A stretch of DNA of 36,660 bases from an uncultured Spartobacteria bacterium (lineage in GTDB: Bacteria > Verrucomicrobiota > Verrucomicrobiia > Chthoniobacterales > UBA6821): the NCBI GenBank assembly GCA_903933015.1, contig CAIZIQ010000335.1:1-36660 (forward strand). Direction: 5' to 3'. This document shows positions 1-36,660 of this stretch, one piece after another. How positions within the stretch are numbered: the first letter of the stretch is position 1; every line of letters begins with the position of its first letter. The translations under genes and the position numbers were made by a program. The notes below the pieces were generated by a model. It searched no databases and was not told where the DNA came from. It worked only from the letters and a program-made list of their open reading frames with translations.

Positions 1-2
1 AC

Positions 3-1283
3 AAGGGTGTCCAGTACCTCCTTGATGCCGTTGTGGATTACCTACCGAGTCCAATCGATATTCCTCCAGCCAAGGGGCAGAATCCGGACAATGGTGATGA
101 CAAGTTCGCGGTCACCGATGATAACGCTCCCTTCTGCTCGCTTGCTTTCAAGCTCTGGAGTGATCCATTCGTCGGAAAGCTCGTCTTTTTCCGGGTTTAT
201 TCTGGCAAACTGAGCAAGGGCGACACGGTTCTCAATCCCCGCACCGGCAAGCGCGAGCGTATCAGCCGACTCATCCAGATTCAGGCCGACAAGCGCGAGG
301 ATATCGACACCTGCTACTCAGGTGATATCGCCGCCATCGTCGGCATCAAGAACATCACCACTGGAGACACGCTTTGCACCGAGGATGACCCGATCGCCCT
401 CGAGCCCCCCTCCTTCCCTGATCCGGTTATCTCCATGGCCATCGAGCCGAAGACAAAGGCGGACCAGGAAAAGATGGGCAACGCCCTCCAGCGCCTCTCC
501 GAAGAGGATCCGACCTTCCGTGTCTTCACGAACGAAGAGACAGGCCAGACCATCATTGCTGGAATGGGCGAGCTTCACCTGGAAATCATCCGTGACCGCA
601 TGATGCGCGAGTTCAAGGTTGAGGCTAACTCCGGCAAGCCCCAGATCGCCTATAAGGAGACCATTCTTACGGCAGCAGACGGCGAGGGTAAACTCGTTAA
701 GCAGTCCGGTGGACGCGGTCAGTACGGTCATGTCGTTATCAAGATCGCCCCGAACGAAAAGGGCAAAGGCGTTACGATCGAGAACAAGACAGTCGGCGGT
801 TCCATTCCCAAGGATTTCATCCCCGCTGTCATCAAGGGCCTCAACGAGGCTGCCCTCAATGGTGTTGTTGGCGGTTATCCAGTCATCGATGTTCATATCG
901 ATATTGTCGACGGCTCCTACCACGACGTGGATTCCAACGAAATGGCATTCAAGATGGCTGCCATCTTCGCTCTCAAGGATGGCCTCAAGAACGCCAAACC
1001 AATTCTTCTCGAGCCGATCATGAAGGTCGAAGCTGTTACTCCCGAGGAGTATCAGGGAGACATCATGGGTGATCTCAACCGCCGTCGCGGCAAGATCATG
1101 TCGATCGAGACCAAGGCGATCGTTACCAGCGTCAACGCAGAGGTGCCCCTCTCCGAGATGTTCGGCTACGCAACCTCCATCCGCTCACTCTCCAAGGGAC
1201 GTGCTTCCTACTCCATGGAGCCTTCCCACTTCGAACAGGTCCCGGCCCAGGTACTGGCCGCGGTTCTCGACCAGAAAAACTAA
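3..1283 (+). CDS. fusA: Elongation factor G, C-terminal part (5' truncated by window edge)
   Basis: Reading frame is open from the window start ([25 protein letters not shown]...). EF-G domain II-V signatures include [13 protein letters not shown] and the C-terminal [35 protein letters not shown]. Confidence 0.97.
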
Positions 1284-1295
1284 CCCAATAAGAAT

Positions 1296-1607
1296 ATGGC
1301 CGCAGGACAACGCATCCGCATCCGACTCAAAGGCTTCGATTTCCGCCTTCTCGATATTTCGGCTCTCGAAATCGTCGAGACCGCAAAGCGCACGGGATCG
1401 AAGGTAACCGGACCCATTCCGCTTCCGACTCGCATCGAGAAGTTCACCGTCAACCGCTCCCCGCACGTTGACAAGAAGTCGATGGACCAGTTCGAGATCC
1501 GCACCCACAAGCGTCTTCTCGACATCCTCGAACCGACAGCCAAGACCGTGGACGAGCTCCGTAAGCTCAATCTCCCAGCTGGCGTCGACATTACCATTAA
1601 GATCTGA
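1296..1607 (+). CDS. rpsJ: 30S ribosomal protein S10
   Basis: [20 protein letters not shown]...[39 protein letters not shown] is typical S10; 103 aa; first gene of the S10 cluster. Confidence 0.98.
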
Positions 1608-1635
1608 CCCATTTACCCACGAACCCAACCATACC

Positions 1636-2283
1636 ATGAGCATCGGCGTTCTCGGCAAAAAAATCGGCATGACCCGTGTCTACGACACCAAGGGTCGTAT
1701 CCGCCCCGTCACAGTAATCGAGGCTGGAGGCAACCGCGTTCTTCAGGTCAAGTCCAAGGACAAGGACGGCTATGCCGCCGTCCAGGTGGGCTTCGGCGAC
1801 CAGAAAGAGCATCGTATTACGAAGGCCCAGAAGGGACACTTCGCAAAGACCGGATCCTCACCCAAGCGTTTTATCCGTGAATTCCGACTCAAGGACGGCG
1901 AGACTGCTCCCGAGGCTGGCGATTGGTCAGTGACCAACTTCCAAGACGGACAGTTCATCGATGTGATTAGCACATCCAAGGGTAAGGGCTTCCAGGGTGT
2001 TGTCAGACGCTTTAAGTTCGCCGGACAGCCCGAGACGCACGGTTCCATGATGCATCGCCGTAATGGTGCGATCGGAAACCGCCTTACTCCTGGCCGTGTC
2101 TGGAAGAACATGGGTATGCCAGGTCACATGGGTGACGAGCGCATCACAACCCAGAACCTCGAGATCGTGCAGGTCCGCGAGGCTGATGGTGTCATCCTCG
2201 TAAGCGGAGCTGTCCCGGGTGCGAAGGGTACCTACGTGGTGCTCCGCCCCTCCAAGAAGAAATCAGCCAAAGCCTCCAAGTAA
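1636..2283 (+). CDS. rplC: 50S ribosomal protein L3
   Basis: MSIGVLGKKIGMTRVYDTKGRIRPVTVIEAG... and GSMMHRRNGAIGNRLTPGRVWKNMGMPGHMG. Start placed at the internal ATG of ORF 1468..2283. Confidence 0.97.
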   Translation: MSIGVLGKKIGMTRVYDTKGRIRPVTVIEAGGNRVLQVKSKDKDGYAAVQVGFGDQKEHRITKAQKGHFAKTGSSPKRFIREFRLKDGETAPEAGDWSVTNFQDGQFIDVISTSKGKGFQGVVRRFKFAGQPETHGSMMHRRNGAIGNRLTPGRVWKNMGMPGHMGDERITTQNLEIVQVREADGVILVSGAVPGAKGTYVVLRPSKKKSAKASK

Positions 2284-2286
2284 TCC

Positions 2287-2901
2287 ATGAGCGCCACCAT
2301 TCTCACAGCTGACGCGGCCAAAAAGGCCAAGATCGATATCATCGCCGACGGCAAGGGCACCCAGGCTGTCCATGACGTGGTCGTTGCCATGCGCGCCAAC
2401 CGCCGTAGCGGAACCGCCTCCGTCAAGACCAAGGCCACCGTGAATCTCTCCGGGAAAAAGCCTTGGAAGCAGAAAGGCACCGGTCGTGCCCGTGCAGGAT
2501 ACGCAAGTTCCCCGGTTTGGTCCGGAGGTGGCGTTGTCCACGGACCGCATCCCCGCAGCTACGCCAAGAAGACCCCGAAGGCCGTCAAGCGCCTCGCCTT
2601 CCGCAAGGCTCTCAGCGCCCGCATCCTTGCCGGTGATGTCCTTGTGGTTGATTCCTTTGAGATCAAGGAGCCTAAGACCAGTCAGTTTGTTTCTCTCATT
2701 AAGGGATTTCATGGTGGAGTTCGACGCACTCTTGTCATCTCCGCCTCCTTCAGCGAGTCCACCCTCCTTGCCGGACGCAATGTCGCCAATGACTTGCTCA
2801 TGACGGCTTCCGAGGTGAACACCGAAAACCTTCTCGCATTCGACAAGATCATCATTACCAAGGAAGCCCTTGAGGCCCTTGGCAACCGCCTCCAAGGCTA
2901 A
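2287..2901 (+). CDS. rplD: 50S ribosomal protein L4
   Basis: KPWKQKGTGRARAGYASSPVWSGGGVVHGPHPRSYAKKTPKAVKRLAFRKALSAR is the L4 core; correct operon position. Confidence 0.97.
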   Translation: MSATILTADAAKKAKIDIIADGKGTQAVHDVVVAMRANRRSGTASVKTKATVNLSGKKPWKQKGTGRARAGYASSPVWSGGGVVHGPHPRSYAKKTPKAVKRLAFRKALSARILAGDVLVVDSFEIKEPKTSQFVSLIKGFHGGVRRTLVISASFSESTLLAGRNVANDLLMTASEVNTENLLAFDKIIITKEALEALGNRLQG

Positions 2902-2906
2902 TTGCC

Positions 2907-3191
2907 ATGAAAGAAGCCCATGACATCATCAAGAGCGTCCTCGTGACGGAGAAGGCCAGCCTTCTTTCCGAAAAGCTCAACAAGTACGTCTTTCGCGTTT
3001 CAACGACCGCGAACAAGATTGAGATCAAGCACGCAATCGAGACCCTCTTCAAGAAGAAGGTTCGCTCGGTGAATACCTTGCAGGTCGAGGGAAAGAAGAA
3101 GCGCGAGCGTCGTGCTGACTTCGGCCGTCGCCCTCATTGGAAGAAAGCCATCGTGACACTCGCGGAAGGCGAGAAGATCGATATCGCCTAA
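2907..3191 (+). CDS. rplW: 50S ribosomal protein L23
   Basis: [57 protein letters not shown]; correct operon position. Confidence 0.96.
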
Positions 3192-3226
3192 TTTCCCAAG
3201 ACGCCAAATCCAACGATTCCACGACC

Positions 3227-4066
3227 ATGGCACTCAAAACTTTCCGCCCACTCACACCGAGCCAGAGATTCAAGGCGCTCCCTTCCTTTGAGGAGATTAC
3301 CAAGAGCAAGCCCGAGAAGTCTCTTGTCGAGAGCAAGAAGCGAACCGGCGGCCGCAACAACATGGGCCGCAAGACCTCCCGTCATCGCGGCGGCGGGCAC
3401 AAGAAGAATTATCGCATTATTGATTTCAAGCGCAGTCGCCGCGATGCGATAGCTGATGTCATCGCCATTGAGTATGACCCGAATCGCAGCGCACGCCTTG
3501 CACTCATCCAGTATCCGGATGGTGAGAAGGCCTACATCCTCGCGGCAGCAGGTCTGACCGTGGGTACAAAGGTTGCCGCAGGCGAGAATGCAGAGCCCAA
3601 TGTGGGCAATGCGCTACCTCTTAAGTCGATCCCGCTTGGACTCGCCCTTCATAATGTTGAACTGACCCCCGGCAAGGGAGGACAGATCGTTCGCAGCGCG
3701 GGTTCCCAGGCGATTCTGAGCAACCGCGAGGGTGGATATGCTCTTATCAAGATGGCCTCCGGTGAACTTCGCAAGGTCAATGAAGAGTGCTATGCCACGA
3801 TCGGTCAGGTCGGAAACATCGAGCACATGAACGTTTCCAGTGGCAAGGCCGGCCGCTCCCGTTGGCTCGGCATCCGCCCTCAGACCCGCGGTATGGCGAT
3901 GAACCCGGTCGACCACCCGATGGGTGGTGGACAGGGAAAGAGCAAGGGTGGTGGCGGGCGCCATCATCCGATGAGCCCCTGGGGTCAGCTCTCCAAGGGA
4001 TTCAAGACCCGCCGCAAACACAAACAGAGCGACACGTTTATCGTTCAGCGCCGCAAAAAGAAATAA
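3227..4066 (+). CDS. rplB: 50S ribosomal protein L2
   Basis: [15 protein letters not shown]...[26 protein letters not shown]... and [32 protein letters not shown]. Start placed at internal ATG 3227. Confidence 0.98.
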
Positions 4067-4072
4067 CATACC

Positions 4073-4351
4073 ATGGCACGCTCACTCAAAAAAGGCCCAT
4101 TCGTGGAGTGGAAGCTCCTCGAGAAGATCGACAAGCTCAACGAGAGCAATACAAAAAAGCCCATCAAGACCTGGTCACGTCGTTCGACCGTCACTCCTGA
4201 CTTCGTTGGCCATACCTTCAACGTTCACAACGGACGGTCGTTCATACCCGTCTTTGTTACGGAGAATATGGTTGGTCATAAACTCGGCGAGTTTGCGCCG
4301 ACCCGTATTTTCAAGAAGCACGGCTCCCACACCGCCAAGGTTACCAAGTAA
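4073..4351 (+). CDS. rpsS: 30S ribosomal protein S19
   Basis: [20 protein letters not shown]...[46 protein letters not shown]. Confidence 0.98.
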
Positions 4352-4376
4352 ATTCTCAGTTAGAGAGACGCCACTC

Positions 4377-5126
4377 ATGTCCAATCATCGCCATCTTTCA
4401 GCTGCGACTGCCGCCGCCCTTCTTGGGTTGCCGGTTGCGGCTGCGCTTGCCCAGCAGGCGGGTAGCGGCGTTGCTGCGGGTGAGGGAACATCTTCCGTTC
4501 TGCGCGAAAGGCTTCTTATTTCCGAGGCTTCCATTAAGGCGCTCACCGAAAGCCTTGCCATCGCAAACGGCGAGGCTGAGCTTTTTAAGCGTAAGTCCGA
4601 AGATTTGAATGAGCGTGTGGAAGCTCTCGGAATTGCACCTGCCGGCAAGGAGACAGAGATTGTTCGTGACCGCCTTCTCGCTGCCGTCCGAGACCTGCGT
4701 CTTCTTCAGAAGGAAAATGACACGGTTCGCGACCACCTTGTTGCACTCAGCGAATCTGTTATGGAGATGCTCAAGACCACCGAAGGAATCGATGCCAAGT
4801 CGCGCTCCAAGGTGGAGGCAGAACTTCGCTCCGCGGCAGCCGCTTTGCACAAGTCCGATACCGCCGCGGTGAACTCCACCGGACTTACCAGTGGCACGGT
4901 CGTTGATTATAAGCCCAATCTTTCCCTCGTTGTCGCCAACCTTGGTTCCCGTCAGGGAGTGAAGACCGGCATGCCTTTCCAGGTATGGCGCGGTGACCGC
5001 GAGATTGCTTCCGTTCGTGTCGTCGATGTCCGCGACGCCATCAGCGGAGCCATTGTTCAGTCCACTGCCACACCTTCCATGAATGTGCAAGCAGGCGACA
5101 CACTCCGAATCGACACCACACGCTAA
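4377..5126 (+). CDS. Hypothetical exported protein: signal-like N-terminus, coiled coil, beta-rich C-terminal domain; inserted in the r-protein operon
   Basis: MSNHRHLSAATAAALLGLPVAAALAQQAG looks like a signal peptide. It is followed by heptad-like Leu/Glu helices (LRERLLISEASIKALTESLAIANGEAELFKRKSEDLNERVEALG...) and a C-terminal domain GTVVDYKPNLSLVVANLGSRQGVKTGMPFQVWRGDREIASVRVVDV. It sits cleanly between rpsS and rplV. Confidence 0.85.
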   Translation: MSNHRHLSAATAAALLGLPVAAALAQQAGSGVAAGEGTSSVLRERLLISEASIKALTESLAIANGEAELFKRKSEDLNERVEALGIAPAGKETEIVRDRLLAAVRDLRLLQKENDTVRDHLVALSESVMEMLKTTEGIDAKSRSKVEAELRSAAAALHKSDTAAVNSTGLTSGTVVDYKPNLSLVVANLGSRQGVKTGMPFQVWRGDREIASVRVVDVRDAISGAIVQSTATPSMNVQAGDTLRIDTTR

Positions 5127-5134
5127 TTCTACCC

Positions 5135-5581
5135 ATGCAAGTCATCGCCACCCACCGCTACGCGCGCATCTCCGCCTTTAAGGCCCGTGAGGTTACCCGT
5201 GAGATCCAGGGCCTTCCTGCCGTTGATGCCCTCCAGCAGCTTGCCTTCATTCCCAAGAAGGCCGCTCCCCTGATTGCCAAGACCCTCAAGAGCGCGATTG
5301 CCAATGCCGAGCATAACAATAACGTCCGCCCCGAGCTCCTTGTGATCAAGGAGGCTGTCATCGGTGAGGCGCCGACCATCAAGCGCGTCCGACCCAAGGC
5401 ACGCGGCAGCGCGGGTCCCGTCCGCAAGCGCAACAGCCACATCCGTATCGTCCTTACCGACGAGGTGCCGATCATTCGTCGCTCCGACAAGCCCAAGTCC
5501 TCCGGGAAGGGCAAGGCCAAGTCAAAGAAGCCCGAGGTTGCCGCTCCGGTAACCGAGGCACCTGCTGAACAATCCGCCTAA
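5135..5581 (+). CDS. rplV: 50S ribosomal protein L22 with C-terminal Lys/Ala/Glu-rich tail
   Basis: ATHRYARISAFKAREVTREIQG...KTLKSAIANAEHNNN...RVRPKARGSAGPVRKRNSHIRIVLTD is the L22 core. Confidence 0.96.
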   Translation: MQVIATHRYARISAFKAREVTREIQGLPAVDALQQLAFIPKKAAPLIAKTLKSAIANAEHNNNVRPELLVIKEAVIGEAPTIKRVRPKARGSAGPVRKRNSHIRIVLTDEVPIIRRSDKPKSSGKGKAKSKKPEVAAPVTEAPAEQSA

Positions 5582-5614
5582 AACAAGCCGATCACCATCT
5601 AACGAACACCTACT

Positions 5615-6310
5615 ATGGGACAAAAAGTCAACCCCATCGGCTTCCGCCTTCCTATCACTCGCGACTGGACCTCACGCTGGTACGCCAACGAGAAGGAATT
5701 CGCCGATTTCCTTTACGCCGATCAGCAGATCCGTACTTGGCTCAAGAAGAAGCTCAAGACTGCTGCGGTTTCCCGCATCGTCATCGAGCGTGCCTGGAAC
5801 AGTGTCCGTGTCACCATTTTCACGGCCCGTCCAGGAATTGTAATCGGACGCAAGGGCTCCGAGATCGAGACGATGACCAAGAAGGTCTCCGACCTCGCCG
5901 GAGGCAAGCAGGCCAAGATCGATATCATTGAAATTAAGCAACCGGAGATCGATGCCCAGCTCGTTGCCGAGAGCGTTGCTGGACAACTCGAGCGCCGTAT
6001 CGGATTCCGACGCGCCATGAAGAAGGCAATGCAGATCGCCATGGACATGGGTGCCGATGGTATCAAGATCCGTGCCAGCGGCCGTCTCGGCGGCGCAGAA
6101 ATTGCCCGTACCGAAGTCGTTCGCGCTGGCACAATTCCTCTTCACACCCTTCGCAAAACAATTGATTACGGCTTTACTGAAGCTGATACGGTTGCCGGAA
6201 AAATCGGCGTTAAGTGCTGGATCTGCAAGAAGCCAGAGAAACTTCCCGAACCCCGCAGTGCCAGCAACCCAGGAGCCAATGCTCCAGAGACAACCGAGGC
6301 GGTTGCCTAA
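5615..6310 (+). CDS. rpsC: 30S ribosomal protein S3
   Basis: [36 protein letters not shown]...[12 protein letters not shown]...[22 protein letters not shown]. Confidence 0.98.
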
Positions 6311-6344
6311 AACAATCAACGGAACCACTTAAAGAAGAATTGCC

Positions 6345-6764
6345 ATGCCCTTGATGCCCAAAAGAGTCAAGTACCGCAAGACCCAGCGCGGAAGCCGCAC
6401 CGGGACAGCCTCGCGGAATATTAACATCGATTTCGGTGAATTCGGTCTTCAGACGCTTGATCGTGCTTGGATTACCAATACCCAAATCGAGGCTGCACGC
6501 GTTGCCCTTACGCGCAACATGAAGCGCAAGGGCAAACTCTGGATTCGCATCTTCCCCGACAAGTCGGTCACAGCCCGTCCGCCCGAAACCCGAATGGGAA
6601 AAGGTAAGGGGCAGCCCGAATACTGGGTTGCAACCGTGCGCCCCGGAAACATTCTTTTTGAACTGGACGGAATCTCGGAAACCGTTGCCCGTGAGTCCCT
6701 GCGTCTCGCTGCCAACAAACTCCCGATCCGCACCAAGTTCGTCACCCGTCACCACGCCTCCTAA
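6345..6764 (+). CDS. rplP: 50S ribosomal protein L16
   Basis: [86 protein letters not shown]. Confidence 0.98.
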
Positions 6765-6791
6765 ACAAGGCTGACGATCCAGGAACCAAAT

Positions 6792-6995
6792 ATGACTCTT
6801 GACGAAATCCGCGAATTAACGCCTACTGAGCTCTCTTCCCGTAAAAAGGAATTGCGCCAGGAGATCTTCCATCTCCGTTTGCAGCAGCAGGCAGGACAGC
6901 TTGAAAAGCCCCATCTGCTTCGCACTCTGCGCCGCGAGATTGCCAGGCTTGAAACAGTGCTGACGGCGAAAACCAAGGCAACCAAGGCGCTCTAA
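6792..6995 (+). CDS. rpmC: 50S ribosomal protein L29
   Basis: MTLDEIRELTPTELSSRKKELRQEIFHLRLQQQAGQLEKPHLLRTLRREIARLETVL; position after rplP. Confidence 0.95.
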   Translation: MTLDEIRELTPTELSSRKKELRQEIFHLRLQQQAGQLEKPHLLRTLRREIARLETVLTAKTKATKAL

Positions 6996-7016
6996 GCACA
7001 ATAGGCCACCGCACCG

Positions 7017-7304
7017 ATGAACGACACCGCTACTACTTCTAACAAGACTGCCGACGAGAGCCGCTCCTTGCGCAAGACCCGCGTCGGGGAGGTTATTTCC
7101 GACAAGATGGACAAGACCATCGTCGTGAAGACCATCACCCGCGTCCCTCACCCCCTCTTTGGCAAGATCGTCAAGCAGGTGAAGAAATTTCACGTCCACG
7201 ACGAGAAGAACGAGGCCAAGGTCGGAGACCGTGTTTCCATCATGGAGACGCGCCCTCTCAGCCGCCTCAAGCGCTGGCGCCTCGTCGAGGTGATCCGCCA
7301 CTAA
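7017..7304 (+). CDS. rpsQ: 30S ribosomal protein S17 (short N-terminal extension)
   Basis: [75 protein letters not shown]. Confidence 0.97.
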
Positions 7305-7331
7305 GACCCCAACTTTTAGGAACCATCTACC

Positions 7332-7697
7332 ATGATCCAGATTCGCTCCCGCCTCGACGTCGCCGATAACACCGGCGCACGCATGGCCACCATGATTGGT
7401 GTCATCGGCAAGCGCACCCTCGTTGCTCGCGTCGGCGATGTCATCACCGCCAACGTCAAGGAAGCCGCTACCGGCGGCACCGTCAAGAAAGGTGATGTTG
7501 TCCGTGCCGTCGTCGTCCGCACCCGACAGCCCGTTCGACGTGAGGACGGTTCCTACCTCCGCTTTGATAACAATGCCATTGTCATTATTGACAAGGATCT
7601 CAATCCCCGCGGCACCCGTATCTTTGGTCCCGTGGCCCGCGAACTCCGCGAGAAGAACTTCATGAAGATCGTCTCGCTGGCTCCCGAGGTTCTCTAA
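7332..7697 (+). CDS. rplN: 50S ribosomal protein L14
   Basis: [26 protein letters not shown]...[62 protein letters not shown]. Confidence 0.98.
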
Positions 7698-7712
7698 TAC
7701 CTTTTTAAGACA

Positions 7713-8066
7713 ATGCCCGCACTTCAGCTCATCAAAACTCACGTCCACGCCGGCGATACTGTCCGGGTCATTTCCGGAAACCACCGTGGTTCCGAAGGGA
7801 AGGTCCTTCAGGTTATCCGCGCCAAGAACCAAGTCGTCATCGAGGGTGTGCGCATGATCAAGAAGCACGTCCGACGCTCCCAGGAACAGCCCAACGGTGC
7901 TATCATCGAGCGCGAAGGCCCCCTTCATATTTCTAACGTCAAGCTGATCGTCAAGGGAACCCGTGAGGGAGCCTCTTCCAAGGCAAAGGCCGATAACACT
8001 ACCAAGGCACCCAAAGCAAAGAAGGCCGCAAAGCCAAAGGCTGAAAAAGCTCCCAAGGCTGAGTAA
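7713..8066 (+). CDS. rplX: 50S ribosomal protein L24 with C-terminal Lys/Ala-rich tail
   Basis: KTHVHAGDTVRVISGNHRGSEGKVLQVIRAKNQVVIEGVRMIKKHVRRSQEQPNGAIIEREGPLHISNVKL, plus tail KADNTTKAPKAKKAAKPKAEKAPKAE. Confidence 0.96.
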   Translation: MPALQLIKTHVHAGDTVRVISGNHRGSEGKVLQVIRAKNQVVIEGVRMIKKHVRRSQEQPNGAIIEREGPLHISNVKLIVKGTREGASSKAKADNTTKAPKAKKAAKPKAEKAPKAE

Positions 8067-8110
8067 TTCAGCAAGGCCCCAATAAACCAACGACCAAAGG
8101 ATACAGAGAC

Positions 8111-8713
8111 ATGTCACTGCCCATTGCCGAACTTCAGAACGAGTACACCACCCGCATTATCCCAGCACTCAAGGAGAAGCGCGGATATAAGAACGTACAC
8201 CAGGTCCCCCGCCTCGTGAAGGTGGTCATCAACACTTCCATCGCTTCCGCTCCCGATGTCAAGGCAGCCCTTGAAATTGCCAAGGATGAGCTTGAGCTCA
8301 TTACCGGCCAGAAGCCCATCGAGACCATCGCCAAGAAGGCTATCTCGAACTTCAAGCTCCGTGCCGGCCAAGCCATCGGTGCCAAGGTAACCCTGCGCGG
8401 ACGACTCATGTACGAGTTTCTGGAGCGCCTCATTAAGATGTCGCTTCCCCGCATCCGCGATTTCCGGGGTGTCTCTAATCGTGCTTTTGACGGCAACGGC
8501 AACTACACCCTCGGTGTCGCCGATCAGTCAATTTTTCCCGAGGTTGAGCTTGATAAGATCAAGCGCAATATCGGTTTTGACATCACCATTGTCACATCCG
8601 CCACTAGCAATGACGAAGCCCGAGCGCTTCTAACCGAACTCGGAATGCCTTTTGCCGGCCGCAATGCCAAGAAGGTCGAGAAAGCCGAAACCACAGAAGT
8701 CGCCGCTGCCTAA
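8111..8713 (+). CDS. rplE: 50S ribosomal protein L5
   Basis: YKNVHQVPRLVKVVINTSIASAPDVKAALEIAKDELELITGQKPIETIAKKAISNFKLRAGQAIGAKVTLRG...RDFRGVSNRAFDGNGNYTLGVADQSIFPEVELDKI. Confidence 0.97.
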   Translation: MSLPIAELQNEYTTRIIPALKEKRGYKNVHQVPRLVKVVINTSIASAPDVKAALEIAKDELELITGQKPIETIAKKAISNFKLRAGQAIGAKVTLRGRLMYEFLERLIKMSLPRIRDFRGVSNRAFDGNGNYTLGVADQSIFPEVELDKIKRNIGFDITIVTSATSNDEARALLTELGMPFAGRNAKKVEKAETTEVAAA

Positions 8714-8721
8714 TAATTTTC

Positions 8722-9120
8722 ATGAGTGCCCTGACTGATCCCATCGCCGATCTGCTCACCCGAGTCCGCAACGCTGTCAGCGTGCAGAAGGATGAGTTCT
8801 TCGTTCCTTATTCCAAGATCAAGAGCGACATCGTCGCCATCCTCAAGCGCGAGGGTTACATCGAGGAGTATGAACTTGATAACAAGGAGAGCCATCCCCG
8901 CATCAAGATTCGCCCCCGCTATGTCGGCAAGACCCCAGCAATCGCGGGACTCCGTCGCATTAGCCGCCCCGGTCTTCGCCGCTATGTTGGCAGTGAGGAA
9001 ATTCCACGCGTGCTCGGTGGCCTCGGCATCTCAATCCTTTCCACCTCACGCGGAGTCCTCTCCGGTCATGAGGCTCGCAAACAGAAAGTCGGCGGCGAAC
9101 TCCTCGCTTACATCTGGTAA
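8722..9120 (+). CDS. rpsH: 30S ribosomal protein S8
   Basis: MSALTDPIADLLTRVRNAVSVQKDEFFVPYSKIKSDIVAILKREGYIEEY...RISRPGLRRYVGSEEIPRVLGGLGISILSTSRGVLSGHEAR. Confidence 0.98.
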   Translation: MSALTDPIADLLTRVRNAVSVQKDEFFVPYSKIKSDIVAILKREGYIEEYELDNKESHPRIKIRPRYVGKTPAIAGLRRISRPGLRRYVGSEEIPRVLGGLGISILSTSRGVLSGHEARKQKVGGELLAYIW

Positions 9121-9134
9121 CCATCCTACCTGCC

Positions 9135-9671
9135 ATGTCCCGTATCGGTAAAACACCCATCTCACTCCCCGACAAGGTCAAGGTCGCCGTCACCGGCAAC
9201 CAAGTCATTATCGAGGGTCCCAAGGGCAAGCTTAATTGGGAGCTTCCCAAGGGCATCACCCTCTCTGTCGAGGGCACTACGGCCAACGTGGTCCGTGCCA
9301 ATGACGACCGCGAGGTTCGTGCACTCCATGGCCTCTCCCGTGCCTTGATCAACAACATGGTTACCGGCGTGAGCGCAGGTTTCCGCAAGGACCTTGAGAT
9401 TCAGGGCGTCGGATTCCGTGCCGCCGTGAAGGGTGATAAGCTTGATCTTTCCATCGGCTACTCCCATCCGGTACTCTTCCCGATTCCTGCGGAAATCAAG
9501 GTTGCCGTCACTGATAATACCAAGATCTCCATCGAAGGCATCGATAAGCATCTCGTTGGCCAAGTGGCCGCCGATATCCGTGCCTACTATCCGCCCGAGC
9601 CATACAAGGGCAAGGGGATCCGCTATGCCAATGAGCAGGTCCGCCGCAAAGAGGGCAAAACAGTCCAGTAA
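9135..9671 (+). CDS. rplF: 50S ribosomal protein L6
   Basis: MSRIGKTPISLPDKVKVAVTGNQVIIEGPKGKLNWELP...QGVGFRAAVKGDKLDLSIGYSHPV...YYPPEPYKGKGIRYANEQVRRKEGKT. Confidence 0.98.
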   Translation: MSRIGKTPISLPDKVKVAVTGNQVIIEGPKGKLNWELPKGITLSVEGTTANVVRANDDREVRALHGLSRALINNMVTGVSAGFRKDLEIQGVGFRAAVKGDKLDLSIGYSHPVLFPIPAEIKVAVTDNTKISIEGIDKHLVGQVAADIRAYYPPEPYKGKGIRYANEQVRRKEGKTVQ

Positions 9672-9695
9672 TCCCAGTAATCCAAGGCTCCGCAT

Positions 9696-10052
9696 ATGTC
9701 CGCCACAAATTCACGCAAACTCCGGCATGTCCGTCTTCGCAAGAAGGTTGCCGGCACCGCCGAGCGTCCCCGCCTCACGGTTCACTTCTCCGGACAGCAC
9801 ATCACCGCCCAGGTCATCGATGATCTTGCCGGTGCCACGCTGGCCAGCGTCAATACGACCGAGGAATCCTTCAAGAAAGACTCCTCCGCCCGCGCCAATG
9901 TCGCCACGGCAATCAAGGTCGGAAAACTCATCGCCGAGCGCGGACTCGCCAAGAAGATCGACAAAGTCGTCTTTGACCGCGGCGGTTTCATGTACCACGG
10001 CAAGGTGAAGGCACTCGCTGACGCAGCCCGTGAGGGAGGACTCCAGTTCTAA
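9696..10052 (+). CDS. rplR: 50S ribosomal protein L18
   Basis: [44 protein letters not shown]...[39 protein letters not shown]. Confidence 0.97.
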
Positions 10053-10060
10053 TCATTTCT

Positions 10061-10615
10061 ATGGACGATAAACGCCCCAAACGCGGACCACGCCGGGAAA
10101 AACCCGTCGACGACACTCCCAAGGACACGATCGAAAAGGTCGTTTTCATTAACCGATGCGCCAAGGTCGTCAAGGGCGGCCGTCGCTTCAGCTTCAGTGC
10201 TCTTATTGTCACCGGTGACATGAAGGGGCGCGTCGGTATCGGTTTCGGCAAGGCCAACGAGGTCAGCGAGGCCATCCGTAAGGGATCCGAAGCCGCCCGC
10301 AAGGCCATGGTCCCAGTATCCATTTCTGGAACCACGATTCCCCATGAAACTTTCGGTGAGTTCGGCGGAGGACGTGTCCTTCTCCGTCCTGCATCCCCCG
10401 GTACCGGTGTTATCGCCGGTGGAGGCGTTCGTGCCGTCCTCGAGGCCGTTGGCGTTCGTGATGTTCTCGCCAAGTCGCTTGGATCCAACAACCATTCCAA
10501 TGTGGTCAAGGCAACCCTCTCGGCCCTTACCAGCCTTCGTCCCCGTGACGAGATCATGAAACTGCGAGGCAAGAAAGTGCACGCTCCCGAGGCACCCGCC
10601 CCCGTTGCCGCTTAG
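10061..10615 (+). CDS. rpsE: 30S ribosomal protein S5
   Basis: [72 protein letters not shown]...[38 protein letters not shown]. Confidence 0.98.
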
Positions 10616-10638
10616 GACAAGTCTAAAATCGATTTACA

Positions 10639-11163
10639 ATGACCACCATGCGACTTCACAATCTCACTCCGCGTCCCGGTGCCAAGCACCGCCGCAAGCG
10701 TCTCGGTATCGGTGAAAGCAGCGGCCATGGAAAAACTTCCGGCCGTGGCCACAAGGGGCAGAAAGCCCGTTCCGGAGGCAGCGTACGTCTCGGATTCGAG
10801 GGTGGACAGATGCCCATCATTCGACGACTTCCCAAACGCGGATTCAACAATGCCGACTTTAAGCCTGTCTATGCCGTGATCAACCTCGACACCCTTGAGG
10901 AGCGCTTTCCTGCGGGTGCCAAGATTGACGAGGCAGCTCTCCGCTCCCTCCGTCTGGTTCATGGCCGCAACGACGGCATTAAGCTTCTCGCTCGCGGAGA
11001 GGTTACCAAGTCCTTCAATGTCGAGGTGGACAAGACCAGTGCAGCGGCCAAGGAGAAGCTTGAGAAGGCAGGGGGATCCCTGGTTCTTCGTGAGCGTCAG
11101 ACCAAGATTGCTGGCAGGGCGATACTCAAGGCCGCCCCGCGTAAAGCAGTTAAGGCTGCCTAA
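10639..11163 (+). CDS. rplO: 50S ribosomal protein L15
   Basis: MRLHNLTPRPGAKHRRKRLGIGESSGHGKTSGRGHKGQKARSGGSVRLGFEGGQMPIIRRLPKRGF. Confidence 0.97.
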   Translation: MTTMRLHNLTPRPGAKHRRKRLGIGESSGHGKTSGRGHKGQKARSGGSVRLGFEGGQMPIIRRLPKRGFNNADFKPVYAVINLDTLEERFPAGAKIDEAALRSLRLVHGRNDGIKLLARGEVTKSFNVEVDKTSAAAKEKLEKAGGSLVLRERQTKIAGRAILKAAPRKAVKAA

Positions 11164-11223
11164 TTTCAAGGGTAGCCCTCGTTACCGTTCAAGTAACAGA
11201 GAAGGCCGCTTACGAAACACCGC

Positions 11224-12726
11224 ATGATCTCGGCATTCGCCAATATCTTCAAGATTCCCGAGTTAAGGCAACGCGTCCTTTTCACCCTCGGGATGATTGT
11301 TATCATGCGTGTCGGCGCCGCGATAACAACGCCTGGGGTCAATGCCCAGGTGCTGCGTGAGTGGTTCACCAATGTTGCCGACCATAGTGCCGGCGGCGGT
11401 GCAGCAGCGCTCTTCAATCTTTTTTCGGGGGGCGCACTCGGCAACTGTGCAATCTTCTCCTTGGGTATCATGCCCTATATCAGTGCTTCGATCATGCTTC
11501 AGCTTCTCGGGGCCGTGATTCCGAAGCTTGGCCGCCTAGCTCGCGAGGACGGAGGTCGTCAGAAGATCGCCCAGTACACCCGCTATACGACGATTGCCCT
11601 TTGTATTTTTCAGGGATGGCTCCTCGCCCTTTCCTTCGAGAGCCCGCAGTCCAATCCTTTTCTTCCCGGAATCTCGGATACGATTGCCCGCCTTGGTATC
11701 CCTCTCGTCTCCGATCCTGGCATCGCCTTTCGACTTCTGACCGTGCTGATCATGACTGCGGGAACTTTGTTCTTGATGTGGATCGGCGATCAGATTACCG
11801 AACGCGGTGTTGGCAACGGCATCTCCGTTATCATCACGATTGGCATTTTGGCTCAACTTCCTGCCGGTCTTGTCCAGGCATGGCGCACCTTCGTTCCGAG
11901 TGGAGGGGAGGCAACCACTGTCAGCCCTGTCGTGCTTGTCATTCTCTGTGCATTTCTCTTTTTGGTGATTGCATCTGTTATTGCTGTGACTCAGGCAACC
12001 CGCCGCATTAGCGTCCAATATGCTAAGCGCGTTGTCGGTCGCAAGGTCTACGGTGGTCAGACCCAATACATGCCTCTGAAGGTCAACTATGCGGGCGTCA
12101 TGCCGATCATTTTTGCCCAAGCCATCCTACTCTTCCCCTCGACAATCCTAAACATGGCCTTCGGTCACAAGGGATGGGCTATTGAGTTGGCTAACCTTCT
12201 GACGAATGGCTGGTTGCACTATCTCCTCTATGCGCTGCTCATTTTCAGCTTCAGCTATTTCTGGGTGGCTACCCAGTTCCAGCCTGCGCAGATCGCCGAT
12301 GACCTGAAGAAGTACGGGGGATTCATCCCCGGAGTTCGTCCTGGCAAGCCAACGGCTGATTTTCTCGACTACACCATGGGTCGGCTTACATTTGCAGGAG
12401 CCATTTTCCTCGTCATTATCGCAATCCTGCCGCAGCTCCTCAGTCGTGCGCTTCAGGTTCCATACATGGCGGCCCAGTTCTTCGGGGGCACGGGGCTCCT
12501 TATCATCGTCGGCGTGACCCTCGATACCATGCGCCAGGTGGAGACTTTTCTGTTGCAGCGCCATTACGATGGATTCCTCCGCAAGGGGAAGATCCGCGGC
12601 CGCAATGCCTCGCGCCCCTCGGTGGGTGGTTCCACGGTCAGTGACACATCTCTCGTCTGGCTCTATGCCGGCGTGGGACTGCTTGTCATCTCCGGGGTCA
12701 CCATCTACCTGACCACTCATCGCTGA
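11224..12726 (+). CDS. secY: Preprotein translocase subunit SecY
   Basis: Polytopic membrane protein with ALFNLFSGGALGNCAIFSLGIMPYISASIMLQLL, VGNGISVIITIGILAQLP, YMPLKVNYAGVMPIIFAQAIL, ADDLKKYGGFIPGVRPGKPTADFLDYTMGRLTFAGAIFL. Confidence 0.98.
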   Translation: MISAFANIFKIPELRQRVLFTLGMIVIMRVGAAITTPGVNAQVLREWFTNVADHSAGGGAAALFNLFSGGALGNCAIFSLGIMPYISASIMLQLLGAVIPKLGRLAREDGGRQKIAQYTRYTTIALCIFQGWLLALSFESPQSNPFLPGISDTIARLGIPLVSDPGIAFRLLTVLIMTAGTLFLMWIGDQITERGVGNGISVIITIGILAQLPAGLVQAWRTFVPSGGEATTVSPVVLVILCAFLFLVIASVIAVTQATRRISVQYAKRVVGRKVYGGQTQYMPLKVNYAGVMPIIFAQAILLFPSTILNMAFGHKGWAIELANLLTNGWLHYLLYALLIFSFSYFWVATQFQPAQIADDLKKYGGFIPGVRPGKPTADFLDYTMGRLTFAGAIFLVIIAILPQLLSRALQVPYMAAQFFGGTGLLIIVGVTLDTMRQVETFLLQRHYDGFLRKGKIRGRNASRPSVGGSTVSDTSLVWLYAGVGLLVISGVTIYLTTHR

Positions 12727-12737
12727 GCCTCGTCTCC

Positions 12738-13400
12738 GTGAATCCGTTGAAACAGCGGATTGTCCTGCTGGGACCTCCTGCCTCAGGGAAGGGAACCCAA
12801 GCCGACCGCCTTGCTCAGGAATTTGTGACTCCCCATGTCTCCACGGGTGCCCTGCTGCGCTCCGAGTGTGAGAGGGGGACACCCCTTGGCCGTGAGGCCG
12901 ACGCCTGGACCTGCAAGGGACTGTTGGTTCCCGATGAACTTGCTGTCCGTATTGTGGCGACCTGGATGCAGGAAAACGGTCCCCGCTTTCTCTTCGACGG
13001 ATTTCCCAGGACTGTTGAGCAGGCCAAGCATCTTGATACTGCCCTTGCTGCTATCGAGGCCCCCTTGGATCTCGTGATCCTCCTTCAGATTTCCGACGAG
13101 GCAATTCGTCAGCGCATCCTGAACCGTCTCTCTTGCTTGAAATGCGGTGCGACCTTTAGCACCTCATTGCATGGTATCGCCGAAGGGCAAGCATGCTCGC
13201 GCTGCGGCGCCCCCTTGGTTCGTCGCAAGGATGACTCAGCCGAGGCCTTGGAGCAGCGCCTGAAAGTCTACCGTGAACTCACGCTGCCGGTCGTTGCCTA
13301 CTACGAGCGTACCTCTCCTGCGATCCTTCACCGGATCGACGCGGGCATGGGGAGTGATGCAATCTTTGCCCAACTTTCCACACTGCTCACCACACTCTGA
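12738..13400 (+). CDS. adk: Adenylate kinase (zinc-finger LID type), GTG start
   Basis: P-loop RIVLLGPPASGKGTQADRLAQEF; FLFDGFPRTVEQAKHLD; LID with CLKC...CSRC. Confidence 0.95.
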   Translation: MNPLKQRIVLLGPPASGKGTQADRLAQEFVTPHVSTGALLRSECERGTPLGREADAWTCKGLLVPDELAVRIVATWMQENGPRFLFDGFPRTVEQAKHLDTALAAIEAPLDLVILLQISDEAIRQRILNRLSCLKCGATFSTSLHGIAEGQACSRCGAPLVRRKDDSAEALEQRLKVYRELTLPVVAYYERTSPAILHRIDAGMGSDAIFAQLSTLLTTL

Positions 13401-13421
13401 GTATTCCAAAGGTTTTTTAGC

Positions 13422-13456
13422 CTTTCACTTTCCACTTTTCACCATTCACTTTACCC
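13422..13456 (+). repeat. Heptamer-periodic pyrimidine-rich array upstream of map (element A)
   Basis: CTTTCAC TTTCCAC TTTTCAC CATTCAC TTTACCC then ATG of map at 13457: five consecutive 7-nt units abutting the start codon. Confidence 0.75.
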
Positions 13457-14218
13457 ATGTCCATTCCCATCAAAACACCTGCCGAGATCGAAAAGATGCG
13501 TGCTGCGGGACGTGCCGCAGCGATTGTGCTGGACAGGCTTGCGAAGCTTGTGGAACCGGGTATCACAACCGGTGAGATCGACCGCAGTGCGGCCGAATAC
13601 ATGGCTGAACTTGGATGCAAGAGCGCCTTCCTGGGATATCGTAAATTTCCGGGTCAGACCTGCATCTCCGTGAATGAGCAAGTCGTTCACGGCATCGGCG
13701 GGGAGCGGCGCCTTGCCTACGGTGACATCGTCAAGATCGACACCGGCGTTGTCCTTGACGGATGGATCGGAGACACCGCAACCACCGTCTGCTGCGGCGC
13801 CGTGGATCCGGAAACAGAACGCCTTTGCACCGCTACTAAGCGCATTCTCGAAGGGGCGATCCCGTTTGCCGAGGCGGGACGAAGGCTTGGAGATCTTTCC
13901 AACTACATCGAGACTGAGGCCCTCCGGCAGGGGCTTGGGGTGGTGCGTGAGTTTGTGGGACATGGAGTCGGACGAAAGCTTCACGAAGAACCGCAGATCC
14001 CCAACTATGGACGCAAGGGTTCGGGCCCGAAGTTGAAGGCCGGTATGACGTTGGCTATTGAGCCCATGATCAACCTCGGTGTCGAAGGGGTCCGGATTCT
14101 CGAGGATGGGTGGACTGTGGTGACCCTGGATGGGAAGCCCTCGGCCCATTTCGAACACACCATTTTGGTCACAGAAAATGAACCGGAAGTGTTGACATGC
14201 CTGCCTCCGATAGCTTAA
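13457..14218 (+). CDS. map: Type I methionine aminopeptidase
   Basis: IKTPAEIEKMRAAGRAAAIVLDRL...SVNEQVVHGIGGERRLAYGDIVKIDTGVVLDGWIGDTA...EFVGHGVGRKLHEEPQIPNYG...GMTLAIEPMINLG...[15 protein letters not shown]. Confidence 0.97.
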   Translation: MSIPIKTPAEIEKMRAAGRAAAIVLDRLAKLVEPGITTGEIDRSAAEYMAELGCKSAFLGYRKFPGQTCISVNEQVVHGIGGERRLAYGDIVKIDTGVVLDGWIGDTATTVCCGAVDPETERLCTATKRILEGAIPFAEAGRRLGDLSNYIETEALRQGLGVVREFVGHGVGRKLHEEPQIPNYGRKGSGPKLKAGMTLAIEPMINLGVEGVRILEDGWTVVTLDGKPSAHFEHTILVTENEPEVLTCLPPIA

Positions 14219-14439
14219 AACACCAGGCCCTAGTCGTAGAGAGACTGTCCAGGGCGCGCTTCCGAGTGGAGCTTGCCGGGGGCAGAAGAATGTTGGCTAC
14301 GGTGTCTGGTTTGTTGCGTCTGAGGTTCACTCGCATCGCTCCGGGACACCACGTGGTTATCAGCATTTCCCCCTACGATCTCAATCAAGGAACAATCATC
14401 CAGCGACTCCCGCAGTCACCATCCAGCCCTAGCCAATAA
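14197..14439 (+). CDS. infA: Translation initiation factor IF-1 (divergent), overlaps map 3' end
   Basis: [60 protein letters not shown] aligns by eye with the IF-1 OB-fold pattern (VVE.L....F.VEL..G..vLA..SGk.R...IRI.pGD.V.velSPYDL..GrI..R); located just before rpmJ. Confidence 0.85.
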
Positions 14440-14479
14440 CAAGACATTCCTCGACGCCAACACGTCGCTGATTTCACGC

Positions 14480-14593
14480 ATGAAAGTCCGAGCTTCCGTC
14501 AAACGCCTTTGCGAAACCTGCAAGATCGTCCGCCGCAACAACGTGGTCCGAGTCGTCTGCAAAAATCCCCGTCACAAGCAGCGCCAGGGCTGA
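14480..14593 (+). CDS. rpmJ: 50S ribosomal protein L36 (Cys-containing form)
   Basis: Manual translation [37 protein letters not shown] (37 aa); CxxC...CxxxxH motif. Absent from the supplied ORF list because it is short. Confidence 0.95.
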
Positions 14594-14652
14594 CACTAGA
14601 CGTTTAGACATCACTAATTCCCAGGCACCCACCACACCAAGCACCCACGATC

Positions 14653-15030
14653 ATGCCACGACTCCTCGGCGTAGAAATCCCCGGCGACAAGCGCATCGAA
14701 GCCTCGCTCGTTTACATTTACGGCATTGGCCCGAAGACCTCCAAGCGCGTCCTCGAACAGGCCAACATCAATCCCGACATCCGTGCCAAGGAACTCTCGC
14801 CCGAGCAGATCGGTTCCATCATCACCGCCATCACCGCCCAGAAAGTCGTGATCGAAGGTGACCTCCGTCGCGAACTTCAGGGAAATCTCAAGCGCCTCCA
14901 GGCGATCAACTGCTATCGTGGCCTCCGCCACCGTCGCGGACTTCCCGTCCGCGGACAGCGCACCCAGACCAACGCCCGCACCCGCAAGGGACCCCGTAAG
15001 ACCGTTGGCGTCGTCCGTGCCAAGGAATAA
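14653..15030 (+). CDS. rpsM: 30S ribosomal protein S13
   Basis: [48 protein letters not shown]...[32 protein letters not shown]. Confidence 0.98.
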
Positions 15031-15065
15031 CCGTCACCGATCCGAGCTAACAGCACCGACCATTC

Positions 15066-15650
15066 ATGTCTGAAGAAACGCCCGTCACCCCTGAGTCCCC
15101 CGAGGTTCCCGCCGCAGCTCCTGCTGCAGCTCCCGAGGCCGCAGCCCCTGCAGTAAAAGCTGAAAAAGCCAAAGAGCCTAAGGCCAAGAAGAGCAGCAAG
15201 GAAAAGAAAGCAGAGGAGGCCGCCACTCCCGCCGCTCCCGTCAGCTTTAACCTCGATGACCCCATCGAGCCGCCCAAAATCGTCAAGGCTAAGGGCAGCA
15301 AGAACATCACTCAGGGGATCGCTCACGTTCAGGCCACCTTTAACAACACCATCGTCAGCGTCACCGACCTGCGCGGTGCTGTTCTCGGCTGGTCCAGCGC
15401 CGGCAAGATGGGCTTCAAGGGCTCCCGCAAGAGCACTGCCTACGCTGCTCAGATGGTCGCTCAAGATGCCTGCCGTCAGGCCATGGGACATGGTCTTAAG
15501 GAAGTCGAAGTTCGCGTCAAGGGCCCCGGTTCGGGTCGCGAATCAGCCGTCCGCGCCATGCAGGCGATTGGACTTGAGATCTCCGTCATCCAGGATGTCA
15601 CCCCCGTTCCCCATAACGGTTGCCGTCCTCCGAAACAGCGCCGCGTCTGA
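15066..15650 (+). CDS. rpsK: 30S ribosomal protein S11 with long N-terminal Ala/Pro/Lys/Glu-rich extension
   Basis: C-terminal core [54 protein letters not shown]...[18 protein letters not shown] is S11. It is preceded by [60 protein letters not shown]. Confidence 0.96.
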
Positions 15651-15687
15651 TTCAGGATTCAATCTTCCACCCTTAATTTTTTTTACA

Positions 15688-16299
15688 ATGGCCCGTTACA
15701 CAGGACCCAAAACCAAAGTCAGCCGCCGCTACGGCGTCCTTCTCGCCGGATCCGCCCGCGCTTTCGAGCACAAGGCATATCCTCCCGGCATGCACGGCCC
15801 CAAAGGCTCCCGCCGCAAGATTTCCGAGTACGGCACCGCCCTTGCAGAGAAACAGAAGCTTCGCTTCCAGTACGGCGTGCTTGAGCGCCAGTTCCGTCGC
15901 TACTTCGAGACCGCACTCAAAACTCGTGGCGTCACCGGACTCATCCTGCTTCAGCTTCTTGAGACCCGCCTTGATAACGTCGTTTACCGTATGGGCTTTG
16001 CCAAGACTCGTTCAGCTGCCCGCCAGATGGTCTCCCACGGTCACATCAATCTGAACGGCCGCAAGACAGACATCTCCTCCGCGACACTCAAGGTTGGCGA
16101 TATCGTCTCCGTCCGTACCAAGGATGGTTCCAAGCGTCTCGCTCTGCGCGGACTTGACCAGACCCAGATTGTTGAGGCTCCGGATTGGCTTCTCGTTGAT
16201 AAAGAAGCCCTCAGCGGCAAGGTTGTTCGTGTTCCGACCCGTGAGGAGATCAACCCCGTCGTTAATGAACAGTTGGTTGTGGAGTTGTATTCTCGCTAA
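15688..16299 (+). CDS. rpsD: 30S ribosomal protein S4 (lacks N-terminal Cys cluster)
   Basis: MARYTGPKTKVSRRYGVLL...YPPGMHGPKGSRRKISEYGTALAEKQKLRFQYGVLERQFRRYF...LLQLLETRLDNVVYRMGFAKTRSAARQMVSHGHINLNGRK. Confidence 0.97.
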   Translation: MARYTGPKTKVSRRYGVLLAGSARAFEHKAYPPGMHGPKGSRRKISEYGTALAEKQKLRFQYGVLERQFRRYFETALKTRGVTGLILLQLLETRLDNVVYRMGFAKTRSAARQMVSHGHINLNGRKTDISSATLKVGDIVSVRTKDGSKRLALRGLDQTQIVEAPDWLLVDKEALSGKVVRVPTREEINPVVNEQLVVELYSR

Positions 16300-16318
16300 A
16301 TAGATTTCCCTTCAAAAG

Positions 16319-16352
16319 AAAGCCGCCCGGAGCGATCCGTGGCGGCTTTTTT
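16319..16352 (+). terminator. Rho-independent terminator closing the r-protein cluster
   Basis: AAAGCCGCC CGGAGCGATCCGT GGCGGCTTTTTT: 7-bp GC-rich perfect stem (AGCCGCC 16321-16327 / GGCGGCT 16341-16347) followed by a T run, 20 nt after the rpsD stop. Confidence 0.9.
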
Positions 16353-16390
16353 ATTGCCGGGTTTCTAGAATAAAAAATCGGGCACACCAC

Positions 16391-16798
16391 TCAGGATCCC
16401 ATCTTCAGGATCCGTTCGTATTCTTTTTCGGTAAGAGGCATCACGCTGAGGCGTGATTGCTTGATCAGAGCTATCTCGGCAAGTGTTTTATCTTCTTTGA
16501 TCTTGGCTAGTGTCACGGGCGACGAGAGTGCTTTTATGGGGGAGAGGTCGATACAGCTCCACTCGCCCGTCGTTGCTGTGGGATCGGGATAGGATTCCTT
16601 GATCACCTTGGAGACACCCATCACCGAGGGATCTGTCACACTCTGGTAGAAAAGGACGAGATCCCCCTTCTTCATTGCACGTAGATTGTTTCTGGCTTGG
16701 AAATTTCGGACACCGGTCCAAGCGGTCATTCCATCCCTGATCAGATCGGACCATGAATAGGCTGAGGGTTCGGATTTGACGAGCCAGTGATGATGCAT
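16391..16798 (-). CDS. EVE domain (PUA-like) protein
   Basis: HHWLVKSEPSAYSWSDLIRDGMTAWTGVRNFQARNNLRAMKKGDLVLFYQS...GVSKVIKESYPDPTA is a typical EVE/thymocyte nuclear protein 1-like pattern. Confidence 0.88.
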   Translation of the reverse strand: MHHHWLVKSEPSAYSWSDLIRDGMTAWTGVRNFQARNNLRAMKKGDLVLFYQSVTDPSVMGVSKVIKESYPDPTATTGEWSCIDLSPIKALSSPVTLAKIKEDKTLAEIALIKQSRLSVMPLTEKEYERILKMGS

Positions 16799-16914
16799 TC
16801 ACGACTTTTAGACGATCATGTGTAAAAGATCCACTCAGGCCTATCGCTCAGATTGGGGATATGTGTGATTCGCGGATTGTTCCCGTGGGACAGAGATATT
16901 AAAGTGATCCCTTC

Positions 16915-17556
16915 ATGGCGGAAACAGGCCTCTTCATCACCTTCGAGGGTTCCGAGGGATGCGGCAAATCTACCCAGATTCGCCGTATCGCTGAGAAGCT
17001 TCGTGCCGATGGTCGCGAGGTGATTTCCCTTCGTGAGCCGGGTGGAACACCCATCGGGGAGCAGATACGAAATCTGCTCCAATACGACGATGACGCCTCC
17101 GCGATGACATCCGAGGCCGAGCTTCTTCTCTTTGCGGCCAGCCGTGCCCAACTCGTCCGGGAAGTGATTCGTCCTGCATTGGAACGTGGTGCTGTAGTGC
17201 TGTGCGACCGATTTTTCGATTCCACTACCGTTTATCAGGGGGTGGCACGCGCGCTTCCAGCTGCCGAGGTTGCTGCAATCAATGTCTTCGCTGTCGGAAG
17301 CACCCTGCCAGATCTGACCCTGCTGCTTGATCTAGATGCCGCCGAGGGGCGTCTCAGGGCATCTCTTCGCAAGGGACCTGTAGACCGGATGGAGCAGGAG
17401 GGTGGGGAATTTTACGAAGCCGTGCGCCGCGGGTATCTGGAACTTGCCCAGAAAAATCCATCCCGATTCGTTGTCATTGATGCGTCTCCGGACGAGAGTG
17501 TCGTCGCGGCCTCCATCGAGGCCGCGATCATGTATCGTTTAAAGGAGGTCGTCTGA
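16915..17556 (+). CDS. tmk: Thymidylate kinase
   Basis: LFITFEGSEGCGKSTQIRRIAEKLRADGREVISLREPGGTPIGEQIRNLL...CDRFFDSTTVYQGVARALP. Confidence 0.96.
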   Translation: MAETGLFITFEGSEGCGKSTQIRRIAEKLRADGREVISLREPGGTPIGEQIRNLLQYDDDASAMTSEAELLLFAASRAQLVREVIRPALERGAVVLCDRFFDSTTVYQGVARALPAAEVAAINVFAVGSTLPDLTLLLDLDAAEGRLRASLRKGPVDRMEQEGGEFYEAVRRGYLELAQKNPSRFVVIDASPDESVVAASIEAAIMYRLKEVV

Positions 17557-18497
17557 TGGCCTTCGCTCGCGAGGAAGCCTACCGCCTCTTGGAGAAGGCC
17601 CTGCTAGAGGGACGCCTCGGACATGCCTACCTGATTTCCGGTGCCCAGGGATCAGGAGTCGATGGTTTTGCCAACGAGCTGGCCGCCCTCTTTCTTGAGA
17701 GCGGCTCCCTTCAGGTGGAGGGGCATCCTGATTTTCATGTGATCGCTCCGGGATCGAAATCACGACGCCTGCTTATCGAGCAGATCCGAGAGCTTGAGGA
17801 GTCGATTCACCGCACTCCCGAGAAGGGGCCCAGAAAAGTTGCCGTCGTGCGCGATGCCGACCGTCTTATGCCACAGGCCGCGAATGCTTTCTTGAAAACG
17901 CTCGAGGAGCCGCCGGCCGGATCGCTATTGCTGCTCACGACTGAGCTGCCCGAGGCACTTCTTGAGACAATCCGTTCCCGCTGCATCTCCGTGGTGCTCC
18001 ACTCTTCCACGCCACCCCCCATCAGCTCTCGAGAGGAACGCCTTGCTGCCGCCATGCCCCGTTTATTCGGTTCCGAGTCCCGTACCGATGCGACTGCCGC
18101 CTTCGGGTTGACCAGGATCTTCCGGGATCTTCTCGATGAGGTGAGGGAGGAGGCTGCCGAACGCATCAAGGAGGATCTCAGCGCCGAGAAATCTCGCTTT
18201 GGAAAGACAACCGACAGCGACTGGGAAGAGCGCGAGGAGACACTCAAGGCCAGCTCCGAATCCGAGGTGCTGCAGGAGCGATCCCGTTTGCTAGGCGTGA
18301 TCGCAGCCCATTTCGGATCCGCCCTCAGGAAACTGCATGTTGATGGCCATACCACCGGTACCGCTGAGACACGACGCCTGCTCCTCTCCCTCGAGGCCCT
18401 GGAGAGACTCCGCACCTCGCTGGAACGGGGTGTTCAGGAGGGATTGGCCCTCGAGGCGGGATTTCTGGAACTGATGATCACCTTTGGGGCAGAATAA
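17556..18497 (+). CDS. holB: DNA polymerase III delta'-like subunit
   Basis: LGHAYLISGAQGSGVDGFANELA...LIEQIRELEESIHRTPEKGPRKVAVVRDADRLMPQAANAFLKTLEEPPAGSLLLLTTELPEALLETIRSRC; follows tmk with TGATG coupling, a common pairing. Confidence 0.85.
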   Translation: MAFAREEAYRLLEKALLEGRLGHAYLISGAQGSGVDGFANELAALFLESGSLQVEGHPDFHVIAPGSKSRRLLIEQIRELEESIHRTPEKGPRKVAVVRDADRLMPQAANAFLKTLEEPPAGSLLLLTTELPEALLETIRSRCISVVLHSSTPPPISSREERLAAAMPRLFGSESRTDATAAFGLTRIFRDLLDEVREEAAERIKEDLSAEKSRFGKTTDSDWEEREETLKASSESEVLQERSRLLGVIAAHFGSALRKLHVDGHTTGTAETRRLLLSLEALERLRTSLERGVQEGLALEAGFLELMITFGAE

Positions 18498-18503
18498 CCG
18501 AGC

Positions 18504-19289
18504 ATGAAGAAGCGTCCCGTCGTCCTGAAATTCGGCACCGGAATCCTGGCCAAGGAGGGAGGTTGCTCCCTTGACGAGGGGCAGTTCCGCCGCCTCTGCT
18601 CCGAGATCGCAGGACTTCATGCCGAGGGAATCCCCTGTATCGTCGTTTCGAGCGCAGCCGTGGCCGCAGGGGTTGATGCTTTGAAACTCCCCAAGCGTCC
18701 GACAGATCTCGCCGGAAAACAGGCTTGTGCCGCTGTTGGACAGCCTGCCCTGATGACCGCCTATGCGCGTCATTTGGCAAGACACGGATTGCGTCCCGCC
18801 CAGTTACTGCTCACTCATGACGATATTTTTGATACCGGCCGACGGCGCAATGCGAGCGTCACGCTGACCCGCCTTCTCGAGTCGCCTGGAGTCATCCCGG
18901 TCATCAACGAGAATGACTCCGTCGCAGTCGAAGAGCTCCGCTTCGGTGACAACGACCGCCTTTCCTCCGAGGTGGCCCAGTTGGTGAAGGCCCGCCTGCT
19001 GATTCTGCTGACGAGTGCCGACGGCCTGATGGCTCGTCCCTCTCCGGGGGCTTCTTCCGAGCGCCTTCCCGTCGTGAAGGATATCAAGGCTGCCTTTCGC
19101 CACGTGACGCCCGACAAGGGGGAGCACTCCACCGGCGGAATGCAGGCCAAGCTGCAGGCCGTACAATCCGCCGTGGCTGCCGGAATTGAGACCCTCATCG
19201 CGCACGGTCGGAGGAAGGGAAGCATCCTCGATGCGGTCCACGGTGAGGATGTCGGGACCCGCTTTCCCGTGAAAAAACGCTCCAAGTAA
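18504..19289 (+). CDS. proB: Glutamate 5-kinase, short form without C-terminal PUA domain
   Basis: VVLKFGTGILAKEGG...VSSAAVAAGVDAL...KQACAAVGQPALMTAYARHL...QLLLTHDDIFDTGRRRNASVTLTRLLESPGVIPVINENDSVAVEELRFGDND; only 261 aa. Confidence 0.93.
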   Translation: MKKRPVVLKFGTGILAKEGGCSLDEGQFRRLCSEIAGLHAEGIPCIVVSSAAVAAGVDALKLPKRPTDLAGKQACAAVGQPALMTAYARHLARHGLRPAQLLLTHDDIFDTGRRRNASVTLTRLLESPGVIPVINENDSVAVEELRFGDNDRLSSEVAQLVKARLLILLTSADGLMARPSPGASSERLPVVKDIKAAFRHVTPDKGEHSTGGMQAKLQAVQSAVAAGIETLIAHGRRKGSILDAVHGEDVGTRFPVKKRSK

Positions 19290-19301
19290 CGCCCTCTCCC
19301 G

Positions 19302-20177
19302 ATGAACGCAGCACTGCACGCCCCCGCCCGTATCGTGGCTATCGGACGAAACACCTTTACTGAACTCGTTCGGCAGAAGGTCTTCTACTTTCTGCTCCTT
19401 TTCGGCTTGATCGTGATCGGCAACTCCGCCTTCCTCGCGAAATTTTCTTTTCAGGAGGAGTTTCAGATGCTCAAGGATGTGGCCCTTGGGGCGATCTCGG
19501 TTTTTCTGAGTCTTCTGGCAATTCTGGCGACAGCGAACCTCCTTCCCCGTGACCTTGAGGACAGGACTATCTTCACAATTCTCTCCAAACCTGTGCCCCG
19601 CTACGAATACCTTCTGGGAAAACTCCTTGGAGTGATGATTCTGCTCACTCTTTCCACGCTTGTGATGGGTGCTCTTTTTCTGCTGGTGCTTATCATTAGG
19701 GAGCAATCCGCTCTTGCTGAAACCATGAAAGGCTTCCAGGGATCACCTCAAGATCTGAAGGTTGCGCTTGGTGAAATCAAAAAAGCCTCCTTGAGCTGGG
19801 ATCTCCTTCCAGCCATTGCACTGCTTCTCGTGAAGTCGGTACTCCTTGCCTCGCTGACTCTCCTGATTTCCACCTTTGCCACTTCGGGCATCTTCGCGAT
19901 TCTCGTGGCTGCCTGCACCTACTTTATTGGTCATCTCCAGGTGACTGCACGGGAGTACTGGATGAGCGGTATCGGCATCCATTGGTGGACCCGTATCTTC
20001 ACTGCCGTGATCGCTCTCATTTTCCCAGATCTTCAGGCATTCAACCTGACGGATGATATTGTGGCCGGAACCGTCATTCCCATGGGGCTCTTCTGGCAGA
20101 CTGTAGCACTGGGCGGAGTCTATGCCTCCGTCTACTATGCAGTCGCCTGCTTCCTTTTTCAGAACAGAGAGCTCTGA
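19302..20177 (+). CDS. ABC-2 type transporter permease
   Basis: RIVAIGRNTFTELVRQKVFYFLLLFGLIVIGNSAF...NLLPRDLEDRTIFTILSKPVPRYEYLLGKLLGV; multiple TM segments. Confidence 0.85.
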   Translation: MNAALHAPARIVAIGRNTFTELVRQKVFYFLLLFGLIVIGNSAFLAKFSFQEEFQMLKDVALGAISVFLSLLAILATANLLPRDLEDRTIFTILSKPVPRYEYLLGKLLGVMILLTLSTLVMGALFLLVLIIREQSALAETMKGFQGSPQDLKVALGEIKKASLSWDLLPAIALLLVKSVLLASLTLLISTFATSGIFAILVAACTYFIGHLQVTAREYWMSGIGIHWWTRIFTAVIALIFPDLQAFNLTDDIVAGTVIPMGLFWQTVALGGVYASVYYAVACFLFQNREL

Positions 20178-20179
20178 GT

Positions 20180-21007
20180 ATGACGGGAAGGGTATCCATC
20201 CTGAGGAGTTTGATTGCAGTCCTCCTGATTGCAGTGGTTGGGGCGCTTCTAATCCCATGGCAGGTAGAGCTCCAAAAGACGGCTCAGGCCCATCATTTTC
20301 GGACAGCAGCTCTTTCCCTCGGTCTCCGTGAGCAAATCGGGCAATCGGGGTTCCTTGCCGCGCTCAGTGGTTTCCGCGCGCCGGTGGCCGCGTTTCTCTG
20401 GATCGAGGCCCACACGGCTTGGGAAAAAACCGAGTGGGGCAGAATGGCGGGTATCTTCAATACTGTCACCACCCTCCAACCGCACACCCTTCTCTATTGG
20501 GATATTGCTGCATGGCACATGGCTTGGAATGCCAGTATCTCGGCACAGCAGGATCGCAAGCAGCCGAGTGAGGCACTGAGAGAGAGAGCCCGTCGCCAGT
20601 ATATTCAGATGGGGCGCGAGATCCTCGAGAATGGGATCAGGAACAATCCTGACAGCTACCTCCTTAATGAGCGCCTTGGTATTCTCCTACGTGATAAGGT
20701 TGGGGATCATTCCGCATCAGCCGATGCCTTTGCCACGGCTGCATCCTTCGCCGATGCCCCGGCCTATATCCACCGCTTTGCTGCCTACGAGATGGCGAAG
20801 GTGCCAGGGAGGGAGCATGAAGCCTATGATCTCCTTCTCTCGCTTTACCGGGAAGGGGAGAAGCAGCGGATGCCGGCACTTCTCTCGAAGATCCGGGAAC
20901 TGGAAGTGAAGCTCGATATTCCCCGCGAACAGCGTATTCCAGGACCCTCTTTCAGAACTCCAAACTCTGTGGATCAAAGCAATCCCACCATACGACCCCG
21001 TAACTGA
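20180..21007 (+). CDS. Membrane-anchored TPR-like hypothetical protein
   Basis: N-terminal TM (LRSLIAVLLIAVVGALLIPW), GFRAPVAAFLWIEAHTAWEKTEW motif, helical repeats; tightly spaced with the permease (2 nt gap). Confidence 0.7.
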   Translation: MTGRVSILRSLIAVLLIAVVGALLIPWQVELQKTAQAHHFRTAALSLGLREQIGQSGFLAALSGFRAPVAAFLWIEAHTAWEKTEWGRMAGIFNTVTTLQPHTLLYWDIAAWHMAWNASISAQQDRKQPSEALRERARRQYIQMGREILENGIRNNPDSYLLNERLGILLRDKVGDHSASADAFATAASFADAPAYIHRFAAYEMAKVPGREHEAYDLLLSLYREGEKQRMPALLSKIRELEVKLDIPREQRIPGPSFRTPNSVDQSNPTIRPRN

Positions 21008-21738
21008 TGCGCTGCGCGATTCTGGGAGATATTCATGGCAACCTTCAGGCCCTCGAAGCCGTTATCGCGGATGCGAGGGAGTATGGTTGCGTCGAATTTT
21101 ACTGTCTCGGGGATGTGGTCGGTTACAACGCAAATCCCTCAGAATGCGTCGATATCGTAAGGAATCTCCCCGGCATCTGCGTCATGGGAAATCATGACGA
21201 GGCGGCGGCAGGTTCCAGACCACTCTCCGGATTCAGCACCGATGCCGCAATTTCCATGGAATGGACACGAGAGCAGCTTGATAGTGAGCAGAAAGAATGG
21301 TTAGGAGCTCTTCGTCTGCAGCGGCAGATCCGGAAATTCACCTTCGTCCATGCCACTCTCGACTCCCCTTCTTCCTGGGGATATATCCGCACCCTCCACG
21401 AGGCGGAGATGAGCATTGCACTCCAGAGTACTCCTCTCTGCTTCATCGGACATACCCATGTGCCGCGTGCTTTCGGCAAGGGAGTCGGTGAGATCCAGCT
21501 TTTTGACGAGACAAACGAGGGAGTCCACCTTCCCCAAGATGGGAAAATCCTTATCAATGCAGGATCGGTCGGTCAGTCTCGCGATGGCGACTGGCGTGCT
21601 GCCTACCTGATCCATGACGAGGCGAGCGAGGGGCTCTGGCTTCGTCGTATCGAATATGATGTCGAGGGTGCAGCCCAGGCCGTGCTTGCTGCAGGCCTTC
21701 CTGAGAAATTGGCAACCCGCCTCCGGACCGGATCATGA
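21007..21738 (+). CDS. Metallophosphoesterase
   Basis: MRCAILGDIHGNLQALEAVI...CLGDVVGYNANPSECVDIVR...VMGNHDEAA...FVHATLDSP...FIGHTHVP...INAGSVGQSRDGDWRAAY. Confidence 0.93.
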   Translation: MRCAILGDIHGNLQALEAVIADAREYGCVEFYCLGDVVGYNANPSECVDIVRNLPGICVMGNHDEAAAGSRPLSGFSTDAAISMEWTREQLDSEQKEWLGALRLQRQIRKFTFVHATLDSPSSWGYIRTLHEAEMSIALQSTPLCFIGHTHVPRAFGKGVGEIQLFDETNEGVHLPQDGKILINAGSVGQSRDGDWRAAYLIHDEASEGLWLRRIEYDVEGAAQAVLAAGLPEKLATRLRTGS

Positions 21739-22706
21739 GCTTTCCAAAGCGCATCCTGCTCGTGAAACCGAGTTCCCTCGGCGACGTGATCCATGCCCTG
21801 CCAGTTGTCTCTGAAATTCATCGTCACCATCCCGGTACTGAGATCCGCTGGCTTATCCATCCCTCCTGGCGTTCGCTTGTGGAGGGACATCCGGGTGTTT
21901 CCGGAACGATCCTCTTCCCACGCGACAAATTTCGGGGCCCATCAGGTTGGCTCCGATCCGTTGCTTGGCTTCGAACTCTCCGCGACTGGAAGCCCGATCT
22001 GGGAATCGATCTTCAGGGGCTCCTCCGCAGTGCGCTATTTTCTCGCATTTCCGGAGCGGAATGCGTCATCGGTCTTTCCGATGCGAGAGAGGGGGCCTCA
22101 TTGCTTCATGGCAGGAAGGCGAAAGTTGATCCGCAGGCGCATGCGGTCACTCGATACCTCTCCGTTTTGAGGGTTCTGGGTATTCTGCAGCCCGATCGCC
22201 CCGAGTTTTTGCTGCCCCCAGGGAGGCTTCCTGAGGGATTTGATCCCTCGACTCCCTACCTGGTGATCCACCCCTACGCACGGGGCAAAGGAAAAAGCCT
22301 CACGCCTGATCAGATCCGCGCGTTTGTCCGTGGTGCCGGGGATGTACGCGTCATCATCGTCGGCCGGGGTGAGGGGACCGGTAATCTACCCGCAACGGCC
22401 GAGGATTGGAGCAACAAGACCGACCTGCTGGAGCTCACCGGCATCCTGCGAAATGCCTCCTTCATTGTCAGTTCCGACAGTGGTCCGATGCATCTCGCTA
22501 CGGCATTGCAGCCCTCCCGGACCCTGGCCATTCACCTCTGGAGCGATCCGCTCAAGGTCGGTCCGTACTTCCCCGAGTCCTGGGTCTGGAAAAACGGGTG
22601 CATCTCACGTGTCTCTGAACTTGAGAAATCGTGCCGAGTCGAAGGCCGGACGCCCACGGAGGGGGAAATGGAGTCGCTGGGACGCCTCGCTGCCGAAAAA
22701 GTATGA
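21735..22706 (+). CDS. Glycosyltransferase family 9 (heptosyltransferase-like)
   Basis: KRILLVKPSSLGDVIHALPVVSEIHRHHPGTEIRWLIHPSW...LGIDLQGLLRSALFSRISGA...ILRNASFIVSSDSGPMHLATAL. Confidence 0.93.
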   Translation: MSFPKRILLVKPSSLGDVIHALPVVSEIHRHHPGTEIRWLIHPSWRSLVEGHPGVSGTILFPRDKFRGPSGWLRSVAWLRTLRDWKPDLGIDLQGLLRSALFSRISGAECVIGLSDAREGASLLHGRKAKVDPQAHAVTRYLSVLRVLGILQPDRPEFLLPPGRLPEGFDPSTPYLVIHPYARGKGKSLTPDQIRAFVRGAGDVRVIIVGRGEGTGNLPATAEDWSNKTDLLELTGILRNASFIVSSDSGPMHLATALQPSRTLAIHLWSDPLKVGPYFPESWVWKNGCISRVSELEKSCRVEGRTPTEGEMESLGRLAAEKV

Positions 22707-22810
22707 AGCCAGAAGGACAAATGATGAAAGGGTGATAGACGATTGCCGTTTGAATGGGACATCGGGTTATTCTTCATACTTCATTCCTCTTCCTTCATAA
22801 TTCCCATTTC
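22699..22810. repeat. Heptamer-periodic intergenic element with inverted arms, GT9-thiH gap (element D)
   Basis: Right arm ATTCTTC ATACTTC ATTCCTC TTCCTTC ATAATTC CCATTTC then ATG (22769-22810). Perfect 10-bp inverted repeat AAGTATGAAG (22699-22708) / CTTCATACTT (22772-22781). Confidence 0.7.
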
Positions 22811-23926
22811 ATGGTTTTTTCCAACCTCATCGACTCTCAACTGGCATCGCCCTCTCCCGGGTTGCAGGCATTCCGTCGTCTACTTGAGCCGTGCGGTGTC
22901 GTGGAGTTGGAGAATCGAGCCCAGAGGTCCTCAGCACTAACCCGCCGTCATTTTGGCCGGACGATGCGACTCTTCGCTCCCCTCTACCTCTCCAACGAGT
23001 GCGTCAATAACTGCGCCTACTGCGGATTCTCCCGCGACAACGCCATCGTGCGTGTCACTCTGGAGATTGAGCAGGTTGCGACCGAGGCACGCCATCTCGT
23101 GGCAGAGGGATTCCGGAATATCCTGCTTGTCGCAGGAGAGCATCCTAAATTCGTTTCAGGAGACTATCTTCAGCGCTGTATCACGCGTCTGAAGCGCGAG
23201 GTCCCGAGTATCTCACTGGAGGTAGCCCCGATGGAAACATCCGACTATCTTCCTCTGGTGGCTGCAGGTTCCGATGGACTCGTCGTCTATCAGGAGACCT
23301 ACGACCGGGAGGTCTACCGTGAGCTTCACACCGCAGGTCCGAAAAAAGACTACGACTGGCGTCTTGATACCCCGGAGAGGGCCCATGAGGCAGGATTCAG
23401 GAGGATTGGGATAGGCGTTCTGTTCGGTCTCTCCGATTGGCGTGGAGAGGCCACGGCATTAGCAGCCCATCTCTTCCACCTCCAGCGCGTCTGCTGGACT
23501 TCCCAGCTTACGGTTAGTATGCCGCGCCTACGGCCTGCGGCTGGAGAATTTCAGCCGCGATTTCCATTTGATGACCGCGATTTCACCCAACTCCTGTGCG
23601 CTCTTCGGATCACCTTTCCGCAGATTGGAATCGTGCTCAGCACGCGTGAACCAGCTCCGCTCCGTGATGCTCTGGCGCCGCTTGGGTTCACGATGATGAG
23701 CGCGGGCAGCCATACCGAACCGGGAGGCTACACCGGGCAGGGATCCGATCAACTCCATCAGACCGTGAGGGGTCGCAAGTTGGAGAGCACCTGCAGCGCA
23801 ACTTCCGCCACAGAGCAGTTTGCAATCAGCGATGAACGCTCCTCCTCCGAGATTGCCGGAATGCTTCATACACGTGGTCTCGAGCCCGTCTGGAAGGACT
23901 GGGATGCAGCGATTCTCTCACCATGA
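22811..23926 (+). CDS. thiH: 2-iminoacetate synthase-like radical SAM protein (ThiH)
   Basis: RLFAPLYLSNECVNNCAYCGFSRDNAIVR (CxxxCxxC radical SAM motif), GFRNILLVAGEHPKFVSGDYL, VYQETYDREVYRELHTAGPKKDYDWRLDTPERAHEAGFRRIGIGVLFGLSDWR, MMSAGSHTEPGGYTG. Start taken as the ATG after the repeat array rather than the ORF start at 22754. Confidence 0.9.
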   Translation: MVFSNLIDSQLASPSPGLQAFRRLLEPCGVVELENRAQRSSALTRRHFGRTMRLFAPLYLSNECVNNCAYCGFSRDNAIVRVTLEIEQVATEARHLVAEGFRNILLVAGEHPKFVSGDYLQRCITRLKREVPSISLEVAPMETSDYLPLVAAGSDGLVVYQETYDREVYRELHTAGPKKDYDWRLDTPERAHEAGFRRIGIGVLFGLSDWRGEATALAAHLFHLQRVCWTSQLTVSMPRLRPAAGEFQPRFPFDDRDFTQLLCALRITFPQIGIVLSTREPAPLRDALAPLGFTMMSAGSHTEPGGYTGQGSDQLHQTVRGRKLESTCSATSATEQFAISDERSSSEIAGMLHTRGLEPVWKDWDAAILSP

Positions 23927-24123
23927 TGAAGCTTTTTATCAACGGGGAGGAGAAGTCGGTCGCCTCCGAGAGGCTTGGCCCGCTTTTTTCCGAGCTGGGT
24001 CTTCCTGCGGCCCTGCTGCTTGTGGAGCATAATGGTCAGGCGCTTCACCGCTCCGAGTGGCCTGCGATCAAGCTCGCCGAGGGGGATCGTCTCGAACTCC
24101 TCTCAGTAGCCGCCGGAGGCTGA
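23923..24123 (+). CDS. thiS: Sulfur carrier protein ThiS
   Basis: MMKLFINGEEKSVASERLGPLFSELGL...VEHNGQALHRSEWPAIKLAEGDRLELLSVAAGG; ubiquitin-like fold pattern ending in diglycine; 4-nt overlap with thiH. Confidence 0.9.
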   Translation: MMKLFINGEEKSVASERLGPLFSELGLPAALLLVEHNGQALHRSEWPAIKLAEGDRLELLSVAAGG

Positions 24124-24226
24124 GAAAATGAATGAGGTTAGAATGATGAGCCATGAAAATGGTGAGAACATATAGGCATAGCAGTCATTTGTTGGCTCAT
24201 AATTCAACACTCGTCACTTGATTGAC
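24124..24226. repeat. Heptamer-periodic intergenic element with inverted arms, thiS-U32 gap (element E)
   Basis: Left arm ATGAGGT TAGAATG ATGAGCC ATGAAAA TGGTGAG (24132-24166). Right arm TTGGCTC ATAATTC AACACTC GTCACTT GATTGAC then ATG. Perfect 8-bp inverted repeat ATGAGCCA (24146-24153) / TGGCTCAT (24193-24200). Confidence 0.55.
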
Positions 24227-26674
24227 ATGCCGCCTTCTCCCGAGTTACTTGCCCCCGCCGGGGGGTGGGATTGTCTTAAGGCTGCTGTGGCCAACGGCGC
24301 CGATGCTGTTTTCTTTGGTCTGCCCCGATTCAATGCCCGCATCCGTGCGGACAACTTCACCGAAGAAGAGCTTCCCGAGGTAACGGCTTTCTGCCACCGC
24401 CATGGGGTGAAGGCTTATGTCACCCTCAACACCCTCGTCTTCACTAGTGAACTCGATGACGTCGCGGAGTATCTTCGCCTGCTCAATCACTGTGGCGTTG
24501 ATGCTCTGATCGTTCAGGATATCGGGCTTGTCCGACTTGCGGCTGCGATTGTCCCGGAGCTTCCTATTCATGCCTCCACCCAGATGACCCTTACCTCCCC
24601 CGAGGGAGTCGAGGTGGCACGGGGACTTGGGATTACCCGTTCTGTACTGGCAAGGGAACTTTCCCTGAGGGAACTGAAGAGATTCGATGCCGCCCGCATG
24701 CCGCTCGAGGTCTTTGTCCATGGCGCCCTCTGTGTCGCCTACTCCGGGCAGTGCCTCACCAGCGAGTCACTGGGCCAGCGCAGTGCCAACCGCGGCGAAT
24801 GCGCTCAGGCCTGCCGGATGCCCTATGAGTTGGTTGTGGACGGAGACATGCACGACCTTGGTGACCGCCGCTACCTCCTCTCCCCGCAGGATCTGGCCGC
24901 CGTAAACGACATCCCGCAGTTGATCACAAACGGCGTTTCGAGTTTCAAGATCGAGGGGCGTCTGAAATCCCCTGAATACGTCGCAGCAGTCTGCCAGGTC
25001 TACCGCAAGGCGATCGATGCCGCCTTGGCAGGGATTCCGCACGAGGAGAGTACCGAGGATCGGTATCAGCTTGAGATGACCTTTTCCAGGGGGCTCTACT
25101 CCGGGTGGATGCACGGGGTGAACCATCAGGAACTCGTTCATGCCCGTTTCGGGAAAAAGAGGGGTCCCTTTGTCGGCACCATCGCGTTGCTTGGTCCCGA
25201 CTTTGTTGCCTTTGATGCACAGGTTCCTATCAAGCCGGGCGACGGAATTGTCTTTGATACGGGAAGCGACACTGATCAAGAGCAGGGGGGGCGCATCTAC
25301 GAAATCCGTCAGAACCGCCACTACTTCCGCCACGGCCACCTCGACACCTCGCGTCTGAAGGTCGGTGACCGCATCTGGAAAACCGACGACCCCGAACTCG
25401 ACAAGCGCCTTCGGCAATCCTATGGCGGCCGCATCGAGCCAAGGCATCTGCGTCCTTTCGATGTTGTGGTGACCGGACGTGCCGGGGAACCGCTCGTTCT
25501 CGAATCCTCCGGCATCGGCATCCGCTCCCTTCTTCCCCTGGAGGCCGCGCGGAACGCTCCCCTCACCGAGGAGAAACTCCGCGCCCAGCTTGAGAAAACG
25601 GGTGAAACCGGAATGAAACTACACGCCCTAACACTTCAGCTTGAGGGTGACGTGATCTTGCCACTCAGCGAGATCAACCGGATGCGTCGCGAACTTCTGG
25701 AAAAACTCCTGATTGCCGCAGAACTTCCCCGCCCTGACCATCCCGGCACCTGGAGGGAACTCTTTGAGCGTACAGCCCCTCAAATGTTGCCCATCATCGA
25801 TATTGGGGATCCAGTTCTCCGGGTGCTCTGCCGTTCCATGGAGCAGATTGAGGCCGCCCTTGATGCTGGTATCTCTGAACTCTATGCCGACTTTGAGGAT
25901 ATCCGCCGGTACAAGGATGCCGTTGCTTTGATCAGAACCCATCCATCGAATCGATCCGCCCGCATCCTGCTGGCCACACCGAGAATCCAGAAAGCCGCCG
26001 AGGAGGGCTTCTTCAAACTTATCGCCAATGCCGAACCCGATGGTGTCCTCATCCGCAACCTCGGAGCCATCTCCCACTTTCAGGGGAGCGGCTTGAAAAC
26101 CGTCGGTGATTTTTCCCTGAATGTGGCCAATCCCCTCACTGCACAGTTCTTCATGGCAGGGAATGGGGGGAGGGGCCTCGAACGTGTCACCATCAGCTAT
26201 GACCTGAATGTATCCCAAGTGCTCGATCTCCTGAAGACCGCTCCTCCCGAGTGGTTCGAGCTCACTCTTCACCAGCACATGCCGATGTTTCACATGGAGC
26301 ATTGCGTTTTTGCCGCATTCCTTTCCAAGGGAAAGGACTACACGGACTGCGGCCGTCCCTGTGAGGCACACCGTGTTCACCTAAGGGATCGTGTTGGGAT
26401 GAAGCACCCTCTCCGGGCTGATGTTGGATGCCGCAATACCCTCTTCAATGCCGTTGCCCAGACGGGTGCCGGTTATTTTTCCGAACTCCGCGCCGCGGGC
26501 CTGCGGAACTTCCGTGTCGAGCTTCTCGAGGAATCGGCCGGGGAAACCACGGCCATTCTCCATGCCTACTCTAGTCTTCTCAGCGGGGAGACCGAGGGGG
26601 TGGATCTCTGGCGTAGCCTCCGTGCGCGCTCTCAGCTGGGTGTCACAACGGGAACATTAGAGGAGAGAGGATAG
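24227..26674 (+). CDS. U32 family peptidase / RlhA-like protein
   Basis: PELLAPAGGWDCLKAAVANGADAVFFGL...VFVHGALCVAYSGQCLTSESLGQRSANRGECAQACRMPYEL...FKIEGRLKSPEYVAAVCQVYRKAID. The ORF track uses an upstream TTG at 24218; the ATG at 24227 is equally plausible. Confidence 0.92.
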   Translation: MPPSPELLAPAGGWDCLKAAVANGADAVFFGLPRFNARIRADNFTEEELPEVTAFCHRHGVKAYVTLNTLVFTSELDDVAEYLRLLNHCGVDALIVQDIGLVRLAAAIVPELPIHASTQMTLTSPEGVEVARGLGITRSVLARELSLRELKRFDAARMPLEVFVHGALCVAYSGQCLTSESLGQRSANRGECAQACRMPYELVVDGDMHDLGDRRYLLSPQDLAAVNDIPQLITNGVSSFKIEGRLKSPEYVAAVCQVYRKAIDAALAGIPHEESTEDRYQLEMTFSRGLYSGWMHGVNHQELVHARFGKKRGPFVGTIALLGPDFVAFDAQVPIKPGDGIVFDTGSDTDQEQGGRIYEIRQNRHYFRHGHLDTSRLKVGDRIWKTDDPELDKRLRQSYGGRIEPRHLRPFDVVVTGRAGEPLVLESSGIGIRSLLPLEAARNAPLTEEKLRAQLEKTGETGMKLHALTLQLEGDVILPLSEINRMRRELLEKLLIAAELPRPDHPGTWRELFERTAPQMLPIIDIGDPVLRVLCRSMEQIEAALDAGISELYADFEDIRRYKDAVALIRTHPSNRSARILLATPRIQKAAEEGFFKLIANAEPDGVLIRNLGAISHFQGSGLKTVGDFSLNVANPLTAQFFMAGNGGRGLERVTISYDLNVSQVLDLLKTAPPEWFELTLHQHMPMFHMEHCVFAAFLSKGKDYTDCGRPCEAHRVHLRDRVGMKHPLRADVGCRNTLFNAVAQTGAGYFSELRAAGLRNFRVELLEESAGETTAILHAYSSLLSGETEGVDLWRSLRARSQLGVTTGTLEERG

Positions 26675-26768
26675 GAAAAGTGGAAGTGAGAGTTGAAAGG
26701 TGTATCCGTGCCGTTGGACTACCACCTTTTCTTGAGTTCCAGATGAATCCCTTTAGCCTTTCTCCCTT
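26675..26768. repeat. Heptamer-periodic intergenic element with inverted arms, U32-proS gap (element C)
   Basis: Left arm GGAAAAGTGGAAGTGAGAGTTGAAAGGTG (reverse complement CACCTTTCAACTCTCACTTCCACTTTTCC, same motif family as element A). Right pyrimidine-rich tract runs to the proS ATG. 7-bp inverted repeat AAAGGTG (26696-26702) / CACCTTT (26723-26729). Confidence 0.5.
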
Positions 26769-28301
26769 ATGAGCAAAGGCCAAGAAAGCGCTATTTCCCC
26801 GCGTCGCGAGGAGGATTTTCCCGAGTGGTACCAGCAAGTTGTGCGGAGTGCCGAGATGGCTGAAAACTCCGAGGTCCGAGGCTGCATGGTGATCCGCCCC
26901 TGGGGCTACGCACTCTGGGAGCGCATGCAGGGAGCCCTCGACGGCATGTTCAAGGCCACCGGACACAAGAACGCCTACTTCCCCCTCTTTATTCCACTCG
27001 GACACCTTCAGAAGGAAGCCGAGCATGTCGAGGGATTTGCAAAAGAGTGCGCTGTCGTCACCCATCACCGTCTTGAACTCAAGGATGGCAAGCTCGTGCC
27101 TGCCGGCGAACTGACCGAGCCTCTCATTGTCCGTCCCACTTCCGAGACCATCATAGGCTCCACCTATGCAAAGTGGGTAAAGTCCTACCGCGACCTGCCG
27201 ATCCTGCTGAACCAGTGGGCGAATGTCGTCCGCTGGGAGCTTCGTCCCCGACTCTTCCTTCGTACCGCCGAGTTTCTCTGGCAGGAGGGACACACTGCCC
27301 ACGAGACAGAGGCCGAGGCGATCGATGAGACTGTGAAGATGCTCGGTGTATATGAGACCTTCGCGCGCGACTGGCTAGCAATCCCCGTCATCCGCGGAGA
27401 GAAGACCGCCAGCGAGCGTTTCCCCGGTGCCGTCCGCACCTACTGCATCGAGGCCATGGTTCAGGACCGCAAGGCCATTCAGGCCGGTACCTCACACTTC
27501 CTAGGTCAGAACTTTGCCAAGGCCTCCGGCATCAAGTTCCTCTCGCGTAACAACACCGAGGAACTCGCATGGACCACCAGTTGGGGCGTCAGCACCCGAC
27601 TCATCGGCACCCTGCTTATGGCACACGGGGACGACGACGGTGCCGTCCTGCCTCCGCGCATTGCAGGCACCCAGGTCGTCATCGTTCCGATCACTCCGAA
27701 GGAGGAAACACGGGCCGCCGTCCTTGCCAAGACCGAGGAGGTTGCCGCCGCACTCCGCGCTGCAACCTATGCAGGAGAGCCGCTCCGCGTCGAAATCGAC
27801 AGCCGTGACATCGGCGGAGGTACCAAGACCTGGGAATGGATCAAGAAGGGTGTGCCCGTTCGCATAGAAATCGGTCCCCGTGATCTCGAATCTGGGAGCG
27901 CCGCCATTGCCCGTCGTGACAAGGGGCCCAAGGAAAAGGAATTCCTCCAAACCGATACCCTTGCAGCACGCATCTCAGAAATTCTCGGCGAGATCCAGCA
28001 GAGCCTCCTCGACCGTGCCCTGGCCTTCCGCCGCGAGCACACCCGCAAGATCGACACCAAGGAAGAGTTTTACGCCTACTTCACGCCGAAGAATCCCGAT
28101 AAGCCCGAGATCCACGGCGGCTTTGCCCTCACCCATTGGAATGGCAGCGCAGAGGTCGAGGCGAAGATCAAGGAGGAGCTCAAGGTGACGATCCGCTGCA
28201 TCCCCGAGACCGATGATACAGAGTTCACCGAGGAAGCCGGCATCTGCCCATTCTCCGGGGAATCGAGTGCAAAGAGGGTTATTTTCGGCAAAGCCTACTA
28301 A
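26769..28301 (+). CDS. proS: Proline--tRNA ligase, short archaeal/eukaryotic-type (ProS type 3)
   Basis: EDFPEWYQQVVRSAEMAENSEVRGCMVIRPWGYALWERMQ...ELTEPLIVRPTSETIIGSTYAKWVKSYRDLPILLNQWANVVRWELRPRLFLRTAEFLWQEGHTAHET; 510 aa, no bacterial editing-domain insertion seen. Confidence 0.96.
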   Translation: MSKGQESAISPRREEDFPEWYQQVVRSAEMAENSEVRGCMVIRPWGYALWERMQGALDGMFKATGHKNAYFPLFIPLGHLQKEAEHVEGFAKECAVVTHHRLELKDGKLVPAGELTEPLIVRPTSETIIGSTYAKWVKSYRDLPILLNQWANVVRWELRPRLFLRTAEFLWQEGHTAHETEAEAIDETVKMLGVYETFARDWLAIPVIRGEKTASERFPGAVRTYCIEAMVQDRKAIQAGTSHFLGQNFAKASGIKFLSRNNTEELAWTTSWGVSTRLIGTLLMAHGDDDGAVLPPRIAGTQVVIVPITPKEETRAAVLAKTEEVAAALRAATYAGEPLRVEIDSRDIGGGTKTWEWIKKGVPVRIEIGPRDLESGSAAIARRDKGPKEKEFLQTDTLAARISEILGEIQQSLLDRALAFRREHTRKIDTKEEFYAYFTPKNPDKPEIHGGFALTHWNGSAEVEAKIKEELKVTIRCIPETDDTEFTEEAGICPFSGESSAKRVIFGKAY

Positions 28302-28318
28302 CCTTTTTCAAAGTCGTT

Positions 28319-29326
28319 ATGGCCGGCAACCTCTCCCTGCTCTGCGTGGTGGAGGATCCTGCAATCAGTCCGAGCAGCCGTTTGAGGATTTACAAGCATC
28401 TTGAAACCCTACGTGCATCGGGAATTAGGACGGAGGTGATGCTTCAGCCAAAGAGTGCCTCAGCATGGCGAGAGTTGCTCAGCAAAGCGCGTTCCTACGA
28501 TGCGGTTCTCTGGCAGAAGGTGCTTATAAGCCACTGGAATGCTCTTCGCCTCCGTATGGCTTCAAAACGGCTCCTTTTTGACCTCGATGATGCCGTATGG
28601 ATGGGAAAGAAAAACCATGTTCCCTACGTCAGTGGGAAGCAGGCGAGACGCTTCTGGTTTCTCGTGAAGCTTCTGGATGGTGCCTTGTGTGGAAGTCCTG
28701 TGCTGGAAAAGAAAGTCAGGTCTATCAAACCCCGACTGACGACCGCACTCATCCCTACGAGTGTTCCTGAACTTCCATTTGAGGATCATCTAGAGTCTGG
28801 AAGCCTCCCTTCAGTCGTTTGGGTCGGCATGGGGCCCAACGTGGTCCAGGTGGAGGCGATCGAGGAGGAATTAGTCGCAGCTCATGAGCAGCATCCGTTT
28901 CTTTTGAGGATCGTTAGTAACAGGAAGCCCTCATTTCGCGAGTTCTCCTCATGGAAATTCACCGAGTGGAGCGAGGTAGCCGAGTACGAGGCCATTCGCT
29001 CCGCCGATCTTGGGATCATGCCACTCATTGATGATGGGTTTACCCGGGGAAAATGCGCCTACAAGGCACTTCAGTACATGGCCTGCGGTTTACCAGTTGT
29101 GGCCAGTGATGTGGGGGTGAACCGTGAATGGATCGGGGAGACAGGATCCGGTTTTGTCGTGAGCCCCGGAGGGTGGGCCAAGGCATTGGGTGATCTTTTC
29201 TCAGATTCCTTGATGAGGAGAGAGATGGGACGCTCAGGATGGGAGGTTGTGAGAGCACGGTTCAGCGATGTGCAAGTCAGTCGCCAGTTGGCCGCCTCGC
29301 TTCAACAGTTAATCACTACTCGATAA
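28319..29326 (+). CDS. Glycosyltransferase (GT1/GT4-like)
   Basis: LLCVVEDPAISPSSRLRIYKHLETLRASGIRTEV...LGIMPLIDDGFTRGKCAYKALQYMACGLPVVASDVGVNREWIGETGSGFVVSPGGWAKAL. Confidence 0.85.
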   Translation: MAGNLSLLCVVEDPAISPSSRLRIYKHLETLRASGIRTEVMLQPKSASAWRELLSKARSYDAVLWQKVLISHWNALRLRMASKRLLFDLDDAVWMGKKNHVPYVSGKQARRFWFLVKLLDGALCGSPVLEKKVRSIKPRLTTALIPTSVPELPFEDHLESGSLPSVVWVGMGPNVVQVEAIEEELVAAHEQHPFLLRIVSNRKPSFREFSSWKFTEWSEVAEYEAIRSADLGIMPLIDDGFTRGKCAYKALQYMACGLPVVASDVGVNREWIGETGSGFVVSPGGWAKALGDLFSDSLMRREMGRSGWEVVRARFSDVQVSRQLAASLQQLITTR

Positions 29327-30308
29327 AAAGTATACCAGCCCTCCTGCGGGCGTGCCGGTTGCCGGGTAGGTTAATTTTGGCACGGCCTTCAGCGTCGAGT
29401 AGGGAGGCGACGCGTTCGACCTCGGCAAAGCCCGGCTCCTCAATGCCCCTGTTCTTGAGCCAGGCATGGATGACACGCCTGCGTAAAGCGGGATGAAGTT
29501 CCCTAAGAAGCTTTAGCGGGAGTGTCTCGTGCTGTGCCATGGGTGAAGAAAGCGAGGAAAGCAGGTCTTCCTCATCGGCGAGGAGGAGAGCGTTTCTAAC
29601 GATCGATCCCTTGAAGGATATGCCGAGCAGTTTCTCGATCAGTGGAAGGACTTTGAGCCGGAGTTTGTTCCGTGAGGCCTTTGCCACGGCATTTGTGTTA
29701 TCCTCACGGAACCGGATCTTTCCTGACTTTAGATAGCCGAGTAGCCCGGCCTTCGGGATTGAGAGCAGGGGGCGGAAAAGTTCGAGATCCATGCCATCCA
29801 CTGTCCGCTTGGAATGTGGTTTCATTCCGGAAAGTCCGGCGATGCCGGAGCCACGCAGGAAGTTGAACAGACAGGTCTCTACCTGATCATCTGCGTGATG
29901 CGCGAGAACCAGCACATCTGCCTTGTGCTTCTTCGCCGCGGAGCTCAGGAATCTGTAGCGCTCCTCTCTTGCTGCGGTTTCGATCGAGAGTTTTTGCTTT
30001 TTGGCATGGGTCTTCACATCCGCTGATCCTCCTTCAAAAGGGAGATCCAACTTCGCGGCGAGTTTTTTCACGAACGATGCATCCCCATCAGAGGCTTTGC
30101 CCCGCAGTCGATGATTGAAATGTGCTACCACCAGGTTTTCGTGTCCCGCCTCCAGCAGGAGATGAAGCAGGGCTACCGAGTCGGCTCCTCCGGATACAGC
30201 AACGACAAGGCGCTTCTTTTGAGTCACATCAAGCGCGCGCTTCACCTCAGATGCCAAAGGCGAGTTGTTATGAGTCGTCGAAGAAGTCTGTTTCAAAAGT
30301 CTCTTCAT
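29316..30308 (-). CDS. tilS: tRNA(Ile)-lysidine synthetase
   Basis: RLVVAVSGGADSVALLHLL...VVAHFNHRLRGKASDGDASFVKKLA...AREERYRFLSSAAKKHKADVLVLAHHADDQVETCLFNFLRGSGIAGLSGM...RPLLSIPK; PP-loop SGGADS. Confidence 0.95.
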   Translation of the reverse strand: MKRLLKQTSSTTHNNSPLASEVKRALDVTQKKRLVVAVSGGADSVALLHLLLEAGHENLVVAHFNHRLRGKASDGDASFVKKLAAKLDLPFEGGSADVKTHAKKQKLSIETAAREERYRFLSSAAKKHKADVLVLAHHADDQVETCLFNFLRGSGIAGLSGMKPHSKRTVDGMDLELFRPLLSIPKAGLLGYLKSGKIRFREDNTNAVAKASRNKLRLKVLPLIEKLLGISFKGSIVRNALLLADEEDLLSSLSSPMAQHETLPLKLLRELHPALRRRVIHAWLKNRGIEEPGFAEVERVASLLDAEGRAKINLPGNRHARRRAGILFIE

Positions 30309-30363
30309 TCCCTAATAGTCTACAGCCCAAACTGCTAACAGCCTTTGCGGCCCATTGATGCAA

Positions 30364-31629
30364 TCAGCCGATCTGCGCCGCTCCGAAGTAGGGCTGTAAT
30401 GGCTCGGGAAGGATCAGCGGGCCCCCGGGCTTGGTGTGGGTTTCGAGCAATGCCACATAGAGTCGGGGAAGGGCGGTTCCGGAACCATTCAGCGTATGGC
30501 AGAATTGGTTTTTTCCCTCGGCGTTACGGTAGCGGAGATTCATCCGTCTTGCCTGATAGTCTCCGAAGTGAGAACAACTCGAGACTTCCAAGTAGCCTCC
30601 TTGGCCCGGGGCCCAGACCTCGAGATCGTAGGTTCGGGAGGATGAGAACCCGATGTCCCCGGTGCAGAGTTCAAGCACACGGTAGGGAAGTTGCAGTAGT
30701 TGGAGCACCTTCTCAGCATCGGCGGTTAGTGATTCCAGTTCGGCCTCCGCCTGTTGCGGAGTGGTGATCTTGACCAGTTCCACCTTGTCGAACTGGTGCA
30801 TTCGGATCATTCCGCGCGTCTCGCGTCCAGCGGATCCTGCTTCGCGACGGAAGCAGGGGGTGCAGGCAGTGTATTTTAGCGGGAGCTCTGATTCGGCAAC
30901 GATCTCATCGCGGCGGATATTGGTGAGGGAAACCTCGGCGGTCGGTGTCAGGAACGCCGCACCCCCGTCAAACCCGTACATATCATCCTCAAACTTTGGT
31001 AGCTGGCCAGTTCCCTCCATACACTCACGGCGCACCAGCACCGGGGGAGCGATCTCCGTATAGCCGTGGGCGCGTGTCTGCAGATCCAGTAGGAAATTAA
31101 TGAGTGCACGCTCCAGACGTGCGCCGGCACCGGTGAAGAGCATATAGCCACTGCCACTGATCTTCGCGGCACGCTCCAGATCGAAGAGGCCGAGTCTTTC
31201 CCCGATCGACACATGATCCTCCGGATTCATAGGAGCAGGTTCCCCCCAGTGGCGGATCGCCACATTGGCATCGGCATCCTGTCCCTCGGGCAGTCCAGGC
31301 GCCGGGAGATTTGGTACGCGCAATAGCAGATCGCGCTGCTCGGCGTCCAGCTCTGCCGCAGTGCGGCCGAGTTCCTCCATCTCCGTGGCAAAACCCCTTA
31401 CCTTGGCTTCCAGATCCGAGGAGTCTCCTCCCGACTTCTTGATGATGCCGATTTCCTTGCTCAGGCGATTGCGTTCTGCCCGCAGATGCTGGACACGTGT
31501 CTCGCTCTCGCGCCGGCGGGCATCGCAGGCAAGGATCTGGTCGACAAGATCAGAGTACTGGCCGGAACGCATGGCGAGGCGGGCCTTTACGGCGGTCGCA
31601 TCCTCGCGGAGGAGTCGAATATCGAGCAT
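30364..31629 (-). CDS. serS: Serine--tRNA ligase
   Basis: MLDIRLLREDATAVKARLAMR...TGQLPKFEDDMYGFDGGAAFLTPTAEVSLTNIRRDEI...ACTPCFRREAGSAGRETRGMIRMHQFDKVELVKI...LCTGDIGFSSSRTYDLEVWAPGQGGYLEVSSCSHFGDYQARRMNLRYR. Confidence 0.98.
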   Translation of the reverse strand: MLDIRLLREDATAVKARLAMRSGQYSDLVDQILACDARRRESETRVQHLRAERNRLSKEIGIIKKSGGDSSDLEAKVRGFATEMEELGRTAAELDAEQRDLLLRVPNLPAPGLPEGQDADANVAIRHWGEPAPMNPEDHVSIGERLGLFDLERAAKISGSGYMLFTGAGARLERALINFLLDLQTRAHGYTEIAPPVLVRRECMEGTGQLPKFEDDMYGFDGGAAFLTPTAEVSLTNIRRDEIVAESELPLKYTACTPCFRREAGSAGRETRGMIRMHQFDKVELVKITTPQQAEAELESLTADAEKVLQLLQLPYRVLELCTGDIGFSSSRTYDLEVWAPGQGGYLEVSSCSHFGDYQARRMNLRYRNAEGKNQFCHTLNGSGTALPRLYVALLETHTKPGGPLILPEPLQPYFGAAQIG

Positions 31630-31767
31630 CTAAAAAGTGAAAAGTGAAAAGTGACGGGTGAAAAGACGAATCAGAAGACTCTTGGGGGACTGTATCCAAA
31701 TTCAGAATCCTTTTTTACCTTCAGACTTTCACTTTCAGACTTTCACTTTTAACTTTTCCTTATTCCC
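31630..31767. repeat. Bidirectional heptamer-periodic element between divergent serS and dnaJ (element B)
   Basis: Read toward serS: TTTTCAC CCGTCAC TTTTCAC TTTTCAC TTTTTAG then ATG. Toward dnaJ: CTTCAGA CTTTCAC TTTCAGA CTTTCAC TTTTAAC TTTTCCT TATTCCC then ATG. Perfect 10-bp inverted repeat AAAAGTGAAA (31633-31642) / TTTCACTTTT (31741-31750). Confidence 0.8.
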
Positions 31768-32724
31768 ATGGCTGCACAGTTCCGAGATTACTACGAGACC
31801 CTTGGCGTCGCCAAGGGTGCCTCTGCCGACGATATCAAGAGCGCTTTCCGCAAGCTTGCCCGGAAGCATCACCCCGACCTTGCCAAGGACAAGAAGGCTG
31901 CGGAGGAGAAGTTCAAGGAGATCAACGAGGCCTACGAGGTTCTCAGCGACCCCGAGAAGCGCAAGAAATACGACGAATACGGCGCCAACTGGCAGCACGC
32001 CGGAAATGGCTTCCCCGGTGGAGGAGGAGGACGCAGCAGAGCAGGTGGTGCCGGAGGTTTTGGGGGCTACGGGGAAGGTGATGCCTCGGATTTCCATTTC
32101 GGAGGCACCGGCTACAGTGATTTCTTCGAGCAGTTCTTCGGCACCCGTCGCGGTCGCGGCTACGGTGGCGGGGGCGGAGGTGTCGAGTTCGAGGAGACAC
32201 CCCAGAGGGGAAGGGATGTCGAGGCCGATATTCTGGTCACCCTGGAGGAAGTGCTCAACGGGGCCACGCGCCAAATCTCCTTCCGCAAGGGGAACTCCCC
32301 CGAGATCCAGACCTACACCGTCAAGATCCCCAAGGGCGTCCGCGAGAGTCAGCGCATCAGGCTTGCCGGCCAGGGAGGATCAGGTGGGGCCCGTGGAGAG
32401 GCTGGAGACCTCTACCTTCGAGTGAAACTCCAACAGCATCCCGACTACCGCTTCGAGGGAGTGGATATCTATCATGAGGTCGATGTGCCCGCATGGCAGG
32501 CTGTCCTCGGGGGTGAACTCACTATCCCGACACCCGACGGTCGTGCCAAGCTGAAGATCCCGGCGGGTACCCAGAACGGGAAAAAGTTCCGCATCCCTGG
32601 ACGTGGTCTTCCAGAAAAGGGGGGAGGGCGCGGCGATTACTACGCACTGATAGAGATTGCTATTCCCGAAACCATCACCCCGGAGCAGAAAGCTCTTTGG
32701 GAGCAGATTGCAGCTTTGGGCTAA
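31768..32724 (+). CDS. DnaJ family chaperone without zinc finger (CbpA-type)
   Basis: [69 protein letters not shown] (HPD), Gly-rich linker, and C-terminal substrate-binding domain ([23 protein letters not shown]...). No CxxCxGxG repeats. Confidence 0.95.
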
Positions 32725-32783
32725 GGAATAGTGACAACCAGCAATGAATGGGTCTCTGCCCTGATTTATTCAATTGATGAGCA

Positions 32784-33806
32784 TCAATAAGTGACACCGA
32801 CTTCAGCTAGCCAAGCATCGAGCGCTGCTGCATTGCCTCGGGAATCATCCCAACACATTTCAGGAGATTCCTTTTCGCCAGCGGCCACGGCCCGTCCCAC
32901 CTCGTCGATTTCGTAGGCATAGAGATCCTCCTCGGGATGCGTCGTCTGCTGAATACGCGTTTCTCCGGTCACATGGTTAGTTGTCTGCACAAACGACTCT
33001 CCATGTCGCACAGCCCAAGGGCAGCCCACGGTGATGGTACCCTTTTCCCCCTCAATCCGGACGAGGTTTTCTCCTTTGAGGGCGATGCCACTCTGAACCA
33101 TGGCGATTAGGTCTCCATCGAAACGGAGCAGGGCGGCTGCCGTAAGATCGGTCTTTTCCCGGGGTTCTAAGCGTGCGAATCCCTTGACCTCGATAGGATC
33201 AGAAAATCTTTTGCCGATGATTTCTCCCGCGATGAGTCGTGACATCGAGACACCGTAGCATCCTACGTCGAGGATGGATCCGCCGCCGAGTTCACGGGCG
33301 TAACGGCGTTCCTCTGGATTATATGTTGGCGCCGGGTAGCTGAAGGTCGCATGAATCATGCGGATCGCACCGATGTCGTCCCTGCTAAGCGTTTCACGCA
33401 GGAGTCGCGTCTGGGGGTGGCAACGATACATGAAGGCTTCCATGAAGAAGACGCCGTTGGCCTTCGCGGACGCGAGCATCTCCTCGAGTTCTGACTGATT
33501 CATTCCAGCAGGCTTTTCACAGAGGATATTCTTGCCAGCCTCGGCGCATCGAATGGCCCACTCTTTGTGCATCGGATGGGGAGGGGCGATGTAGACCGCC
33601 TCGACTTCGGGATTGGCAATCAGGGAGGCATAGTCCCCATGGGCATGGGTTGCATCGAATTCCCGGGCAAAATCCTTGGCCTGCTCTTCCGTTCTGCTGG
33701 CCACGGCAGTCAAGGAACCGGTGGATGATTTCTTTAGGGAAGCGGCGAATCGTCGGGCGATCGATCCAGTACTAAGGATGCCCCAGTGCAGTTTTGAGAG
33801 ATTCAT
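32784..33806 (-). CDS. Gfo/Idh/MocA family oxidoreductase
   Basis: LHWGILSTGSIARRFAASLKKSSTGSLTAVASRTEEQAKDFAREFDATHAHGDYASLIANPEVEAVYIAPPHPMHKEWAIRCAEAGKNILCEKPAGMNQSELEEML. Start taken at internal Met (MNLSKLHW); ORF extends to 33851. Confidence 0.93.
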   Translation of the reverse strand: MNLSKLHWGILSTGSIARRFAASLKKSSTGSLTAVASRTEEQAKDFAREFDATHAHGDYASLIANPEVEAVYIAPPHPMHKEWAIRCAEAGKNILCEKPAGMNQSELEEMLASAKANGVFFMEAFMYRCHPQTRLLRETLSRDDIGAIRMIHATFSYPAPTYNPEERRYARELGGGSILDVGCYGVSMSRLIAGEIIGKRFSDPIEVKGFARLEPREKTDLTAAALLRFDGDLIAMVQSGIALKGENLVRIEGEKGTITVGCPWAVRHGESFVQTTNHVTGETRIQQTTHPEEDLYAYEIDEVGRAVAAGEKESPEMCWDDSRGNAAALDAWLAEVGVTY

Positions 33807-33881
33807 AGAGGAAAAAGCTACTTTCGGTGTTTTCTCCCGGGAAGTGAACACTTACATTTCGAGGCTGAACATAGCCCCTCC

Positions 33882-35402
33882 ATGAAGACCTATCCTCGGT
33901 TCCTCCTCTTTTCTCTCATACTACTTCATCCGATTTTTGCGGATGTTGTTCCCAATCAGCTTTTTTCAGACAATGCCGTGCTCCAGCAGGGAATGCAGGT
34001 TCCGGTCTGGGGTACAGCCGGAGAGGAAGAAAGAGTCACGGTGGAATTTGCCGGACAGAAGATTTCAACCATGGCCACAAACGGTGCCTGGAGTATCCGA
34101 TTGCAACCCCTCACCGCTGCAACGAATCCCCAAACCATGACGATTACGGGTTCCAATACGGTGACCCTGACAAATCTTCTGGTGGGTGAAGTCTGGCTCT
34201 GCAGCGGCCAGTCGAACATGGAGCGCCAGCTTGGTCTCAGGAATGGGCAGAAACCCTTGGTGAATTGGGAGCAGGAGGCAGCTTCAGCCAATTATCCGGA
34301 AATCCGGCAGTTTCTCGTGAAGGACACGATCGCCACGAATCCCCTCACTACGGTCGTTGGATCCTGGGCTATTTGTTCCCCTTCGACCGTCACGAATTTC
34401 ACGGCGGTGGGTTATTTCTTTGGTCGTGATCTCCACAAGAAACTGAAGGTGCCCATCGGTTTGATTCACTCCTCATGGGGAGGGACTCCCGCCGAGACCT
34501 GGACCAGACATGAGGTTCTCGCTACCAACCCTGCACTGGCTCCGATCATCCCACGCTTCACCAATGACATTGCAACATTTGCCGATCGTTTGGCGAAGTA
34601 TCAGGCCGATGAGCCTAAGCTCAAAGCCGAGTACACGAATGCCTGTGCGCAGGCGCTTGCCCAAGCCAAGCCAACACCCCGACCACCTTCCCAACCCAAG
34701 GATCCTCTTAAGAGCCAGAACAGTCCCTCGATGCTTTTCAACGGAATGATCAATCCGCTGCTTCCCTATGCCATCCGTGGTGCCATCTGGTACCAGGGGG
34801 AATCGAATGGAGGGCGGGCAAAGGAGTACCGAGATCTCTTCCCCGCGATGATCGCCGATTGGCGATTGCTCTGGAATCAGGGTGATTTTCCATTCCTTTT
34901 CGTCCAGTTGGCTCCTTACAAGGGGACTGGCCCCGAAATCCGGGAGGCACAGTTCCTGACACTTCAGAAGTCAACGAACACCGCCATGGCCGTGATCACT
35001 GATTATGGTGATGCTGACAATATTCATCCGACCGAGAAGGAACCGGTCGGCCAGCGTCTCGCGCTTGCAGCTCGTGCCCTCGCCTACGATGAGAAGGTTG
35101 AATACTCCGGCCCGCTTTACTCTGGTTCGCAGGTCCAGGGAAACAAGTTGACGATTACGTTCACCCATATCGGTGGCGGTCTTCTTTCAAAAGATGGTCC
35201 CCTGAAAGGCTTCACAATCGCGGGAGCGGACAAGAAATTCCTGCCTGCTCAAGCTGAAATCACCGGCGAGACCGTTACGGTTTCCAGTCCCGAGGTGAGT
35301 ACACCCGTCGCCGTCCGCTATGGATGGACGAATGTTCCCGATGTGAATCTCTTTAATAAAGAGGGTCTTCCTGCTTCTCCTTTCCGTACCGATGTTGAAT
35401 AA
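33882..35402 (+). CDS. Secreted sialate O-acetylesterase-like protein (SGNH family)
   Basis: Signal-like MKTYPRFLLFSLILLHPIFA; NQLFSDNAVLQQGMQVPVWGTA; VGEVWLCSGQSNMERQL; PIGLIHSSWGGTPAETWT; GAIWYQGESNGGRAKEYRDLFPAMIADWR; DNIHPTEKEPVGQRLALAARALAY. Confidence 0.93.
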   Translation: MKTYPRFLLFSLILLHPIFADVVPNQLFSDNAVLQQGMQVPVWGTAGEEERVTVEFAGQKISTMATNGAWSIRLQPLTAATNPQTMTITGSNTVTLTNLLVGEVWLCSGQSNMERQLGLRNGQKPLVNWEQEAASANYPEIRQFLVKDTIATNPLTTVVGSWAICSPSTVTNFTAVGYFFGRDLHKKLKVPIGLIHSSWGGTPAETWTRHEVLATNPALAPIIPRFTNDIATFADRLAKYQADEPKLKAEYTNACAQALAQAKPTPRPPSQPKDPLKSQNSPSMLFNGMINPLLPYAIRGAIWYQGESNGGRAKEYRDLFPAMIADWRLLWNQGDFPFLFVQLAPYKGTGPEIREAQFLTLQKSTNTAMAVITDYGDADNIHPTEKEPVGQRLALAARALAYDEKVEYSGPLYSGSQVQGNKLTITFTHIGGGLLSKDGPLKGFTIAGADKKFLPAQAEITGETVTVSSPEVSTPVAVRYGWTNVPDVNLFNKEGLPASPFRTDVE

Positions 35403-36660
35403 CCCGACGGCTTTCCCTCAATTAAGGGCACTGGCAGTCGGTGGATTGCTTTTACTATCGCTTGCTCCAGCTCGTTCCGCCGAGCAAACGACGCTCTACG
35501 CCTCCCCTGATGGATCGGGATCAAAGGGTACCAAGGACGCTCCCTGCTCCCTGACGGGAGTGCGTGATCTCGTTCGGACGATGAACCGGTCCATGACCGG
35601 AGACATCGTGGTCATGCTCCATGGGGGAGTCTATCGACTGGAAAAGCCTTTTGAACTTTTGGAGAGCGATCAGGTCCACGATTCGGGGAGCAATGGATTC
35701 CGGATCATCTACAACAACTTCCCCGGAGAGACGCCGGTGTTCATCGGCGCCATCCCGGTGACCGGATGGACCCTCTTCGATAAGTCGAAGAACATCTATC
35801 AGGCCAAGGTTCCTGCCGGGACGCAATCGCGCCAATTCTACGTGAACGGCATCCGTGCGGAGCGGGCACGCGGGGAATTGCAACCAAAGGACTGGTTCAA
35901 GACGGCATCCGGTTGGGGTTGTCTCGACCTTTCCGTCGCCTCGTGGAGGAATCCATCCGACATCGAGATCGTTTCGCGAAGTTCGTGGAAGCACTTGCGC
36001 TGCGGTGTTTCCTCGATCTCCGTGGACATCGTCACCCCTCTGCCCAAGCCTTCCCCGCGCGCCAAGCCAGGGGAGCCGAAGCCTACTCCCTATCCCTCCC
36101 CCACGCCGGTCCGGGCGGCAAGGGTCGACATGAAGACCCCCGGTTGGCTGAATGCCTCCAAATCCCCCAAGCTTGGTCCTCCGGCCAATGGAGGAGGAAC
36201 CCAGCAGATGAACAACGTCGAGTGGGTCGAGAACGCTTTCGAACTCCTGACCAAGCCTGGTCAGTGGTACCTCGACCGTAAGGAGTCCCGTCTCTATTAC
36301 ATTCCCCGTCCCGGAGAGGATGTCGCATCGATGAAGGCTGAGCTTCCCGTCCTGGAGAAGCTTCTTGATGCACGGGGAACTGATTTTAAGCATCGGATCC
36401 ATGACATCAGCATCGAGGGAGTCGTCTTCAAATACGCGACCTGGCTGCAACCGAGCGGTGACCAAGGCTACGCAGACAATCAGACGGGCGTCGTCTGGGT
36501 CAATGTACCGCCCACCTCCAACAAAACCCCAGGAGCTGTCTCCGTTCAGTACGGGCAGAGGGTGAGATTCAATGGCAATGTGGTGACCCACATGGGTGGA
36601 GCGGGCATTGATTTCGGTCACGGGCCCCAGCATTGCTCCATCATCGGCAACTGCCTCTAT
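35392..36660 (+). CDS. Secreted right-handed beta-helix-type protein / putative polysaccharide-active enzyme, 3' truncated by window edge
   Basis: Manual translation is open to the window end (423 codons without stop): MLNNPTAFPQLRALAVGGLLLLSLAPARSAEQTTLYASPDGSGSKGTKDAPCSLTGVRDLVRTM...GDIVVMLHGGVYRLEKPFEL...NNVEWVENAFELLTKPGQWYLDRKESRLYYIPRPGEDV...HDISIEGVVFKYATW. Not in the supplied ORF list because it has no stop in the window. Confidence 0.82.
   Translation, partial: MLNNPTAFPQLRALAVGGLLLLSLAPARSAEQTTLYASPDGSGSKGTKDAPCSLTGVRDLVRTMNRSMTGDIVVMLHGGVYRLEKPFELLESDQVHDSGSNGFRIIYNNFPGETPVFIGAIPVTGWTLFDKSKNIYQAKVPAGTQSRQFYVNGIRAERARGELQPKDWFKTASGWGCLDLSVASWRNPSDIEIVSRSSWKHLRCGVSSISVDIVTPLPKPSPRAKPGEPKPTPYPSPTPVRAARVDMKTPGWLNASKSPKLGPPANGGGTQQMNNVEWVENAFELLTKPGQWYLDRKESRLYYIPRPGEDVASMKAELPVLEKLLDARGTDFKHRIHDISIEGVVFKYATWLQPSGDQGYADNQTGVVWVNVPPTSNKTPGAVSVQYGQRVRFNGNVVTHMGGAGIDFGHGPQHCSIIGNCLY

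Follow-up and report, generated by a model that had tools for sequence, protein, structure and literature searches.

Heptameric intergenic repeats before start codons in freshwater Spartobacteria, with unit turnover at a fixed site

Background

Heptameric intergenic repeats are already known from cyanobacteria, Beggiatoaceae and Xanthomonas; they have been observed in several phyla, with no function assigned. Direct repeats of the heptamer TAACTGA, described in Beggiatoaceae, cyanobacteria and Bacteroidetes, are located mostly just before the start codons of genes that for the most part have no ribosome binding site, and S1, Csp and Csr have been proposed as their binders (MacGregor 2015, PMC4679880). 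The arrays described here share with these repeats the tandem arrangement of heptamers outside genes, the proximity to starts and the association with genes devoid of a Shine-Dalgarno (SD) sequence. However, the TAACTGA repeats have one favoured unit, with related heptamers seldom repeated, whereas here many units occur and are replaced at a fixed site. TAACTGA itself is not among the array units found here, which comprise many sequences per genome, including TTTTCAC, TTTCAGG, TTTCAGC and GCCTTCA.

The GGGAATC and GGGGA(C/T)T heptameric repeats of Xanthomonas and Nostoc (Rehm 2015, PMC4692102) show the same polarity at gene edges and the same avoidance of divergent spacers and, in Xanthomonas, also occur as inverted pairs (PMC4692102). 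Their unit is fixed and contains G-tracts that fold as G-quadruplexes, whereas the units described here are variable and lack a G-tract, those of the window having at most one G run of one on the purine strand (GTGAAAA, GTCTGAAAGTGAAA). The STRR heptanucleotide repeats of cyanobacteria such as Calothrix PCC 7601 (cited in PMC4692102) are, so far as they are portrayed there, tandem heptamers outside genes as well, with several units per genome and no assigned function; three units are named for cyanobacteria in that account, compared with many here. The STRR-type properties found in the present genomes are tandem 7-nt units in several copies and dispersal over many intergenic sites. To our knowledge, positional conservation combined with unit turnover has not been documented for STRR sequences.

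The open-licence literature, whose coverage leaves out most subscription journals, contains no report of such arrays for the lineage considered here. New features are the presence of many units in one genome, the exchange of one unit for another at a fixed site while the period stays, and the association of heptamer arrays with open leaders in an SD-scarce genus. The arrays may bear on how start codons are chosen in SD-scarce bacteria.

Sequences and gene calls

The window, that is, the whole stretch of DNA that was analysed, is contig C335 (36,660 nt), which belongs to a 2.33-Mb freshwater Spartobacteria (Chthoniobacterales) MAG, and its nearest named relatives are uncultured freshwater Spartobacteria / Chthoniobacterales MAGs with a serS identity of 87–94%. 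The statistics cover about 1.06 Mb from the genus and 1.1 Mb of control loci, together with 0.49 Mb of the genome G043, which belongs to another family of the order. Gene calling relied on a purpose-trained dicodon model, which sensibly recovered the ribosomal-protein operon and other window genes; every start codon is a prediction. A gene edge was counted as array-bearing at 14/21 lag-7 matches, a cut-off set by hand, and the unit names of the serS leaders were given by eye.

Heptamer arrays in the serS-dnaJ spacer

The original prediction described a bidirectional 7-nt-periodic array that fills the spacer between the divergent genes serS and dnaJ. The features of this spacer and of two other leaders in the window are as follows.

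13423..13456, plus strand: further array before map, TTTCAC TTTCCAC TTTTCAC CATTCAC TTTACCC, then ATG
26675..26768, plus strand: weak relative before proS, with purine-rich repeats past the upstream stop codon and a pyrimidine-rich end before ATG
30364..31629, minus strand: serS, seryl-tRNA synthetase (open reading frame and relatives at 85–94% identity)
31630..31665, minus strand: serS-side heptamer array, in mRNA sense TTTTCAC CCGTCAC TTTTCAC TTTTCAC TTTTTAG, then ATG
31666..31718, no strand: non-periodic middle of the divergent spacer, about 53 nt
31719..31767, plus strand: dnaJ-side array, doublet CTTCAGA CTTTCAC (14-nt unit) twice, TTTTAAC TTTTCCT TATTCCC, then ATG
31768..32724, plus strand: dnaJ-type co-chaperone with a J domain (open reading frame and relatives)

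The heptamers as originally quoted, and their phase with both ATG codons, are correct in the sequence, and the periodicity lies above that of dinucleotide shuffles: identity at lag 7 is 59/131 over 31630–31767 versus 34.0±5.4 in 5000 shuffles (p=2e-4) and, for the serS arm alone, 21/29 versus 10.2±2.6 (p=2e-4). TRF reports period 7 at 31633–31665 in the serS arm and period 14 (2x7), with a 100% match, at 31720–31749 in the dnaJ arm. The dnaJ side thus carries an array, but not the simple run of consecutive heptamers that had been proposed, since its true unit is the 14-nt CTTCAGA CTTTCAC, its best lag is 14, and lag 7 reaches only p=0.033. Nor is the whole spacer filled: both arms are arrays, but the middle of about 53 nt has no period. 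This middle probably holds promoter DNA, although none was recognised; a scan of the spacer with consensus models found no sigma-70-type promoter and no intrinsic terminator. A comparison of the whole window with Rfam gave no family match at the gathering threshold, and a known structured RNA was rejected on this ground.

The array before map is also clear (lag-7 identity 20/31 versus 9.9±2.6 over 13419–13456, p=2e-4), and the proS spacer falls short of significance (p=0.066). The unit dialect of the dnaJ array resembles that of serS, its divergent neighbour. The divergent serS-dnaJ neighbourhood (window; L214, L219–L221) is common to G000, G005, G008, G013 and G015; wherever both genes were located in another genome of the genus, they are far apart or on separate contigs.

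A genome-wide class of intergenic repeats

The heptameric intergenic repeat is a genome-wide class in the genus, not a local peculiarity. About 119 kb of non-coding genus DNA contains 35, 32, 17 and 10 tandem arrays of period 7, 8, 9 and 14, respectively, versus 4, 6, 2 and 5 in about 135 kb of non-coding DNA from other Verrucomicrobia. Intergenic arrays, mostly of period 7–9, are about sevenfold to tenfold commoner in the genus than in other Verrucomicrobia, with a density that is inflated where contigs had been picked for TTTTCAC matches, as were several of G002, G004 and G012 and the first ones of G043. Within genes, periods of 9, 12 and 15 are favoured.

In G043 the density is higher still: 31 kb of non-coding DNA on contigs taken regardless of arrays contains 35 period-7 arrays, and units such as TAGCAAA, GTAATCA, TAGGAGC and GTGAAAG occur side by side, at times as nested inverted pairs. 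Its spacers at L173–L192 and L277–L296 are crowded with heptamer and octamer arrays built of many different units, often in inverted pairs, and a nested example is found at L180:11657–11928, where inner TAGGAGC arms lie within outer GTAATCA-like arms. Across the phylum, a TTTTCAC array with one mismatch allowed is present in 13/388 genomes, a patchy distribution obtained with a search that is blind to other units. TTTTCAC arrays recur in the distant phylum members G285, G144, G158 and G120 (loci L257–L276), most sampled genomes having none; G285 has about 195 overlapping TTTTCAC matches in 3.7 Mb.

Unit turnover at serS and at other orthologues

At serS, period and composition persist while the sequence turns over. 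Lag 7 is the best of lags 5–9 in the 42 nt before ATG in 16/16 genus genomes, and the leaders of these genomes contain at least five different unit sequences. The sister genomes G004 and G007 (support 99/100) differ in their units, TTTTCAC versus TTTCAGG; G003 and G014 have the unit CTCGNCT in common, and the leaders of the TTTTCAC group consist of 4 or 5 whole units. Among 13 dnaJ orthologues, only that of the window genome has a clear array, which replaces a TTGTCA-N17-ATTAG-like promoter retained in most of the others. The proS array is confined to the window genome as well, and related leaders precede map in about 10/16 genomes, as judged by eye.

The description of the element as a slippage-renewed heptameric intergenic repeat is well supported. 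A slippage-prone repeat of the STRR kind had been among the original suggestions, and it agrees with the many units, the 4 or 5 copies at serS, the turnover of units and the match in kind to known heptameric repeats. The 16 congeneric serS leaders constitute a natural experiment in which sequence, period and composition are separated, and they allow the leader hypothesis to be put to a direct test with reporters; should the arrays be neutral, the leaders would document concerted tandem-repeat turnover at one fixed site.

Position and polarity at gene edges

A genome scan shows that arrays are enriched at start edges, in line with the placement before start codons on which the original prediction depended, and 26/66 of the start-edge TRF arrays end at most 10 nt from the start. 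In the genus, 38/244 co-directional start edges (15.6%) bear an array versus 9/174 divergent ones (5.2%, p=0.0008). G014:C1 alone, which, like the second G043 set, was not picked by TTTTCAC matches, gives 16/83 versus 1/58 (p=0.001). Arrays are therefore under-represented in divergent spacers and serS-dnaJ is a less usual setting, so that the bidirectional arrangement, although real here in that both arms are arrays, is atypical.

Genus start edges with a clear bias are pyrimidine-rich in mRNA sense in a ratio of 47:0 when orthologues are counted more than once and of 36:0 when loci taken for serS are set aside. Stop edges in the genus have no clear polarity by this measure (10:9), although the TRF arrays at stop edges were polarised (21:6). 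In G043 the ratio is 22:1 at start edges and 37:6 at stop edges, with the purine strand leaving the gene; arrays in this genome are equally frequent at stop and start edges and lie further from starts. As the leaders of the lineage are pyrimidine-rich in general, part of the polarity is to be expected.

These data bear directly on the main rival explanation, neutral slippage, according to which replication yields 7- to 9-nt repeats that persist only where a coding frame does not preclude them, the polarity mirrors the purine/pyrimidine skew near gene edges, and the arrays do nothing. The periods of 9, 12 and 15 within genes and of 7–9 outside them, the free variation of units, the fluctuating copy number at serS and the general pyrimidine richness of leaders are all compatible with this explanation, and heptamers are over-represented in many bacteria, for which polymerase slippage has been proposed (PMC4692102). 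Yet the persistence of an array beside the serS ATG in every one of the 16 genomes despite unit replacement, the threefold bias toward co-directional over divergent starts and the 47:0 polarity speak against it. We consider neutrality a serious possibility, albeit a doubtful one.

Promoter-like signals near the arrays

The frequency of the motif TANNNT before the predicted starts of the genus sample has peaks at -15 and at -12. Of the serS leaders, 10/16 have a TANNNT box at -12/-13, immediately below the array; these are the 10/10 leaders that are not built of TTTTCAC. The peaks are in frame with ATG, and upstream stop codons may contribute to them; this suggests either transcripts that are leaderless or have a very short leader, or a -10 box that incorporates a stop codon. 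Were the boxes genuine -10 boxes, some of the array sequence would belong to the promoter and would be absent from the leader RNA. A TANNNT box is no commoner at array starts (10/45) than at other starts (59/302), which rules out the arrays as tandem -10 boxes.

A broader promoter reading would have the array serve as -35/spacer-region or upstream-element DNA above a -10 box at -12/-13, with leaderless or short-leader transcripts, and act via spacing or repeated weak contacts with RNA polymerase. The TANNNT peaks, the box in all ten non-TTTTCAC serS leaders and the dnaJ array of the window, which occupies the site of the promoter kept by most relatives, point in this direction. However, arrays are rarer precisely where promoters must be, at divergent starts (9/174 against 38/244 at co-directional ones), the box is not enriched with them, and stop codons may contribute to the in-frame peaks, so that we regard a promoter element as improbable.

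Open leaders and initiation without Shine-Dalgarno pairing

SD-like pentamers are found at 3.5% of long-spacer starts in the genus versus 4.3% at a control position, which amounts to no SD enrichment, even though the 16S end carries the canonical CCTCC in three genomes of the genus. This result agrees with the inclusion of some Verrucomicrobia in the SD-scarce class (PMC10783764). The lack of an obvious SD sequence before serS and dnaJ, remarked upon in the original prediction, is borne out but calls for no explanation of its own, given the lack of SD enrichment throughout the genus. Array leaders have a predicted MFE of -3.3 kcal/mol versus -10.6 kcal/mol for other leaders, a predicted unpaired probability around AUG of 0.80 versus 0.55 and a G content of 6.9% versus 20%. 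Shuffled array leaders fold alike, hence the openness stems from composition alone.

On the basis of sequence data, we infer that the heptamer repeats may be kept as G-poor open leaders for SD-independent initiation, a tentative reading to which we assign slightly less than an even chance. A translation element in the untranslated region had been one of several functions first proposed, and it is the one we favour, given that the arrays are pyrimidine-rich, are predicted to be unstructured, abut the ATG and are biased toward co-directional spacers in a genus where SD sequences are absent. Arrays would arise and be renewed through slippage and homogenisation of tandem units, and those providing an open, pyrimidine-rich stretch ahead of AUG would be retained, presumably because the lineage starts translation without SD pairing. 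In mRNAs that span co-directional spacers, the leader could function as a standby or loading site to which, for instance, ribosomal protein S1 or an OB-fold protein of the cold-shock type would bind. The selected property would be composition and openness, not the exact sequence, and the 7-nt period might come from the mutational process, from a protein footprint of about 7 nt, or from both.

Several observations run counter to the open-leader reading. The TANNNT boxes in ten serS leaders suggest that transcription may begin at or near the ATG, in which case the array would be outside that mRNA; part of the polarity would arise anyway in pyrimidine-rich leaders; the openness follows from composition alone; and in G043 stop edges bear arrays just as often as start edges do, and the arrays lie further from starts. 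It is conceivable, if rather unlikely, that the start signal is set by period and composition and not by sequence, with self-renewing heptamers supplying open pyrimidine-rich leaders and a 7-nt spacing that fits a repeating OB-fold binder (S1/Csp). If so, slippage and selection would hold the spacing and leave the letters free to drift.

Inverted pairs

The complementarity of the two arms, from which a long hairpin had been predicted, is present as a 10-bp inverted repeat (31633–31642 / 31741–31750). However, a 10-bp inverted pair occurs in 164/5000 shuffles (p ~0.03) and the spacer is predicted to fold no more stably than shuffles (z=-0.80 for RNA, -1.00 for DNA), so that a hairpin across the serS-dnaJ spacer is not supported as the key feature here.

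Inverted pairs are a second form of array, located between co-directional and convergent genes. Spacers whose two arms share 8-mers as inverted copies number 33 versus 14.4±3.6 in within-genome permutations for the genus, and 53 versus 11.6±3.3 for G043. The excess resides in co-directional spacers and, for G043, in convergent ones, inverted sharing in that genome being found in 21/52 convergent, 28/139 co-directional and 4/42 divergent spacers; divergent spacers are not significant in either the genus or G043. This class gradient suggests an element, for example a terminator or an insulator, with an effect on transcripts as they leave a gene.

A corresponding explanation is that inverted arrays form a long hairpin, at the level of RNA or DNA, that ends or insulates transcription between genes. 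The excess of inverted 8-mer sharing beyond permutation argues for it; direct 8-mer sharing between arms is not enriched and the controls are not significant. On the other hand, significance is lacking in divergent spacers, the class to which serS-dnaJ belongs, this spacer folds at shuffle level, and many genus arrays have no partner arm, e.g. those before serS in most relatives; we regard this explanation as very improbable. A mobile element with heptamer termini was rejected, as the G043 spacers inspected by eye have no common core between their arms. Inverted intergenic words with longer units occur in several genomes (G014:C1 34652–34856; L176:4306–4601; L180:8741–8906), examples being CGCAGAGGCGCGGAGACGCAGAG ... 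CTCTGCGTCTCTGCGCCTCTGCG and CACAGAGACACAGAG ... CTCTGTGTCTCTGTGGTG.
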